64,000 nt of DNA from an uncultured Rhodospirillales bacterium (GTDB lineage: Bacteria; Pseudomonadota; Alphaproteobacteria; Acetobacterales; Acetobacteraceae), in contig CAIYSR010000052.1 in NCBI GenBank assembly GCA_903928895.1, forward strand, positions 1 to 64,000. Reading direction: 5' to 3'. The position numbers were made by a program, and so were the translations under genes. Shown here one piece after another: positions 1 to 64,000 of this stretch (position 1 is its first letter; each line of letters begins with the position of its first letter). The notes under the pieces are model-generated. The model was given only the letters and a program-made list of their open reading frames with translations, made no database searches and was not told the DNA's origin.

Positions 1-2
1 GA

Positions 3-74
3 AAACAAGGCTGCAACCCCCTCAATGCCCTTGCAGCCATGCCGCTCGCGCTCATCCTCGCCTTCGCCGGCTAA
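3..74 (+). other. Possible 3' end of an upstream gene
   Basis: One frame is open from the window edge to a TAA at about 72-74 and would encode a short hydrophobic tail (ending ALILAFAG). This could be the last codons of a gene that begins outside the window, or chance. No family can be recognised from about 23 residues. The remaining bases up to 140 hold nothing I can identify. Confidence 0.2.
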
Positions 75-140
75 CGCCGCATCAAACGAAACCTCCACCG
101 CTGCCGCGCTTGCTCACACGGGACGCCCTTGGGAGTTACC

Positions 141-170
141 TTTTTTCAAAAAAGAACAGCCTTCTTTTTT
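141..170. repeat. T-rich palindromic repeat, copy 1 (terminator-like)
   Basis: A hairpin with 9-base arms (148-156 and 162-170, loop cagcc) is preceded by a run of six T. It lies directly after the TAG of the yejF-like gene on the minus strand, so it could act as its terminator. Nearly the same sequence occurs at 51845-51875, so this looks like a dispersed repeat family rather than a one-off terminator. Confidence 0.6.
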
Positions 171-1775
171 CTAGCTTGCAACCACGCCGCTCTCGTCCGC
201 CTCAAGGTTGAAGGCGGCGGCCATCAGGGCCTGGGTATAGGGGTGGGCCGGGCGGGCGAAGATGTCGTCGGCCGGCCCCTCTTCCATCACCCGGCCCTGG
301 CGCAGCACGATCACGCGGTGGGCCAGGGCGCGCACGACGCGCAGGTCGTGGCTGATGAACAGGTAGCCCAGGCCGTGCTCGGTTTGCAGGCGGCGCAGCA
401 GATCGACGATCTGGGCCTGGACCGACATGTCCAGCGCGCTGGTCGGTTCGTCCAGCACCAGGAAGCGTGGACGCAGGACGATGGCGCGGGCGATGGCGAT
501 GCGCTGGCGTTGGCCGCCGCTGAATTCATGGGGGAAGCGGCCGCCAATGTCGGGGGGCAGGCCGACCTGGCGCAGGGCTTCGGCGACGCGGGCCTCGCGT
601 TCGGGGCGGGCGAGATGTTTCGCGTGCACGGCGAGGCCTTCGGCGATGATCTCGGCGACCGAGAGCCGGGGGGAGAGGCTGCCGAAGGGGTCCTGGAAGA
701 CGATCTGCAATTCGGCGCGCAGGCGGCGCATCCGCTTGCGGTCGGGGCAGGGGAAGGGTTCGCCGCGGAAGCGGATGGCGCCTTCGGCGTCCTGGAGGGC
801 GGCGAGGGCGTAGCCGAGGGTGGATTTGCCGGAGCCGCTTTCGCCCACGAGCGCCACGGTTTCGCCGGCGCGCACGGTGAGGCTGACGTCATCGACCGCC
901 TTCACATGGCCGACGGTGCGGCGCAGGACGCCGCGGCGGATGGGGAAATGGACCTTGATGCGGTCGGCCTCGATCAGGGTTTCCGGCGCCGGGGGCAAAG
1001 GGGGTGGCAGACCGGAGGGTTCGGCGGCGAGGAGTTCGATGGTGTAGGGGTGCTGGGGCGCAGCGAACACGTCGGCGACGGGGCCGGTTTCGACGATGCG
1101 GCCGTGGCGCATGACGGCCACGCGGTCGGCATAGCGGCGCACGATGGCGAGGTCATGGCTGATCAGGAGCAGGGCCAGGCCGCGGCGGGCCTTCTCGGCG
1201 GCGAGAAGTTTGAGAATCTGAGCCTGGATGGTGACGTCGAGCGCGGTGGTGGGTTCGTCGGCGATGAGGAGCTTGGGGTCGTTGGCGAGCGCCATGGCGA
1301 TCATCACGCGCTGGCGCTGGCCGCCGGAGAGCTGGTGCGGGAAGGCGTCGAGGCGGCTGGCGGCATCGGCGAAACCGACATCGGCGAGCAGGCTGGCGAC
1401 GCGGGCGCGGGTGGCGCCGGGCGGCAGGTCCTGATGCAGCGTGATGGCTTCGGCGATCTGCTGGCCGATGCGCGCCAGCGGGTTGAGGCTGGTCATCGGC
1501 TCCTGGAAGACCATGCCGGCGCATCCGCCGCGGAGCTGGCGCAAGTCGGTCTCGGGGGCGGCGAGGACGTCGAGCCGATCGAGCGTGATGGCGCCGGTGC
1601 AGGTTGCTCCTGAAGGCAGGAGCTGGAGCACCGAGAGCGCGGAGAGCGACTTGCCCGATCCGCTCTCGCCCACCAGCGCCAGCACCTCGCCGGCGGCGAC
1701 GGCGAAGGAGACGTCGTCGACGACTTTTTTCGCGCCGAAGGCGACGGTCAGGTGCTCGACCCGGAGCAGGCTCAT
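171..1775 (-). CDS. yejF: Peptide ABC transporter, double ATP-binding subunit (YejF-like)
   Basis: This is the energising subunit of an oligopeptide/microcin C-type importer, 534 residues, with two complete ATPase halves in one chain. Each half has a Walker A GESGSGKS (near residues 36 and 312), an [16 protein letters not shown] signature and an LxxDEPT Walker B. A linker near residue 260 carries the oligopeptide/dipeptide C-terminal region (QHPYT). The ATG at 1775 was chosen because it overlaps the TGA of the upstream permease gene (ATGA) and begins the first ABC domain directly; a longer open frame upstream has no protein-like content. It is the last gene of a yejABEF-type operon. Confidence 0.93.
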
Positions 1776-2800
1776 TTGTGCGCTTTGCGCGGATCGAAGG
1801 CGTCGCGCGCGGCTTCGCCGATGAAGATCAGCATACTCAGCAGTCCGCCGAGCACGAAGAAGGCGGTGATGCCGAGCCAGGGGGCGTGGAGGTTGTTCTT
1901 GCCCTGGCCGACGAGTTCGCCGAGCGAGGGGGAGCCGGGGGGGAGGCCGAAGCCGAGGAAGTCGAGGCTGGCGAGGAGGGTGACGGAGCCGGAGAGGATG
2001 AAGGGCAGGAAGGTCAGAGTCGCGACCATGGCGTTGGGCAGGATGTGGCGCCACATCACGGCCAGGTCGGAGACGCCGAGGGCCTTGGCGGCGCGGACAT
2101 ATTCGAGGTTGCGGCCGCGGAGGAATTCGGCACGGACCACGCCGGTGAGCGACATCCAGCTGAACAGGAGGAGGAACAGCAGCAGGACCCAGAAGCCCGG
2201 CGTGATCATCGAGGAGAGGATGATGAGGAGGTAAAGCTGGGGCATGCCGGACCAGATCTCGATGAAGCGCTGGAACAGCAGGTCGGTCAGGCCGCCCTTG
2301 AAACCCTGGATGGCGCCGGCGGCGATGCCGATGACGGAGGAGACGATGGTGAGGGAGAAGCCGAACAGCACGGAGGTACGGAAGCCGTAGATGACGCGGG
2401 CCAGCACGTCGCGCGCCTGGTCGTCGGTGCCGAGCAGGTTGCGCGCCGAGGGGGGGGCGGGGGCGGGGACGGGGAGGTTCTTGACCAGGGTGTTGTAGCG
2501 GAACGGGATCGGCGGCCACAGCATCCAGCCGTCTTTCGCGATGGTCGCGGCCAGCATCGGATCGGTGTAGTCGGCTTCGACGGGCATGAAGTCGGCGCCG
2601 AAGGCATCCTCGGCGTAGTCGGTCAGCACGGGGAAGTACCAATGCCCGGCGTAGCGGATGGCGAGCGGGCGGTCGTTGGCGATGCCTTCGGCGAACAGGC
2701 TGAGTGTGAACAGGGCGAGGAAGACGCGCAGGCTCCACCAGCCCCGCCGGTTGGCGCGGAAGGCGGCGAAGCGGCGGCGGGTGGGTGGCGAGAAGGTCAT
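1772..2800 (-). CDS. yejE: Peptide ABC transporter permease (YejE-like)
   Basis: Inner-membrane permease of 342 residues, BPD_transp_1 family. There is one transmembrane segment near residues 24-40, a long periplasmic loop typical of the YejE/OppC type (to about residue 130), and then five membrane segments. The EAA-like coupling loop ([20 protein letters not shown]) contacts the ATPase subunit. Its start overlaps the stop of the yejB-like gene and its stop overlaps the start of the yejF-like gene, so the subunits are translationally coupled. Confidence 0.92.
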
Positions 2801-3873
2801 GACCGCTTGTCGAAGTCGATGCGCGGGTCAACCACGGTGTAGAGCGCATCGCCGACGATCTGCATCACGAGGCCGAGCAGGGTGAAGATGTAGAGGGTGC
2901 CGAACATCACCGGGTAGTCGCGGCGGATGGCGGCCTCGAAGCCGAGCAGGCCGAGGCCGTCGAGCGAGAAGACGATTTCGACCAGCAGCGAGGAGGTGAA
3001 GAGGATGCCGATGAAGGCGGCGGGGAAGCCGGCCACCACCAGGAGCATGGCGTTGCGGAAGACATGGCGATAGAGCACCCGCCGCTCCGAAGCGCCTTTG
3101 GCCCGCGCGGTGACCACGTAGTTCTTGCGGATTTCCTCGAGGAAGCTGTTCTTGGTCAGCATGGTGAGGCTGGCGAACCCGCCCACCACCAGCGCCACGG
3201 TGGGCAGCGCCATGTGCCAGAGGTAGTCGGCGATGCGGGCCGGCCAACTCCAGGTTTCCGCGCCGCCGCTGGTCAGTCCGCGCAGGGGGAACCATTGCAC
3301 GAAGCTGCCGCCGGCGAACAGCACGACCAGGAGGATCGCGAACAGGAAGCCCGGGATGGCGTAGCCGACGAGGACGGCGGCCGAGGTGGCGACATCGAAA
3401 CTGCTGCCATCGCGCACCGCCTTGGCGATGCCGAGCGGGATGGAGACGAAGTAGATCAGCAGCGTCGACCACAGGCCGAGGGAGAGCGAGACGGGAAGTT
3501 TCTGGCCGATCAGGCCGATCACGGTCTGGTCGCGGAAGAAGCTGCGGCCGAAGTCGAAGCGCAGGTAGTCCGACAGCATGATCCCGAAGCGGGTCAGCGG
3601 CGGCTTGTCGAAGCCGAAGAGTTTCTTGATCTCTTCCACCATGCCGGGTTCGAGCCCGCGGGCGCCGCGGTAGGAGCCGGGGTCGGCGCTCGCGGTCTCG
3701 TTGCCGCCGCCGGTCATGCGGGCGGCCACGTCGCCGCCTTTGCCGCGCATCTCGGCGATCATCTGCTCGACCGGCCCGCCGGGGGCGAACTGGACGACGA
3801 AGAAGTTGATGGCGATGATGCCGAACAGCGTCGGCACGACGAGGAGCAGGCGGCGGAGGAGGTATCCCGCCAT
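2797..3873 (-). CDS. yejB: Peptide ABC transporter permease (YejB-like)
   Basis: Inner-membrane permease of 358 residues. It starts [19 protein letters not shown], the usual OppB/YejB opening helix, and has the extra 60-70 residue periplasmic insert (about residues 40-110) seen in YejB. The coupling loop is [20 protein letters not shown]. The ATG at 3873 shares its A with the TGA of the yejA-like gene (TGATG); the open frame extends far upstream but only as an antiframe of yejA. It forms the channel together with the YejE-like subunit. Confidence 0.92.
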
Positions 3874-5726
3874 CAGTTCATGTCGCGTGCGGCGTCGGTC
3901 GTTGCGGCGCGGACCGGGTCGACCCACCAGGCGTCGAAGACGAGGCCGGCGCGGACGGGCACGCCGGGGAAGCCGAAGCGATCCCAGTAGGCCGCCCAGA
4001 TGGCGCCGAGATGCCATTGCGGCACCACGTACCAGTTGTGCAGCAGCACCCGATCGAGTGCGCGGGTGGCGGTGATTTGCCGGGCGCGGTCGGGCGCATT
4101 GACGACGCCGTCGACCAGGGCGTCGACCACGGGGTCGCAGATGCCGGGGACGTTGTCGCTGCCTTCGGTCTTGGCGCTGGCGCAGGTGAAGTACTGGCGC
4201 TCCTCGTTGCCGGGGAAGTCGGATTGGGGGACCGAGGAGAGGGTCATGTCGAAATCGAAGGCGTCGGTGAGGTGCTGGTACTGCGCCGCATCGACGGTGC
4301 GGACGCTGACATCGATGCCGAGGCGCTGGAGCCACTGCGAATAGGGGGTTGCGATCCGCTCGTAGCTCGGGTCGGCCACCAGGATCTCGAAGCGCATTTG
4401 CTGGCCGGCGGGGTTGACCAGTTTGCGCTCCTTGACCTCCCAGCCCGCCTGTTTCAGCAGCACCAGGGCGGCGCGCAGCCCCTCGCGGTTGTTGCCGGAG
4501 CCGTCGGTGACGGGCAGGCGGAAGGGCTCGGTGAAGACGCTGGCTGGGATCTTGCCGCGGAAGCGTTCGAGCAGTGCCAGTTCCGCCCCTTGCGGCAGGC
4601 CGGTCGAGGCGAGATCGGAATTGCTGAACCAGCTCTGCGTGCGGGTGTAGGCACCAAAGAACAGGTTGCGGTTGGTCCACTCGAAGTCGAATACCTCCGC
4701 CATCGCGCGGCGCACCCGGGGATCGGCGAACACCGGGCGGCGGGTGTTCATCATCCAGGCCTGCATGCCGGTGGGGAGGCGGTGGTTGAAGACCTGCTTT
4801 TTCACCAGGCCCTTGTCGACGGCGGGAAAGTCATAGGCGGTGGCCCAGTTTTTGGAGATGTTTTCGCGGCGGAAGTCGATCTTGCCGGCTTTGAAGCCCT
4901 GCATCGCGACGGTGGAATCGCGATAGTATTCGGTGCGGATGCGGTCGAAATTATAGAGGCCCCGAGCGAAGCCGTGCTCCCGCCCCCAGTAGTCGGTCAC
5001 GCGGACCAGGCTGGTGCTGCGGCCGAGCTCGAATTCGGCGAGGCGGTAGGGACCGGAGCCCAGCGGCGGTTCGGTCAGGGAGCGGGTGAAGTCGCGGCTT
5101 GCCCACCAGTGTTTCGGCAGCACCACGAGCTGTCCGAGGATGAGCGGCAGTTCGCGGTTTTCAGCGGTCTTAAAGCTGAAGGTGACGCGGGTGGGGCTGT
5201 CGACGGTGACGCCGGTGACGTCGGCGTAGTATTGTTTGTAGTTGGGCCGGCCGCTTTCGCGCAGGGTGTTGAAGGTCCAGGCCACGTCCTCGGCGGTGAT
5301 GGCATGGCCGTCGTGGAAGCGGGCGTCCTTGTAGAGGTCGAAGGTGACCGAGCGGCGGTCGGCGGCGATGGTCAAGGTCTCGGCGATGCGGCCATAGGCG
5401 GTTGAGGCCTCGTCGGCGGAATCGGTGAGCAACGTGTCGTAGATGCGGGTGATTTCGCCGGCCGGAACGCCCTTCATGATGAAGGGGTTGAAGCTGTCAT
5501 AGCTGCCGATGGCGCCGAGGGTGACGTCGCCGCCCTTGGGGGCATCGGGATTGCCGTAGGGAAAATGCGAAAAGCCCGGCGGCAAGGCGAGGCTGCCGGA
5601 TAGCGAGACGCCGTGGCTCGGGCGCTGGGCATGGACCGACGGGGCAAGTCCGGCCAGCAGCAGCAGGGCCATGGCCAGATGAAGCACCGTTCGCCTCCTT
5701 CGGGATGTTGCGACGAAGGTGGCCAT
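3873..5726 (-). CDS. yejA: Extracellular solute-binding protein, family 5 (YejA-like)
   Basis: Periplasmic peptide-binding protein of about 617 residues. A Sec signal peptide ([12 protein letters not shown] followed by a hydrophobic stretch ending VHAQ) is followed by the SBP_bac_5 fold: [14 protein letters not shown] near residue 55, typical of the YejA branch, and [15 protein letters not shown] around residue 150. The ATG at 5726 was preferred because it gives a clean signal peptide; another ATG 15 codons upstream would overlap the hisN-like gene. It is the first transporter gene of the operon. In Escherichia coli the Yej importer takes up microcin C and peptides; the substrate here is unknown. 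Confidence 0.9.
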
Positions 5727-5742
5727 TGCCGGTGCCCTCAGG

Positions 5743-6531
5743 TCAAGCGGCGAGGCGGGTAAGGGCCGCATTCAGCAGCGACGGGTCGCCCAGGGCGAGG
5801 ATATGGCCGGTACTGTCGGGCGTCAGCGGGTGGCCATGCCAGTCCGTCACGCTGCCGCCGGCGCCAGTGATCACGGGGACGATGGCGGCCCAGTCCCAGA
5901 CCTTCATGGTCGATTCGAGGATCACGTCGATCTGCCCGAGGGCCAGCAAGCCGTAGGCGTAGCAGTCGCCGCCATAGGTGGTGCGCCGGGTCGCTGCCCG
6001 GAGGCGGGACCAGGCGGGAAGGTCGGCGGCTTCGAACATTTCGGTGCTGGTGCAGGAAAGTTCGGCCGCGGCGAGGCCGGCGCAACGGCGCGTGCCGGCG
6101 GCGCCGCCGAACGGGCCGCGAAAGGTGGTGGGGCGACCGGTGACGCCGATCCAGCGCTCGCCGGTGATGGGCTGGTCGATCAGGCCCAGCACGGGAACGC
6201 CATCGGCCAGCAGCGCGATCAGGGTGCCGAAGATCGGTCGGCCGGTGATGAAGGCGCGGGTGCCGTCGATCGGGTCGAGCACCCAGCGCAGCCCGGCAGC
6301 GGGATGGTCGAGGCCGAATTCCTCGCCGAGGATGCCGTGATCGGGATGCCGTGCGGCGATCAGTGCGCGGATTGCCTGCTCGGCATTGCGATCGGCGATG
6401 GTGACCGGGCTGTCATCGGCCTTGTCATCGGCGGCCAGTCCGGCACGAAAATACGGCCGGATCACCGATCCGGCCGCGTCCGCCGCCGCGACCGCGGTGC
6501 GGATCAGCGGCTCGAGATCGGGAAGCTCCAC
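5743..6531 (-). CDS. hisN: Inositol monophosphatase family phosphatase, probable histidinol-phosphatase
   Basis: A 262-residue Mg-dependent phosphomonoesterase. The metal-binding motifs are all present: GEEFG (near residue 69), DPIDGT (near 86) and WDWAA (near 214). The GGDCYAYGLLALG stretch resembles the HisN branch of the IMPase family, which makes histidinol from histidinol phosphate. The start codon is GTG at 6531, seven bases after the stop of the cytochrome c gene, so the two are probably cotranscribed. The exact substrate (histidinol phosphate, inositol phosphate or another sugar phosphate) cannot be settled from sequence alone. Confidence 0.82.
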   Translation of the reverse strand: MELPDLEPLIRTAVAAADAAGSVIRPYFRAGLAADDKADDSPVTIADRNAEQAIRALIAARHPDHGILGEEFGLDHPAAGLRWVLDPIDGTRAFITGRPIFGTLIALLADGVPVLGLIDQPITGERWIGVTGRPTTFRGPFGGAAGTRRCAGLAAAELSCTSTEMFEAADLPAWSRLRAATRRTTYGGDCYAYGLLALGQIDVILESTMKVWDWAAIVPVITGAGGSVTDWHGHPLTPDSTGHILALGDPSLLNAALTRLAA

Positions 6532-6538
6532 CAGGAAA

Positions 6539-7072
6539 TTACGGCAGCGGGACGGGGGATTTGGACAGGCTGCGCAGATAGGCGATCACGTCGGCGCGCT
6601 GCTTGTCGCTGTTGATACCGGCGAAGGCCATCTTGGTGCCGGCGGCGAAGGCGGCGGGCTTCTTGAGCCAGGCGTTCAGTTCTTCGAAGGACCAGGGTCC
6701 AGCCTTGCCCTTGAGCCCAGCGGAGTAAGCGAACCCGGCGGCGGCGGCGCGGTCATGCCCGACGACGCCGTAGAGGTTCGGGCCGACGCCGGCTTTTCCG
6801 CCATCGGTGAAGGTGTGGCAGGCGGCGCAGAGCGCCTTGGCGCGGCTTTCGCCGGCAGCGGCATCGGCGGTGGCGAGCAGCGGACCGATGGGGGCCAGCA
6901 CCTCTGCCTTGGCGCCGGCGGCCGGGGCGGCCTCGGCCATTTCGATCTTGATGGCACTCTCGTGCAGGTGTTCGGGGCGCACGAGGCTCTGACCGATCAC
7001 CCCGCAGACGAAGAAGGTGATGCCAGCCACGAGCACGGCCGCCGTCAGCTTGTTGAACTCCATGCTATCCAT
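6539..7072 (-). CDS. Membrane-anchored c-type cytochrome (CycM-like)
   Basis: A 177-residue monoheme cytochrome c. The N-terminus (about residues 8-28) is an uncleaved hydrophobic anchor; an Ala/Glu-rich linker follows, then a class I cytochrome c domain with heme site CAACH near residue 90, GPNLYGVVG and an axial Met in GTKMAF. This matches the CycM/cytochrome c552 type that feeds electrons to terminal oxidases. Two in-frame ATGs exist (7072 and 7063); 7072 was chosen because a GGGG lies about 11 bases upstream of it. The gene is divergent from kdsB. Confidence 0.88.
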   Translation of the reverse strand: MDSMEFNKLTAAVLVAGITFFVCGVIGQSLVRPEHLHESAIKIEMAEAAPAAGAKAEVLAPIGPLLATADAAAGESRAKALCAACHTFTDGGKAGVGPNLYGVVGHDRAAAAGFAYSAGLKGKAGPWSFEELNAWLKKPAAFAAGTKMAFAGINSDKQRADVIAYLRSLSKSPVPLP

Positions 7073-7253
7073 ACGACGTATACCCCGCGCGAGATCGAAC
7101 CCAGCCCATGTGTCCCCGGCGGTCACGTTGCGCGACGCGGGCCGGGTACCTAAGGTGCGGCGCACCATAGGCAAGCCGGGCGCGGGCATCAACCCGTGGC
7201 CGTTGTTTTGTCGCATTTCGGACTGGACAGGGACCAAGAATGAGCGCGCAGGC

Positions 7254-7988
7254 ATGAACCCGATCGTTGTGATCCCTTCGCGGATGGCGGCCTCGCGGCT
7301 GCCCGGCAAGCCGCTGGCCGACATCAATGGGACCCCAATGATCGTCCATGTGCTGAACCGCGGCCGCGAGGCACAAATCGGGCCGGTGGCGGTGGCTTGC
7401 GCCGAACAGGTGATCGCCGACGCGGTGCGGGCGGCGGGCGGCGTCGCGGTGCTGACCGACCCTTCGTTGCCGCGGGGCTCGGACCGGGTTCAGGCGGCGC
7501 TCTCGGTGCTCGATCCGCACGGCACGCATGACGTGGTGGTGAACCTCCAGGGCGACCTGCCGACCATCCCACCCGAGTACATCCGTGCGGTGCTGGCGCC
7601 GCTCGCCGATCCGGCGATCGACATCGCCACGCTCGTCGCCCCCATCACGACCGAGGAGGAGGCCCATTCCCCCAGTGTCGTGAAAGCCGCCTGTGCCTTT
7701 GATGGCGGCCGCGCGGTCTCGCCGGCGCTGTATTTCTCCCGGGCCGCGATCCCCGCCGGCCCGGGCCCGCTGTGGCACCATATCGGCATCTATGCCTTCC
7801 GCCGGCAGGCCCTGGCACGGTTCGTGGCCCTGCCGGAATCGCCGCTCGAAAAGCGCGAGAGCCTCGAACAACTGCGTGCGCTGGAGGCCGGCATGCGGAT
7901 CGCGTGCGCCCGTGTCGAGCATGCCCCGTTCGGCGTCGACACTCCGGCGGACCTCGAACGTGCCCGAGTCGCCCTTCCCTCCGCTTGA
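7254..7988 (+). CDS. kdsB: 3-deoxy-manno-octulosonate cytidylyltransferase
   Basis: Cytosolic enzyme of 244 residues that activates Kdo with CTP for lipopolysaccharide core synthesis. The nucleotide-binding start IPSRMAASRLPGKPLADI, GSDRV (near residue 78), NLQGDLP (near 98) and HHIGIYAFRR (near 178) are all diagnostic. The open frame extends upstream through the divergent promoter region, but the ATG at 7254 begins the conserved domain. pheA follows after 14 bases, so they probably share a transcript. Confidence 0.95.
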   Translation: MNPIVVIPSRMAASRLPGKPLADINGTPMIVHVLNRGREAQIGPVAVACAEQVIADAVRAAGGVAVLTDPSLPRGSDRVQAALSVLDPHGTHDVVVNLQGDLPTIPPEYIRAVLAPLADPAIDIATLVAPITTEEEAHSPSVVKAACAFDGGRAVSPALYFSRAAIPAGPGPLWHHIGIYAFRRQALARFVALPESPLEKRESLEQLRALEAGMRIACARVEHAPFGVDTPADLERARVALPSA

Positions 7989-8002
7989 AGAGATCAAGAC
8001 CC

Positions 8003-8854
8003 ATGACCAAGACCATCGCTTTCCAGGGGCGGCCCGGGGCCTATTCCGACCTGTCCTGCCGCAAAGCTTATCCGGGCTGGACGACCCTGCCCTGCGACAC
8101 CTTCGATGCCGCCATGGAAGCGGTGCGCGGCGGTGCCGCCGAACTCGCCATGATCGCCTGCGAGAACAGCCTCGCCGGCCGGGTCGGCGATGTGCACTAC
8201 CTTCTGCCGGATAGCGGCCTGTACGTGGTGGGCGAGCATTTTCAGCGCGTCGAGCACTGCCTGATCGGGCTCAAGGGCGCGAGGATCGAAAACCTCAAGC
8301 GCGCCCACTCGCATGTCGTCGCTCTCGGCCAGGTCCGCAAGATCGTCAAGGAACTCGGGCTGCAGCCGATCGTCGAGGCCGACACCGCGGGGTCGGCCGA
8401 ACTGATCGCGCAATGGGGCAACCCCGAGGATTGCGCCATCGCCTCCTCGCTGGCCGCCGAGATTTTCGACCTCGAGATCCTGCGCCACAACGTCGAGGAC
8501 GCAGCGCACAACACCACGCGCTTCTACGTGATGGCTGCCAAGCCGCAGCAGCATGCTCAGGGCGAATCCGGCCTGATGACGACCTTCGTGTTCCGCGTGC
8601 GCAATGTGCCGGCGGCGCTGTACAAAGCGCTCGGCGGCTTTGCCACCAATGGCGTTAACATGACAAAGCTGGAGAGCTACATGGTCGGCGGCCACTTCGC
8701 CGCCACCCAGTTCCTCTGCGATGTGGAGGGCCATCCAGAGCAGCCCGCGCTACGCCGCGCATTGGAGGAGCTTACGTTCTTCTCCCGCGAGTGCCGCATC
8801 ATGGGCGTCTATCCGACGGCGCAGTTCCGCAAGGACCAGGACGCCGCCGATTGA
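8003..8854 (+). CDS. pheA: Prephenate dehydratase
   Basis: A 283-residue monofunctional enzyme that converts prephenate to phenylpyruvate in phenylalanine synthesis. The catalytic domain begins IAFQGRPGAYSD and contains the ENSLAGRVGD loop (near residue 52) and the NTTRFYVM motif (near 172). The C-terminal third is an ACT domain with the phenylalanine-sensing ESYMVGGHFAATQF segment, consistent with feedback inhibition. No chorismate mutase domain is fused, as is usual in alphaproteobacteria. The start is 14 bases after kdsB. Confidence 0.95.
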   Translation: MTKTIAFQGRPGAYSDLSCRKAYPGWTTLPCDTFDAAMEAVRGGAAELAMIACENSLAGRVGDVHYLLPDSGLYVVGEHFQRVEHCLIGLKGARIENLKRAHSHVVALGQVRKIVKELGLQPIVEADTAGSAELIAQWGNPEDCAIASSLAAEIFDLEILRHNVEDAAHNTTRFYVMAAKPQQHAQGESGLMTTFVFRVRNVPAALYKALGGFATNGVNMTKLESYMVGGHFAATQFLCDVEGHPEQPALRRALEELTFFSRECRIMGVYPTAQFRKDQDAAD

Positions 8855-8890
8855 AGGCCGGCGCGAAACGTAGAACGGCGAAATGCAAAA

Positions 8891-8910
8891 CGGCCGGAGT
8901 GATCCGGCCG
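8891..8910. terminator. Bidirectional terminator between pheA and tRNA-Val
   Basis: Perfect 8-base arms (8891-8898 and 8903-8910) enclose the loop gtga. On the minus strand the stem is followed by TTTTGCATTT, a good intrinsic terminator for tRNA-Val. On the plus strand it is followed by GATTTGTG and would serve pheA less strongly. Confidence 0.75.
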
Positions 8911-8927
8911 GATTTGTGTCTCGCGTA

Positions 8928-8999
8928 TGGGCGGTGACGGGATCGAACCGCCGGCCATCTCGGTGTAAACGAGACGCTCTACCGCTGAGCTAACCGCCC
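8928..8999 (-). tRNA. tRNA-Val (anticodon UAC)
   Basis: The minus strand folds as a 72-base tRNA with 7-base acceptor arms (GGGCGGT/ACCGCCC), a D-arm TAGCTCAGCGGTAGAGC, an anticodon loop TTTACAC closed by TCTCG/CGAGA, and a T-loop GGTTCGATCCC. The anticodon TAC reads valine codons. The 3' CCA is not encoded. Confidence 0.95.
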
Positions 9000-9097
9000 A
9001 CAAAGCGCGTTCGTCCGGGGTGGATGCCGGCGAACGGAGGTCATGCAGCGAGCCATTTATGTCGGCGGCATCCGGTCGCCGCCGAAGCGGCCGGTTC

Positions 9098-9370
9098 TCA
9101 GCCCAGCGCATCCTTCAGGCCTTTGCCGGCCTTGAAGCGAACCGAGGTGGTCGCTGCAATGTCGATCTCGGCGCCGGTGCGCGGATCACGGCCCTTGGAG
9201 GCTTTGCGGTGGGTGATGGCGAAGGTGCCAAAGCCGACCAGCCGCACTTCCTCCCCATCCTTCAGCGCGCCCTCGACGGCGCCGAGCACAGCCCCGACCG
9301 CTTCGGCGGCCTTGGCCTTCGGCATCTCGGTACGCGCCGCAACGGCAGCGATCAAATCCATTTTGTTCAC
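9098..9370 (-). CDS. hupB: DNA-binding protein HU
   Basis: A 90-residue nucleoid protein of exactly HU length. It begins VNKMDLIAAVAA (N-terminal helices) and has the GFGTFAITHRKASKGRDP arm region and the C-terminal FKAGKGLKDAL. The GTG at 9370 was chosen over a longer frame because AGGGGG lies 8 bases upstream and the resulting length matches the family. It lies directly downstream of lon, the usual arrangement in many proteobacteria. Confidence 0.95.
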   Translation of the reverse strand: MNKMDLIAAVAARTEMPKAKAAEAVGAVLGAVEGALKDGEEVRLVGFGTFAITHRKASKGRDPRTGAEIDIAATTSVRFKAGKGLKDALG

Positions 9371-9452
9371 GGTGAAGCCCCCTCGTGTGGTCAAGCCAGT
9401 GTTAAAGTTCGATCCTTATCGCCAATCGCGGCGGATATTACAACCGCGAGTA

Positions 9453-9482
9453 GCAGCCCGCATCCGTTTCGACGCGGGCTGC
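9453..9482 (-). terminator. Hairpin downstream of lon
   Basis: Perfect 9-base arms GCAGCCCGC (9453-9461) and GCGGGCTGC (9474-9482) with a 12-base loop sit 7 bases past the lon stop codon. No T-run follows, so it may be a rho-assisted terminator or an mRNA-stabilising stem between lon and hupB. Confidence 0.55.
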
Positions 9483-9489
9483 CATGCGT

Positions 9490-11988
9490 TCAGTGCGGCA
9501 GCGCCGAGGCGGCGCCCTCGGGCTTGGCGGGTGTGGGCTCTGCCGGCTCCACCCACTCGATCGCCTCGGGCTTGCGCACGAGGGCCTGGCTGATGACTTC
9601 GTCGACATGCGCGACGGGAATCAGCTGCAGGTGCTTCTTCACGTTGTCCGGGATCTCGGCCAGGTCCTTCTCGTTGTCCTTGGGGATGAACACCGTCTTG
9701 ATCCCTGCGCGCAGCGCCGCGAGCAGCTTTTCCTTCAGCCCCCCGATCGGCAGCACCCGGCCCCGCAGGGTGATTTCGCCGGTCATCGCGACGTCGCGGC
9801 GGACGGGGATGCCGGTGAGGATGCTGACGATGGAGGTGGCCATGGCGATACCGGCGGACGGGCCGTCCTTCGGCGTGGCGCCTTCCGGCACGTGGACATG
9901 GATATCCCGCTTTTCGAACAGGGTCGGCTTGATGCCGAAACTGATCGAGCGGCTGCGGACATAGGAGAGCGCGGCGGAGACGCTTTCCTGCATCACATCG
10001 CCGAGCTTGCCGGTGTGCTTGACGTTGCCCTTGCCCGGCAGCAGCACGCTTTCGATGGTCAGAATCTCGCCGCCGACCTCGGTCCAGGCGAGGCCGGTGA
10101 CGACACCGACCATGTCTTCCGACTCGGCCTCGCCGTAGTGGAACTTGCGTACGCCGGCGAATTTTTCGACGTTCTTGACGGTAATCGCGATCTTGCGGGT
10201 CTTGGTGGTGACGATCTCCTTGACCACCTTGCGCGCCAGATTGGCGATTTCGCGCTCGAGGTTACGCACCCCGGCCTCGCGCGTGTAGTAGCGGATCAGG
10301 TCACGCAGGGCTTCCTCGCTGACCGACCACTCGTCGGTCTTGAGGCTGTGCGCCTCGCTGACCTTGGCGACCAGATGGCGCTGGGCGATCTCGACCTTCT
10401 CGTCCTCGGTGTAGCCGGGGATGCGGATGATCTCCATGCGATCCATCAGCGGCTGTGGCATGCGCAAACTGTTGGCAGTGGTGACGAACATGACGTCAGA
10501 AAGGTCGTAGTCGACTTCGAGATAATGGTCGGCAAAGGTGCTGTTCTGCTCGGGGTCGAGCACTTCAAGCAGCGCGGAGGACGGATCACCACGCCAGTCG
10601 GCGCCGAGCTTGTCGATTTCATCGAGCAGGAACAGCGGGTTGGAGGTTTTGGCCTTTTTCATCCCCTGGACCACCTTGCCCGGCATTGAGCCGATATAGG
10701 TACGCCGGTGGCCTCGGATTTCCGCCTCGTCGCGGACGCCGCCGAGCGACATGCGGACGAAATTGCGCCCCGTCGCCCGGGCGATGGACTTGCCGAGCGA
10801 GGTTTTGCCCACGCCGGGTGGGCCCACGAGGCACAGGATCGGGCCGCGCAGCTTGTCCGAGCGCGACTGCACCGCGAGGTATTCGAGGATGCGCTCCTTG
10901 ACCTTCTCGAGGCCGTAGTGGTCGGCATCGAGCACCTTCTCGGCCTCGTTGATGTCGTTCTTGACCTTGCTGCGCTTCTTCCAAGGGATCGAAATGATCC
11001 AGTCGAGGTAGTTGCGCACGACCGTGGCTTCGGCGCTCATCGGGCTCATGCCCTTGAGCTTCTTGAGTTCGCCCATCGCCTTTTCGCGGGCTTCCTTGGA
11101 AAGCTTGGTCTTGGCGATTTTGGCTTCGAGCTCGGCGATCTCATCCTTGCCCTCCTCGCCCTCGCCCAGCTCCTTCTGGATCGCCTTCATCTGCTCGTTG
11201 AGGTAGTACTCGCGCTGCGTCTTCTCCATCTGCCGCTTGACCCGGCTGCGGATGCGCTTCTCCACCTGGAGAACGCCGATCTCGGCCTCCATGTGGCCGA
11301 AGACCTTCTCCAGACGGTCACTGATGCCGGGGACTTCGAGCAGGTCCTGCTTCTCATTGATTTTGAGATTGAGGTGGCAGGCGACCGTGTCGGCGAGCTT
11401 GGAGGGCTCCTCGATCTGGTTCAGCGAGACCAGCACCTCGGGCGCGATCTTCTTGTTGAGCTTGATGTATTGCTCGAACTGGGTGACCACCGTACGGCCG
11501 AGGGCCTCGAGCTCCTTGGGCTCGCCACCGAGATCTGGCATTTCCTCGACGAAGGCCTCGAAATGGCTCTCGGTTTCCTTGAAGTCGACAATCCGGGCCC
11601 GTCGGCTGCCTTCGACCAGTACCTTCACGGTGCCGTCGGGCAGCTTGAGGAGCTGGAGGATCGTCGAGACCGTGCCGACGCGATAGATATCGTCGATCGA
11701 AGGGTCGTCCTGCGCGGCATTCTTCTGCGCCACGAGCAGGATCTGCTTGTTGTCCTTCATCACGGCTTCGAGAGCGCGCACCGATTTCTCGCGGCCGACA
11801 AACAGCGGTACGATCATATGCGGGAAGACGACAATGTCGCGCAGCGGCAGGATTGCCATCATCTCGGCCGGTGCCAGGGTATGCGGCAGGGCCACTGCGG
11901 CCTTCGCCCGCGGCGCGCGGGCCGGTTTGGCCTTGGCGACCGGCACCGTGACGGTGATAACGGGCTTTGGCTTCTTCGGATCAGACAT
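9490..11988 (-). CDS. lon: ATP-dependent protease Lon
   Basis: An 832-residue cytosolic AAA+ serine protease that degrades misfolded and regulatory proteins. An Ala/Lys/Pro-rich extension (about 35 residues) precedes the LON substrate-binding domain ([20 protein letters not shown]). The AAA+ module has Walker [10 protein letters not shown] near residue 386 and Walker B FLLDEIDK; the protease domain has the Ser/Lys dyad in DGPSAGIA (near 706) and GGLKEKLL (near 746). GAGG lies 8 bases before the ATG. The family size is usually about 780-820 residues; the extra length is the N-terminal tail. Confidence 0.97.
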
Positions 11989-12210
11989 GATTTAGACCTC
12001 CAACGGGACCGTCCACGCTACCTCCGCCCTGCCATCAGGCGCGGACCGCGTTCCGGGGTGCAGACTCCCGGCGCCCCCGCAGGGCACGCCGGATCTTGCC
12101 ACCACCGGCAGGAACAGTCCGGATATCGGCACGCCCGGTGCGCGCCGCAAGACCTTGAAACATTGACCGCTGCCCTCCGGAACGGGCGGCAGCCCAGCGA
12201 TCACGCGATG

Positions 12211-13464
12211 TCAGGCGCTCTCCTCGGCCCGCTCCTTGCCATAGACGAAGACGGGGTTGGCTCGCGACTCTGCCACTTCGCGATTGATCACCACTTCCTC
12301 GACCCCGTCCAGACCTGGCAGATCGAACATCGTGCCGAGCAGGATCTGTTCCATGATCGACCGCAGGCCGCGCGCGCCAGTTTTGCGCGCAATCGCCCGC
12401 CGCGCCACCGAGGAGAGCGCATCGTCGGTGAAGTTGAGCTTGACGCCTTCCATCTCGAACAGGCGTCCGTACTGCTTTACCAGTGCGTTCTTGGGCTTGG
12501 AGAGGATCTCGATCAGGGCTGCCTCGTCGAGGTCCTCGAGCGTGGCGATCACCGGCAGGCGGCCGATGAACTCGGGGATCAGACCAAAGCGCAGCAGGTC
12601 CTCGGGCTCGACCTCGCGCAGAATAGCGCCGGTCCGCCGCTCATCCTCGCTGCGCACCTCGGCGCCGAAGCCGATGCCGGCACCCTTTCCGCGCGCAGAG
12701 ATGATCTTCTCAAGCCCGGCGAAGGCGCCACCGCAGATGAACAGGATATTGGTCGTGTCGACCTGCAGGAACTCCTGCTGCGGATGCTTGCGCCCGCCCT
12801 GCGGCGGGACCGAGGCAACGGTGCCTTCCATGATCTTGAGCAGAGCCTGCTGCACGCCTTCGCCCGACACATCGCGCGTGATCGACGGATTGTCCGACTT
12901 GCGGCTGATCTTGTCGACCTCGTCGATATAGACGATGCCGCGCTGGGCGCGCTCGACGTTGTAGTCGGCGGCCTGGAGCAGCTTGAGGATGATGTTCTCG
13001 ACATCCTCGCCGACATAGCCGGCTTCCGTCAGCGTGGTCGCGTCGGCCATGGTGAACGGCACGTCGATGATGCGGGCCAGGGTTTGTGCCAGCAGGGTCT
13101 TGCCCGAGCCGGTGGGCCCCAGGATCAGGATGTTGGACTTGGCGATCTCGATGTCGTTGTTCTTGGCGCCATGGGCCAACCGCTTGTAGTGGTTGTGCAC
13201 CGCGACGGAGAGCACCTTTTTGGCATGCGCCTGGCCGATCACGTAATCATCGAGAACCTTGCAGATTTCCTTCGGCGTCGGCACCCCGTCGCGTGACTTC
13301 ACGAGATGCGTCTTGTGCTCCTCGCGGATGATATCCATGCAGAGTTCGACGCACTCGTCGCAGATGAACACCGTCGGGCCCGCGATCAGCTTGCGGACCT
13401 CGTGCTGCGACTTGCCGCAGAACGAGCAGTAGAGAGTGTTTTTGGAATCGCCGGATTTGCTCAT
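12211..13464 (-). CDS. clpX: ATP-dependent Clp protease ATP-binding subunit ClpX
   Basis: A 417-residue unfoldase that feeds substrates to ClpP. The N-terminal zinc-binding domain has CSFCGKS and CDEC pairs. The AAA+ module has Walker A GPTGSGKT near residue 115, the pore loop GYVGEDV and Walker [10 protein letters not shown]. The ATG at 13464 begins the family-typical [17 protein letters not shown]; the open frame continues upstream but without conserved sequence. It lies just downstream of clpP on the same strand. Confidence 0.97.
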
Positions 13465-13555
13465 GGGAACCCCTGGCCCGGCAGCCCGGGCACGCAAGAC
13501 GGCGAGTGTAGCCGCCCCATATGCGGGGCGACAAGACGCGGAAAATTCACTTGGT

Positions 13556-14200
13556 TCAGCTCTTGGTATCCGCGTCGGCCGGCACCGGGCGGCTCTCCAC
13601 CACTTCGTCGATCAACCCGAAATCACGCGCCTCGGTGGCGGTGAGATAGGTGTCACGCTCCATGTTCTTTTCGATCTCCTCGATCGACTGACCGGTGTGG
13701 TGCACGTACATCTTGTTCAGACGCTCCCGCGTCTTGAGGATCTCGCGGGCCTGGATCGCGATGTCGGTTGCCTGGCCCTGGGCACCGCCGGAGGGCTGGT
13801 GGATCATCACTTGGCTGTTCGGCAGGGCGAAACGCTTGCCCTTGGCGCCAGCGGTGAGCAGCAGGCTTCCCATCGAGGCGGCCATGCCGACGCACACGGT
13901 CGACACCGGGCTGCGGATATACTGCATGGTGTCGTAAATTGCGAGGCCGGCCGACACCACCCCGCCGGGGCTGTTGATGTAGAACGAGATTTCCTTGTTC
14001 GGGTTCTCGCTCTCGAGGAACAGCAACTGCGCGCAGAGCAGTGCGGAGACCTGATCGTAGACCGGCCCGGTGAGAAAGATGATCCGCTCCTTCAGCAGGC
14101 GCGAATAGATGTCGTAGGCACGCTCGCCGCGGGCGGTCTGTTCGACCACCATCGGCACGAGCCCGTTGTTGTAGATCTCGACCGGATCACGATCCCGCAT
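13556..14200 (-). CDS. clpP: ATP-dependent Clp protease proteolytic subunit
   Basis: A 214-residue serine peptidase forming the ClpXP/ClpAP barrel. The catalytic Ser lies in [10 protein letters not shown] (near residue 107), His in MIHQPSGG (near 132) and Asp in [12 protein letters not shown] (near 182). Two ATGs are close together (14206 and 14200); AGGGG lies 7 bases before the second and only 1 before the first, so 14200 is preferred. The order tig-clpP-clpX-lon is the classic quality-control cluster. Confidence 0.96.
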
Positions 14201-14310
14201 GCTCATACCCCTCACTCCACCCGATCCACTCAGATGCAGCACAGCCTGCACCCGAGGGTATCAATTCATTGTAAATAGGCGGGCGTGGGCGCGCTGTCAG
14301 CCCGGCGCGG

Positions 14311-14338
14311 CCTCGCCCGGCCGTTTGACCGGGCGAGG
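14311..14338 (-). terminator. Hairpin at the 3' end of tig
   Basis: Perfect 10-base arms (14311-14320 and 14329-14338) with an 8-base loop begin 3 bases after the tig stop codon on the minus strand. The stem is very GC-rich and lacks a T-run. It probably attenuates or separates tig from clpP transcription. Confidence 0.55.
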
Positions 14339-14340
14339 GC

Positions 14341-15669
14341 TCAGCCGGCCGTCGCCGGCTCCGCCGTCAATTCCTCAATGGAAACAAGGGTCTCCGTCAC
14401 CTTGGCGAGCTCGATCACAAAGTCGACCACCTTTTCCTCCAGGATCGGCCCGCGCAGCGATTCGGCGGCCTGCGGGTTTTTGCGGAAGAAATCCATGACC
14501 ATCTGTTCCTGGCCCTGGTAGCGCGACGCCTCCTGGCGCATTGCCCGGTTCATCTCGTCGGGCGCGACCAGGATGTTGTTGGCCCGCCCGATCTCTGACA
14601 GCAGCAGGCCAAGCTTCACCCGGCGCTCGGAGATCGCGCGATACTCGGCCTTGAGCGTCTCGTCGTCCTTGGCCTTGTCCTCGTCGTCGAGCTCGCCCTT
14701 GGCCTTGTCGGCCTCGATGCGCTGCCAGATGGTGTCGAATTCGGCCGTCACCATGCTTTCCGGCGCCGGGAAGGCGGCGAGCCCGGCGAGCGCGTCCAGC
14801 AGCTGGCGCTTGATCCGGCTGCGCGAGACCTGATCATATTCCCGCTGCATCTGCTGGCTGATCAGGTCCCGCACCCGCGCCAGTTCCTCGAAGCCGAGTT
14901 TCTTGGCCAGATCGTCGTCCAGGGCCGGAATCTGTTTGGTCTTCAAGGTTTTGGCGGTGATATCGAACGTCGCGGTCTTGCCGGCGAGATCGGCCGCGCC
15001 GTAATCGGCGGGAAAGGTCACCTCGATGGTGCGGCTCTCACCGGGGGCGAGCCCGACGCACTGCTCCGTGAAGCCCGGAATGAAGCCCGGCCCGTCCACT
15101 TCCAGATCGATATCGGTGGCGGTGCCGCCCTCGAACGCCACGCCGTCGACCTTGCCGACGAAATCGACGCCGAGCATGTCGCCTTTCACCGCCGGGCGAA
15201 CCTCGTCGACGGCCACCAGGTCGGCATTGCGCGCGGCGATCTCGGTCAGCGCCTTGACGATCGCCTCTTCGTCCGGCGCGGCCTTCAGCCGGGTCAGCTC
15301 GATGGCGCCGAAATCGGGCAGCTTGATCTCGGGCAGCAGCTCGACCTCGACGTTGAACGCCAGGTCCTTGCCCTCGTCGAGCGATACCACGTCGACCTTC
15401 GGCTGCACCGCAGGGCGCAGCCCGCGATCGGTCATCACCTGCTGGGTGGCACCATTGACGCTCTCTTCCAGCACTTCAGCCATGACGGCGCTGCCATAGC
15501 GCTTCTTGATCACGCCGACCGGCACCTTGCCCGGACGGAAGCCCGGGATGTTGGCCGTCTTGGTGATCTCGGCAAGCCGCTTATCGCGGCGGGCATCGAT
15601 GTCGGCGGCGGGAACCACCACGCTCCACGCGCGCTTGAGCCCATCGGAAAGCGTCTCGGTGACCTGCAT
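14341..15669 (-). CDS. tig: Trigger factor
   Basis: A 442-residue ribosome-associated chaperone and peptidyl-prolyl isomerase. The N-terminal ribosome-binding domain contains the signature IPGFRPGKVPVGVIKKRYG (near residues 40-60). The FKBP-like PPIase domain follows (GDMLGVDFVGKVDG, near 165), then the C-terminal helical chaperone arms. The start MQVTETLSDGLKR is the usual family beginning. It sits upstream of clpP and downstream of tRNA-Leu on the same strand. Confidence 0.97.
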   Translation of the reverse strand: MQVTETLSDGLKRAWSVVVPAADIDARRDKRLAEITKTANIPGFRPGKVPVGVIKKRYGSAVMAEVLEESVNGATQQVMTDRGLRPAVQPKVDVVSLDEGKDLAFNVEVELLPEIKLPDFGAIELTRLKAAPDEEAIVKALTEIAARNADLVAVDEVRPAVKGDMLGVDFVGKVDGVAFEGGTATDIDLEVDGPGFIPGFTEQCVGLAPGESRTIEVTFPADYGAADLAGKTATFDITAKTLKTKQIPALDDDLAKKLGFEELARVRDLISQQMQREYDQVSRSRIKRQLLDALAGLAAFPAPESMVTAEFDTIWQRIEADKAKGELDDEDKAKDDETLKAEYRAISERRVKLGLLLSEIGRANNILVAPDEMNRAMRQEASRYQGQEQMVMDFFRKNPQAAESLRGPILEEKVVDFVIELAKVTETLVSIEELTAEPATAG

Positions 15670-15712
15670 GTCTCGGAAAACCTTCAGTAAGAACGTCCAG
15701 ACCCGGTCGCGG

Positions 15713-15797
<85 letters not shown>

Positions 15798-15926
15798 TCG
15801 CGATTAATCCGGCCGCGACCGTGAAGGCGGGGCTTTAGCGCAGGAGCGCCGGGGTCACAAGGGCAGTTCTCCCCTTCGTCATATCCCGTGTCGGCCGATA
15901 GGCGGCGAACCGCTCCGCGCCATGGG

Positions 15927-16865
15927 TTATGGCCCCGGCCGGGCCGGCTGCCGCGCGCTGATGTGGACCTGCCGCGACGACGTCGTGATCCAGAGCTTGC
16001 GGTTGCGCAGGAAGTTCATGCCGAGCAACATATCGCCCACGGTCGGCGGCAGGTCAGCGACCGCCAACTCGGGATTGTTCACGGTCTCCGTGCCGACGCG
16101 CAACGTCGCGAAGCGACGAACGCGCATGTCCGCATCCGCCTCTGCGATGCCCGCCGCCTTGATCGCCCGGCCCTTGGCGAGCATTTCGTCGGTGACGCCG
16201 AGCGCATGGGCAACCGCGGTGCTGACGATCGTCGACGCCGCTCCGGTGTCGAGCGTGGCGATCAGCTTGCGCCCCTCCAGCTCGGTCTCCACTCGCAACC
16301 GCACGCCACCGCCGGAAGGCGGGAAGACCAGCATCGTGCTGCGCAGCTTCCAGTCCGGTCGCGCCGAAGGGCAGTTGCGGGGGCTGTAGAGCACGCCCTC
16401 ACCGCTTTGCAGATCGATCTCGATATCGAAATTGGACAGGAAATCCATGCCCAGCAATCCGTCCGGGGGATGCGCGCCGTGGCCACGCAAGTCGAAGGGC
16501 AGCACGGTGACGGATTGATTGACCATCGCCGCCCCACCAACTTCGAACCGGCCGATCCCCGCCGGGAAACTTTTCGATTCGCCGCCGAGCCCGGTCGTCG
16601 TGATGCGCACATTGCCGTTGCCGAGCAGGTTCAGCCGCTCGGCCGCCGGCTTGGTGACCGCCGTGCCGGTCGACCCGGTGTCGAACAACATCGCTGCCGT
16701 CCGCCCATCCAGCACCACCGGAACCGTCGCCACACCGTGGCCGAAGGTCAGATGGAACTCTCCCCGCCGCTCCAGCCGACAGGCCTCAGGGCTGTCCGGC
16801 AATGGCTGGGCACAGGCGGAGAGGAGAGCCAGGAGGGCCATGCCGGCCACGCGATATATGTGCAT
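15927..16865 (-). CDS. Retropepsin-like aspartic protease domain lipoprotein (two domains)
   Basis: A 312-residue predicted lipoprotein with lipobox LSAC near residue 18. Two retroviral-type aspartyl protease half-folds follow: LFDTGSTGTAV near residue 60 with GLLGMDFL near 137, and ATLDTGAASTIV near 204 with LLGMNFL near 287. Each half has a catalytic DTG, so the chain could form a pepsin-like intramolecular dimer. Such proteins are widespread in alphaproteobacteria; substrates are largely unknown. The gene appears monocistronic. Confidence 0.8.
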   Translation of the reverse strand: MHIYRVAGMALLALLSACAQPLPDSPEACRLERRGEFHLTFGHGVATVPVVLDGRTAAMLFDTGSTGTAVTKPAAERLNLLGNGNVRITTTGLGGESKSFPAGIGRFEVGGAAMVNQSVTVLPFDLRGHGAHPPDGLLGMDFLSNFDIEIDLQSGEGVLYSPRNCPSARPDWKLRSTMLVFPPSGGGVRLRVETELEGRKLIATLDTGAASTIVSTAVAHALGVTDEMLAKGRAIKAAGIAEADADMRVRRFATLRVGTETVNNPELAVADLPPTVGDMLLGMNFLRNRKLWITTSSRQVHISARQPARPGP

Positions 16866-16917
16866 AGCGGAATGATGACGTGGCGGGCCCAGCCTGACAA
16901 CCCGTGAAACCCAGACC

Positions 16918-16960
16918 GAGAAATACTTCGCCCGCGGGTGCAGGATGACGACGGAACACG
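16918..16960 (-). pseudogene. Remnant of a metH 3' end
   Basis: On the minus strand one frame reads VVILHPRAKYFSV, nearly identical to the last residues of the intact MetH encoded at 18450-21935 (VVVLNPRAKYFSV). At the DNA level an 18-base run (aaatacttcgcccgcggg) is shared with positions 18460-18477. After the last V the remnant runs on without a stop. It appears to be a decayed copy of the gene's terminus, about 1.5 kb from the intact one. Confidence 0.6.
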
Positions 16961-16977
16961 CCGCGGGAACCCAGAAC

Positions 16978-17589
16978 CTAGGCGGCGCCCGCTTGGGCGG
17001 CGGAAATCATCGCGCGGAGGAACATCATTGCAACTCGGCCTGTGCTACCCGGCGCCATATCGCGCGCCATGAGAGCCATTCCCCGACCCAGCGCAATGAA
17101 TCCGGTTGCGATCTCGACCGGGTCGCCAGGCATTTGCTTTCCGAACAAGCCGAGCAAACGAACAATGAGGTGTCCGAGTTCACTCATGTGCACTTTGTTT
17201 AACGCCTGATATCCTTCAGCAAATACCGGATTGCGCAGCGCCTGCAATTGTAGCTCGATCGTCAACGCGACCGAGCCGTCGTCGGGGTTGAGCGTGGCCG
17301 CCCAGCGTTGCAGCCCCGCCAAAGCCGCCGCAGGGTCGCCCGACGCGTCGTCCAGCACGCGTTGGACCCGTCCGCGTTCCTCGGTTTGATGGCGACGCAC
17401 GACCTCAAGCAGGATGTCGTCCTTGCCCTGGAAATTCGAATAAAACGCACCCTGGGAAAACCCAGCCGCTGCGGCGATGTCGCGCACGGAGGCATTGGCA
17501 TAGCCCTTGCGCGAGATTTCGCTGCCTGCCGCTTCCACCAGGAGGCCGCGGGTACGGGCCCGGCTTTCTTCACGGGTCAAGCGCGGCAC
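16978..17589 (-). CDS. TetR family transcriptional regulator
   Basis: A 203-residue repressor-type protein. The N-terminal helix-turn-helix is clear (ISRKGYANASVRDIAAAAGF, then SQGAFYSNFQGKDDIL, residues about 24-60). The C-terminal ligand-binding domain is of the TetR_C_6-like kind and gives no ligand clue. The start codon is GTG at 17589. It is divergent from the membrane-protein gene at 17686, and the short intergenic space is filled with TGATAT-type inverted repeats, consistent with autoregulation and control of that neighbour. Confidence 0.9.
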   Translation of the reverse strand: MPRLTREESRARTRGLLVEAAGSEISRKGYANASVRDIAAAAGFSQGAFYSNFQGKDDILLEVVRRHQTEERGRVQRVLDDASGDPAAALAGLQRWAATLNPDDGSVALTIELQLQALRNPVFAEGYQALNKVHMSELGHLIVRLLGLFGKQMPGDPVEIATGFIALGRGMALMARDMAPGSTGRVAMMFLRAMISAAQAGAA

Positions 17590-17611
17590 GACGGTGCGCC
17601 ACCTTCGTAAA

Positions 17612-17646
17612 ATATCACTTGATATTCGAATATCATTGGATATCTT
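17612..17646. promoter_or_regulatory. Overlapping inverted repeats, likely TetR operator
   Basis: A perfect 16-base palindrome centred on TTCGAA (17620-17635) is flanked on the left by ATATCA-ct-TGATAT (17612-17625) and on the right by further GATATC half-sites. The sequence is AT-rich in a GC-rich region and lies between two divergent genes, one of which is the TetR regulator. No experimental site of this regulator is known to me. Confidence 0.6.
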
Positions 17647-17685
17647 AATGGGAAATACGACGCACGTCCCACGAAAGGAACCTCC

Positions 17686-18363
17686 ATGAACACGCGCTCA
17701 TTGGACAAGACGCTGGCAGCCTTGGCAACGTTGTGCGCGGTGACGGTGGGCGCGATGGTTGTCGCCATTGTCGTCACGCGCAGTTCCCAGGATTTCTTCC
17801 AGACCGCACGTCCGGTGCAGGCCTATGCTGCCTACCTTGCCGAAACGCCTCTGCGCGGGATCGGGCTGCCGATAAACCTTGGTCTCGATAACCTGTTTTT
17901 GATCCTCTACGCGGCGTTTTTCGTGCTCTTGGCAGCGCGCCTGCGCGGCCTGCTCGAAGCGCGCATCCTGACGGTGGCACTCACTGCAATGCTCGTAACG
18001 GCCAGCCTCGACGCGCTCGAAAACAATCATATCATGGAGATGATCCATGCGATCGAGACCGGGCTGCCGGTCATGGCCGCCGATGGCGAGGTTCAGATGA
18101 TGGCCTCGCAGATCAAATTTCATGCAAGCTACCTCGCGGTGCTCCTGTTCTCATTCGGGCTGTTCCGACTCGGGATGCTGGGCCGACTGACGGCTATCAG
18201 CTTGTGGATCTATGTTCCACTGGGTGTGGCAATCTCGGTCCTGCCGCCGGACGCGACCAAGCTTCTCGCACTCGGCAGGACGGTGTTTTTTGTTTTCGCT
18301 TTCATCCTGTCAGCACGGCTGTTCTTCAAGGCCGCGCGGAGCGACGGGCAGGCGCCGGTCTGA
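17686..18363 (+). CDS. Hypothetical integral membrane protein
   Basis: A 225-residue inner-membrane protein with about six hydrophobic segments (residues about 10-30, 60-82, 92-108, 148-165, 175-192 and 197-215). I do not recognise a family. The middle contains DALENNHIMEMIHAIETG, with several acidic and histidine residues, and METH-poor loops. AAAGGA lies 7 bases before the ATG. It is divergent from a TetR gene and probably under its control. It converges with metH. Confidence 0.7.
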   Translation: MNTRSLDKTLAALATLCAVTVGAMVVAIVVTRSSQDFFQTARPVQAYAAYLAETPLRGIGLPINLGLDNLFLILYAAFFVLLAARLRGLLEARILTVALTAMLVTASLDALENNHIMEMIHAIETGLPVMAADGEVQMMASQIKFHASYLAVLLFSFGLFRLGMLGRLTAISLWIYVPLGVAISVLPPDATKLLALGRTVFFVFAFILSARLFFKAARSDGQAPV

Positions 18364-18449
18364 ACCGCGCGCCGATCTCGCGCACCAGAGGAGGCGCATG
18401 CCGGCCGTCACCTGCTCGAACTGGCTTTCAGCCGGCTGCGATGTAGGTG

Positions 18450-21400
18450 TCACACTGAAAAATACTTCGCCCGCGGGTTCAGCACCACCACCGCACTCGT
18501 CGACTGCTCCGGATGCAGCTGCCACTCATCCGACAGCGACACCCCGATCCGCTCCGCCCCGAGCAGCCGCAGGATCGGCGCCTGGTCCTCCAGCCGCGGA
18601 CAGGCCGGATAGCCAAACGAATAGCGGCTCCCCCGATACCCCTGCCCCAGCATCTTCTCCATGTCGCGGTCATCCTCGCTCGCGAAGCCGCATTCGGCGC
18701 GGATGCGCTTGTGCGTGTACTCCGCCATCGCCTCCGCCATCTCGACCGACAGCCCGTGCAAGTAGAGATAGTCCTGATACCGGTTATCCTCGAACCAGAG
18801 CCGCGCGGTATCGGACGCCTTCTGCCCCACGGTGACCACCTGAAGCGCGATCACGTCGCGCTGTGCGTCGTCGACATCCCGGAAGAAGTCGGCGATGCAT
18901 TCGCCGTCCTCCTTGGGTTGGCGTGGCAGGGTGAAGCGGGTCGCCTCAGTGGTGCCGTCCTGCTCGAAGATGACCAGGTCATTGCCCATCCCTGCCGCCT
19001 TCCAGTAGCCATAGCTCGCCTGCGGCTTGAGGATGTCCTGCTCGTCGCACAGCGCCAGCATCCGCCGCATCACCGGGCGCAGCTCCTGGCGCGCCCAGCC
19101 CAGGAACTCATCGAGCGACCGCCCGGCTTTGCGGAATCCCCACTGGAACTGGTACAGGCTGCGCTCGTTGACGAAGGGCACGATCGCCTTGGGCGCCGCC
19201 TCGACCACCCGCGGCCCCCAGAACGGGGGCTCGAACGGAGCCACATCGCCGGTCAACCGCCGGCGCCGCGTCTGCACGGCCGCGACATCCACCGGTCGGA
19301 ATGCCCTGGCATCGGCCTGGCCCAGTGTGCGCGCCGTATTGCGCGCCTTGCCGGCCCGCTTGGCCTGGGTCGCCGCCAGATAGTCGTCGAACCCGTTGCC
19401 AGTGACGCGATCCATCAAATGCAGCCCGTCGAACGCGTCGCGCGCATAGGCCACCCGTCCGGAGGCATAGGCCCGCACGCAATCATCCTCCACATAGTTT
19501 CGCGTCAGCGCCGCACCGCCGAGCAGCACCGGCACATCGAGCCCCTGGCGCGACATCTCCTCCAGGTTCTCGCGCATGACCACGGTGGACTTCACAAGCA
19601 ATCCTGACATCCCGATGGCATGCGCCCGATGCTCGCGTACCGCCGCCACCATGTCGGCCAGCGGGACCTTGATGCCGAGATTGACCACCCGGTAGCCGTT
19701 GTTGGTCAGGATGATATCGACCAGGTTCTTGCCGATGTCATGCACATCGCCCTTCACCGTGGCGAGCACGATGGTGCCCTTTTCCTGGCCTTCCACCCGC
19801 TCCATCAGCGGCTCCAGATGCGCCACCGCCGCCTTCATGGTCTCGGCACTTTGCAACACGAAGGGCAGCTGCATCTTGCCGGCGCCGAACAGCTCGCCCA
19901 CCACCTTCATTCCGTCGAGCAAGATATTGTTGATGATATCCAGCGGCTTATGGACCTTGAGCGCCTCGTCCAGCTCCTCGCCGAGGCCCTTGCGGTCGCC
20001 GTCGACGATGCGGTCCTTGAGCCGGCCCTCGACGGTTTCCGACTTCTGCTTCTTCACCGCGTCGGCCAGCTTGCGATCGGCGAACAGCTCCAGCAGCCGT
20101 TGCAACGGATCGTAGCCCTCGCGCCTGCGGTCGAAAATCAGGTCCTCGCAGACCTGAACTTCCTCGGCCGCGATCAGATGCAGCGGGCGGATTTTCGAGA
20201 CATGCACGATCGCCCCGGTCATCCCGGCCTTCACCGCATGGTCCAGGAACACCGAATTCAGCACCGCGCGGGCCGCCGGGTTGAGTCCGAAGGAGATGTT
20301 GGAGAGCCCGAGGATGATCTGCACGTCGGGGAACCGCTCGCGGATCAGCTTGATCCCCTCCAGCGTCCACTGCCCGAGCTTGCGGTCATCCTCGTTGCCG
20401 GTGGCGATGGTGAAGGTCAGCGGGTCGATCATCAGGTCGGCTTGCGGCAACCCGTGGCGAGCGCAGGCGAACTCCACCAGCCGCGCCGCGATCTCCAGCT
20501 TCGCTTCCGGGGATTTGGCCATGCCGGTTTCGTCGATGGTCAGTGCGATCACCGCGGCGCCGAAACGGCGTGCCAAGACGAGCCGGTCGGCGGCGGCCTT
20601 CTCGCCATCCTCGAAGTTGATGGAGTTGATGATCGCCTTGCCGCCGTGCAGTTTCAGTGCGGCCTCGATCACCGGAGTTTCGGTGCTGTCGATCACCAGT
20701 GGGGCGTTGACCGAGGCGGTGAAGCGGCGGATCACCTCGTTCATCTCGTAGGTCTCATCGCGGCCGACGAAGGCGGTGCAGATATCCAGGCTGTTGGAGC
20801 CTTCCTCCATCTGCTCGCGCGCCATGGCGACGCAACCGTCCCAGTCGCCCTTTTCCTGCAACTCGCGCCACTTCCTGGAGCCGTTGGCGTTGCAGCGTTC
20901 GCCGACGGAGAAATAGGCGTTCTCCTGGCGCAGCGCGACGGGCTGGTAAAGGCTCGCCACCGACGGCACCCAGATCGCCGTGCGCGCCACCGGCACCGGG
21001 CGGACCCCGCCCCGCTTGCGCAGCATCGCGTCGAGCGCCTGGACATGCTGTGTGGTCGAGCCGCAACAGCCCCCGATCAGGTTCACCCCGTCCTCGGCGA
21101 CAAAGCGTTCGAGCCAGCTCGCCATGTCGGCCGGTGCCAGCGGATAGTGGGTCCGCCCATCCACCAGCTCCGGCAGCCCGGCATTGGGCATCACCGCCAG
21201 CAGCCGAGGCCAGTTGGCTGACAGCCAGCGCAGATGCTCCGCCATCTCCTGCGGCCCGGTGCCGCAATTCATCCCCAACATCGGGATGTCGAGCGCATGC
21301 ACGATGGTTGCCGCCGTCGCGATATCGGGTCCGACCAGCAACGTCCCGGTGGTCTCCACCGTCACGTTGACAAAAATCGGCGTATCCGTCCCCGCCGCGG

Positions 21401-21935
21401 CCCGCGCGCGCTTGGCGCCGTTGACCGCCGCCTTGATCTGCAACGTATCCTGGCAGGTCTCGATCAGGATGGCGTCCACGCCGCCGGCGATCAGTCCGCG
21501 GCTTTGCTCGGCCAGCCCGTCCTCGAGGTCATCATATGTGATGTTTCCCAGGCTGGGCAGCTTCGTTCCCGGCCCGACCGAGCCCAGCACCCAGCGCTGG
21601 CGCCCGTCCGAAAACTGCTCCGCCGCCTCGCGCGCCAGTTCCCCGGCCCGCCGGTTGATCTCGAAGGCCCGATCGGACAGGTCGAACTCGGCGAGCGTGA
21701 TCGGGGATGCGCCGAAGCTGTTGGTCTCCACCATGTCGGCCCCGGCTGCGAAGTAGCTGCGATGCAGTTCACGCACGATGTCCGGGCGGGACAGGCACAG
21801 GATGTCGGTGCAGTTCTCGCGCCCCCAGTAGTCGGCCTCGGTGTCGAGGGCAACGGCCTGGAAGTGGCTGCCGGTGCCGCCATCGGCGAGCAGAACGCGG
21901 TCACGCAGGGCGTCAAGAAGATGGGGGCGGCTCAT
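18450..21935 (-). CDS. metH: Cobalamin-dependent methionine synthase
   Basis: A 1161-residue cytosolic enzyme that makes methionine from homocysteine and methyltetrahydrofolate. Domains in order: homocysteine-binding barrel with zinc ligands in MNCGTG (near residue 220) and GGCCGSTTQH (near 286); pterin-binding barrel from VGERCNANGSRKW (near 342); cobalamin cap and Rossmann domain with the base-off motif DVHDIGKNL (near 729); and the C-terminal AdoMet-binding reactivation domain ending NPRAKYFSV. The ATG at 21935 overlaps the stop of the ArsR-methyltransferase gene. A longer upstream frame is only its shadow. Confidence 0.97.
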   Translation of the reverse strand: MSRPHLLDALRDRVLLADGGTGSHFQAVALDTEADYWGRENCTDILCLSRPDIVRELHRSYFAAGADMVETNSFGASPITLAEFDLSDRAFEINRRAGELAREAAEQFSDGRQRWVLGSVGPGTKLPSLGNITYDDLEDGLAEQSRGLIAGGVDAILIETCQDTLQIKAAVNGAKRARAAAGTDTPIFVNVTVETTGTLLVGPDIATAATIVHALDIPMLGMNCGTGPQEMAEHLRWLSANWPRLLAVMPNAGLPELVDGRTHYPLAPADMASWLERFVAEDGVNLIGGCCGSTTQHVQALDAMLRKRGGVRPVPVARTAIWVPSVASLYQPVALRQENAYFSVGERCNANGSRKWRELQEKGDWDGCVAMAREQMEEGSNSLDICTAFVGRDETYEMNEVIRRFTASVNAPLVIDSTETPVIEAALKLHGGKAIINSINFEDGEKAAADRLVLARRFGAAVIALTIDETGMAKSPEAKLEIAARLVEFACARHGLPQADLMIDPLTFTIATGNEDDRKLGQWTLEGIKLIRERFPDVQIILGLSNISFGLNPAARAVLNSVFLDHAVKAGMTGAIVHVSKIRPLHLIAAEEVQVCEDLIFDRRREGYDPLQRLLELFADRKLADAVKKQKSETVEGRLKDRIVDGDRKGLGEELDEALKVHKPLDIINNILLDGMKVVGELFGAGKMQLPFVLQSAETMKAAVAHLEPLMERVEGQEKGTIVLATVKGDVHDIGKNLVDIILTNNGYRVVNLGIKVPLADMVAAVREHRAHAIGMSGLLVKSTVVMRENLEEMSRQGLDVPVLLGGAALTRNYVEDDCVRAYASGRVAYARDAFDGLHLMDRVTGNGFDDYLAATQAKRAGKARNTARTLGQADARAFRPVDVAAVQTRRRRLTGDVAPFEPPFWGPRVVEAAPKAIVPFVNERSLYQFQWGFRKAGRSLDEFLGWARQELRPVMRRMLALCDEQDILKPQASYGYWKAAGMGNDLVIFEQDGTTEATRFTLPRQPKEDGECIADFFRDVDDAQRDVIALQVVTVGQKASDTARLWFEDNRYQDYLYLHGLSVEMAEAMAEYTHKRIRAECGFASEDDRDMEKMLGQGYRGSRYSFGYPACPRLEDQAPILRLLGAERIGVSLSDEWQLHPEQSTSAVVVLNPRAKYFSV

Positions 21936-22897
21936 GAGGGGGCTTCCAGATCGAGATCGTGAGCGAGGGGCAGAGGGGCATGGCCGATGGACCAGATGCG
22001 GACATCCAATGGCCCGGGAACTGTTTCCGCTCGATGAAGGATGAGGCCGGCCTTGGCGAGCAGCGGGATGAGCGCCGCATCGGCGAATCCCGCCCAGCGA
22101 TGCGCCAGCCGGGCGAAACTGTCTTGGTCGGCGTGCTGGGCGAGATCGACGATCACCAGCCGCCCGCCCGGTTGCAGCACCCGCGCCGCCTCGGCCAGCA
22201 CGGCATCGAGGTCCTCGGCGTAGTGCAGCACCATCTGCATCACCACGACGTCGAACGCGCCATCCGGCAGCGGCAGCCGGTACATGTCGCCCAGCCGCAC
22301 CGCGCAATGCCCGAACCCGGGCCCGGCCAGCCGCGTCCGGGCCAGCGCCAGCATCGTCCGGCTCGCATCCACCCCCAGCGCCGCGGCCGCACGCGGCGCG
22401 ACTTGCTCAAGCAGCGCGCCGGTCCCGGTGCCGATGTCGAGCAGATGGTCGATCTTTGTCGGCAGGGCCGCGAGCAGCGCCTGCTCGACCGCTTCGGCCG
22501 GCAGACTCAACGCCCGCATTTCATCCCAGTCCGCGCCGGCGCGCTGGAACGTCTCCGACGCCGCCCGCGCCCGCTCCGCCAATACCCGCGCCGCCTGCCG
22601 CCGATCGGCCGCCAGCAGGGCGTCATCCTCGGGCACCCGTGCCAGGATCACGCGCGCCAAACCGCCCCCGACTGATGCCGCTGGTGGCAGCGTGAACCAG
22701 GTATTCGCCCCCTCCCGCGCCCGGTCCAACAGCCCCGCTTCGTCCATCAGCCGCAAATGCCGTGACAGCCGCGGCTGTGACTGTCCCAGGATCTCGGCGA
22801 ACTCCATCACGCAGAACTGCCCCCCCGCAGCCAGTGCCAACAACCGCAACCGCGTGGGCTCGGCCACGGCGCGCAGCGCGATGAGTAGGTTTTCCAT
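21932..22897 (-). CDS. ArsR-family regulator fused to a SAM-dependent methyltransferase
   Basis: A 321-residue fusion. Residues about 5-80 form an ArsR/SmtB winged helix (FAEILGQSQPRLSRHLRLMDEAGLL). Residues about 145-290 form a class I methyltransferase fold with the AdoMet loop LLDIGTGTGALLEQ. ArsR-methyltransferase fusions beside metH or metF are common in alphaproteobacteria and belong to the group proposed to sense S-adenosyl compounds and control the methionine cycle. The stop codon overlaps the metH start, so both are one operon, and an inverted repeat lies just upstream. Confidence 0.88.
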   Translation of the reverse strand: MENLLIALRAVAEPTRLRLLALAAGGQFCVMEFAEILGQSQPRLSRHLRLMDEAGLLDRAREGANTWFTLPPAASVGGGLARVILARVPEDDALLAADRRQAARVLAERARAASETFQRAGADWDEMRALSLPAEAVEQALLAALPTKIDHLLDIGTGTGALLEQVAPRAAAALGVDASRTMLALARTRLAGPGFGHCAVRLGDMYRLPLPDGAFDVVVMQMVLHYAEDLDAVLAEAARVLQPGGRLVIVDLAQHADQDSFARLAHRWAGFADAALIPLLAKAGLILHRAETVPGPLDVRIWSIGHAPLPLAHDLDLEAPS

Positions 22898-22909
22898 GGC
22901 TTGCTATCG

Positions 22910-22927
22910 CATAAAGACATCCTTATG
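22910..22927. promoter_or_regulatory. 18-bp inverted repeat upstream of the ArsR-methyltransferase/metH operon
   Basis: The sequence CATAAAGACATCCTTATG is a dyad with 7 of 9 base pairs matching. It is AT-rich and sits 12 bases before the ATG at 22897, where a repressor would block transcription. It is the best candidate operator for the fused ArsR regulator, by analogy with SAH-responsive regulators. Confidence 0.6.
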
Positions 22928-22938
22928 TCTAGATAATA

Positions 22939-23268
22939 ATGGGTAAAAACGAGGTCCGTATCCCTGTGCGCTTTGGCCCTGGAGAGTCAGCTCAGCCGGG
23001 GGAGGTTGTGTTGGTGCTCGCCGGGGGTGCTGCGGCCCTTGGGTTGGGCGCGGTGGTTTGGCGGGGTGAGGCGGGACACGCGGCGAAGTGTCGGTGCTGT
23101 GTAACTGGTGGGGCAGGGGTGCTGGCAGCGCTGTTCGTGGCGGCGATGGGTGGGAAGCGGCCGGCGTTTTCGGGTGTGGTTGCGGATCTGGATGCGGAGC
23201 GGGCCGACGATTTGCGCGCGCTGCTGCGTTCGGACCGGTTTCTGGCGGCGCGGTTCGTCGCAGTCTAG
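22939..23268 (+). CDS. Small hypothetical protein with a CxCC motif
   Basis: A 109-residue protein divergent from the ArsR-methyltransferase gene. It contains a KCRCC motif near residue 52 and a C-terminal LLRSDRFLAARF stretch that recalls pieces of CobW/P47K-type metal chaperones, but there is no Walker A, so it cannot be a GTPase. The start follows the AT-rich operator region. The call as a real gene rests on position, length and protein-like composition; function unknown. Confidence 0.45.
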   Translation: MGKNEVRIPVRFGPGESAQPGEVVLVLAGGAAALGLGAVVWRGEAGHAAKCRCCVTGGAGVLAALFVAAMGGKRPAFSGVVADLDAERADDLRALLRSDRFLAARFVAV

Positions 23269-23325
23269 CTGCTCAAGAGATCGAGCTGCATTGCCCGGAT
23301 TGTCGCCCGTCAGGCCGATGTGGCG

Positions 23326-23739
23326 CTAGCAGAACCAGCCCGGGCAGGCACTGCGCGGCGGGGCGCCGGGGGTGCGTGGGTTGTCGAACGGGCGGCCGTC
23401 CACTTGGTGGCCGCGGGGGGAGAGCATGCATTGTGACAGCAAGCTGGCCGCGACGATCAGGACGACCAGCGCAAGGCCGGCGGTCTTGGAAAAGCCTTTG
23501 GGGATCAATGCCTCGACGTTGCCAAGGCCAAGGAGTTCGGCCTGCTCGATGGTTTCGCGATCAACCAGGCCGCTGGGTTCGACACCTTGGCGCTCCTGGA
23601 AAATACGGGTCGCATCCACGGTCGCTTCGTCGAACGTGCCGAGCATCATGGTGTCGAGCTCGCCGATCCAGATCCGCGCAAGGAACCGCTGCCAGACTTC
23701 GACATCGCGGCCGCTGTCACCGGATTGCAGGGTCTTCAT
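23326..23739 (-). CDS. Peptidoglycan-binding domain protein with a C-terminal membrane segment
   Basis: A 137-residue protein. Residues about 3-70 match a PG_binding_1 fold (MKTLQSGDSGRDVEVWQRFL, then VDATRIFQERQGVEPSGLVD). A single hydrophobic segment lies at about residues 84-102, followed by a Pro/Gly/Cys-containing tail. No N-terminal signal peptide is visible. It is not in an obvious operon; the divergent type I secretion cluster begins about 260 bases away. Confidence 0.7.
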   Translation of the reverse strand: MKTLQSGDSGRDVEVWQRFLARIWIGELDTMMLGTFDEATVDATRIFQERQGVEPSGLVDRETIEQAELLGLGNVEALIPKGFSKTAGLALVVLIVAASLLSQCMLSPRGHQVDGRPFDNPRTPGAPPRSACPGWFC

Positions 23740-24003
23740 GGTCGGTCCATGCCACGTGGCGGTGGGCTATGCAATCGCGGCCCTGCGGACACATAACGAC
23801 CCTACATCGAAACTGTAGGCGTTTTCATAATAATTGGTTCACGCATATGCTATAGCCTCAGGTGATCGGCATGCTTGGGCATGTGGGTGTGTGTCTGTAT
23901 AAGCCGCCCCGACATGGCCTGGGATGTGGAGCCGCGGCGGCCAGACGCGTGCGGAACGGCAGCCGCCGGACCCGGTGCGTGCGGCAAGTGAGAGGATGAT
24001 CTC
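23740..24003. other. Intergenic region with probable divergent promoters
   Basis: This 264-base gap separates the PG-binding gene from the secretion cluster. Around 23818-23856 it is AT-rich (TTTTCATAATAATTGG, TATGCTATAG), which could hold a sigma-70-type promoter, but no element is close enough to consensus to call. AGAGGA about 9 bases before 24004 supports the TTG start there. Confidence 0.35.
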
Positions 24004-26238
24004 TTGGATTCTGATACCCGCAAATTGACCGCCCCGGTTCCCGAGGGGGCGCCCCAGGGGCAAACGCCGCTCGAACTGCGGCTACAGGCGATCATGATGG
24101 CGGGACGTGAGCAGGGTGTCGATCTCGACCGCGACGATCTGCGTTTGCAGCCGGGGCAGACCCCCTCGCCGGCCGCGTTGGCGGAATGGGTTGCGCTGTC
24201 GGGACTGTGGTGCCGCGCGGTGCGGACCAACTGGAAGGCGCTGCTGAAGCTCAATGCCAACGGCGCCGTCGTCCTGCTGATGAAGGACGGCTCGGCAGCG
24301 CAGATGGCGCGGCCGGACGCGGTGCGCAACGTGGTTTGGCTCAAGGACCCTTCGGTTCAGACGGAACAGGACGGCGTGCCGGTCGACGAACTGCGCATCG
24401 CGCAACTGTGGTCGGGCGAGGCCCTGCTGATCCGGCCGGACCGGCAGGGCAAGGCGGACAGCGAACCATGGAATTTCATGTGGTTGGCCCGCGTGGTGAT
24501 GGCCGAACGCACCATCATCCGCGACATCACGCTGGGTTCGGTGGTGATGGCCTTCCTCTCGGTGGTCCCGCCGATGCTGACCATGATCGTGATCGACAAG
24601 GTGGTCGGCTACAAGGTGATGTCGACTCTGGTCATGGTCTCCGCGGTGCTGATCGTGGCGATGATCTACGAGACCGTGCTGGGCTATGTCCGCCGGCAGT
24701 TGACCGCGGTGATTGCGCTGCGGCTCGACCTCAAGATGAGTCTGTTCGTCTTCCGCCGCCTGCTCGGCCTGTCGATCGACTATTTCGAGCGGACGCCGAC
24801 TGGCCAGATCGGCTACCTGATCGGGCAGTCGCAGAAGGTTCGTGCCTTCGTGACCGGCAAGATGATGAGCACGATCTTCGATCTCGTGAACCTCATCGTC
24901 GTGCTGCCTCTGCTGTTCTGGATGAGTTCGACGCTGGCCTGGATGGTGCTGGCGCTCAGCGGCGTGATGGCGGTGGTGATCGCGCTGTTCATCGGCCCCG
25001 TGCGCCGCGTCTATGCCCGCTACATGGAGGCGGAGGTCAAGAAGGGCACCATCCTGGTGGAAACCCTGCACGGCATCCGCACCATCAAATCGCTGGCGCT
25101 GGAGCCGTCGCAGCGCGACGCGTGGGACCGCCGGGCGGCTGAGGCGGCGCATTGGCGGCGCAAGCTCGACGATATCTCGAATTGGCCGGAAACGCTGGTG
25201 ACGCCGATCGACGCGCTGATTACCCGCGGCGTGCTGATGGTGGGCGCCTATCTCGCGCTCACCGGTGAGACCACGAGTGTCGGCAGCCTGATGGCGTTCA
25301 TGATGATCTCGGGCCGGGTCTCGGGCCCGCTGACCTCGATGGCCAAGCTGTTGCAGGATCTCGAAGAGGTGCGTGCGGGCGTCGGCATGGTCGGGATGGT
25401 GCTCAACAACCGGCCGGAGGTGGCCAATCCCGGCGCCGGGTTGCGGCCGCGTTTCGACGGCGCGATCTCGTTCCGCGACGTCAAGTTCAGCTATCCCGGC
25501 ACCAAGGCCCGCGCGCTCGACGGTGTCGCGTTCGACGTTCCGGCGGGCACAATTCTCGGTCTGGTCGGGCGCTCCGGGTCCGGCAAGTCGACGATCACGC
25601 GGCTGTTGCAGGGAATCAACCGCGAGTACGAAGGGCAGATCAAGATTGACGGGGTGGATCTGCGCGAGATCAACCTCGGCCATCTGCGGCGCAGTTTCGG
25701 CGTGGTATTGCAGGAGAACTTCCTGTTCCGCGGTTCGATCCGCGAGAACCTGCTGGCCGGGCGGACCGGGCTTACCCTGATCGATGCGGTGCGGGCCGCG
25801 CGGCTGGCCGGGGCCGAGGAGTTCATCGAGCGCATGCCGATGGGCTATGAAACCATCGTCGAGGAAGGTTCGCCCAACCTGTCCGGCGGTCAACGCCAGC
25901 GGCTGGCGATCGCCCGGGCGCTGATCCACGATCCGCGGCTGCTCATCCTCGACGAGGCAACCAGCGCGCTCGACCCCGAAAGCGAGGCGTTGGTGAACGC
26001 GAACATTTCCCGCATCGCCGCCAACCGAACCATGGTGATCGTCTCGCACAGGCTCTCGTCGCTGGTCGACAGCGACCAGATCCTGGTGATGGATCGGGGA
26101 AAGGTGATGGATATCGGGCCACACGCGCAGTTGCTGGAGACCTGCACGGTCTATCGTCAACTCTGGCAGCAACAGAACCGGCACATGGAATCCTTCAAGT
26201 CGGGGAAGAAGTCGTCCGCGCTGGTGCCTGGCGGCTAA
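24004..26238 (+). CDS. Type I secretion system permease/ATPase (HlyB-like)
   Basis: A 744-residue inner-membrane exporter. The first ~130 residues resemble a C39-like domain without the peptidase cysteine, the non-cleaving HlyB-type docking domain. A six-helix membrane region follows (about 170-450), then an ATPase with Walker A GRSGSGKS (near 521), signature NLSGGQRQR (near 625), Walker B LLILDEATS (near 645) and SHRLSS (near 680). The start is TTG with AGAGGA upstream. The adaptor gene follows 15 bases later. The outer-membrane TolC-like partner is not encoded nearby. Confidence 0.9.
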   Translation: MDSDTRKLTAPVPEGAPQGQTPLELRLQAIMMAGREQGVDLDRDDLRLQPGQTPSPAALAEWVALSGLWCRAVRTNWKALLKLNANGAVVLLMKDGSAAQMARPDAVRNVVWLKDPSVQTEQDGVPVDELRIAQLWSGEALLIRPDRQGKADSEPWNFMWLARVVMAERTIIRDITLGSVVMAFLSVVPPMLTMIVIDKVVGYKVMSTLVMVSAVLIVAMIYETVLGYVRRQLTAVIALRLDLKMSLFVFRRLLGLSIDYFERTPTGQIGYLIGQSQKVRAFVTGKMMSTIFDLVNLIVVLPLLFWMSSTLAWMVLALSGVMAVVIALFIGPVRRVYARYMEAEVKKGTILVETLHGIRTIKSLALEPSQRDAWDRRAAEAAHWRRKLDDISNWPETLVTPIDALITRGVLMVGAYLALTGETTSVGSLMAFMMISGRVSGPLTSMAKLLQDLEEVRAGVGMVGMVLNNRPEVANPGAGLRPRFDGAISFRDVKFSYPGTKARALDGVAFDVPAGTILGLVGRSGSGKSTITRLLQGINREYEGQIKIDGVDLREINLGHLRRSFGVVLQENFLFRGSIRENLLAGRTGLTLIDAVRAARLAGAEEFIERMPMGYETIVEEGSPNLSGGQRQRLAIARALIHDPRLLILDEATSALDPESEALVNANISRIAANRTMVIVSHRLSSLVDSDQILVMDRGKVMDIGPHAQLLETCTVYRQLWQQQNRHMESFKSGKKSSALVPGG

Positions 26239-26253
26239 GGGGGAGCAGGACGC

Positions 26254-27732
26254 ATGGCAACCACACCCACTGAAACCCCTACCCCCTCGCGCTCGACGCC
26301 GATCGGGCAGATCAGCCCGGCCGGCGCGCAGTCGGTCGCGGTCCGCAAGAGTGGGCGCGAGCTGATGCGCAACGAGGATGCAGAGCGATCGTCTCAGCTG
26401 CTGCTCGAATACGAATCGCCGGCTGCGGCCCAGCTGGCGCTGCCGGTGCCGATGCGGTCGCGCTACACGATCTACGTCATCTTCTCGATGTTTTTTGCCC
26501 TGTTCGCCGTGGCGCTGCTGCTGCCGATCGATCGCGTGGTCTCGGCGGCCGGTCAGATCGTGACGGTGGAGCCGCAAACCAGCGTCGCGGCGCTGGAAAC
26601 CGGGATCGTCCGCTCGATCCTGGTGCGGCCAGGCGAGGCGGTGCGCAAGGGCGACTTGCTGATGACGCTCGACCCCACCAATGCCACTGCCGACAAGGCA
26701 AACTATACCGAGCAGGTGGAAGCGCTCACCGAGGAAATCCGCCGGCTCGAGGCCGAACTCTCCGGCCGCACCTATTTGTCGGACGGCTCGCGCCACGGCG
26801 AGTTGCAGGCGTCCCTCTACACCCAGCGCCATGCCGAGCTGACGTTCCAGGTCGAGAGTTTCAACCAACAGATCGCCGCCCTGACATCGCAGGTCAGCCA
26901 GGGCGAGGCCGATGTCCGCGCCTATACCGGGCGCTTTGCCATCGCCAGTCAGGTCGAGGATAAGCGACGCGAGCTCGGCCGCCTCGGCGTCGGCAGTGAG
27001 CTCAATACCATGTCGGCGGCCGACCAGCGGACTGAGATGCAGCGCGCGCTCGAAGCGGCGCGCGGACAGCTTGGCCAGACCCGCGGCACGCTCGCCGCCA
27101 AGATCGCCGATCGCGACGCCGCCCTGCAACAGTGGCGGGCGACGGCGTCTCAGGCGCTGAAGGATCAGCGCGACAAGCTGTCGCAGGCACGCGACGCGCT
27201 GGAGCGGGCCAAGCTTGCGCTCAGTATGGTGGAGTTGCGCGCCCAGTTCGACGCGACTGTGCTGGATATCGCGCCGATCAACGCCGGCACCATCGCAACC
27301 TCGGGCACGCAGCTGATGACGCTCACGCCGAAGGATTCCGCCCTCGAATACGAAGTACTGATCGATGGTGCCAACGCCGGCTTCGTGCGGCCGGGCCAGC
27401 GCGCCTCGATCAAGTTCGACAGCTTCCCCTACGTAACCCATGGCAGCGGAACCGGGCGAGTGCGGGTGATCAGCCCCGATGCGAGCCGCCAGCCGTTCGG
27501 TTCGATTCAGACCCAGGCCTCGCTGACTTCATCGCAGCAGGCGGTGGGGATGCTCTACTACAAGGCGCGGGTCAGCATGGAGACGCTCGGGCTGGTCGGG
27601 GTGCCGCCCGACTTCAAGCCGGTGCCGGGCATGCAGATCGGTGCCGATATCCTGATCGGGCGGCGCACCTTCATCGAATACATGTTCGCCCGCGTGATTC
27701 CCGCCACCACCGAAGCCTTCCGCGAGCCATGA
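26254..27732 (+). CDS. Type I secretion membrane fusion protein (HlyD-like)
   Basis: A 492-residue periplasmic adaptor. The cytosolic N-terminus is long (about 70 residues, Pro/Thr/Ser-rich start), followed by a membrane anchor (YTIYVIFSMFFALFAVALLL). A lipoyl/barrel-sandwich half (VSAAGQIVTVEPQTSVAALETGIV) leads into a long coiled-coil hairpin (about 150-320), and the second half returns near 330-420 before a C-terminal beta domain. It bridges the HlyB-like ATPase to an outer-membrane channel. Its TGA overlaps the ATG of the Sel1-repeat gene. Confidence 0.9.
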   Translation: MATTPTETPTPSRSTPIGQISPAGAQSVAVRKSGRELMRNEDAERSSQLLLEYESPAAAQLALPVPMRSRYTIYVIFSMFFALFAVALLLPIDRVVSAAGQIVTVEPQTSVAALETGIVRSILVRPGEAVRKGDLLMTLDPTNATADKANYTEQVEALTEEIRRLEAELSGRTYLSDGSRHGELQASLYTQRHAELTFQVESFNQQIAALTSQVSQGEADVRAYTGRFAIASQVEDKRRELGRLGVGSELNTMSAADQRTEMQRALEAARGQLGQTRGTLAAKIADRDAALQQWRATASQALKDQRDKLSQARDALERAKLALSMVELRAQFDATVLDIAPINAGTIATSGTQLMTLTPKDSALEYEVLIDGANAGFVRPGQRASIKFDSFPYVTHGSGTGRVRVISPDASRQPFGSIQTQASLTSSQQAVGMLYYKARVSMETLGLVGVPPDFKPVPGMQIGADILIGRRTFIEYMFARVIPATTEAFREP

Positions 27733-29531
27733 GCGGCGTGTTCGGGCGGCTCGGCGGGGTTTTCGCCTCCAACGCGGCCAAGCTCCGGCGTGCGGAGGCG
27801 TTGATTTTGGCCGGTGACGGGTTCGCTGCCTTCAAGATGCTGGTTCCGCTGGCGCAGGCGAGCTTGCCGAGGGCCGAGTTCCTGGTCGGGCGAGCCTATC
27901 TGGAGGGCAACGGCGTCCCGCGCGCGGTGCGGGACGGCGCGTATTGGCTTGAGCGCGCGGCCGAGCATGGTGATGCCGAGGCGCCGGGGCTGTTGGCCGC
28001 GCTGCATGTGCAGGGCCTTATCGGAGCCCATGCCTCGCGCGATGACGATGCCGCGGGGCTGGCGGCCAATGGCGCGTCCTCGGCGCTCTTCGGCGTGGCA
28101 GATACCGTGGCTCCCAACTATGACCAGGCGCTGGTATGGGCCAGGCGTGCCGCCGCCGCCGGCACGGCGGACGGGCAGGCGCTGCTGGCCTATATCCTGA
28201 CCGCTGGGCCGGAAGAGATGCGCGATGCCGAGGAGGCGGAGCGTCTCTATCGGTTGTCTGCCGAGGCACAATGTCCGCAAGGCTGCCTGGGCTACGGGCT
28301 CGCGCTGCTGCGCAAGAACGACCCGGCGCTGAACAGCGAGGCGTTCCGCTGGATCGGCCTCGCGGCGGCGGCCAATCTCGCCACCGGCTTTTATCTGCTC
28401 GGGGTGATGACCCAGGAGGGCCGTGGCGTCGAGGCCGACCTGGCCGCGGCGGTGGGACATTACCGCGAGGCGGCGGTTCGCAACCTGCGGGCCGCGCAGG
28501 GTCGTTATGGGCTTGCGCTCCTTGAGGGCAAGGGCGTCGCGAAGGATGTGCAGGAAGGCGAATCCTGGCTCCGGCGCGCGGCCTTGCAGGGGGATGTCGA
28601 TGCGGCGGCGCTGGTGGGCGACCTCTATTCCCGGGGCGGCGACCTGCCACCCAATCATGCCGAGGCGGCGATGTGGTACCGCCGGGCGGCCGAGGGCGGG
28701 CATCGTGCGGCGGCGCGAGCGCTTGGACTGATGCATCTCAACGGTCTCGGCACGCCGCGCGACCCCGAAGAGGCGGCGCGCTGGTTCCGGCTGTCGGCGG
28801 AGGCGGGGGACACGGCTTCGCGCTACGATCTGGCGTCCCTCGTGCTGGCACATGAAGCCGCGCCGGCGGAGGCAACACGGACGCGGGAATGGTTCGAGCA
28901 GGAAGCGGCTGGCGGCGATCTGGTCGGTGCCTACAACTATGGAATCTGCCTTGCCGAGGGTGTCGGGGTGGCGCGGGACGAGGCGCAGGCTTTGGTCTGG
29001 CTGCGCCGCGCCGCGGAAGGCGTGGTCAATGCGCGCTATTGGTATGGCCGGCTGTTGGCTGAGGGACGTGGCACGACCGCCGATCCGGTCGAAGCGCGCA
29101 AGTGGATATCCCAGGCGGCCGATGCTGGCATGCTGGAGGCGCTGGTGGCGATGGCCGAGTTCCTGGTCAACGGCGTTGGCGGCGAGAAGGACCATCCGCG
29201 GGCGCTCGAATTGTTCGAGCGGGCAGCCCAGGCCGGACATGTCGGCGCGATGTTCGCGGTCGGCGCGATGCTGGGTGGTGGGCATGACGTGCCGTGGGAT
29301 CGCCCGGCGGCGCAGGCGTGGTTCCGCAAGGCCGCCGAGCGTGGGCACGCCTATGCCCAGTTGATGCTGGGCCGCTACCTCGCCCGCGGGCTGACCGAGG
29401 CGGCCAACGTCGATGAGGCACGGTTCTGGTTCACCCAGGCGCTCGGCAATGGGCTGGGCGAGGCCGAGGGAGACCTGGCGGCGCTGCCGCAGGCGGATCA
29501 GCCGGCGCCGGCCGGGCTGAACGCAGGATAA
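27729..29531 (+). CDS. Sel1-like repeat protein
   Basis: A 600-residue protein made almost wholly of Sel1-type 36-residue TPR-like repeats (for example AYLEGNGVPRAVRDGAYWLERAAEHGDAEA and YGRLLAEGRGTTADPVEARKWISQAADAG regions). Such solenoids scaffold protein complexes. There is no signal peptide, so it is probably cytosolic. It is translationally coupled to the HlyD-like gene and followed 7 bases later by the large glycosyltransferase, which suggests it helps assemble or select the cluster's cargo. That role is inference. Confidence 0.88.
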   Translation: MSGVFGRLGGVFASNAAKLRRAEALILAGDGFAAFKMLVPLAQASLPRAEFLVGRAYLEGNGVPRAVRDGAYWLERAAEHGDAEAPGLLAALHVQGLIGAHASRDDDAAGLAANGASSALFGVADTVAPNYDQALVWARRAAAAGTADGQALLAYILTAGPEEMRDAEEAERLYRLSAEAQCPQGCLGYGLALLRKNDPALNSEAFRWIGLAAAANLATGFYLLGVMTQEGRGVEADLAAAVGHYREAAVRNLRAAQGRYGLALLEGKGVAKDVQEGESWLRRAALQGDVDAAALVGDLYSRGGDLPPNHAEAAMWYRRAAEGGHRAAARALGLMHLNGLGTPRDPEEAARWFRLSAEAGDTASRYDLASLVLAHEAAPAEATRTREWFEQEAAGGDLVGAYNYGICLAEGVGVARDEAQALVWLRRAAEGVVNARYWYGRLLAEGRGTTADPVEARKWISQAADAGMLEALVAMAEFLVNGVGGEKDHPRALELFERAAQAGHVGAMFAVGAMLGGGHDVPWDRPAAQAWFRKAAERGHAYAQLMLGRYLARGLTEAANVDEARFWFTQALGNGLGEAEGDLAALPQADQPAPAGLNAG

Positions 29532-29538
29532 TCCGGGC

Positions 29539-32466
29539 GTGACCGAGGCGCCGGCCGGGTCCGACACGCCATCCGCGACAACGACGCAGGCGACGACCAT
29601 CACTCAGGCGGCGTGGTTCGCCCGGCAAGCCGAGGCGGCGCTGCGGCGCGGGCAGGCGGCCGAAGCCGCCGGGAATGGCCCCGAAGCCCTTCGCTGGCTC
29701 GAGCGCGCGCATCGGATCGCTCCGCGCGATGTCGGAATCGGACTGGCCCTTGCCCTGATTTTGATCCGGGTGGGCGAGCTTGGGCGGGCGGCGACGCTGT
29801 TGCGGCGGCTGTCGGATCGGCAGGACAGTCGGGAGATCTGGCTCGCGCTCGCGTCGGTGCGGCACCGCCAAGTGGCATTTGACGCAGCAGCAGTGGCGCT
29901 GGGCCGGGCGCTGTCGGGACATGCGTGGCCAGGGACGCCGACGCTGGAGGAGCTTGCGGGGCATATCGCGCTTGGTGCGGGGTTTCCCGGCTGGTGCGGC
30001 GTCACGTCCGGAGGGGAGCTCGTGGTCCGTGCGTCGGGAGTGCGGGTGCGGGCCGACGGGGTGACGATGCGTGGACGGCGCGTGGCGGCCGGCATCCAGA
30101 AAGTCGAGGTCACGGCGGGCGGGGCGCAACTGCTCGGCAGTCCGCTGCTGGTGGCGCGGATGCGTCGGGTCGAGGGCATCGTGCAGGCGCGCGACGGCGG
30201 GCTCACGGGATGGGCATGGCATCCTGGGGCGCCTGACCTCGACCCCACGTTGAGCGTGCGCGCCCAAGGGCGCGTGGTAGCGCGGCTCACGGCGACCGGG
30301 GGGGATATCATGGCGGTGTCCGCCCTGGCGCGGCCACGAGGTTTTGCGGTGGCGGCGGAGGTTCTGGCCGGTGTCGTCGGTCCCATTGAGGTCGCGGCGG
30401 CGGACGGGGTGCCGCTGCTCGGAAGTCCGCTTGCGTTGGCCGTGCCGCAGCCCTGCACGAGCGGCGTCGAGCGCACGGGGCCCGCGGTTTCGGCGCCCTC
30501 GCGGCCGGTGGCGGTGGTGGTTCCGGTGTTCGGGCAACCTGCGCTGCTGGCTGCCTGCCTGGACTCCGTGCTGCGGACGGTGCCCCGAGATTGCCGGGTG
30601 ATCGTGGTGGACGATGCGTCACCGGATGAGGAGACGCAGGCCATGCTGGCAGGCTTCGCTGGGCGCCGGGTGCGGCTGATCCGGCATGCCGAGAACCGTG
30701 GCTTCCCCGCCAGCTCCAATACCGGATTGCGGGCGGCATTGGCGCTGCGGCGCCGGCATGACGTGGTGCTGCTCAACAGTGATACCGAGGTGACGGCCGG
30801 ATGGCTCCAGGAACTGCGCGGCCTGATCCACGCGGACGGGTCGGCGGGGACGGCCACGCCAATGTCCAACGATGCGACGATCCTGAGTTATCCGGATGTT
30901 CGCGGCGACAATCCGATGCCCGCCGAGCCGGCGCGATGGGCGGCGTGGGCGGCGGTGGCAAACCATGGGCGGGCCGTGCCGATCCCCACGGCGGTCGGGT
31001 TCTGCATGTATATCCGCCATGAGTGTCTCGTCGGTACGGGGCTGTTCCGCGAGGATGTGTTCGCGCAAGGCTACGGCGAGGAGAATGATTTCTGCCGGCG
31101 CGCGGCGGCGCTTGGCTGGCGCCATCTGGCGGCACCGGGCGTGTTCGTGGCGCATGCCGGCGGGCAGACGTTCGGCGGCGGGCGGGCGGCGCTGATTGCG
31201 CGCAATCTGGAGATCCTCGAGGTGCTGCATCCTGGCTATCACCGCATGATCGCGCGGTTCCAGCGGCGGGATCCGTTGGCGGCGGCGCGGCGGCGGATGG
31301 ATGCGCAGCGCTGGCGGGCGGGAACGCGGGCCGGGGCGGTGCTGCTCATCAGCCATGGCAGCGGCGGCGGAGTGGAACGGGTGGTGCGGGAGCGCGGGGC
31401 GGAACTCCGGGCGGGCGGCCTGCGGCCGGTGGTGTTGCGTTCGGTGATCGCGCGGGACGGGGTCGCGGCCTATATCCACGGGATGTGCCAGGTCGAAGAG
31501 GCGGGGACCGAGGGTGTGTTCCCCAACCTGCGTTTCAACCTCCCGCGCGAACTCGGCGCGCTCGCTCGGCTTCTGGTGGCGGACCGGCCGCGTTGGATCG
31601 AGCTGCACCATCTGGTCGGGCATGACCACTTGGTCACCGACCTGGCGCGCCGGCTGGGATTGCCGCTCGACGTGCATGTGCATGACTACGCCGCGTTCTG
31701 CCCGCGCATCAGCCTCGTGACCGGGAACGGGCGGTATTGCGGTGAGCCCGCCGATCCGGCGGTGTGTGATGCCTGTGTCGCGGCGGGGGGGCATCATCTC
31801 TCGGCGCCGATTGCTGCGGTGGCATTGCGGGCACGTTCCGCGGCGGATTTCGCGCGGGCGCGGCAGGTGATCGTGCCCTCGGCCGACACCGCGGCGCGCC
31901 TGCGGCGGCATTTTCCAGGGATCGCTCCCGAGATCCGGCCGCTTGAAGGCGATGACGCCTACCCACCGGCGCGCGGCTTTGTCGGGGCGCCTCGCCATGT
32001 GGCGGTGATCGGCGCGATCGGGGTAGAAAAAGGCTACGATGTGTTGCTGGCTTGCGCGCGTGATGCCGCGGCCCGTGATCTTAATCTGGTATTCACTGTC
32101 TTTGGCCATACCACCGATGACGACACTTTGCTCGAGACCGGGCGGGTGTTCGTGAGCGGTCCCTATCAGGAATCGGACGCCGTGGCCTTGATCCGCAACA
32201 CCGATGTCCAGCTCGCCTGGCAGCCCTCGATCTGGCCGGAGACGTGGTGTTTCACGCTCGGGTTGGCGTGGCGTGCGGGATTGCATGTCGCGGCGTTCGA
32301 TATCGGCGCGCCGGCCGAACGGATCCGAAGGACCGGGCGTGGCTGGCTCATGCCGCTGGGTATTCCGGCGGCTGCGATCAACTCACTGTTGCTTGGCCTG
32401 CGCTGGGCGGGCGGTCTAGAAACGCAGGTCCACAGCGCTTATCAGCGCGCGACGAATACCGTATAG
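29539..32466 (+). CDS. Multi-domain glycosyltransferase (TPR + GT2 + GT-B)
   Basis: A 975-residue cytosolic protein. Residues about 25-130 look like TPRs; about 150-300 is a beta-rich region I do not recognise; a GT2 family domain runs from AVVVPVFGQPALLAACLDSV (near 323) with VVDDASPD (near 356) and LLNSDTEV (near 411); the last third (about 595-960) is a GT-B type transferase with GVERVV and IGAIGVEKGYDVLL (near 820). The start is GTG, 7 bases after the Sel1 gene. It may build a glycan on a protein exported by the adjacent type I system. Confidence 0.85.
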   Translation: MTEAPAGSDTPSATTTQATTITQAAWFARQAEAALRRGQAAEAAGNGPEALRWLERAHRIAPRDVGIGLALALILIRVGELGRAATLLRRLSDRQDSREIWLALASVRHRQVAFDAAAVALGRALSGHAWPGTPTLEELAGHIALGAGFPGWCGVTSGGELVVRASGVRVRADGVTMRGRRVAAGIQKVEVTAGGAQLLGSPLLVARMRRVEGIVQARDGGLTGWAWHPGAPDLDPTLSVRAQGRVVARLTATGGDIMAVSALARPRGFAVAAEVLAGVVGPIEVAAADGVPLLGSPLALAVPQPCTSGVERTGPAVSAPSRPVAVVVPVFGQPALLAACLDSVLRTVPRDCRVIVVDDASPDEETQAMLAGFAGRRVRLIRHAENRGFPASSNTGLRAALALRRRHDVVLLNSDTEVTAGWLQELRGLIHADGSAGTATPMSNDATILSYPDVRGDNPMPAEPARWAAWAAVANHGRAVPIPTAVGFCMYIRHECLVGTGLFREDVFAQGYGEENDFCRRAAALGWRHLAAPGVFVAHAGGQTFGGGRAALIARNLEILEVLHPGYHRMIARFQRRDPLAAARRRMDAQRWRAGTRAGAVLLISHGSGGGVERVVRERGAELRAGGLRPVVLRSVIARDGVAAYIHGMCQVEEAGTEGVFPNLRFNLPRELGALARLLVADRPRWIELHHLVGHDHLVTDLARRLGLPLDVHVHDYAAFCPRISLVTGNGRYCGEPADPAVCDACVAAGGHHLSAPIAAVALRARSAADFARARQVIVPSADTAARLRRHFPGIAPEIRPLEGDDAYPPARGFVGAPRHVAVIGAIGVEKGYDVLLACARDAAARDLNLVFTVFGHTTDDDTLLETGRVFVSGPYQESDAVALIRNTDVQLAWQPSIWPETWCFTLGLAWRAGLHVAAFDIGAPAERIRRTGRGWLMPLGIPAAAINSLLLGLRWAGGLETQVHSAYQRATNTV

Positions 32467-32507
32467 CCACCGCGCCAGAACGGCCCATCAGGAACATCGA
32501 GACGAGC

Positions 32508-33491
32508 ATGTCGGAATCCGCTGCCGAGAGACAACAGAAGCTGGTCAACGAACTGCGCGCCACCGCGAATCTGATGACGCTGGACAATGGGCTGTTCTGC
32601 ATTGTCTGCAACCCGTCGCGCGCGGCCAATGCGGTGACCGGCTTGCCTGGTGTGCGGGTGTCGCTGCCGCCGGGTCCAGCCGGACGGCCCGAGGCGGTCA
32701 GTATTTCGACATTTCGGGACGATGGCTGGCTCGGCCCGTTCGGTGATGCCGCACTGGTCCGTGTGGTCGGCGGACCTGCGGTGGTGATGATCACCGTCTA
32801 CCAGGCGCCGGACGCGCCGGAGGGCGGGGCGCCGAACGTGCAGGTCATCCGTCTGACTGAGGCCCCTGCCGCGCCGGTCGCGGCACCCGCCGTGGCACCT
32901 CGGGTGATGGACATGGTCGCCCATATCCAAGGGCGCGGCGACGTTGGTGGGATGCTGGGTGAACGGCTCGGTGAAGCCGGCAGCGGCCGCTGGATCGAAG
33001 GGTTCGGGATCGCGCCGACCACGGATGTGGCGGTCGAGGATATCGAATACCAAGCGGTACTGGGGCGTGATTGGCTGTCACCCTGGGTTGACGGCGGGCA
33101 GTTCTGCGGCAGCCGCGGCATGGCGCTGCCCTTGCTCGGGTTCCGGCTGCGTCTGCGCGGCAAGGCGGCCGAGGCCTACGATTGCACGTATGAGGCGACG
33201 TTCGTGGATGGCAGCAGTTGCGGTCCGGTCGCGGCCGGAGCGGCCTGTCAGGCCGAGAGCCTCGCGGCGCTCGAATCGGTGCTCGTCACGGTGACACCGC
33301 GGGGCGCGGTCCCGGCCCCGGCTCCAGTTGCGGCCCAGGCCTCGGCGGCGAAAAAGCCGGCTCCGGCGAAGGCCGACGCAAAGAAGGCAGAACCAAAGCA
33401 CGCTGAGCCGAAGAAGGCCGAACTCGCGAGCCCTGCGACCAACAAGCCCGCGTCGAACAAGCCGAGGCGGGGCTCGGCGAAACCCAAGTGA
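32508..33491 (+). CDS. Hypothetical protein, possible ChW-like motif and basic tail
   Basis: A 327-residue protein of unrecognised family. A middle segment (IEYQAVLGRDWLSPWVDGG near residue 178, then GSRGMALPLLGFRLRLRG) has the spacing of Clostridial hydrophobic-W (ChW) repeats, which occur on cell surfaces. The last ~47 residues are Ala/Lys/Pro-rich and strongly basic, like histone H1 tails. There is no signal peptide. It lies between the two glycosyltransferase genes on the same strand, so it may be a scaffold, a chaperone or even the secreted cargo; the ChW resemblance is my reading only. Confidence 0.65.
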   Translation: MSESAAERQQKLVNELRATANLMTLDNGLFCIVCNPSRAANAVTGLPGVRVSLPPGPAGRPEAVSISTFRDDGWLGPFGDAALVRVVGGPAVVMITVYQAPDAPEGGAPNVQVIRLTEAPAAPVAAPAVAPRVMDMVAHIQGRGDVGGMLGERLGEAGSGRWIEGFGIAPTTDVAVEDIEYQAVLGRDWLSPWVDGGQFCGSRGMALPLLGFRLRLRGKAAEAYDCTYEATFVDGSSCGPVAAGAACQAESLAALESVLVTVTPRGAVPAPAPVAAQASAAKKPAPAKADAKKAEPKHAEPKKAELASPATNKPASNKPRRGSAKPK

Positions 33492-33558
33492 GGCGAGGCC
33501 GGTCAGCTGATGCCGCCGCAGCCTTTCCGGGCCGGGCTCTAGCCGACGAGACGCGCGC

Positions 33559-34839
33559 GTGAAATATCTTTTTGTACACCAGAACTTTCCTGGCCAGTAC
33601 CTCCACATCATCCGGCACCTGATTGCCCAACCCGGCAACGAGGTGGCGTTCATCTCGGAGCCCAACAAGAACAACATCCCCGGCGTTCGCCGGCTCAACT
33701 ACCAAGTCAAGGAAACCAGGAAGGAGTCGACCCACCCGACCATCCGTGACCTCAATCTCGCGATGATCCGCGCCGAGGCCGTGGGTCGCATGGGGCGGAC
33801 CTTGAAGGGTCTAGGCTTCACTCCGGACATCATCATTGGCCATCATGGCTGGGGCGAGTTGCTCAATTTGGTGGACGTGTTCCCGGGCGTGCCGGTCCTC
33901 GGGTATTTCGAGTTCTACTATGCCACCGCCGGCACGGATGTCGGTTTCGATGCGGAGTTCCCGACCTCCGAGGATCAGTTCCCACGCATCCGGGCAATGA
34001 ACGCGGTGAACCTGATGGCGCTGGCGCTGAACCAGCACGGCCAGTCACCCACAATCTGGCAGCGGTCGCTCTATCCTGACTGGGCGCAACGGCAGATCCA
34101 TCTGCTGCCCGAGGGTGTGCCGCTCGACATCTGCAAGCCGGATGCCGCGGTGCGGGGCCAACCGCTGACCATCGGTCCCTTCACGGTCGCGCCGAAGGAC
34201 AAGCTGATCACCTACGTTGCCCGCAATCTGGAGCCATATCGCGGCTTCCATGTGATGATGCGGGCATTGCCGGAGATTCTGCGCGCGCGGCCCGATGCCA
34301 AGGTGGTGATGCTGGGCGGCGACGAGGTGAGCTACGGTGCGCGTCTCGCGAACAGTATGTGGCGCGAGCATATGCAGCGCGAGCTCGCCGGACAGTACGA
34401 TTCAAGCCGGGTGATGATGCCGGGGCAGGTACCATACGACGTGCATGTCGCGCTGCTGAAGCGTTCGGACGCCCATGTCTATCTTACCTATCCGTTCGTC
34501 CTGTCCTGGTCTCTGCGTGAGGCCTTGGCCTGCGGTTGCGCCATCATTGGGGCCGACGTTGACCCTGTGCGCGAGTTCATTGCCGAGGGAAAGACCGGGC
34601 TGCTGACTCCATGCCTGGACCCCAAACGCCTGGCCGACCGCCTCTTGGAGGTGCTGGAGGACCGCAAACTCGCGGCCGGGCTGGGTCGCCGGGCGCGCGC
34701 CTTCGCCGAGGCCAACCTCGACCTGGGCGACTATATCGCGAACTACGAGGCCCTGATCGCGCGCATCACTGGCCGCGCGCTCGTGGCGCCCCGAACGGCA
34801 CCTCGCCTGATGCGCGCCCGCAAGCCGAAAGCGGCATAG
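33559..34839 (+). CDS. Glycosyltransferase family 4-like protein
   Basis: A 426-residue GT-B glycosyltransferase. The N-terminus (MKYLFVHQNFPGQYLHI) is a Rossmann start typical of the group with a DUF3492-like or Glyco_trans_4_3 domain; the C-terminal domain has ITYVARNLEPYRGFHVMM (near residue 217) and the nucleotide-sugar site LSWSLREALACGCAIIGADV (near 312). The start is GTG. It is the last gene of the secretion-glycosylation cluster and converges with the MORN-repeat gene. Confidence 0.88.
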   Translation: MKYLFVHQNFPGQYLHIIRHLIAQPGNEVAFISEPNKNNIPGVRRLNYQVKETRKESTHPTIRDLNLAMIRAEAVGRMGRTLKGLGFTPDIIIGHHGWGELLNLVDVFPGVPVLGYFEFYYATAGTDVGFDAEFPTSEDQFPRIRAMNAVNLMALALNQHGQSPTIWQRSLYPDWAQRQIHLLPEGVPLDICKPDAAVRGQPLTIGPFTVAPKDKLITYVARNLEPYRGFHVMMRALPEILRARPDAKVVMLGGDEVSYGARLANSMWREHMQRELAGQYDSSRVMMPGQVPYDVHVALLKRSDAHVYLTYPFVLSWSLREALACGCAIIGADVDPVREFIAEGKTGLLTPCLDPKRLADRLLEVLEDRKLAAGLGRRARAFAEANLDLGDYIANYEALIARITGRALVAPRTAPRLMRARKPKAA

Positions 34840-34888
34840 CCCGCGATTGACAGCGGCGGAGTGACGGCCGGGATGATGAACGCGCTGG

Positions 34889-35548
34889 TCAGGGACAGGT
34901 GTCGGAGCTTGTGCCGAAGGCAGCGCGGCGGACTCCGTCGTTGAAGCAGCCGTTTTTCCAGACGCCGTTGTAGCTCCCGGTCGGGTCGGTCAGTGTGCCC
35001 TGCCCGTTGGGTTTGCCGTCGAGCAGCAGTCCCTCATATTTGCGTCCGTCGGAGAGTGCGAGCGTGCCGCGCCCGGTTATGGCGCCGTCCTGGAATTCGC
35101 CATCGTAGCGATCATCATTGACGGTCGTGAGCAGCCCGCGGCCGTGCCGCTTGCCCGCGCGCCACTGGCCTTCGTAGCGCACGCCCGGCTCCACCATGAC
35201 GCCGCTTCCGTCGAAGTCATCGTCCTTGAAAGTGCCCTCGTAGCGGGTCGTCAGCGAGAAGGTGTAGACGCCATGGCCATTGATCCGGCCGTCACGCATT
35301 TCGCCCTCGTAGCTCTGGGTCGAATCACCGGTTCGCCACGTCAGGCTGCCTTTGCCTTCGGCGCGCCGGTTCTTGCACGGGCCTGACCAGACCGCGGTTT
35401 CGCCGATCTGGGGCGCGCGGTTCCAGACGAAGCAGTCGCCAGCCGCTTGGGTCCAGCCGGCCTGGCCGGGGGCCGCCGCGGGAATTTGCGCAAGCGCCGC
35501 CGTCGGAAGTCCCAGCAGCAGGCCGAGGGCAAGCCCTTGGAGCGTCAT
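34889..35548 (-). CDS. MORN-repeat periplasmic protein
   Basis: A 219-residue exported protein with signal peptide (residues 1-21, ending ALAQ). About six MORN repeats follow (YEGEMRDGRINGHGVYTF, YEGTFKDDDFDGSG, YEGQWRAGKRHGRG, YDGEFQDGAITGRG, YEGLLLDGKPNGQG and a final YNGVWKNG). MORN repeats are beta-hairpin scaffolds; no enzymatic domain is present. The ATG overlaps the stop codon of the enoyl-CoA hydratase-family gene, although the two functions look unrelated. Confidence 0.85.
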   Translation of the reverse strand: MTLQGLALGLLLGLPTAALAQIPAAAPGQAGWTQAAGDCFVWNRAPQIGETAVWSGPCKNRRAEGKGSLTWRTGDSTQSYEGEMRDGRINGHGVYTFSLTTRYEGTFKDDDFDGSGVMVEPGVRYEGQWRAGKRHGRGLLTTVNDDRYDGEFQDGAITGRGTLALSDGRKYEGLLLDGKPNGQGTLTDPTGSYNGVWKNGCFNDGVRRAAFGTSSDTCP

Positions 35549-36549
35549 GCGAACAGCGCCTTGATGGCGCCGAGGTCGACATCGGCGAGATGTGGCGGGT
35601 TCCACTTCGGTGCGCGGTCCTTGTCGACCAGCATCGCGCGGACGCCCTCGTGGAATTCCGGATGCACCGAGATGGCGCGGGTCAGCGCGAGCTCGGCGGC
35701 CAGCGCGCCGCGCAGGTTGAGCTTCGCGCCGCGCCGTATCGCTTCGAACGACCACAGTACCGCCGAGGGCGAGCCATGATGCAGAGCGTGCAGGGTCTCG
35801 TTGGCCCATTCACCGGCTTCGGCCTGCAGGGCGGCCTCGATCGCAGCGACGCTGTCGAGGCTGAAGCAGCGGTCGATCGCGGCACGATGTGGGGCGAGAC
35901 TGAATGGCGGCAAGCTCTGGGCGTGGGCGGCTACGGCGGCCGGTCCGTCTTCGGCGATCGCATCGGCGAGGGTCGCGATCGCGGCCTTGGGAACGTAGTG
36001 GGTGGCAAGTCCGGCATGCACGGCATCGGCGCCGTTAAGGCGCGCGCCGGTGAGCCCGAGATACATGCCGAGCGCGCCGGGCAGGCGCGGCAACATGAAG
36101 GTGGCGCCGACATCAGGGAAGAGCGCGATCCCGGTCTCCGGCATGGCGAAGAGGCTGGCCTCGGAGGTCACGCGCATGTCGCCGTGCACGGAAAGCCCGA
36201 TCCCACCGCCCATACAGACCCCATCGATAATGGAGATGTAGGGTTTGCTGTATTCGTCGATCATGGCGTTGAGCGCGTATTCGGTGCCGAAGAACGCCGC
36301 CACCTTGTCGTGCTCGCCGTTCATCGCGAAGCCGCGGATGGCGCGAATGTCACCGCCGGCACAGAAGGCACGACCGCCGGCGCCCTCGACCACCACGGCA
36401 TGCACCGACGGATCGTCGCGCCATTCGACCAGTGCCGCCGTCATGGCGTGCAGCATCGCCGTGTCAAGCGCGTTCAGGGCCTTGGGTCGGTTGAGCAGGA
36501 TATGGCCGATGCGGCCGCGGCGGGTGGCGATGACGGAGGCTTCGGACAT
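35545..36549 (-). CDS. Enoyl-CoA hydratase/isomerase family, 3-hydroxyisobutyryl-CoA hydrolase-like
   Basis: A 334-residue crotonase-fold enzyme. It has the oxyanion-hole segments FCAGGDIRAI (near residue 62) and GGGIGLSVHGDMRV (near 114), and FPDVGATFMLPRLPG (near 144), which with the length points to the HIBCH branch of valine catabolism rather than to plain enoyl-CoA hydratase (about 260 residues). The C-terminal helical extension ends WNPPHLADVDL, also HIBCH-like. No other valine-degradation gene is close by. Confidence 0.85.
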   Translation of the reverse strand: MSEASVIATRRGRIGHILLNRPKALNALDTAMLHAMTAALVEWRDDPSVHAVVVEGAGGRAFCAGGDIRAIRGFAMNGEHDKVAAFFGTEYALNAMIDEYSKPYISIIDGVCMGGGIGLSVHGDMRVTSEASLFAMPETGIALFPDVGATFMLPRLPGALGMYLGLTGARLNGADAVHAGLATHYVPKAAIATLADAIAEDGPAAVAAHAQSLPPFSLAPHRAAIDRCFSLDSVAAIEAALQAEAGEWANETLHALHHGSPSAVLWSFEAIRRGAKLNLRGALAAELALTRAISVHPEFHEGVRAMLVDKDRAPKWNPPHLADVDLGAIKALFA

Positions 36550-36612
36550 GGTCGATCCCGGGTTGTGGCGTGTTGGTGGGGGGCGGGGTGCGGGCGGCGG
36601 GGCCGCGCCTGC

Positions 36613-37383
36613 TTAGCGCTGGCGGGTCTGTGCGATCGCGGCTTGCAGATCGGCTACCGGCAAGGCGCCGGGCAGAAGCTGTTCACCGATCACATAGGCC
36701 GGCGTGCCCTGGATGCCCAGCCGATGGGCAAGCTTGAGGTTCTCGTCGAGCCGCGTCTGGATCGCGGGTTCCGCCATATCGCGTTGCAGACGATCCCAGT
36801 CGAGGCCGAGGTGGGCGCTCGCGGACTTGACGGTCTCGGCGGTGATATCCGCGGGCCCGGTCATCATGGCCTCGCGCATCCTGAGATAGGCGCCCTGCTT
36901 GCCGGCGGCGAGCGCCGCACGGGCGCCGATGGCACTGCCCGGACCGAGGATGGGGATGTCCTTGTAAACGACACGCAGCTTCGGGTCGTGGCGCAGCAGT
37001 TCGGCCATGGCGGGCAGCATGCGGCGGCAGTACGGGCAGCGCACATCGTAGAATTCAACCAGCGTCACGTCGCCATCGGGGTTGCCGGCCACCGGGTCGC
37101 CAGGCGTACGGGTCAGGGCTGGACCGAGGCTTCCGATCGCATCGCGGGCGGCGGTATTTTCGCGTGCGCTCTCGGCCGCTTGCAGGGCCATCACGGCCTC
37201 GCCCAGGATGCTGGGGTCGGTCTTCAGCGCGCTGCGGATGATATCGATGATTTCCGCGCGCTGGGCCTGGGTGAAGCCGCTGCGAGCCGAAGGCACCGGC
37301 GTTGCGGTCTGGGCGCCGGCGGTCGGTGCGAAGGGCAGCGCGGCAAGCGCGGCGAGCAGCAGGGCGGCGAGGCGGCGGAGCAT
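36613..37383 (-). CDS. DsbA-family thiol:disulfide interchange protein
   Basis: A 256-residue periplasmic thioredoxin-fold protein. A signal peptide (residues 1-24) is followed by a helical N-terminal segment (about 35-80, resembling ScsC/BcsP oligomerisation helices), then the DsbA domain with active site CPYC in FYDVRCPYCRRM (near residue 115) and the cis-proline loop GTPAYVIG (near 227). It probably shuffles or introduces disulfides. It lies in the same direction as the M48 peptidase gene 36 bases upstream, an arrangement suggesting joint envelope quality control. Confidence 0.88.
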   Translation of the reverse strand: MLRRLAALLLAALAALPFAPTAGAQTATPVPSARSGFTQAQRAEIIDIIRSALKTDPSILGEAVMALQAAESARENTAARDAIGSLGPALTRTPGDPVAGNPDGDVTLVEFYDVRCPYCRRMLPAMAELLRHDPKLRVVYKDIPILGPGSAIGARAALAAGKQGAYLRMREAMMTGPADITAETVKSASAHLGLDWDRLQRDMAEPAIQTRLDENLKLAHRLGIQGTPAYVIGEQLLPGALPVADLQAAIAQTRQR

Positions 37384-37419
37384 GTCGGTCGATTCCTTGC
37401 GGGCGCGGCGGGTTATAGC

Positions 37420-38790
37420 TCAGAAGCCGGTGCGGTTCTCCTTTTTCACGGCATTGCTGATATCGACGGCGCGGAGCAGTGCGGGTCCTGCCGGGAGCTG
37501 GCTCTGCGCCTTGGCGGCAAGACCGCGGGCGAGGGGAATCTGGCCGTTCTCAAGCGCCTCCTCGGCCAGCGCAAGGTTGGCCTGGCCGATATCGCCGAGC
37601 TTGCCCCAGGCGGTGGCCAGGGTGCGCCAGCCCATCGTGTTGTCGTGCTCGCGGTCGAGGGCGGGTTGCAGCTCGTGGATGGCGGGGCGAAGCAGAAGCG
37701 GGTCGCCGGTTTCCACCATGGTGTGGGCGAGGCCGATATGGATCTGCGGCTGGTCGGGGGCGAGGCGGACGGCTTCGCGGTAGGGGGCGATGGCCTCGCG
37801 CACGCGGCCGTTCTCGAACAGGATCTGCCCCTTGAGTTCGTGCAGCCACGGGCTGGTCTTCTGTTCCGCGAGAAGTTGGTCGACGATCGGCAAGGCCTCG
37901 GCCAGATGCCCGAGCCTGTAAAGTGCGATGGCCCGGGCGTAACGCGCCGGGGCGTCGTCGCCCTTGGTCACCCTAAGGGTCTCGGAGCTTGGATTGAGGA
38001 AGCCCGTGAGCTTGGCACGCACCATGCGGAACCCGCTCTCGAATGCCTCCGGCAGCGGCTTGGCGCTGTTGGGGCTGCGGGCGACCTGCTGCTCGACAAA
38101 GGCAATGCGCTCGCGGGTGAGCGGATGGGTGCGGATGTAGGGGTCCTGCATTCCGACGGCGAGCATCTCCTGGCCCTCGAGATGATGGAACAGCTGGAGG
38201 AGTCCCTGAGAGGACCAGCCGTTGGCATCGAGCAGTTCGACGCCGATCTGATCGGCCGCGCGCTCCATGCCGCGGGTGAAGGAGAGGAAGTTGCGCTGGG
38301 CCATCTGTTGCGCGCCCACCCCGGCTCCGATGCCGGCGCCACTGCGGCTGGCGACGCCGGCGGCGGCGCCGACCAGCATGGCGGCGATGCTCTCGATCAT
38401 CGCCTCGCGCAGCGCCTCAGGCAGCCGGGCGAGATGGCCGCCCTTGATATGGCCGGTCTCGTGCGCGAGCACGCCGATGAGCTCGATCGCCGACTCCGCC
38501 TTCACGATCAGCCCGGTGTGGATGAACATGATGTTGCCGGTGCTGACGAACGAGTTTATGGCACTGTCCCGTATCAGCACGATGCGGACCAGGTTGGGAT
38601 CAACCCCGGCCGCGCGGAACAAGGGGTTGGCGAACGTGCGCAGCAGCGACTCGGTCTCCGCATCGCGGATGAGCATCAGGCGGGGGCCGCCGGGACCGGA
38701 TTGCGCGAGTGCGGGCGGCGCGCGGAACAAGGCGACAAACAGGATGGGCGCGAGGATGGCTGAAACAATGCGGACGAACGAGCGCTTCAT
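37420..38790 (-). CDS. M48 family metallopeptidase with C-terminal TPRs (BepA-like)
   Basis: A 456-residue periplasmic zinc protease. Signal peptide residues 1-29 (ending ALAQ), peptidase domain with zinc site AHETGHIKGGH (near residue 109) and third-ligand segment GMERAADQIGVELL (near 175), then TPR repeats (about 300-430: RYARAIALYRLGHLAEALPI and following). This is the BepA/YfgC layout, which acts on outer-membrane protein assembly and LptD. The ATG at 38790 overlaps, on the opposite strand, the start codon of the gamma-glutamyltransferase-like gene. Confidence 0.9.
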   Translation of the reverse strand: MKRSFVRIVSAILAPILFVALFRAPPALAQSGPGGPRLMLIRDAETESLLRTFANPLFRAAGVDPNLVRIVLIRDSAINSFVSTGNIMFIHTGLIVKAESAIELIGVLAHETGHIKGGHLARLPEALREAMIESIAAMLVGAAAGVASRSGAGIGAGVGAQQMAQRNFLSFTRGMERAADQIGVELLDANGWSSQGLLQLFHHLEGQEMLAVGMQDPYIRTHPLTRERIAFVEQQVARSPNSAKPLPEAFESGFRMVRAKLTGFLNPSSETLRVTKGDDAPARYARAIALYRLGHLAEALPIVDQLLAEQKTSPWLHELKGQILFENGRVREAIAPYREAVRLAPDQPQIHIGLAHTMVETGDPLLLRPAIHELQPALDREHDNTMGWRTLATAWGKLGDIGQANLALAEEALENGQIPLARGLAAKAQSQLPAGPALLRAVDISNAVKKENRTGF

Positions 38791-40222
38791 GGCCAGCAGG
38801 ATAGCCACTCCCGGGCGGGCCGTCCTGCTGTCTTTCGGTCTTTTAATGTCCGGCTGCTCGACGGTATCGGGGCTGTGGGGTGGCGGCGACCAGGCGGCAG
38901 AGGGCAAGCCCGGGTTCGTCACCGGGTTCCTCGGTGCAGTGGCGGCCGACGAGCCGCAGGCGGCGGTGGTGGGCCGGCAGATGCTGGCGGCGGGCGGGAA
39001 TGCCGCCGACGCCGCTGTGGCGATGACGAGCGCATTGTGGGTAACGCTGCCGTCCCGTGCCGGGATCGGCGGCGGCGGGGCCTGTCTGGTCCATCGCGGG
39101 GACGGGGGCGGCAAGGGCGTGCCCGATGCGGTGATGTTCCTGCCTCAGGCGCCGGGCAGCACGGCAGGGGCGGATCGGCCGGCCGCCGTGCCGATGATGG
39201 CGCGCGGCATGTTCCTGCTCAATGCGCGGTTCGGGCGGGCCCGGTTTGAATCCATCCTCACCACGGCCGAGCAGATGGCGCGCGAGGGCACGCCGGCCAG
39301 CCGTGCGCTGGTGCGCGATCTCGCCGTGGTCGCCGGGCCGCTCGCGGCCGACCCGGGCGCGCGATCGGTGTTCTTCCCCGGCGGGCGGCTGATCGCCGAG
39401 GGGGCCACGATGGTGCAGCCCGAGCTCGCCGGGATGCTCGGGCAACTGCGGCGGGCCGGGGTAGGCGATCTCTACAGCGGGGCGCTTGCCGCACAGTTCG
39501 TCGCCGCGGTGGCGCAGGCCGGGGGGGCGATCTCCCCGGCCGATCTGCGCGCGGCTTTGCCGAAGGTGATGACGCCGCTGCTGTTGGACGGGCCGAACGA
39601 GGCGGCGGTGTCGTTCCTCCCGCTGCCCGCTGATGGCGGGCTGGCGGCTGCGGCGGCCTATCGTGTGCTGGCGGCCGATCCCGCGGCACTCGATGCCGCA
39701 AAGGCCCGTGGGATTGCCGCGGCGGCCGAATACCGCCGGACCGGCGCCATGGCCGAGGCGATCCTCAACGGCAATCCGCCGACCGCCACGCTGCCGGCGC
39801 TGCCTGCCAGCACCAGCTTCGCCGTGCTGGACCGCGAGGGCAATGCGGTGAGCTGCGCGCTCACCATGGGAAATCTGTTCGGGACCGGGCGGATGGCGCC
39901 AGGAACCGGCATTCTTCTGGCGGCCTCGCCGACGGCGCTGCCGCCGCCATTGCTCGCGGCCGGGATGGTGACCTATCGGCGCAACAACGCCATGCGCGTG
40001 GTGGCCGGCGGTGCCGGCCAGGACGGGGCTCCGGTCGCGGTCGCGCGGGCGCTCGCGGCGGCGCTGGCCGACAAGGGCAAGGTGGCGCGGCTGGACCCGG
40101 CCGGCGCGCCCGAGCCAGGGCGGGCCAATGTCATCGCCTGCAACGGCAGCGCGGCCGCGCCCGAGACCTGCGCCTGGACGACGGACCCGCGTGGCTTCGG
40201 CCTCGCCACCGGCAGCAACTGA
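38789..40222 (+). CDS. Gamma-glutamyltransferase-like lipoprotein with altered active site
   Basis: A 477-residue protein with lipobox LMSGC near residue 23. GGT fold landmarks are present: AAGGNAADAAVAMTSALW (near residue 70), GIGGGGACLVH (near 93) and FGTGRMAPGTGILL (near 366). However the usual FRExAP is FLPQAP (residues 117-122), losing the substrate-binding Arg, and the Thr-Thr-His nucleophile motif reads Ser-Thr-Ser (341-343). It is shorter than typical GGTs (about 560-580). It may be inactive or have a new activity. The start codon shares two bases with that of the opposite-strand peptidase gene. Confidence 0.78.
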   Translation: MASRIATPGRAVLLSFGLLMSGCSTVSGLWGGGDQAAEGKPGFVTGFLGAVAADEPQAAVVGRQMLAAGGNAADAAVAMTSALWVTLPSRAGIGGGGACLVHRGDGGGKGVPDAVMFLPQAPGSTAGADRPAAVPMMARGMFLLNARFGRARFESILTTAEQMAREGTPASRALVRDLAVVAGPLAADPGARSVFFPGGRLIAEGATMVQPELAGMLGQLRRAGVGDLYSGALAAQFVAAVAQAGGAISPADLRAALPKVMTPLLLDGPNEAAVSFLPLPADGGLAAAAAYRVLAADPAALDAAKARGIAAAAEYRRTGAMAEAILNGNPPTATLPALPASTSFAVLDREGNAVSCALTMGNLFGTGRMAPGTGILLAASPTALPPPLLAAGMVTYRRNNAMRVVAGGAGQDGAPVAVARALAAALADKGKVARLDPAGAPEPGRANVIACNGSAAAPETCAWTTDPRGFGLATGSN

Positions 40223-40223
40223 C

Positions 40224-41381
40224 GTGTTGAAAACGGGGCGGGGGGCGGCAGCTCCCCCGTTCATCGTGATGGATGTGATCAGCGCCGCCAATGCACGGCA
40301 GGCGGCGCTGCCGCCGGGTGCGCCCCATGTCATCCGCATGGAGGTTGGCCAGCCCGGCAGCGGAGCGCCGCAAGGTGCGGTGGCGGCGGTGCAGCGGGCT
40401 TTGGCGGCGGGCGGTTCGCTCGGCTATACCGAGGCGCTCGGCATCCCGAGCTTGCGGGCTCGGATCGCTGGCCACTATGCGGCCTGGTACGGCGCCGAGG
40501 TGTCAGCGGGTCGCGTCGCCGTCACGGTGGGGGCATCGGGCGCGTTTCCGCTGGCATTCCTTGCGGCGTTCGACCCGGGCGACCGTGTGGCGATGGCGGC
40601 CCCGTTCTACCCGCCCTATGTGAACATCCTGACCGCCCTCGGCATCACCCCGATGATCCTGCCGGCTGGGATCGGCACCCGGTATCAGCCGACCGTGGCG
40701 ATGCTGGAGGCGCTCGATCCGCCGCCCGACGGCCTGATCGTGGCCTCGCCCTGCAATCCGGCCGGCACCATGCTGCACCCCGACGAACTCGCAGCAATCG
40801 CAAGCTGGTGTCATCAGAACGGTGTACGGCTGATCTCCGACGAAATCTATCACGGCCTGCACTATGGGGCGCCGCTCGCCACCGCCGCGGCGCTGAGCCC
40901 CTCGGCGATCGTGGTGAACAGCTTCTCCAAGTATTTCTCGATGACCGGCTGGCGCATCGGCTGGCTGGTGCTGCCGGAGGACCTGGTCCGCCCGGTGGAG
41001 TGCCTGGCGCAGAACATGTTCATCAGCGCGCCGCATATCGCGCAGGTCGCCGCCGAAGCCGCGTTCGACTGCACCGCAGAGTTGGATGCGAACGTCGCGC
41101 GCTACCGCCGCTCGCGTGACCTGCTGCTGGCGCGGTTGCCTGATGCCGGGTTTGCGCGCCTGTCGCCGGCCGAAGGGGCGTTCTACCTGTATGCCGACAT
41201 CTCGGACCGGACCAACGACAGCCGCGCATTCTGCGCCCGGATGCTGGCGCAGGCGGGAGTGGCGGCCTCGCCAGGGGTGGATTTCGACCGCGATCGGGGC
41301 CACCAGTTCCTCCGCTTCAGCTACTGCGGGCCGGAGGCAGATATGGCCGAGGCGGCGAAACGGCTCGCGGATTGGCGTTGA
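40224..41381 (+). CDS. PLP-dependent aminotransferase (class I/II)
   Basis: A 385-residue fold-type I aminotransferase. Landmarks: EVGQPGSGAPQ (near residue 37), CNPAGTM (near 174), DEIYHGLHYG (near 206) and the PLP lysine in NSFSKYFSMTGWRIGW (near 233). The GTG at 40224 was chosen: it lies one base after the stop of the preceding gene, and the family-typical PPFIVMDV precedes the first internal ATG. The substrate is unknown (aspartate/tyrosine-type branch). Confidence 0.88.
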   Translation: MLKTGRGAAAPPFIVMDVISAANARQAALPPGAPHVIRMEVGQPGSGAPQGAVAAVQRALAAGGSLGYTEALGIPSLRARIAGHYAAWYGAEVSAGRVAVTVGASGAFPLAFLAAFDPGDRVAMAAPFYPPYVNILTALGITPMILPAGIGTRYQPTVAMLEALDPPPDGLIVASPCNPAGTMLHPDELAAIASWCHQNGVRLISDEIYHGLHYGAPLATAAALSPSAIVVNSFSKYFSMTGWRIGWLVLPEDLVRPVECLAQNMFISAPHIAQVAAEAAFDCTAELDANVARYRRSRDLLLARLPDAGFARLSPAEGAFYLYADISDRTNDSRAFCARMLAQAGVAASPGVDFDRDRGHQFLRFSYCGPEADMAEAAKRLADWR

Positions 41382-41420
41382 AATCAGACTGACTTCAGAA
41401 CATTGCCGGACGGCGCCAAT

Positions 41421-41488
41421 TTGTCGGGATTCTTTACACGTGCCCAGAGACTTGTCCGATCGGCCAACAGAACAGGTTGATTCGACAA
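41421..41488 (+). promoter_or_regulatory. Possible enhancer half-sites upstream of the sigma-54 promoter
   Basis: TTGTCG (41421-41426), TTGTCC (41452-41457) and the inverted CGACAA (41483-41488) are spaced about 30 bases apart and lie 15-80 bases before the -24 element. An enhancer-binding protein would be expected there. The spacing is suggestive only. Confidence 0.3.
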
Positions 41489-41500
41489 GATTCCAATTGA

Positions 41501-41517
41501 TGGCATGGGAATTGCTT
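41501..41517 (+). promoter_or_regulatory. Sigma-54 (-24/-12) promoter
   Basis: TGGCATGGGAATTGCTT matches the sigma-54 consensus TGGCACGRNNNTTGCW at every specified position except C to T at the sixth base. The GG and GC elements have the required spacing. Transcription would begin near 41527, about 50 bases before the ATG at 41578 of the PEP-CTERM gene. Confidence 0.75.
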
Positions 41518-41577
41518 ATTAGACTGCAATGCCGGCACGTTGTGCGACCGGGACTGTTTTCGTTCGAGGACATGGAC

Positions 41578-42255
41578 ATGCTCACCAAGATCTTCCCCTC
41601 CCTCGCCATTGCCGCCTGCGTTGGCATCTTCGCGCTGCCGTCGACCGCGCAGGCCGCCTATGGCAGCATCACCGCGACGCTCGACGGCAACCAGACCACA
41701 GGGAACGGCGGCTTTAACGGCACGCAGGTCAGCAACTACGGCACCATCACGATGTCGCAATCCGGCATCTTCCAGATCGACGTCGCCATCACCCTCGTCA
41801 CCGGCTACAGCTTCCTCTCGCTGACCTCCAGCAGCTCGAACCCTGACAGTTTCGCCTTCAAGTCCTCGATCGCCGGCCTGAGCTATTCCGGCATCAGCAG
41901 CGGCTACGGCGCCGACTCCGACGGCACCGTCGTCGGCATCAATTCTGCCGGCGCCACCACCACCGCCTATAACAACGGCATCAACGTGACGCCGCTCGGC
42001 ACCACCGGCACCAACACGCTGAATTTCACGATCTGCTCCACCACCTGCACCTCCGGCACCGCGCTGTCGATGAGCATGTTCACCGCTGTCGGCACCTTCC
42101 TGTTCTCGGCCGAGGTGAAAAACGGGGCTAACCAGGGCGTTGTCGGCTCCCTGGCCGCCAATGTCTCCACCGTCGTCCCGGAACCCGCGACGATGGCTCT
42201 CGTTCTTGGCCCGATCGGCCTCGTTGCCGCGCTGCGCCGCCGCCGCGCGGCCTGA
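41578..42255 (+). CDS. PEP-CTERM sorting domain exoprotein
   Basis: A 225-residue secreted protein. Signal peptide residues 1-24 (ending AQAA), then a Ser/Thr/Gly/Asn-rich body without a recognised domain but with one CSTTC pair (near 145). The end is a textbook PEP-CTERM signal: VVPEPATMALVLGPIGLVAALRRRRAA region (PEP motif, hydrophobic helix, Arg cluster), recognised by exosortase. The ATG at 41578 was preferred over 41572 because GAGGA is 7 bases before it. It is driven by the sigma-54 promoter. No exosortase or exopolysaccharide gene is in the window. Confidence 0.9.
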   Translation: MLTKIFPSLAIAACVGIFALPSTAQAAYGSITATLDGNQTTGNGGFNGTQVSNYGTITMSQSGIFQIDVAITLVTGYSFLSLTSSSSNPDSFAFKSSIAGLSYSGISSGYGADSDGTVVGINSAGATTTAYNNGINVTPLGTTGTNTLNFTICSTTCTSGTALSMSMFTAVGTFLFSAEVKNGANQGVVGSLAANVSTVVPEPATMALVLGPIGLVAALRRRRAA

Positions 42256-42256
42256 C

Positions 42257-42276
42257 GGCCCCGCCCCGGAGGGGCC
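42257..42276. terminator. GC hairpin between convergent genes
   Basis: GGCCCC (42257-42262) and GGGGCC (42271-42276) form a short stem starting one base after the PEP-CTERM stop. The opposite-strand operon ends at 42307. No T-run is present. Confidence 0.4.
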
Positions 42277-42306
42277 TGACAGCCCCGCCGCGGAGCGGTC
42301 CGACAG

Positions 42307-43488
42307 CTAGTCGGAAAGCGGCGTCCAGGCTCCATTTGCTGCCGAGGACGCCACGGCCGCCGTGACGAAGGCCACGCCGCGCACACCCGCACGGATTCCC
42401 GGCACCAGCATGGTCAACGGATCCGCCGCGACCCCTGCCCGCCGCGCCCGGATTTGCGCCGCGATGTCGCAATACAGCTGCGCGAACCCCTCGAGATACC
42501 CCTCCGGATGGCCCGACGGAATCCGCGTCGCATGCGCCGCCGCCGCCCCGCTCCCCGGCCCGCCCCGCGTCAGCGTCAGCGGCGGCTGACCCAGGCGTGA
42601 AAACACCAGCTGGTTCGGATGCTCCTGCCGCCACGCCAGCGCCGCCTTCTCCCCATGAATGCGCAGCGCCAGCCCATTCTCATTGCCAGGCGCCACCTGG
42701 CTCGCCCACAATGACCCCCGCGCGCGCCCCTCGAAGCGCAGCAGCATCTGCGCATTGTCATCCACCCGCCGTCCGGCGACGAAGCTCTGCAAATCCGCCG
42801 CCAGCTCAACGCACTCAAGCCCGCCGACGAATTCCGCCAGGTTGAACGCGTGGGTCCCGATATCTCCGATCGCGCCACCCGCGCCAGACCGCGCCGGATC
42901 GGTCCGCCACGCCGCCTGCTTCTGTCCGGACGCTTCAAGGTCCGTCGACAGCCACTCCTGCGCATATTCCGCCTGGATCGTCCTGATCGTCCCCAGCTCC
43001 CCCGCGACCACCATCTCCCGGGCCTGCCGGATCATGGGATATCCGGTATAGTTATACGTAATCGCGAATAACCCGCCCGCAGCCGCCACCCGCGCTGCCA
43101 GGTCCCGCGCCTCGTCCATCGTCCGGCACAGCGGTTTGTCGCAAATCACATCGAACCCGGCCGCGAGAAACATGCTCGCCGCGGGATGATGGACATGATT
43201 GGGCGTGACAATCGCCACCGCATCCACCCGGTCCGGCCGCCCCGCCTCGGCCCGCGCCATCTCGGCAAAGCTGCCATAGCTCCGCGCCGGATCGAGCCGA
43301 AGCAGCGCCCCGCTGCGGCGCGCCCGCTCGGGGTCCGACGACAAGGCTCCAGCCACCAGCTCCCACTCGTCATCAATCCGCGCGGCAATCCGATGCACCG
43401 CGCCGATGAAGGCCCCTTCGCCCCCGCCCACCATGCCCAACCGCAGCCGGCGGTGACTCCCGCCGTCGTTGACCGCCCCGATGCTCAC
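42307..43488 (-). CDS. Gfo/Idh/MocA family oxidoreductase
   Basis: A 393-residue NAD(P)-dependent sugar dehydrogenase-like protein. The N-terminal Rossmann fold has GMVGGGEGAF (near residue 19) and CDKPL (near 116); the C-terminal alpha/beta domain has GGAIGDIGTHAFNL (near 203). Last gene of the eight-gene carbohydrate operon; the GTG start overlaps the stop of the TIM-barrel gene before it. Together with the other Gfo/Idh/MocA protein it could oxidise and re-reduce a sugar at C3. The substrate is not known. Confidence 0.87.
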   Translation of the reverse strand: MSIGAVNDGGSHRRLRLGMVGGGEGAFIGAVHRIAARIDDEWELVAGALSSDPERARRSGALLRLDPARSYGSFAEMARAEAGRPDRVDAVAIVTPNHVHHPAASMFLAAGFDVICDKPLCRTMDEARDLAARVAAAGGLFAITYNYTGYPMIRQAREMVVAGELGTIRTIQAEYAQEWLSTDLEASGQKQAAWRTDPARSGAGGAIGDIGTHAFNLAEFVGGLECVELAADLQSFVAGRRVDDNAQMLLRFEGRARGSLWASQVAPGNENGLALRIHGEKAALAWRQEHPNQLVFSRLGQPPLTLTRGGPGSGAAAAHATRIPSGHPEGYLEGFAQLYCDIAAQIRARRAGVAADPLTMLVPGIRAGVRGVAFVTAAVASSAANGAWTPLSD

Positions 43489-44546
43489 CGATCCAGCCCC
43501 AGCATCCGGCGGTTCGCCGCCTCATCCGTGCCCGAAGCCGCGAAATCATCGAACGCTTTGTCCGTCACCGGAATGATATGGGCTGCGATGAACTCAGCGC
43601 CCTCACGGGCGCCAGCTTCCGGCGATTTGAGGCAGCATTCCCATTCGAGGACCGCCCAGCCGTCGTAGCCGTACTGCGCCAGCTTGGAGAAGATCGGCGC
43701 GAACTGCACCTGCCCGTCCCCGAGCGAGCGGAAGCGGCCGGCACGGTCGGTCCATGACTGGAAGCCGCCATAAACGCCCTGCTTGCCGGTTGGATTGAAT
43801 TCGGCATCCTTGGCGTGAAACGCGCCGATGCGCTCGTGGTAGAAGTCGATGAAGGCGAGATAGTCGAGCTGCTGCAAAACGAAGTGGCTCGGGTCGTAGA
43901 GGATGCGGGCACGAGGGTGGTTGCCGACGCGCTCGAGGAACATCTCGTAGCTGACGCCGTCGTGCAGGTCCTCACCCGGATGGATTTCGTAGCAGAGATC
44001 GACGCCGTGCGAATCGAACGCGTCCAGGATCGGAAGCCAGCGTTTGGCGAGTTCATCGAACGCGGTCTCGATCAGCCCCGCTGGGCGCTGCGGCCAGGGG
44101 TAGAGATAGGGCCAGGCCAGCGCACCGGAAAAGCTGGCATGGGCCTTCAGTCCAAGCTTCCCCGACGCACGGGCGGCCTGGAGCAATTGATCGACCGCCC
44201 ATTCCTGGCGGGCGGCGGGCTTGCCGCGCACGCGCTCGGGCGCAAACCCGTCGAAGGCGGCATCATAGGCCGGATGCACCGCGACCAGCTGGCCTTGCAG
44301 ATGGGTCGACAGCTCGGTGACCTCGAGGCCGAACTCAGCCAGGGTGCCCTTGATCTCGTCGCAGTAGGTCTGGCTTTCCGACGCCTTGGCGAGGTCGAAC
44401 AGACGGGCATCCCAGGTCGGGATTTGCAGCCCGGTGTAGCCGAGATCGGCAGCCCATTCGGCCATGCCGGCCAGGGAGTTGAACGGAGCCTCGTCGCCGG
44501 CAAACTGGGCGAGGAAAATCCCGGGACCCTTGACGTTGGCTTTCAT
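43485..44546 (-). CDS. Sugar phosphate isomerase/epimerase-like TIM barrel
   Basis: A 353-residue xylose-isomerase-like (AP_endonuc_2) barrel. Likely metal ligands: Glu in CYEIHPGEDL (near residue 189), Asp in ILYDPSHF (near 219), His in GAFHAKDAEF (near 246) and Glu in AVLEWECCL (near 300). Members near Gfo/Idh/MocA dehydrogenases act on 3-keto-sugars or inosose-type compounds. The start overlaps the stop of the adjacent dehydrogenase gene, so the four catabolic genes are tightly coupled. Confidence 0.86.
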   Translation of the reverse strand: MKANVKGPGIFLAQFAGDEAPFNSLAGMAEWAADLGYTGLQIPTWDARLFDLAKASESQTYCDEIKGTLAEFGLEVTELSTHLQGQLVAVHPAYDAAFDGFAPERVRGKPAARQEWAVDQLLQAARASGKLGLKAHASFSGALAWPYLYPWPQRPAGLIETAFDELAKRWLPILDAFDSHGVDLCYEIHPGEDLHDGVSYEMFLERVGNHPRARILYDPSHFVLQQLDYLAFIDFYHERIGAFHAKDAEFNPTGKQGVYGGFQSWTDRAGRFRSLGDGQVQFAPIFSKLAQYGYDGWAVLEWECCLKSPEAGAREGAEFIAAHIIPVTDKAFDDFAASGTDEAANRRMLGLDR

Positions 44547-45682
44547 GCGGCAAAAACCTCCTCGCCGACGCCCTGCGGCACCGCCGCCGGGCGTTCGCAG
44601 GTGGTGGTCAGGTCGACCCAGCGCTTCTCGGCGCCGGCGGTGCCGATCGCTTCCAGCACTTCGAGCACATGGGTGGTGAGTTCGCCGCTCGCGCGGTGCG
44701 GCCGGTTCTGCTGGATGGCGGCGGCCATGTCGAGGAGCCCGATGATGCGGTAGTCAGCGACCTGGCGGCCGTCGCGCAGTTCCCGGTTGGCGAGATGGAA
44801 CGGATGGCCGGTAATGTCCACCGCAGCCCAATCGCCGCCCTTCTCGGAGATCTCCAGCGAGCCGCCGAAGAAATTGGGGTCGGGCACCAGCATGGAGCCG
44901 TCGACGCCGTAGAGCTCGAACGGCAGGCGCTTGTTTTTCCACACGTCCCACGACGCTGTGAGCACGATGGTGGCGCCGCAAGCGAAGGACAGCAGGGCGG
45001 TGGCGGTGGTCTCGATCTCGACCTTCAATTGCTCGCCGGCGCGCGGCTGGCTGGTGATGGTGCGGACCGGATTGCCAATGCAGGTGGTCGCGGCGACGCG
45101 CGCGACTGGTCCGAGGAGCTGGATGAGATCGGTGACGTAGTACGGCCCGAGGTCGAGAATGGGTCCGCCGCCCTTGATGAAGAAGAAGTCGGGATTGGGA
45201 TGCCAATGCTCCATCCCGTGCGACAGCACAGTGGCGGCTCCGGCGATGACCTGACCGATACGGCCTTCATCGATGGCGCGGCGGGCGGCCTGGTGCGAGG
45301 CGCCCATGAAGGTGTCCGGCGCCCCGCCGACGCGAACGCCGGCCTTCGCCGCGAGATCAAGCAGTTCCTTGGCCTCGGCGAAGGAGGCGCAGAGCGGCTT
45401 CTCGGCGTAGACATGCTTGCCGGCGGCCACGATGGCGCGGTTGACCGCGGCGTGCGCGAGGGGAACCGTCAGGTTGATGACAATGGAGATGTCAGGATCG
45501 GCCAACAGCGCCTCGGGCGAGGCGGCGGCACTCACACCATATTCCGCGGCCTTCGCCGCCGCTGCCTCGGGACGCATGTCGGCGACCGATTTCACAGTGA
45601 TATAGGCCGAGCGGGCGGCGCCCTTCAGATAGGAGTCCGAGATAACGCCGCAGCCGATGATGCCGATGTTGATGGGTTGCAT
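44543..45682 (-). CDS. Gfo/Idh/MocA family oxidoreductase
   Basis: A 379-residue dehydrogenase. The nucleotide site is GIIGCGVISDSYLKG (near residue 7), with YAEKPLCASF (near 92) and GGPILDLGPYYVTDLIQLLG (near 170). It is the second dehydrogenase of the operon, and its sequence differs clearly from the first, so they are not recent duplicates. It starts 6 bases after the stop of the TIM-barrel gene upstream. Confidence 0.88.
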   Translation of the reverse strand: MQPINIGIIGCGVISDSYLKGAARSAYITVKSVADMRPEAAAAKAAEYGVSAAASPEALLADPDISIVINLTVPLAHAAVNRAIVAAGKHVYAEKPLCASFAEAKELLDLAAKAGVRVGGAPDTFMGASHQAARRAIDEGRIGQVIAGAATVLSHGMEHWHPNPDFFFIKGGGPILDLGPYYVTDLIQLLGPVARVAATTCIGNPVRTITSQPRAGEQLKVEIETTATALLSFACGATIVLTASWDVWKNKRLPFELYGVDGSMLVPDPNFFGGSLEISEKGGDWAAVDITGHPFHLANRELRDGRQVADYRIIGLLDMAAAIQQNRPHRASGELTTHVLEVLEAIGTAGAEKRWVDLTTTCERPAAVPQGVGEEVFAA

Positions 45683-45688
45683 GGGCGT

Positions 45689-46450
45689 TCAGCCCGTGAT
45701 GCCGCGGAGGTAGGCGAGCGAGGCGCGGGCGGTCTGGCCGGGATCGGACGGCTTGTCGTGTTCGACCACCATATGCCGGGCGCCGGCGGCGATGCAGGCG
45801 GTCCAGAGGTCCTTCCAATCGAGCACGCCGGCGCCGACATCGGCCCAGCCGTCCTGGTCGAGGTTCTGCCCCGCCGGCGCGATATCCTTCACATGCGCGG
45901 CGGTGACGATCGCCTTGTAGCGCGTCATCCACGCCTTCGGATCGGCCCCGCCCCGCACCAGCCACGCCACGTCCACCTGCCAGGCCAGCCCCGACGACCC
46001 TGCCGCCGTGAACAGCAGTTCCAGCGCCGTCGTGTCGCCGTCCTTCTTGTCCATCTCCCAGTGATGGTTGTGATAGCCCAGCGCGATCCCCGACCTGGCG
46101 AACCGCTCGGTCAGATCCCCGAGCTCCTTGCCGACGGCGCGCCAGCCGGCGGCATCCATCTGGCGCATGTCGGGCGGCACGGCCGGCATATACAGGTCGA
46201 TGAAGCCGAAAGTCTTGCAGGCGGCAATGATGGCATCGGGGCGCTCGCGCAGGGCGGCGAGGCCGACATGGCACGAGGTCATCTTCATCCCCCGCGCCGC
46301 CACCTTCGGTGCCACCACCGCGGCATCATCGAGGTGCGAGCCGATGCCCTCCACATTCTTGTAGCCCGCGGCGGCCACGGTATCGAGGATGAGGTCGACA
46401 TCGCCAAGGTTGCGCAACGTATAGAGCTGGATCGAAATCAGGTCTGACAT
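45689..46450 (-). CDS. Sugar phosphate isomerase/epimerase-like TIM barrel
   Basis: A 253-residue, shorter relative of the other barrel in this operon. Landmarks: ISIQLYTLRNLGD at the start, LGYHNHHWEMDK (near residue 128), WQVDVAWLVRGG (near 157), HVKDIAPAG (near 184) and MVVEHDKPSDP (near 227), which carry the expected metal ligands. Its likely role is isomerisation, dehydration or epimerisation of a keto-sugar made by the neighbouring dehydrogenases. Confidence 0.87.
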   Translation of the reverse strand: MSDLISIQLYTLRNLGDVDLILDTVAAAGYKNVEGIGSHLDDAAVVAPKVAARGMKMTSCHVGLAALRERPDAIIAACKTFGFIDLYMPAVPPDMRQMDAAGWRAVGKELGDLTERFARSGIALGYHNHHWEMDKKDGDTTALELLFTAAGSSGLAWQVDVAWLVRGGADPKAWMTRYKAIVTAAHVKDIAPAGQNLDQDGWADVGAGVLDWKDLWTACIAAGARHMVVEHDKPSDPGQTARASLAYLRGITG

Positions 46451-46468
46451 GGGAGTTTCCTTAGGTCA

Positions 46469-47542
46469 TCAATAACGGCATTCGCTGTCGGCATCGAACA
46501 GCGAGGCATGGCGAAGATCGAGCGCGAGACGGACAAGCCCACTGACACTGCGGGCGCGCTGCGGGGCAAGGCGGGCGGAGATCCGATGGCGCCCGACCGA
46601 AAACCAGCCCAGCGTGTCGGCCCCCATCGGCTCCAGAAAATCAGTCGCCGCCTCGACCACCACGCCGGGCGCTCCATCGTCGGCAAGCCCGATATGCTCG
46701 GGACGAACTCCGAGGATCACCTTGGTTCCGTCGGCGACCGGGCCGGCAACCGCGACGCGATCGAGCGGCAGGCTGAGTGAGTCGATCTCAACATGGCCGG
46801 CGCGCACGATCCCCGGCAAGAAATTCATCGCCGGCGCCCCCACAAACCCTGCCACGAACAGCGTCGCCGGCCGCTCGTAAAGCTCATCCGGCGCCGCATA
46901 CTGCTCGATCTTGCCCCCCCGCATCACCGCGATCCGCGTCGCCAGCGTCATCGCCTCGATCTGGTCGTGTGTCACATAGACGATCGTCATGCCGAGCTCC
47001 TTGTGGAGCTTCTTGATCTCCACCCGCATTTCCGTGCGCAGCTTGGCATCGAGGTTGGACAGCGGCTCGTCGAACAAGAACAACCGGGCGCGCTGCACCA
47101 GCGCCCGCCCGATCGCCACCCGCTGCCGCTGCCCGCCCGACAACTGGCCCGGCTTGCGCTCAAGCAGCGCTGTAAGCTGCAACAGATCGGCCGCCCACGC
47201 CACCCGCGACGCGATCTCGGCCGCCGAAAGGCGCTTCACCCTGAGCCCGAACGACATGTTCCCGCGCACCGTCATCGTCGGGTACAGGGCGTAGGACTGG
47301 AACACCATCGCGATCCCGCGCTGCGACGGCTCGCGCTCCGTCACATCCTCGCCGGCAATGGTGATGGTCCCGCCATCGATCTCGTCGAGCCCAGCGATCG
47401 CGCTGAGCAGCGTCGACTTGCCGCACCCCGACGGCCCCAGCAACACGGTAAACTCCCCCGGCTGCACGTCGAGATCGATATCGTGCAGCACGCGCAACGC
47501 CCCATAGGCCTTGGTCAGCGAGGAAACCGAAACGCCTGTCAT
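46469..47542 (-). CDS. Carbohydrate ABC transporter ATP-binding protein (MalK/UgpC-like)
   Basis: A 357-residue ATPase with Walker A GPSGCGKST (near residue 37), [15 protein letters not shown] (near 134), Walker B LFLFDEPLSNLD (near 154), the H-loop VTHDQIEA (near 187) and a C-terminal TOBE-like regulatory region from about 235. It drives the sugar importer formed by the two permeases and the binding protein encoded just upstream. Confidence 0.93.
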   Translation of the reverse strand: MTGVSVSSLTKAYGALRVLHDIDLDVQPGEFTVLLGPSGCGKSTLLSAIAGLDEIDGGTITIAGEDVTEREPSQRGIAMVFQSYALYPTMTVRGNMSFGLRVKRLSAAEIASRVAWAADLLQLTALLERKPGQLSGGQRQRVAIGRALVQRARLFLFDEPLSNLDAKLRTEMRVEIKKLHKELGMTIVYVTHDQIEAMTLATRIAVMRGGKIEQYAAPDELYERPATLFVAGFVGAPAMNFLPGIVRAGHVEIDSLSLPLDRVAVAGPVADGTKVILGVRPEHIGLADDGAPGVVVEAATDFLEPMGADTLGWFSVGRHRISARLAPQRARSVSGLVRLALDLRHASLFDADSECRY

Positions 47543-47545
47543 CGA

Positions 47546-48412
47546 CTAGCCTTTCACCGCGCCGGCGGCGATCCCGCGGACGAACCAGCGGCCCGAAATG
47601 AAGTAGACGCCGAGCGGCACCAGGGCAGTCAGAATGGTCGCCGCCATATCGACGTTGTATTCGCGCTCGCCCTGCGTGGAGTTGACGATGTTGTTGAGCT
47701 GCACCGTCATCGGGAAATTCTCCCGCCCGGCGAAAACCAGCCCGAAAATGAAGTCGTTCCAGATGCCTGTCACCTGCAGGATGATCGCCACCACGATGAT
47801 CGGCACCGCCATCGGCAGCATGATGGCGCCAAAAATCCGCCAGAACCCGGCCCCATCCACCCGCGCCGCTTTGATCAGTTCCAGCGGAATGCCGGCGAAG
47901 TAGTTGCGGAAAATCAGCGTCATCGTCGGCAGCCCGAAAATCGTATGCACCACGATGATCCCGGGCAGCGACGAATTCAGCCCGACATAGGAGAACATCC
48001 GCACCAGTGGGAACAGGAACACCTGATACGGCACGAACGCCACCGCCATCAGGATGCCGAACAACCACGCAGCACCCCGCGGCCGCCACAGCGAAAGCGC
48101 ATACCCCGTGACCGCCCCCACCGCGATCGACATCGTCACCGACGGAAACAGGATCTTCAGCGAATTCAGGAACCCCACCTGGATGCCGTTGCAGGACAGC
48201 CCGGTACAGGCCGACGACCATGCCTTCACCCAGGCCGCCACCGTCGGCGCATGCGGAAGCGAAAGCATGTTGCCTTCGCGGATCTCCGGCATGCCCTTCA
48301 GCGACGTCACCAGCATCACGTAGAGCGGCAGCAGGAAAAACGCCGCCGAAATCACCAGGAACGCATAAAGCCCGATCCGAGCCGCGCTCAGCCACTTCGC
48401 ATTTCTCCTCAT
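47546..48412 (-). CDS. Carbohydrate ABC transporter permease (MalG-like)
   Basis: A 288-residue inner-membrane protein with six predicted membrane segments and the coupling loop FAGIPLELIKAARVDGAGFW (near residue 165). The C-terminus is short and basic, typical of the MalG group. It overlaps the MalF-like gene by four bases and is followed three bases later by the ATPase gene. Confidence 0.92.
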   Translation of the reverse strand: MRRNAKWLSAARIGLYAFLVISAAFFLLPLYVMLVTSLKGMPEIREGNMLSLPHAPTVAAWVKAWSSACTGLSCNGIQVGFLNSLKILFPSVTMSIAVGAVTGYALSLWRPRGAAWLFGILMAVAFVPYQVFLFPLVRMFSYVGLNSSLPGIIVVHTIFGLPTMTLIFRNYFAGIPLELIKAARVDGAGFWRIFGAIMLPMAVPIIVVAIILQVTGIWNDFIFGLVFAGRENFPMTVQLNNIVNSTQGEREYNVDMAATILTALVPLGVYFISGRWFVRGIAAGAVKG

Positions 48413-49287
48413 CGCGCCACCCTCGCTGCCGCCCGGTTCTGCGCGTAAAGCAACGGCGCGACGACGGCCACGACGGTGATCAGCATGGACGTGGCCGCCG
48501 CGGTTGCGAGCCCGATATTCTGCCGCTCAAACAAATTGTCCATCACGAACTTGGCCGGCACTTCCGAGGCAATCCCCGGCCCGCCATTGGTCATCGCCAC
48601 GGACAAGTCGTACAGCCGCACCACCGAGGTGGCCATCAGGATGGTCGCGGTGGCGAAGCTGCCCTTCAGCATCGGGATGACGACGAAGATATACGTCCGC
48701 CATGCCGGAATCCCGTCGATCCGCGTCGCCTTCCAGATCTCCTGGTCAATGCCGCGTAAGCCGGACAGCATGATCGCCATCACCAGCCCCGCGGCGTGCC
48801 AGATCGCCGCGGCCAGCAGCGTGTAGATCACCCGGTCCTGCCGCACGAGCCAGTCGAACTGCACGCCCTCGAAACCGATGTCATGCGCGATTTTCGCAAT
48901 CCCCAGCGTCGGATCGAGCAGCCAGCGCCAGGCCAGCCCGGTAACGATGAACGACATCGAAAACGGATACAGAAACACCGAGCGCAGCAGATCCTCCGCC
49001 CGGACGCGCTGGTCGATCAGCACCGCCAGGAAAAACCCCAGCGCCAGCGCCAGCGTAATGAACAACACCCCGAACAGCGCCAGGTTCTGCACCGAAACCT
49101 GCCAGCGCTCATTGGCAAATAGGATTTCATACTGGCGCAGCCCAACGAAATTGTTGTTCGGCAACATCCGCGAGCTGGTCATCGAAATCCAGATGGTCCA
49201 GCCGGTGGAGCCGCAATACACCACCAGCGCGATCAGCATCGCCGGAATCAGCGCGGTCTGGGCGGCAAGGCGCGAGCCGATGGCCAT
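48409..49287 (-). CDS. Carbohydrate ABC transporter permease (MalF-like)
   Basis: A 292-residue inner-membrane protein with six predicted membrane segments and the coupling loop LRGIDQEIWKATRIDGIPAW (near residue 187). The ATG at 49287 was chosen because it gives a normal short N-terminus before the first membrane helix; the longer open frame contains tandem 18-base-like repeats of non-coding appearance (around 49310-49360). Confidence 0.91.
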   Translation of the reverse strand: MAIGSRLAAQTALIPAMLIALVVYCGSTGWTIWISMTSSRMLPNNNFVGLRQYEILFANERWQVSVQNLALFGVLFITLALALGFFLAVLIDQRVRAEDLLRSVFLYPFSMSFIVTGLAWRWLLDPTLGIAKIAHDIGFEGVQFDWLVRQDRVIYTLLAAAIWHAAGLVMAIMLSGLRGIDQEIWKATRIDGIPAWRTYIFVVIPMLKGSFATATILMATSVVRLYDLSVAMTNGGPGIASEVPAKFVMDNLFERQNIGLATAAATSMLITVVAVVAPLLYAQNRAAARVAR

Positions 49288-49311
49288 GAAAACGCCTCCA
49301 AATCCACGCAG

Positions 49312-49358
49312 CGGGCAAATCCAGGCAGTGGGCAAATCCAGGCAGTGGGCGAATCCGG
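49312..49358. repeat. Short direct repeats between the binding protein and permease genes
   Basis: The motif gggcaaatccaggcagtg occurs twice in tandem (from about 49314 and 49330), followed by a degenerate third unit (gggcgaatccgggcggcg). The repeats lie in the ~100-base gap between the solute-binding and MalF-like genes, where an mRNA structure often lowers downstream expression. Confidence 0.5.
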
Positions 49359-49388
49359 GCGGCGGGTCGCCCCGCCGCCCCGGCCAGA

Positions 49389-50627
49389 TCAGAGTGTCTG
49401 GGTCAGCGCGGTGACGAGCTTGGCCACGAAGGCATCGGTCGTCATGGTCGCGTCGTTCCAGTAGGCCGAAATCACGTCCTCGGCGGCGCCGGTGACGGCG
49501 GGCGGCGACAGCAGCTCATTGGCCGGAATCTGCTTGGACTTGTCGGCCACAAACCCCATCGCCTTCTGCGCGCAGAGATCGAGCGACTTGCTGTCAACAT
49601 CCTGCCGCGACGGGATGGAGCCCTTCTTCCGCGCAAACGCAATCTGCGTGTCCGGCGCCATCATCGTGGTCGCCAGCAGCGCCTGCGCCTTGGCAACCTC
49701 AGCGTTCTTCGGCTTCGGGAAGGCGAACACATCGCCGCCCATCACATAGCCGCCGCCATGGTTAGACAGCACGAAGCAGCCATAATCCTTGCCCGGCGTC
49801 TGCCCGGCGGCGGTGAACTCGCCCTTTGCCCAGTCGCCCATGATGTGCATCCCGGCCTTGCCCTGGATCACCATGGCCGCCGCGTCGTTCCAGTTGCGCC
49901 CGGGCGCGCCCGGATCGACATAGGCCTTGAAGCGGCGATAGGTCTCGGCAACCTTGCGGAACTCGGCCGACTTCACGAACGCCGGATCACGCTTGCCCCA
50001 GAACGCCGTGAACCCCTCGGCCCCGGCGACGCCGGCCAGCGTGGTGTTGAACATGTTGCGCTCCCACCCCTTCTGGTCTCCGAACGCTAGCGGAATAAAC
50101 CCGGCCGCCTTGATCTTGTCGAGCGCGACAAACAGTTCGTCCCAGTTCTTCGGCTCCGTCGCCCCGGCCTTGGCCATCACCGCATTGGAGGTGAAAAACC
50201 AGTTCTGCCCATGGATGTTGATCGGCACCGCGTAGGCATGCCCGTTGCGCGTCACCGCCGACAGGATCGCCGGCGGCACGATGGCCTTCCAATTCTGCTG
50301 CGCGGCGACGGCATCGACATCGGCGAGCAGGCCGCCCTCGACCAGCTCATCGAACTGCTTGCCGGTGTTGAACTGCATCGCCGTCGGCGGATTGCCGCCG
50401 ATGGTGCGATTGATCGCCGCCGTGCGGGCATTCGGCCCACCTGCGATCGCGGTGTCGACCCAGGTGCCGCCGGCCTTGGTGAACTGATCGGCAAACACCT
50501 TCACGGCGGCCGATTCCCCACCCGACGTCCACCAATGGATGACCTCGGCGGTCTGCGCCATGGCAGGCGTTGCGGCTGCAAGCGCAAGGGCTGCGGCACA
50601 GGACAGCAGATGGTGGCGTCGGATCAC
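49389..50627 (-). CDS. Carbohydrate ABC transporter substrate-binding protein
   Basis: A 412-residue periplasmic protein of the extracellular solute-binding family 1. Signal peptide residues 1-25 (ending AMAQ), then EVIHWWTSGGESAAVKVFADQF, a typical sugar-binding opening, and GMHIMGDWAKGEF near residue 250. The GTG at 50627 was chosen because GGGAG precedes it and a signal peptide starts directly; the upstream frame runs into the divergent promoter. First gene of the operon. Confidence 0.92.
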   Translation of the reverse strand: MIRRHHLLSCAAALALAAATPAMAQTAEVIHWWTSGGESAAVKVFADQFTKAGGTWVDTAIAGGPNARTAAINRTIGGNPPTAMQFNTGKQFDELVEGGLLADVDAVAAQQNWKAIVPPAILSAVTRNGHAYAVPINIHGQNWFFTSNAVMAKAGATEPKNWDELFVALDKIKAAGFIPLAFGDQKGWERNMFNTTLAGVAGAEGFTAFWGKRDPAFVKSAEFRKVAETYRRFKAYVDPGAPGRNWNDAAAMVIQGKAGMHIMGDWAKGEFTAAGQTPGKDYGCFVLSNHGGGYVMGGDVFAFPKPKNAEVAKAQALLATTMMAPDTQIAFARKKGSIPSRQDVDSKSLDLCAQKAMGFVADKSKQIPANELLSPPAVTGAAEDVISAYWNDATMTTDAFVAKLVTALTQTL

Positions 50628-50724
50628 GGCGCGTCTCCCTGGATGGTTTCTTGAGGCGGTTTTTTGTTGTCGCAAATTTGGCTGGCCCTGGCAGATATAT
50701 TCGATCCAAGGCACATTGGCGACA

Positions 50725-50738
50725 TACAAACGATTGCA
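50725..50738. promoter_or_regulatory. LacI-type operator candidate
   Basis: TACAAACGATTGCA is a 14-base dyad centred on CG with five of seven pairs matching, the form expected for LacI-family sites. It sits between the divergent starts of the binding-protein gene (50627) and the LacI gene (50791), about 52 bases before the latter. Confidence 0.5.
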
Positions 50739-50790
50739 CGCCTCCGTCAAGCCCTTGCGAGCGGCAACGCCAGGGCGCAAGGAACACCGC

Positions 50791-51831
50791 ATGACGCTAC
50801 TCCGCCCAACTCCGCCACCTCGCCGCCAGCCGAGCGACCAGCGACCTCAGCGGGCCGCCGACCGCACCAAAATGGAAGACATCGCCCGCCTCGCCGGCGT
50901 CTCCGTCTCCACCGTCAGCCGCGCCCTCGCCGGCTCCCCCAAAGTCACCGGGGACACCCGCGCCCGCATCGAAGCCGCCGTCCAACTTACCGGCTACGTC
51001 GTCAACCAGGTTGCCCAAGGCCTCCGCCTCCAGCGCAGCCGCCAGCTCCTCGTCCTCCTCCCCACCATCGCCAACCCCTTTTTCGGCGAAATCGTCCAGG
51101 GCGTCGACGAGGCCGCCCAAGCCGCCGGCTACGGCGTGCTTGTCGGCAGCACCGAAGGCAACCCGGCCCGCGAAGCCGTCCTCGCCCGCCAGCTCCACAC
51201 CGGCGGCGTCGATGGCCTCATCCTCCTCACCGGCCGCATCCCCGCCACCCTCGAAGCCCATGTCGCCCGCGGCCAGGTCGTCGCCGTCTCGGAGACCATC
51301 CCCGGCCAGACCCTGCCCACCGTCGCCATCGACAACGAAGCCGCCGCCGTGGCCGCCGTCGCTCATCTCCGCGCCCTCGGCCACCACCACATTGCCCACA
51401 TCGCCGGCCCCGAACGCAACGTCCTCACCGCCCAGCGCGCCCGCGGCTGGCGTCTGGGGCTCGATGGCGAGCCCCTTATCCCCCCCATCTTCGGCGATTT
51501 CACCATCACCTCCGGCGTCGCCGCCATGCAACGCCTCCTCGTCGCCACCCCCTGCCCGACCGCCGTCTTCTGCGCCAACGACGAAATGGCCATCGGTGCC
51601 CTCAAGGCCATCCGAATGGCAGGGCTGCGCGTGCCGGAAGATATCGCCGTGGTCGGCTTCGACGATATCAGCTTCGCCGCCTTCACCGACCCCCCCCTCA
51701 CCACCATCCGCCAGCCCCGCCGCGCCTTCGGCCACGCCGCCGTCGCCGCGCTCCTCCACGGCGCACCCCCCACTCGCCTCGCCTTTGAGCTCATCATCCG
51801 AGCCAGCACGGGCCTGAATCTAAAAGGATAA
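50791..51831 (+). CDS. LacI family transcriptional regulator
   Basis: A 346-residue repressor. A Pro/Arg-rich N-terminal extension of about 27 residues precedes the helix-turn-helix (MEDIARLAGVSVSTVSRALAGSP, about 28-50) and hinge. The periplasmic-binding-protein-like sensor follows (LLPTIANPFFGEIVQGV near 90, VVGFDDISFAAFTDPPLTTI near 290). AAGGA lies 8 bases before the ATG. It is divergent from the carbohydrate operon and very probably controls it in response to the imported sugar or a product. Confidence 0.93.
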   Translation: MTLLRPTPPPRRQPSDQRPQRAADRTKMEDIARLAGVSVSTVSRALAGSPKVTGDTRARIEAAVQLTGYVVNQVAQGLRLQRSRQLLVLLPTIANPFFGEIVQGVDEAAQAAGYGVLVGSTEGNPAREAVLARQLHTGGVDGLILLTGRIPATLEAHVARGQVVAVSETIPGQTLPTVAIDNEAAAVAAVAHLRALGHHHIAHIAGPERNVLTAQRARGWRLGLDGEPLIPPIFGDFTITSGVAAMQRLLVATPCPTAVFCANDEMAIGALKAIRMAGLRVPEDIAVVGFDDISFAAFTDPPLTTIRQPRRAFGHAAVAALLHGAPPTRLAFELIIRASTGLNLKG

Positions 51832-51896
51832 AAGTTTTTTGTTTCTTTTTTTCAAAAAAGAAAGCGCTTCTTTTTGAAAAAAGAAGCAAAAACTTT
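51831..51896. repeat. T-rich palindromic repeat, copy 2 (bidirectional terminator-like)
   Basis: A 66-base imperfect palindrome built of T-runs and A-runs around a GCGC centre begins at the LacI stop codon. Its core (51845-51875) matches copy 1 at 141-170. Nested stems with T-runs on both strands would allow termination in either direction. Confidence 0.7.
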
Positions 51897-51970
51897 CTAC
51901 CCATAAGCTTCCCGGTTGACGATATACCCCCCTAGGCGAGAAAACCCTCCGGTATTCAAATGGAGCCCCC

Positions 51971-53296
51971 ATGCCAGCGCATTTTGACCTGATCCTTCGT
52001 GGCGGCACCTGCGTCCTGCCCTGGGGCATGGAGCAAACCAGCATCGGCGTCCGCAACGGCCGCATTGCCACATTCGGCGTCGGCCCCGACGCCACGGCCG
52101 CCGAAACCATCGACGCCACCGGCCTGCACATCCTCCCCGGCCTCATCGACCCCCACGTCCATCTCCGCGACCCCGGCAACGCCGCCGTCGAAACCATCCC
52201 CACCGGCACCAAAGCCGCCATCCTCGGCGGGCTTACCGCCGTCTTCGACATGCCCAACACCACCCCCTCCATCGTCGACGCCGAAAAACTAGACTGGAAG
52301 CAAGGCTACGTCGAACAATCCGCCTGGTGCGACATGGGCCTCTACGTCGGCGGCACCAAAACCAACATCCCTGACCTCGCCAGCCTCGAGCTTGGCCGCG
52401 GCGTCTGCGCCATCAAGGTCTTCGCCGGCTCCTCCACCGGGGACCTCATGGTCGAAGACGACGAAAACCTCGAAAAACTCATGCGCTCCGGCCGCCGTCG
52501 CATCGCCTACCACTCCGAGGACGAATACCGCCTCCAATCCCGCAAACACCTCTTCAAATCCGGCGACCCCTACAGCAGCCACGCCGAATGGCGCGACGAG
52601 GAAGCCGCCTTCCTCGGCACCCGCCGCCTCATGGCCCTCGCCCGCAAAACCGCCCGCCCCGCCCACATCCTGCACGTCTCCACCGAAGAGGAACTCCTCT
52701 ACCTCAAAGACTTCCGTGACATCTCCACCGTCGAAGTCCTGGTCAACCACCTCACCCAGATGGCACCCGACGTCTATGACCGCCTCAAAGGCTTCGGCGT
52801 CATGAACCCCCCCATCCGCGGCCGCCGTCACTACGAGGCGAGCTGGGCCGCCGTGCGCGACGGCACGGTCGACACCATCGGCTCCGATCACGCTCCCCAC
52901 CCGCGCGCCGCCAAGGAAAAACCCTGGCCCGACTGCCCCGCCGGCCTCACCGGCGTCCAAACCCTCGTCCCCGTCATGCTCGACCACGTCAACGCCGGCC
53001 GACTGTCCCTCACCCGCATGGTCGACCTCATGTGCGCCGGCCCCGCCCGCGTCTATGGAGTCATCGGCAAAGGCCGCCTCGCCGCCGGCTACGACGCTGA
53101 TTTCACCATTGTCGACATGAAAAAGCGCCGGAGAATCGAGGAAAGCTGGATCGTCTCCCCCTGCGGCTGGACTCCCTTCGCCGGCATGGAGGTCACCGGC
53201 TGGCCGGTCGCCACCATCCTGCGCGGCCAGCCCGTGATGCGGGAGGATGAAGTGCTGGGCGCGCCACGCGGCAAACTCGTGGCGTTCACCGGCTAG
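51971..53296 (+). CDS. pyrC: Dihydroorotase (PyrC-like amidohydrolase)
   Basis: A 441-residue zinc amidohydrolase of pyrimidine synthesis, closing carbamoyl aspartate to dihydroorotate. Zinc-ligand motifs: GLIDPHVHLRDPG (near residue 59), the metal-bridging Lys in CAIKVFAGSS (near 151), YHSEDE (near 178), HILHVSTEEE (near 234) and the catalytic Asp in TIGSDHAPH (near 305). This is the class I 440-residue type. Allantoinase or hydantoinase are alternatives, but NPPIRGRRHYEASW fits dihydroorotase. It is transcribed alone. Confidence 0.88.
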   Translation: MPAHFDLILRGGTCVLPWGMEQTSIGVRNGRIATFGVGPDATAAETIDATGLHILPGLIDPHVHLRDPGNAAVETIPTGTKAAILGGLTAVFDMPNTTPSIVDAEKLDWKQGYVEQSAWCDMGLYVGGTKTNIPDLASLELGRGVCAIKVFAGSSTGDLMVEDDENLEKLMRSGRRRIAYHSEDEYRLQSRKHLFKSGDPYSSHAEWRDEEAAFLGTRRLMALARKTARPAHILHVSTEEELLYLKDFRDISTVEVLVNHLTQMAPDVYDRLKGFGVMNPPIRGRRHYEASWAAVRDGTVDTIGSDHAPHPRAAKEKPWPDCPAGLTGVQTLVPVMLDHVNAGRLSLTRMVDLMCAGPARVYGVIGKGRLAAGYDADFTIVDMKKRRRIEESWIVSPCGWTPFAGMEVTGWPVATILRGQPVMREDEVLGAPRGKLVAFTG

Positions 53297-53363
53297 CCGC
53301 GCACCGTTGATGGCCGCCGCCCGGTAGGCCCGACATCACTTCCTTGCTATATCCTGTCCACAC

Positions 53364-53440
53364 GCGCCCTTAGCTCAGGTGGATAGAGCAACAGCCTTCT
53401 AAGCTGTGGGTCGAAGGTTCGAGTCCTTCAGGGCGCGCCA
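53364..53440 (+). tRNA. tRNA-Arg (anticodon UCU)
   Basis: A 77-base tRNA with acceptor arms GCGCCCT/AGGGCGC, a D-arm TAGCTCAGGTGGATAGAGCA, an anticodon loop CTTCTAA between ACAGC and GCTGT, and a T-loop GGTTCGAGTCC. The CCA end is encoded. The anticodon TCT reads arginine AGA/AGG. Confidence 0.95.
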
Positions 53441-53490
53441 GCCTTTCCTTTGCGCCCGCTATGCCGCGTCTCTTGCGGTCCGAGCGCCGC

Positions 53491-54906
53491 TTACTTCGGT
53501 TTAAGCGAATCAAGCGCGTCCTGCACCATCTTCCGGTCGGGGCCGCTCGCCGGCAGCAGGTCGAGCAGCCGCTGCCAGTAGCGTTGCGACTCATCGGGCC
53601 GATTGCTCTGTGCCGCCCCGACGCCGAGCAGCCACAGTGCTTCCGGGTTCTTCGGGTCGAGTGCCTCAACGCGGCGCAACAAGGCGATGGCGCGCTGCGG
53701 CACCGGCGCCTCGGGCGTCCTGCTGTCGAGCAGCGCCTGGACTTCCTGCATCGGAATTCCCGCATCGTTTGGCCGCAGCTTCGCTGCCCGGTCATACGCG
53801 TCGGCCGACTTGTCAGGCTCGTTCATCACCAGATAGGCACGAGCGATTTTGAGCCAGCCCTCGGTATCGGATGGATTGGCCTCCAGCTTGGCCGCGAGCT
53901 GGGCCACCATTCCGCTGATCATCGCGGAACGCTGCTCCGGCGTCATATTGGCTGCCGCCGCCATGGCCGCGGCATCGGGCCCGCTCGCACCCGCCGCGCC
54001 ACCGGCCGCAGGCGCGGCGGCGATCTGCTTTGGTGCCGGCGGCGGCGGAACCGGCGCGGGAAGCCCTGCCTGCTTGGCGGTATCGGCGATCCGCCGCACC
54101 ACCTCCGTGCGCAGCTCCGAGCCGTCCTCGGCATCGGCAGCGAGCTTCATCCAGGCATCGATCGCCAACCGGGGCTCCCCCGCCTGGAGATCCGCCAGCG
54201 CCAGATAGAAGCGCGACACCTGCTCCTTCGGGTCGAGCTTCACGGTCTGCGCGAAGGCCTCCCGTGCGGCCGGCGTCACGATGCCCTCGGCCGCCATCAC
54301 CAGCATTTCGCCATAGGCGGAGATGACGTCGGGCTGGTCCGGCTCGAGCGCCATCACATGCTGATAGGCATCGATCGCCACCGGCCAGCGTCCGAGCTCG
54401 GCGGTGGTGCGGGCGAACAGCAGCCAGCGCTCGGCGTTGTTCGGATCGTCCTTGAGCTTGGCCTGCAACGTCGCGGCCGCCCCTTCCAGATTGGTGTGCG
54501 GCGCCTTCTGCTCCCCCTGGGTGGTGGAGGCGACGCGCGTCGCCGCGGGCTGGTCGGGAATGCCGGGTGCGCCGAGCCAGGTATAAACGCCCCCCGCCGC
54601 GCCGATCACCAAGAGCGCCAGAACAGCCGCGAGACCGGGGCTCGCGGTCGCCCGCGCCACCGCATCCTTGCCCCGCTGCGGCGCGAGCATGCGGCGCTGG
54701 ATCTCCAGCCGCGCCGCCGCCGCCTCCTGCGGCGCGAGCAGTCCGCGCGCGATGTCGCGATCGAGCTCCTTCAACTGGTCGCGATACACCGCGAGATCAA
54801 ACTGCCCCCGCTCGGGGATCGCCCGCACACCGCGCAGCATGGGCCAGAACACCACGGCCAGCACAACAAGCGCGAGCGCAAGACAGGCAATGACAAGCGC
54901 GATCAC
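53491..54906 (-). CDS. ccmI: Cytochrome c biogenesis protein CcmI
   Basis: A 471-residue inner-membrane chaperone that holds apocytochrome c for heme attachment. Two membrane helices (residues about 3-24 and 95-115) flank a cytosolic leucine-zipper-like loop (YRDQLKELDRDIARGLL, near residue 43); a long periplasmic TPR domain follows (about 140-470) with an Ala/Pro-rich linker near 285. The GTG at 54906 overlaps the TGA of ccmH and has AGGAG 8 bases upstream. Last gene of the ccmFGHI operon. Confidence 0.92.
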   Translation of the reverse strand: MIALVIACLALALVVLAVVFWPMLRGVRAIPERGQFDLAVYRDQLKELDRDIARGLLAPQEAAAARLEIQRRMLAPQRGKDAVARATASPGLAAVLALLVIGAAGGVYTWLGAPGIPDQPAATRVASTTQGEQKAPHTNLEGAAATLQAKLKDDPNNAERWLLFARTTAELGRWPVAIDAYQHVMALEPDQPDVISAYGEMLVMAAEGIVTPAAREAFAQTVKLDPKEQVSRFYLALADLQAGEPRLAIDAWMKLAADAEDGSELRTEVVRRIADTAKQAGLPAPVPPPPAPKQIAAAPAAGGAAGASGPDAAAMAAAANMTPEQRSAMISGMVAQLAAKLEANPSDTEGWLKIARAYLVMNEPDKSADAYDRAAKLRPNDAGIPMQEVQALLDSRTPEAPVPQRAIALLRRVEALDPKNPEALWLLGVGAAQSNRPDESQRYWQRLLDLLPASGPDRKMVQDALDSLKPK

Positions 54907-55370
54907 GAATCGCTCTCCTGCATGAGCGCGGCGAGCCGCGTCTGTTCGGCCGGATCGAGAGGCGCCGCCGCAGCCGCGGCGCGGCGCTGCCGGCGGATGG
55001 TCAGCGCGATCCCGGTGCCGGCCAGTCCGAGGATCACCACCGGACTGAACCACAGCACATAGGTCGCCGGCTCCACCGGCGGATTGAGCAGCACGAACTT
55101 GCCGTAGCGCGCCACAATGAACTGCATCGCCGCCGCGTCGCTGTCGCCGGCGGTCAGCCTCTCGCGCAGCTTGAGCCGCACGTCCCGCGCCAGGTCCGCG
55201 CCCGATTCGTCGATCGATTCGTTCTGACACACCATGCAGCGCAGCCCCTTGCTGAGGGTCCGGGCGCGGGCCTCCAGCACCGGATCGGCCAGGCGCTCGT
55301 TCGGCTCCACGGCCATGGCGGGCAAGGCGAGGCTCGCGGCCAAGGCGAGCGCGGCGAGAAGCGGTCTCAC
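54903..55370 (-). CDS. ccmH: Cytochrome c maturation protein CcmH
   Basis: A 155-residue periplasm-facing membrane protein of the heme lyase complex. Signal peptide residues 1-20, redox motif LRCMVCQNESIDES (near residue 43), membrane helix about 105-125 and a short cytosolic tail. The RCxxCQN pair reduces apocytochrome thiols. The start overlaps the ccmG stop. Confidence 0.95.
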   Translation of the reverse strand: MRPLLAALALAASLALPAMAVEPNERLADPVLEARARTLSKGLRCMVCQNESIDESGADLARDVRLKLRERLTAGDSDAAAMQFIVARYGKFVLLNPPVEPATYVLWFSPVVILGLAGTGIALTIRRQRRAAAAAAPLDPAEQTRLAALMQESDS

Positions 55371-55903
55371 GAGCGGTTCAACTCCCGGAGCAGCGGCAGC
55401 AACTCCTTCTCCACTGTGTCGGCGTTGAGCGGCCCGACGAAACGCTTGCGGATATGGCCGGACTTGTCCACCACATAGGTCTCCGGCACCCCATAGACGC
55501 CGAAATCGAACCCCGCGGCCCCCTTCCGATCGACCCCGATGCGGACATAGGGATCGCCGCCCTTGGCGAGTTCGCGCTGCGAATCCTCGACCGCATCCTT
55601 ATAGGCGATGCCGATCAGCGGCAGCTTCTCCTTGGTGGCGAGCCGCATCAGCACCGGGTGCTCGATCTTGCACGGCACGCACCACGAGGCGAAGAAGTTG
55701 ATCACCGCGACCTGCCCCTTGAGCGAGGCGTTGGAGATATTCGGGCCGCCGGCCAGCGCCGGCAGGTCGAAATCCGGCAACGGCTTGTCGATCAGCGCCG
55801 AGGGCAACTCGTGCGGATCCCGGCCCGGCTGCAAGCCCAACGCGAAATAGCCGGCAATCACGAGGAACAGCAGCACCGGCAGGAGATAGAGGGTCTTGCG
55901 CAT
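55367..55903 (-). CDS. ccmG: Thiol:disulfide interchange protein CcmG (DsbE)
   Basis: A 178-residue membrane-tethered thioredoxin. N-terminal anchor residues about 4-24, then a thioredoxin fold with active site FFASWCVPCKIEHP (near residue 72) and the conserved cis-Pro segment YGVPETYVVD (near 138). It passes electrons to apocytochrome c or CcmH. The ATG at 55903 lies 5 bases after the ccmF stop; the longer frame is antiframe of ccmF. Confidence 0.95.
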   Translation of the reverse strand: MRKTLYLLPVLLFLVIAGYFALGLQPGRDPHELPSALIDKPLPDFDLPALAGGPNISNASLKGQVAVINFFASWCVPCKIEHPVLMRLATKEKLPLIGIAYKDAVEDSQRELAKGGDPYVRIGVDRKGAAGFDFGVYGVPETYVVDKSGHIRKRFVGPLNADTVEKELLPLLRELNRS

Positions 55904-55908
55904 CGAAC

Positions 55909-57888
55909 TCACTCCGCCGCCTGGGCCACGGCCGCCCCGCGTTGCCGCGCCGCCGCACCGATCCGCCAGCGCCGGTCGGACAGGCTGACGATGCCGCCTC
56001 CCGCCATGATCAACGCCCCCAGCCAGATCCACGAAATCAGCGGCTTGTGATAGGCCCGAATGGTCCAGCCGCCCTGGCCGTCCGACTCGCCCACCGCGAT
56101 ATACAGGTCGGCGAACACGCCCGAGCGGATGGCAGTCAGGCTCGTCGTCTGCTGCTGGACCTCGAAGAACCGGCGCTGCGGATGCGCCACCCAGACCAGC
56201 GCCCCGTTGCGCGTCACCTCGACGGTGGCATCCTCGGCGACGAAATTCGGCCCCGGAATCTCATCCACCTTCGCCAGCCGCATGGTGTAGCCGCCGATAT
56301 CCAGCGTCGCTCCGAGCTTGACCACCTCGATCCGCTCGACGCTGAACGCCGCCGCGGCGATGCCGGCCGCCGACACGGCCAACCCGATATGCGCCAGCGT
56401 CATGCCATAAGCCGAGCGCGGCAGATGCAGCGCCCGGCGGGCGCTCTCGCCGAGCGGAATCCGGAACAGCTTCACCCGGTCCGTCCATTCCACCACCGCC
56501 CCCATCGCGGTGAACGCCGCCAGCGCGAGCCCGAGCACGGCCAGCACCGGCCCGCCATAGGTCGCATAGAGGCAGCCGAGTCCCACAAGCAGCGCCGCCG
56601 CGAAGGCGATCCACAGCCGCTGCATCGCCCCGAGCAGGTCCCCCCGCTTCCACGCCAGCAGCGGCCCGCCGGCGACCGCGATCAGCACCGGCACCATGAT
56701 CGGCCCGAACGTGGTGTCGAAATACGGCGGCCCCACGGTGATCTTCGGCCCGCCCACCGCATCGAGGAACAGCGGATACAGCGTGCCCAGAAACACCGTG
56801 GCCGCCGCGCTGGTGAGCAGCACGTTGTTCAGCACCAACGCCCCCTCGCGCGAAATCGGCGCGAACACGCCGCCCGACTGCAACGCCGGCGCCCGCGCGG
56901 CATACAGCGACAGCGAGCCCCCGATCGCCACCAGCAGCAGCAGCAGGATGAACGTCCCGCGCGCCGGATCGACCGCAAAGGCATGCACCGAGGTCAACAC
57001 ACCCGAGCGCACCAGGAAGGTGCCGACCAGCGACAACGAAAACGTGATGATCGCGAGCAGGATCGTCCAGCTCTTCAGCGTGTCCCGCTTCTCCACGACA
57101 ATCGCCGAATGGATCAGCGCTGTCCCCACCAGCCACGGCATGAACGAGGCGTTTTCGACCGGGTCCCAGAACCACCAGCCGCCCCAGCCCAGCGTGTAGT
57201 ACGCCCACCAGCTGCCGAGCGCGATCCCGACCGTCAGCGCGCACCACGACGCCAGCGCCCACGGCCGCACCCAGCGTGCCCAGGCCGCGTCCACCCGCCC
57301 CTCGATCAGGGCCGCCACCGCGAAGGCGAACGAAACGGAGAAGCCGACATAGCCGAGGTAGAGGAACGGCGGATGGAAGGCGAGCCCGGGGTCCTGCAAC
57401 ACCGGGTTCAGCCCATGCCCGTTCATCGGCGGATTGGCCGTGCGCAGAAACGGGTTCGATGTGAACAGGATGAACAGCAGGAACCCCACGCTGATCATGC
57501 CCTGCACCGCCAGCACCCGGGCGCGCAGTTCGCGCGGCAGATTTCCGCTGAAAATTGCCACCGCGGCGCTGCACAGCGCCAGGATGAACACCCACAGCAG
57601 CATCGAGCCCTCGTGGTTCCCCCACACCCCCGACACCTTGTAGAGCAGCGGCTTGTCGGTATGGCTGTTCTGGATCACGTTGATCACCGTGAAGTCCGAC
57701 GTCACATAGGCGAAGGTCAACGCCGCCATCGCCAGCCCGACCAGCAGGAACTGCGCCAGCGCCGCCGGCCGCGCCACCGCCATCCAGGCATGATCGTGCC
57801 GCGCCGCACCGATCACCGGCACGACCGACTGCACCAGCGCCACCGCCAGCGCCAGAATCAGGGCGAAATGGCCAAGCTCGATGATCAT
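55909..57888 (-). CDS. ccmF: Heme lyase subunit CcmF
   Basis: A 659-residue polytopic membrane protein of about 14-15 helices that ligates heme to apocytochromes. The family start MIIELGHFALILALAVAL and the WWD heme-handling segment GGWWFWDPVENASFMPWL (near residue 230) are clear. First gene of ccmFGHI on the minus strand; ccmA-E are not in the window. It is divergent from the MocR-like gene of the multiheme cluster, and an inverted repeat and an FNR-type box lie in the shared upstream region. Confidence 0.96.
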   Translation of the reverse strand: MIIELGHFALILALAVALVQSVVPVIGAARHDHAWMAVARPAALAQFLLVGLAMAALTFAYVTSDFTVINVIQNSHTDKPLLYKVSGVWGNHEGSMLLWVFILALCSAAVAIFSGNLPRELRARVLAVQGMISVGFLLFILFTSNPFLRTANPPMNGHGLNPVLQDPGLAFHPPFLYLGYVGFSVSFAFAVAALIEGRVDAAWARWVRPWALASWCALTVGIALGSWWAYYTLGWGGWWFWDPVENASFMPWLVGTALIHSAIVVEKRDTLKSWTILLAIITFSLSLVGTFLVRSGVLTSVHAFAVDPARGTFILLLLLVAIGGSLSLYAARAPALQSGGVFAPISREGALVLNNVLLTSAAATVFLGTLYPLFLDAVGGPKITVGPPYFDTTFGPIMVPVLIAVAGGPLLAWKRGDLLGAMQRLWIAFAAALLVGLGCLYATYGGPVLAVLGLALAAFTAMGAVVEWTDRVKLFRIPLGESARRALHLPRSAYGMTLAHIGLAVSAAGIAAAAFSVERIEVVKLGATLDIGGYTMRLAKVDEIPGPNFVAEDATVEVTRNGALVWVAHPQRRFFEVQQQTTSLTAIRSGVFADLYIAVGESDGQGGWTIRAYHKPLISWIWLGALIMAGGGIVSLSDRRWRIGAAARQRGAAVAQAAE

Positions 57889-57952
57889 TGAGGCTGCCCT
57901 TTGCGAGAAGAATCGTTCGACGTGCCGGTCGGTGTCATGAAGTCATCGATAA

Positions 57953-57966
57953 AACAACACATTGTT
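57953..57966. promoter_or_regulatory. Inverted repeat upstream of ccmF
   Basis: AACAA-CACA-TTGTT is a perfect 5-base dyad with a 4-base spacer, 65 bases before the ccmF ATG. It has the geometry of a CRP/FNR-family or similar dimer site but not the FNR sequence. The regulator is unknown. Confidence 0.4.
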
Positions 57967-58059
57967 CAGCACGCGCCCTTTGCCGGACGATAGGGGACCG
58001 CCCTGGACCGGTCCAGCACCGGCCCGGCGCCGGTATGCGGGGTGAGCAGCCCGTGAGCC

Positions 58060-58073
58060 TTGTTCTAGATCAA
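58060..58073. promoter_or_regulatory. FNR/FixK-type operator
   Basis: TTGTTCTAGATCAA matches TTGAT-N4-ATCAA with one mismatch (fourth base). It lies 63 bases before the MocR-like gene's ATG and about 170 bases before ccmF, so it could serve either promoter. In alphaproteobacteria such boxes bind FnrL, FixK or Dnr and give oxygen control. Confidence 0.65.
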
Positions 58074-58136
58074 GGCGGCTTCCCCCGCACCCCGCTTAAT
58101 GCGAAACATGATCGCAATAGGGAACGGGCGGGCCAC

Positions 58137-59567
58137 ATGTTGATCCCCCTGAAACTGGTTCGAGGACAACCTCTGCAGCAGCAGCTGTACGACCAGCTGC
58201 GCGCCTTGATCGCGACGGGCCGTCTGCAGCCCGGTGCGCGCATGCCGTCCACCCGGATGCTGGCCGAGCAGTTCGCGATCTCCCGCATCACCGTCATCCT
58301 CACCTATGAACGCCTGGTCGCCGAGGGCGTACTCTATACTCTGCCGGCGGCTGGAACCTTCGTCGGCGCGCTGCCCTGCGCCCTCGGGCAATGTGCGCAG
58401 GGCGCCGCCGGCACCGCCATCGGCGATCCGGGGCGCCGCGACGCCGGCCCCGTCGGGTTGCCCGACGCCGAGTTGTTTCCCGCCAATCGCTGGCGCGCCG
58501 CCCTGCGCCATGCCCTGGATCGCGTCGGGCCGCGCCCGCCCGAGCAGAGCCCCGCCGGCGCGCTCGCGCTGCGCGCCGCGATCAGCGGCTGGCTCGCCGC
58601 CACCAGGGGCCTCAATGTTGCCGCGGATCAGATCCTGATCCTGAGCGGCCGGCGCCGGGCGCTCGACATGGTGGCCCAGCTCCTGCGCCCCTCCGGCCGC
58701 GCCGCCGTCCTCGAGGCGCCCTGCGACCCCACCGTCGCCGCCGCCTATGCGTCCGCCGGCGCCCGGCTTGTCCATGTCCCCGTCGATGGCGACGGCATGC
58801 GCACCGCCCGCCTGCCCGATGAGCCCGCGGCCCTCGTCCATGTCACCTCCGGGCATCAGACGCCCCTCGGCGGCATCCTCACGCCGCCGCGCCGGGAGCG
58901 CCTCCTCCGCTGGGCCGAACGGGCCGACGCCATCATCGTCGAGGAGGACCAGGATGCCGACCTGCGCACCGACGCCGCCGTGGTGCCGCCGCTCGCCGCG
59001 GGACCCGGGGCGCCGCGGGTGATTTACATCGGCGGTCTCGCCGCGACCATGGCGCCCTGGTTGCAGCTCGCCTTCATCGTCCTGCCGCCCGCCTTGGTCG
59101 CCCAGGCCACAGCTTCCAGCCGAGGGCTCGACGAACACGCCGCCTGGCTCGAGGAAGCGGCGCTGGCCGAATTCATCGAAGGCGGCGCCTTCGCCCGCCA
59201 TGTCCATCGCGCCCGCAAGACCTACGCCGCCCGGCGCCATGCCCTGGCCGAGGCCCGGCTGCTGCATCTGCCCGAGGTCCGGCTGTTCGGCGCCGACACC
59301 GGGCTGCACCAGGCCTGGCTGTTGCCCGAGGACCACGGACAACCCGCCGCCTTCGTCGACGCCGCCCGTCGCGCCGGCCTCATCGCGGCCACAATCGGCC
59401 CGGCACCCGGCGCCAGCGGCGTGCCGCTGGAACGCCTGGTGCTGATCGACGCCGCCCGTATCGACGAAGCCCGCCTCGACGCGGCCCTGCGCGCGCTCGC
59501 CGTCGCGGTCCGCCCCGTGCGCTGGCCGGATGGGCTGGAGCCGATGCTCGGCGTGGCCGCGGACTGA
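58137..59567 (+). CDS. MocR/GntR-family regulator with a degenerate aminotransferase domain
   Basis: A 476-residue regulator. Residues about 1-75 are a GntR winged helix (LYDQLRALIATGRLQPGARM, then AEQFAISRITVILTYERL). The rest follows a fold-type I aminotransferase, but the PLP lysine in the usual GTFSK motif is Ala303 (YIGGLAATMAP) and the PLP-contacting Tyr of the EDDYD motif is Gln272 (EEDQD). PLP binding as an internal aldimine is therefore unlikely. The ATG begins the conserved N-terminus. It lies 301 bases before the multiheme genes on the same strand and is a candidate for their regulator. Confidence 0.88.
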   Translation: MLIPLKLVRGQPLQQQLYDQLRALIATGRLQPGARMPSTRMLAEQFAISRITVILTYERLVAEGVLYTLPAAGTFVGALPCALGQCAQGAAGTAIGDPGRRDAGPVGLPDAELFPANRWRAALRHALDRVGPRPPEQSPAGALALRAAISGWLAATRGLNVAADQILILSGRRRALDMVAQLLRPSGRAAVLEAPCDPTVAAAYASAGARLVHVPVDGDGMRTARLPDEPAALVHVTSGHQTPLGGILTPPRRERLLRWAERADAIIVEEDQDADLRTDAAVVPPLAAGPGAPRVIYIGGLAATMAPWLQLAFIVLPPALVAQATASSRGLDEHAAWLEEAALAEFIEGGAFARHVHRARKTYAARRHALAEARLLHLPEVRLFGADTGLHQAWLLPEDHGQPAAFVDAARRAGLIAATIGPAPGASGVPLERLVLIDAARIDEARLDAALRALAVAVRPVRWPDGLEPMLGVAAD

Positions 59568-59868
59568 TGGCCACCCGGGTTGCAGCCGTGTCAGTCTATC
59601 TGCCTCCGGCATTACCCGACGGTTATGCGCCCCGCCCGATGGGGCAGTTTTCGTTGAGATTAAGGTGTCCCAGCCTCCCCGTGGTGGACTGGTCCTATGA
59701 ATTTCCGTTAATCCTGGGCCTACAAGGTTTTCCCGTTCGCGCCGAGTATCCGGCACGATGAAGCAGCAAAGGAGTCGAGCTGCAGCTTTTGCGCGTGTCT
59801 GACACGGCGTGGGATCCCCACCCCGCATTGCCAGCCCGGCAAGGCCAGGTTCGACGGAAGTAGGTCAA
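59568..59868. other. Intergenic region before the multiheme cluster
   Basis: This 301-base gap presumably carries the promoter of the cytochrome genes. I see no open frame of note, no convincing FNR box and no strong terminator. AAGTAGG lies about 7 bases before the ATG at 59869. It is AT-richer than its surroundings around 59648-59730. Confidence 0.35.
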
Positions 59869-60501
59869 ATGCCTGAGAACAATCGTCGCGATGCCCTCTT
59901 CTGCAACCGGATCAAGCACTGGTTTGCGCTGCTGCGGGAGCACTGGCGCATCGCGGTCGCCATGGTCGGCTGCATGTTCGTCGGCGTCGGCGCCTTCGCC
60001 ACCTGGCAGACCATCATCGAATCAACCAACCACACCGAATTCTGCATCACCTGCCATGTGATGCGCGACACCGTCTATCAGGATTACCTCAAGTCATCGC
60101 ATTACAAGAACAAGTTCGGCGTCCATGTCGGCTGCCCCGATTGCCACGTGCCGATCTACAGCTGGATCGACGAAGCGCTGGAAAAGGTCGGCACCGTCGG
60201 TGAGCTCTACGCCTTCTTCGTCCGCGGCATCACCACCGCCGAGGCGTTCGAGCCCGAGAAGCCCAAGCTGGTCAAGCACACCTGGGAAAAATTCGCCCGC
60301 ACCAATGCCCGCGAATGCCGTCACTGCCACGACTACAACAACATGATTTCCGAAGAGCAGAAGCCGAGCGCCCGCGTCTCCCATGCGGATGCTTCGAAGG
60401 TCAACCGCAACTGCGTCGAATGCCACAAGGGCATTACCCACCGGCTCCCGGCTGGCGTGCTGCCGGCCGCCGCCACCACTGACAGTTTCGATGTCGAGTA
60501 A
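59869..60501 (+). CDS. Tetraheme NapC/NirT/CymA-family cytochrome c
   Basis: A 210-residue membrane-anchored quinol dehydrogenase. One N-terminal helix (about residues 25-47, VAMVGCMFVGVGAFATW) is followed by a periplasmic domain with four CxxCH sites: CITCH (near 60), CPDCH (near 89), CRHCH (near 150) and CVECH (near 183). The NapC/NirT pattern, including HVMRDTVYQDYLKSSHYKN after the first heme, is clear. It would take electrons from quinol and pass them to the downstream cytochromes. The ATG at 59869 gives the usual short cytosolic start. Confidence 0.93.
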   Translation: MPENNRRDALFCNRIKHWFALLREHWRIAVAMVGCMFVGVGAFATWQTIIESTNHTEFCITCHVMRDTVYQDYLKSSHYKNKFGVHVGCPDCHVPIYSWIDEALEKVGTVGELYAFFVRGITTAEAFEPEKPKLVKHTWEKFARTNARECRHCHDYNNMISEEQKPSARVSHADASKVNRNCVECHKGITHRLPAGVLPAAATTDSFDVE

Positions 60502-60514
60502 AGGAAGCGATGCG

Positions 60515-61501
60515 ATGATGACCCGCAATTTCTACCGGATGCCGACGTTCGTGATTCCCGCCTTGGCCGCATTGCTGGCGGCCGGCTCGGCCCACGCAGC
60601 GGTCGACTGGGCGAGCGTGCCGGGCAAAGACGTGGCGCTGTTCTATCCCGGCCAGTCCTCCTACGAATGGGCGCTCACCGCCGGCGACATGTCGGGCGCC
60701 ACCGCCTTCCGCACCGAGGGCAAGGACTGCGCCGCCTGCCATATCGGCGAAGAGAAGGACATGGGCGAGCACACGGTGGTCAACAAGGCCCGCACCTTCA
60801 AGACCGGCGAGAAGCCCTCGATCGAACCCACCCCCATCGCCGGCAAGCCCGGCTCGATCCCGGCCACCGTCAAATTCGCCAACGACGGCACCAACCTGAT
60901 GGTCCATATCGACTTCAAGGAGGGCACCCAGCCCGACGCCAAGCAGGACCCCGCCTTCGCCACCAAGGTGACGGTGATGTTCAGCGCCTCCAAGGTGCCG
61001 CAGTTCAACCGCATGGGCTGCTGGTCCGCCTGCCATGACGACGCCGCCTCGATGGCGAGCGCCGCTGGCGCCGCCCGCACCAAGTATCTCCCCAACACCC
61101 ATGCCAAGCTCAGCCGCCAGGGCGGCGGTGACGCCCTCAAGCCCGCCGCCGAACTCGCCGCGATGAAGGCCGACGGCTACTTCCTCGAATATTGGCAGGC
61201 CCGCGTGAACCCGGGCGCCCCCGCCCAGGCCGCCGCCGGCACCGTCTTCGACAAGCGCACCGAGACCAAGCCGAGCCCGGTGACCGCCGAGGCGACCTTC
61301 GCCAACGGCACCTGGTCGGTCACCCTGACCCGCAAACTGGCCGGCGGTGCCGACGCGATCAGCTTCGCGCCCGGCGGCAAATACCAGGTCGGCATCGCCA
61401 TCCACGCCGGCCACACCGCGCAGCGTTTCCACTATGTCTCGTTCGAGCGCTCGCTCGTGCTCGACAGCGGTGCCGCCGACTTCGTGGCGGTGAAGAAATG
61501 A
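60515..61501 (+). CDS. Ethylbenzene dehydrogenase-like heme-binding cytochrome
   Basis: A 328-residue periplasmic protein. Signal peptide residues about 1-26 (ending AHAA). It has one CAACH heme site (C72) and an unusual CWSACH, a CX3CH motif (C169), within NRMGCWSACHDDAASM. The overall fold resembles the EB_dh/cytochrome c-552-DMSO reductase heme-binding family, whose members relay electrons. AAGGA lies 9 bases before the ATG. It sits between the tetraheme and decaheme genes and probably shuttles electrons between them. Confidence 0.83.
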   Translation: MMTRNFYRMPTFVIPALAALLAAGSAHAAVDWASVPGKDVALFYPGQSSYEWALTAGDMSGATAFRTEGKDCAACHIGEEKDMGEHTVVNKARTFKTGEKPSIEPTPIAGKPGSIPATVKFANDGTNLMVHIDFKEGTQPDAKQDPAFATKVTVMFSASKVPQFNRMGCWSACHDDAASMASAAGAARTKYLPNTHAKLSRQGGGDALKPAAELAAMKADGYFLEYWQARVNPGAPAQAAAGTVFDKRTETKPSPVTAEATFANGTWSVTLTRKLAGGADAISFAPGGKYQVGIAIHAGHTAQRFHYVSFERSLVLDSGAADFVAVKK

Positions 61502-61535
61502 GACATTCTAATTCTCCGAGAGAGGGAGCAGAAAC

Positions 61536-62465
61536 ATGAGGAAGCATTTCATCCTCGGGTTGCTGGCCGCCGTGTTCTGTGCCTTCGTGGGCAGCGCGGC
61601 ATCGGCCCAGACGCCGGCGAATTTCGCCGGTGGCGGTGCCGAAACCTGCCTGAAGTGTCACAATGACGCCAAGGTCAACCCGATCCTTCAGACCCCGCAC
61701 GCGATGAAGGGCGACCAGCACACGCCCTTCGCCCAGCAGGGATGTGAATCTTGCCACGGCCCCAGCGCGGCGCACGTGCAGAGCCGGCAGAACCCGCCGG
61801 AAGTGGTCTTCAAGGGCAAGAACATCTCGCCCGTGAAAGAGCGCAACGAGGTCTGCCTCACCTGCCACCAGTCCGGCCTGCGCATGAACTGGCAGGGCAG
61901 CAAGCATGACGCCAACGACGCCGCCTGCACCAACTGCCATCAGACCCATGTCCACAAGGACCCGGTGCTGGTCAAGCAGACCCAGGCCGAGAAATGCTTC
62001 ACCTGCCATTCCGAGCAGCGCTCGCAGATCTTCCGCTTCTCGCACCATCCGGTGCGCGAGGGCAAAGTCACCTGCTCCGACTGCCACAACCCGCATGGCT
62101 CGCCCGGTCCGAAACTGCTCAAGGAAGTGACCGTCAACGAGACCTGCTACAACTGCCATGCCGAGAAGCGCGGCCCGCTCGCGTGGGAGCATCAGCCGGT
62201 TCGCGAGAACTGCCTGACCTGCCACAACCCGCACGGTTCCAACCAGCCTCGCCTGCTGATCCAGCGTTCGCCGTATCTTTGCCAGGAATGCCACTCCAAC
62301 TCGGGCCACCAGGCCAATCCGCAGAGTGGCCAGCAGCTTCCGGGCAAGACCAACTTCAACGGCACGATCGGCATCAACTTCCGCGCCTTCTCGCGCGGTT
62401 GCGTGACCTGCCACTCGCAAATCCACGGGTCGAACAGCCCCGGCGGTATGTGGTTCACACGGTAG
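61536..62465 (+). CDS. Decaheme c-type cytochrome, DmsE/MtrA/PioA family
   Basis: A 309-residue exported cytochrome. Signal peptide residues 1-25, then ten CxxCH motifs: CLKCH, CESCH, CLTCH, CTNCH, CFTCH, CSDCH, CYNCH, CLTCH, CQECH and CVTCH. Number and spacing fit the MtrA/DmsE family, in which the heme wire sits inside the MtrB barrel and crosses the outer membrane. GGGAG precedes the ATG. The porin gene follows 14 bases later. Length (309) is near that of MtrA/DmsE (about 330) rather than the longer PioA. Confidence 0.94.
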   Translation: MRKHFILGLLAAVFCAFVGSAASAQTPANFAGGGAETCLKCHNDAKVNPILQTPHAMKGDQHTPFAQQGCESCHGPSAAHVQSRQNPPEVVFKGKNISPVKERNEVCLTCHQSGLRMNWQGSKHDANDAACTNCHQTHVHKDPVLVKQTQAEKCFTCHSEQRSQIFRFSHHPVREGKVTCSDCHNPHGSPGPKLLKEVTVNETCYNCHAEKRGPLAWEHQPVRENCLTCHNPHGSNQPRLLIQRSPYLCQECHSNSGHQANPQSGQQLPGKTNFNGTIGINFRAFSRGCVTCHSQIHGSNSPGGMWFTR

Positions 62466-62479
62466 AAGGGAGGAAGCGG

Positions 62480-64000
62480 ACATGAACACCATGCGTTCGC
62501 TCAGGGCCATCGCCCTGGCCGGGAGCTGCCTTCTGCCCATCGCGGCGGCAGCCGATGACTTCGACGTGGCGGATGCACCCGCCAATGCGGTGCAGGTCAC
62601 GCCCACCCACAACGGGATCACCATCCTTCCGCTGCCGGTTCCGGCGACTTCGTCCGGGCCGCTGCAGAACGAGGTGATCATTGGCGGCGGCTGGCAGAGC
62701 AACACCGGCATCCGCTACGGCCGGTTCACCGGGCTCGCCAAGGACGGGCTCTTCGGCCTCGGCGGCTTCACCTTCCGCGGCGGCTACAAGTGGGACTCCG
62801 ACGACGCCAGCTACTATCAGGCGCAGGCGACCGATCTCGGGCTCGACTCGCGGTCGTTCTCCCTCAAGCTGGGCAACCAGGGCACCTGGGGCATCAACTT
62901 CGGCTATGACGGCATCCCGGACTACTACTCCAACTCGTTCCACTCGGTCTGGGGCACCGGCGGCGGCCTGCTGAACGGCATCCAGCCGGGCAGCATCACC
63001 AACGCGACCACCCAGCTCACCGGGCAGATCGCGGTGATGGATGTCTTCACCAGGCGCGACATCTTCAGCGGCGGTGGCAAGTATCAGGTCGGCGACTGGA
63101 CGGTGGCCGCCCAGCTCCGCCACGAGCACAAGGAAGGCATCAAGGAGAATTCGCTCGCGATCCTTTCCGCGCCCTCCCCGCTGCTCGGCAACACCAACGT
63201 CACCTCCAGCGCGCTCGGGTATTTCCCCGAGCCGATCAACTACGACACCGATCGCTACGACATCTCCGCGCAGTACAACGGCGGCAAACTGCAAGGCCTC
63301 GTCGGCTACACCTACCACAAGTTCACCGACAACTCCTCGACCTGGAACGGGGTCAACCCGTTCGTCTTCACCGGTGCCAACGTGACCGGCGTTGCCGGGA
63401 CCGCCGGGGCCGGCTCCGCCCTGATTTCGAGCCGCTACTCGCTGCCGCCGTCGAACTCGGCCCATCAGTTGAAAGCCCAGCTCGGCTACAACTTCACGCC
63501 CACCATGCGGGTCAATGCCAACCTGCAATACGGCCTGATGCTGCAGAACGATCCCTACCCCTCGACCACCGGCAGCCCCTATCTCGCGGCCCTGCCGCTG
63601 CCGAAATCGAGCCTCGACGGTGCGGTGCAGACCATGCACGGCAACATCGCCCTGACCGCCCAGCCGATCGAAAAGTCGGACCTGCGGGTCAGCTACACCG
63701 TGGATGACCGGCACAGCATCACCGACCGCAACGCCTACACCCAGTGGTACCTGGATGCACTGAACAAGAAGTACACCGCCTACAACATGCCATTGAACTA
63801 CAACCATCAGACCTTCGATGTGCAGCTCGGCTACAAGGTGATGCCGCAGACCAAGGTGTCGGTCGGTTACGCCTATGACTCCACCGTGCGCAACGACACC
63901 GCCACCCGCGAGGTGACGCAGAACACGGTCAACGCCAAGGTCCGTACCAACCTGTTCACCGATGCCTACGGCTCGGTGTCCTTCCTCCACGAGGAGCGCA
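62480..64000 (+). CDS. MtrB/PioB-family outer-membrane porin (partial, runs off the window)
   Basis: At least 507 codons remain open from the ATG at 62480 to the window edge. Signal peptide residues about 1-24 (MNTMRSLRAIALAGSCLLPI), then alternating aromatic/polar beta-strand sequence (GIRYGRFTGL, FTFRGGYKWD, YQVGDWTVAAQLRHEHKEG, GYTYHKFTDNSS) typical of the MtrB/PioB decaheme-associated barrel. GGGAGGAAGCGGAC precedes the start. It would insulate the decaheme cytochrome across the outer membrane. No cysteine is present in the mature part seen, so the N-terminal CxxC of Shewanella MtrB is absent. The 3' end lies outside the window. Confidence 0.9.

Follow-up and report, generated by a model that had tools for sequence, protein, structure and literature searches.

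Four consecutive genes, for a NapC-family cytochrome, an EB_dh-type heme protein, an MtrA and an MtrB, fill positions 59869-64000 on the + strand of the window (the whole 64,000-nucleotide stretch of contig CAIYSR010000052.1 analysed here), and the question is whether they form a single electron conduit, how far such a conduit reaches and in which direction electrons would pass along it. The four families assigned in the preliminary description were all recovered on this one strand with matches far from chance, and the genome is indeed Acetobacteraceae-like, its closest named contigs being metagenome-assembled genomes of Acetobacteraceae/Rhodospirillales.

Organization of the locus

The intergenic gaps across the four genes are 13-34 bases, and terminator-like hairpins flank them on either side, one at 59629..59645 (+), 5' of the four genes and 3' of a regulator gene, which was recognized by consensus match only, and the other at contig positions 64828-64853, 3' of mtrB. 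The four genes are probably a compact operon for a trans-envelope electron conduit from the quinone pool to the outer membrane. The upstream gene (58137..59567, +; start inferred from homologues) encodes a MocR-like protein with GntR and aminotransferase-like parts (PF00392, 4.7e-15), which scored 310 bits against the PdxR-like model NF052282 (cut-off 320). It is a candidate regulator of the cassette, next to which a homologue was also found in another 12 related genomes or contigs. Beside it, on the - strand at 53491..57888, lie cytochrome c maturation genes for CcmF (PF16327, 5.4e-110) and for CcmG-like, CcmH-like and CcmI-like proteins, the last three assigned by reading their translations; they are outside the operon and would supply heme attachment. 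Another 8 related genomes or contigs likewise have a CcmF gene adjoining the cassette.

NapC-family cytochrome, a putative quinone enzyme

The first gene (59869..60501, +) encodes a tetraheme cytochrome of the NapC family, in agreement with the preliminary description, with four CXXCH motifs, a Cytochrom_NNT match (PF03264, 4.6e-50) and an N-terminal membrane anchor, read from the sequence as a hydrophobic stretch, and is a putative quinol/quinone oxidoreductase. Its score of 159.4 bits against the NapC/NirT subfamily model TIGR02161 is below the cut-off of 310.6, and it belongs to a divergent subfamily, a 100/100 clade apart from the NirT-, NapC- and Mto-linked relatives.

EB_dh-fold cytochrome

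The second gene (60515..61501, +) encodes a protein of 328 residues with a signal peptide and the EB_dh domain (PF09459, 5.5e-32), predicted to be periplasmic. The EB_dh domain noticed earlier was thus confirmed, but the protein is best read, from its motifs and relatives, as a NirB-type (cytochrome c-552-like) diheme cytochrome; a CX3CH motif (residues 169-174), previously unmentioned, accompanies the CXXCH motif (residues 72-76), and two covalent hemes would be attached at these two sites. Both motifs co-occur in 35/35 intact homologues compared, and C72, C75, H76, C169, C173, H174, H297 and H306 are invariant in 15 homologues; the divergent membrane-anchored relatives lack both motifs. The fold is of the EB_dh type (Z 15.1 to 2ivf_C, EbdC, and 13.8 to 7b04_C, NXR-C), and AlphaFold gave a model of modest quality (mean pLDDT 62.8, with low values near both heme motifs). 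M155 and H306, considered as axial ligands by alignment with the Met/Lys pair that EbdC and NXR-C have, were set aside, as the profile alignment does not pin residues.

Other EB_dh relatives are fused to NapC/NirT, or adjoin it, beside cd1 nitrite reductase. The NirT tetraheme and NirB diheme proteins are a described pair, fused as NirTB in Halomonas (PMC13086519), and NirB-type cytochrome is a known partner of NapC/NirT (PMC13086519, PMC8954225). The fitness pattern of the EB_dh gene Psest_0817 resembles those of nirS and nirF (PMC5554334).

MtrA and MtrB

The third gene (61536..62465, +) encodes an MtrA/MtoA-type decaheme cytochrome of 309 aa with a signal peptide and ten CXXCH motifs, the first at residue 38. 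It scored 315.7 bits (2.2e-94) against the DmsE/MtrA family TIGR03508 (cut-off 192.2) and matched chain A of the solved MtrAB structure 6r2q at 9e-81, so that it belongs with MtrA and not among unrelated soluble cytochromes. In the MtrA tree, whose members are labelled by gene neighbours and not by named MtrA, PioA, MtoA or DmsE references, it lies outside the MtrC-linked groups sampled. This MtrA does not have the long, heme-free extension at the N-terminus that has been reported for PioA in Rhodopseudomonas and is rare elsewhere (PMC10654088). On the plasmids searched for MtrA, only distant relatives were found.

The fourth gene (62482..64000 in the window and on to contig position 64806, +) encodes an MtrB/PioB-type outer-membrane porin (PF11854, 4.7e-123; TIGR03509, 409 bits, cut-off 240; 3.7e-25 to 6r2q). 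The truncation feared earlier is solely an effect of where the window ends: mtrB is complete, with 774 aa, on the contig of 70,107 bases. Genes for MtrC/OmcA, DmsAB or PioC, for which a search beyond 64000 had been proposed, do not follow; mtrB is succeeded by the hairpin and then by a convergent, unrelated DUF3108 gene. No PF22113 match for a surface decaheme MtrC/OmcA was obtained genome-wide at 1e-3, no PioC gene occurs in 53-70 kb of the contig, and no DmsAB molybdoenzyme genes lie up- or downstream of the conduit. The conduit to the outer membrane is complete in its gene content, but the phrase 'quinone-to-surface' in the preliminary description was overstated: as predicted from its genes, the conduit is one from quinone to outer membrane, without a surface cytochrome.

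Conservation of the cassette

The EB_dh cytochrome was found in 10/200 genomes of the same family, adjoining mtrA in every one. MtrAB-adjacent EB_dh copies form one clade (100/98), which spans Alpha- and Gammaproteobacteria and in which 18/19 members are MtrAB-linked; the sole exception (L174) lies beside a molybdenum hydroxylase. With this linkage kept over many genera and two classes, the EB_dh-MtrAB combination is a conserved cassette of many genomes and not peculiar to one. The MtrA proteins of the EB_dh-linked loci do not make one clade. The quinone enzyme beside the cassettes varies: some have a NapC of one or the other of two unrelated types, some have cytochrome b561, and some have no such enzyme nearby. 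Since three loci (L019, L027 and L032) have no NapC adjoining the cassette, a 'complete conduit' is no fixed property. The varying quinone enzyme, together with the constant link to MtrAB, points to the NirB-like protein as the constant adaptor to MtrAB. It is judged somewhat more probable than not that NirB-like diheme cytochromes of one dedicated subfamily serve as the periplasmic adaptor of one MtrAB branch in Alpha- and Gammaproteobacteria, through which interchangeable quinone enzymes (the two NapC types, cytochrome b561) connect to one and the same outer-membrane conduit.

Proposed path and direction of electron flow

In the path proposed from these assignments, the membrane-anchored NapC would exchange electrons with a quinone pool that is probably one of ubiquinone, the NirB-type EB_dh-fold cytochrome would ferry them over the periplasm, and the decaheme MtrA inside the MtrB barrel would conduct them through the outer membrane. 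With MtrC/OmcA missing from the locus, direct contact with the external partner would be made by the outermost heme of MtrA, as has been suggested for MtoAB and PioAB. In this scheme the dedicated MtrAB adaptor would be the NirB-like protein, and the quinone enzyme would be the exchangeable part. The same go-between job is done in Sideroxydans by PmcA, a small low-potential cytochrome, from ImoA to MtoA (PMC13390432).

The direction was left open in the preliminary description, and we agree; we give a slight preference to outward flow, with Fe(III) or humic quinones as the acceptors in anoxic water. Uptake, in which the same conduit would run inward, oxidize Fe(II) or reduced humics and feed ubiquinone, as has been proposed for Sideroxydans MtoAB or the photoferrotroph PioAB, differs in direction alone, with identical parts and path, and is a serious possibility of a little under even probability. 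It is consistent with the lack of MtrC, as in MtoAB and PioAB, with photosynthetic reaction-centre genes in 3/10 carriers and genuine RuBisCO in 3/10 carriers, and with the electron-donating context of two genomes in which NapC-EB_dh occurs with flavocytochrome c sulfide dehydrogenase. No menD match above cut-off was found in any Acetobacteraceae carrier, like strain ES-1 (reported with ubiquinone only), which suggests ubiquinone, makes export to low-potential acceptors harder and so argues against outward flow. Against uptake, NapC-family proteins, including ImoA of an Fe(II) oxidizer, oxidize quinol in vivo (PMC9600427). Moreover, the genome to which the window belongs, at an estimated completeness of 100%, gave no reaction-centre match, on which ground photoferrotrophy was rejected for this organism, and RuBisCO was matched only weakly and in part (9.5e-21). 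A use driven by light or by the Calvin cycle is therefore unlikely there.

Other readings of the EB_dh and NapC genes

NirTB pairs belong in the nirS clusters of denitrifiers, and NapC and the NirB-like cytochrome might accordingly be the leftover of a denitrification cluster, their place beside mtrAB being functionless. This was rejected as very improbable: a NirS match is missing from the window's genome (genome search), the MtrAB-linked copies form their own clade apart from the NirS-linked ones, and the linkage is maintained across genera of both classes. PF02239 matches in other carriers are weak, being short pieces of about 100 positions. That the EB_dh protein belongs to a type II DMSO-reductase-like molybdoenzyme as its heme-b gamma subunit, by chance beside mtrAB, as its Pfam domain and its fold similarity to EbdC and NXR-C would allow, is scarcely credible and was rejected on its TIGR03477 score (type II DMSO-reductase gamma subunit; 28.2 bits against a cut-off of 169.85), its c-type heme motifs and its gene context, alpha and beta subunit genes not being found beside a gene that is kept with mtrAB in many genomes.

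Significance

The locus, read as a NirB-adapted MtrAB conduit, adds a group of Acetobacteraceae to the bacteria with MtrAB-type extracellular electron transfer. Among the relatives of this group are, by their record titles, freshwater metagenome-assembled genomes, with sample names that we take to denote stratified or humic lakes. Enrichment of porin-cytochrome genes in a humic bog has been reported for other lineages (PMC6344600). Two modules studied apart, NirT-NirB of denitrification and MtrAB, are now linked and, if this is true, NirB-type cytochromes would have a role in bacteria without nitrite reductase; a NirB-like cytochrome without nitrite reductase was noted as a gap for Rhodocyclus (PMC8954225). 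In keeping with the preliminary description, which knew of no such described system, no publication pairing MtrAB with EB_dh or NirB was found in a literature search that covered few subscription journals.

Comparison with known systems

The MtrAB conduit and the NirTB pair are already known, and the results suggest that a NirB-type adaptor for MtrAB is a new pairing. The operon shares with NirT-NirB (nirSTBM of Pseudomonas stutzeri and relatives) a tetraheme NapC/NirT with an adjacent or fused EB_dh cytochrome (diheme there, probably diheme here), a pair that would deliver electrons from quinol to the periplasm. In those bacteria the electrons pass to the periplasmic cd1 nitrite reductase, whereas here the outer-membrane MtrA would accept them, and the operon's adaptor is in a separate clade. 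As in the nirS-nirT context of NirB, a NapC-family gene adjoins, but the NirS match is absent.

The decaheme MtrA/DmsE-type cytochrome and the adjacent complete porin place the operon in the MtrAB/MtoAB/PioAB porin-cytochrome family. Like Shewanella MtrCAB with CymA, it has homologous MtrA and MtrB (6r2q) and a NapC-family quinol oxidase; unlike it, it is without MtrC/OmcA, and the Shewanella periplasmic carriers are CctA and FccA. PioABC of Rhodopseudomonas palustris, likewise from an alphaproteobacterium, has an MtrAB-type pair and no surface cytochrome, but the present locus has no PioC, its MtrA no N-terminal extension and its genome no reaction-centre genes, and NapC and NirB-like proteins are present. 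MtoAB of Sideroxydans lithotrophicus ES-1 is similar in its MtrAB-type pair without MtrC, its NapC/NirT-family inner-membrane protein (ImoA), its periplasmic go-between (PmcA/MtoD) encoded in the same cluster and in that menaquinone genes were not found (here by the menD search); the operon's NapC is of a different, divergent subfamily, and the go-between of ES-1 is a small monoheme cytochrome, whereas here it would be an EB_dh-fold protein of 328 residues that carries two heme motifs.

Organization of the probable four-gene operon

The four genes of the quinone-to-surface electron conduit claimed at window positions 59869-64000 by the preliminary description were confirmed in the sequence: a NapC-family tetraheme protein gene (59869-60501), an EB_dh protein gene (60515-61501), a decaheme cytochrome gene (mtrA, 61536-62465) and an MtrB porin gene (62482-64806 in contig positions), separated by 13-34 bases. 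The porin continues past the window end and was read to 64806 on the contig (70,107 bases; genome of 5.57 Mb in 191 contigs, estimated 100% complete) as 774 aa. Family scores of the four proteins in profile searches were far beyond chance, and MtrA and MtrB matched the solved MtrAB complex 6R2Q, which is that of S. baltica (PMC10654088) despite an odd chain name in the PDB file. The operon appears to consist of just these four genes, because a terminator-like hairpin of 11 pairs lies about 20 bases beyond the porin gene, with a convergent DUF3108 gene after it, and a second such hairpin separates napC from the MocR-like regulator upstream; the hairpins are consensus matches only, with a count close to shuffle expectation. 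Genes for a surface cytochrome, PioC or DmsAB were found neither before nor after the operon in the window and the downstream contig.

Across Acetobacteraceae genera, the cassette keeps the MocR-family regulator (58137-59567) as its neighbour; regulation of extracellular electron transfer by this family would be unusual. Outside the window, a minus-strand reading frame at contig 68241-69350 (9241-10350 of L002, a stretch of this contig) covers 19 tandem copies of a 24-base unit and encodes a Ser-His-Ala-Thr-Thr-Pro-rich repeat protein.

Assignment of the EB_dh protein

In an alignment of 15 homologues, CXXCH (residues 72-76), CX3CH (169-174), H297, H306 and M155 of the EB_dh protein were invariant. 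Every one of the 35 intact homologues compared had both motifs, and divergent membrane-anchored relatives had neither, a paired pattern that fits two covalent hemes, as judged from sequence. The AlphaFold model was of modest quality (mean pLDDT 62.8, with low values around the two motifs). The best structural matches of its confident core, clearly ahead of the next-ranked ones, were EbdC (Z 15.1 over 182 residues at 3.4 A) and NXR-C (Z 13.8 over 180 residues at 3.1 A). In other Pseudomonadota, EB_dh-type proteins adjoin cd1 nitrite reductase, either in fusion with a NapC-type tetraheme domain or with one encoded alongside; others are paired with NapC next to flavocytochrome c sulfide dehydrogenase (FCSD). 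Such pairs have been named NirT (tetraheme) and NirB (diheme), with a fused NirTB in Halomonas (PMC13086519). In fitness data for P. stutzeri RCH2 under metal stress, the EB_dh gene (Psest_0817) changed in the same way as nirS and nirF (PMC5554334). From motifs, fold, NapC/cd1 neighbours and the NirT/NirB literature, the EB_dh protein is therefore read as a NirB-type cytochrome, its heme number being predicted. No cd1 nitrite reductase match was obtained in the window's genome; the role of NirB (cytochrome c-552) in Rhodocyclus, which has no nitrite reductase, was noted as open (PMC8954225).

At two compared loci (L063 8573-12262; L068 6840-10492), NapC and a NirB-like cytochrome are encoded with a diheme cytochrome and FCSD, suggesting use of the pair for sulfide oxidation.

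Conservation and phylogeny

The EB_dh cytochrome was present in 10 of 200 same-family genomes, adjoining mtrA in every one. Named relatives in the genome collection were Acetobacteraceae/Rhodospirillales MAGs, one alphaproteobacterial MAG and one gammaproteobacterial MAG. In the EB_dh tree, whose sequences were collected by EB_dh searches alone and not selected for MtrAB linkage, MtrAB-adjacent copies formed one clade (100/98; n=19, 18 MtrAB-linked), and NirS-linked and FCSD-linked proteins fell outside it. MtrA proteins of these loci formed no single clade, those of Acetobacteraceae being monophyletic (100/98). Among 20 further MtrB loci sampled from the phylum, none carried an EB_dh gene, and in 17 its place beside mtrB or mtrA was taken by a putative surface cytochrome with 8-10 hemes; a gammaproteobacterial MAG (L024) had the EB_dh protein as well as an OmcA/MtrC-like cytochrome. 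Neighbours of the cassette also recur, the MocR-like regulator in 12 more related genomes or contigs and ccmF in eight. The locus therefore has a stable place in the family.

The single exception in the clade (L174 5944-10596, genome G606) lies with NapC and with MoCoBD and 2Fe-2S proteins, a molybdenum hydroxylase pair of the xanthine dehydrogenase type, which may be a periplasmic enzyme that feeds the NapC/EB_dh cytochrome pair. One Acetobacteraceae genome (G014; L033 8572-15988) has two tandem mtrAB pairs and no EB_dh gene. At L062 (9869-11509), EB_dh-mtrA-mtrB is immediately preceded, on the same strand, by a gene for a methyl-accepting chemotaxis protein, which may serve electron-acceptor taxis.

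EB_dh-MtrA-MtrB is the constant part, and the quinone enzyme varies. Where Acetobacteraceae loci had NapC, it was of one of two types, which form separate 100/100 clades far from each other in the family tree; the one in the window is a long, divergent branch. Three loci (L019, L027, L032) had no adjacent NapC, and in the alphaproteobacterial and gammaproteobacterial loci (L023, L062) a cytochrome b561 gene lay nearby in its place.

Proposed electron path and direction of flow

Electrons would pass between the quinone pool and the outside through NapC, the NirB-like cytochrome and MtrA in MtrB. The genes, completeness, linkage, homology and fold along this path were demonstrated. Localisation, heme number and partner contacts are those we infer for it.

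For direction, we lean slightly towards export. The window's genome is without autotrophy or phototrophy genes (no reaction-centre match; one weak, partial RuBisCO-like match at 9.5e-21, with nothing stronger), NapC-family enzymes oxidize quinol in vivo (PMC9600427), and the title of one related MAG contains 'Anoxic'. The alternative is uptake, with electrons running inward. It is favoured by the lack of MtrC (no MtrC/MtrF-domain match genome-wide), by phototrophic or RuBisCO-bearing cassette carriers elsewhere in the family and by probable ubiquinone; MenD was below cut-off in this genome (68 vs 244 bits), in a search that covered the MenD route only.

Comparison with known systems

No description of a NirB-type adaptor combined with MtrAB was found in the literature searched, mostly outside subscription journals. 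The individual parts of the conduit are already known, and a precedent for the proposed path is provided by Sideroxydans, in which ImoA, PmcA and MtoA interact in that order (PMC13390432).
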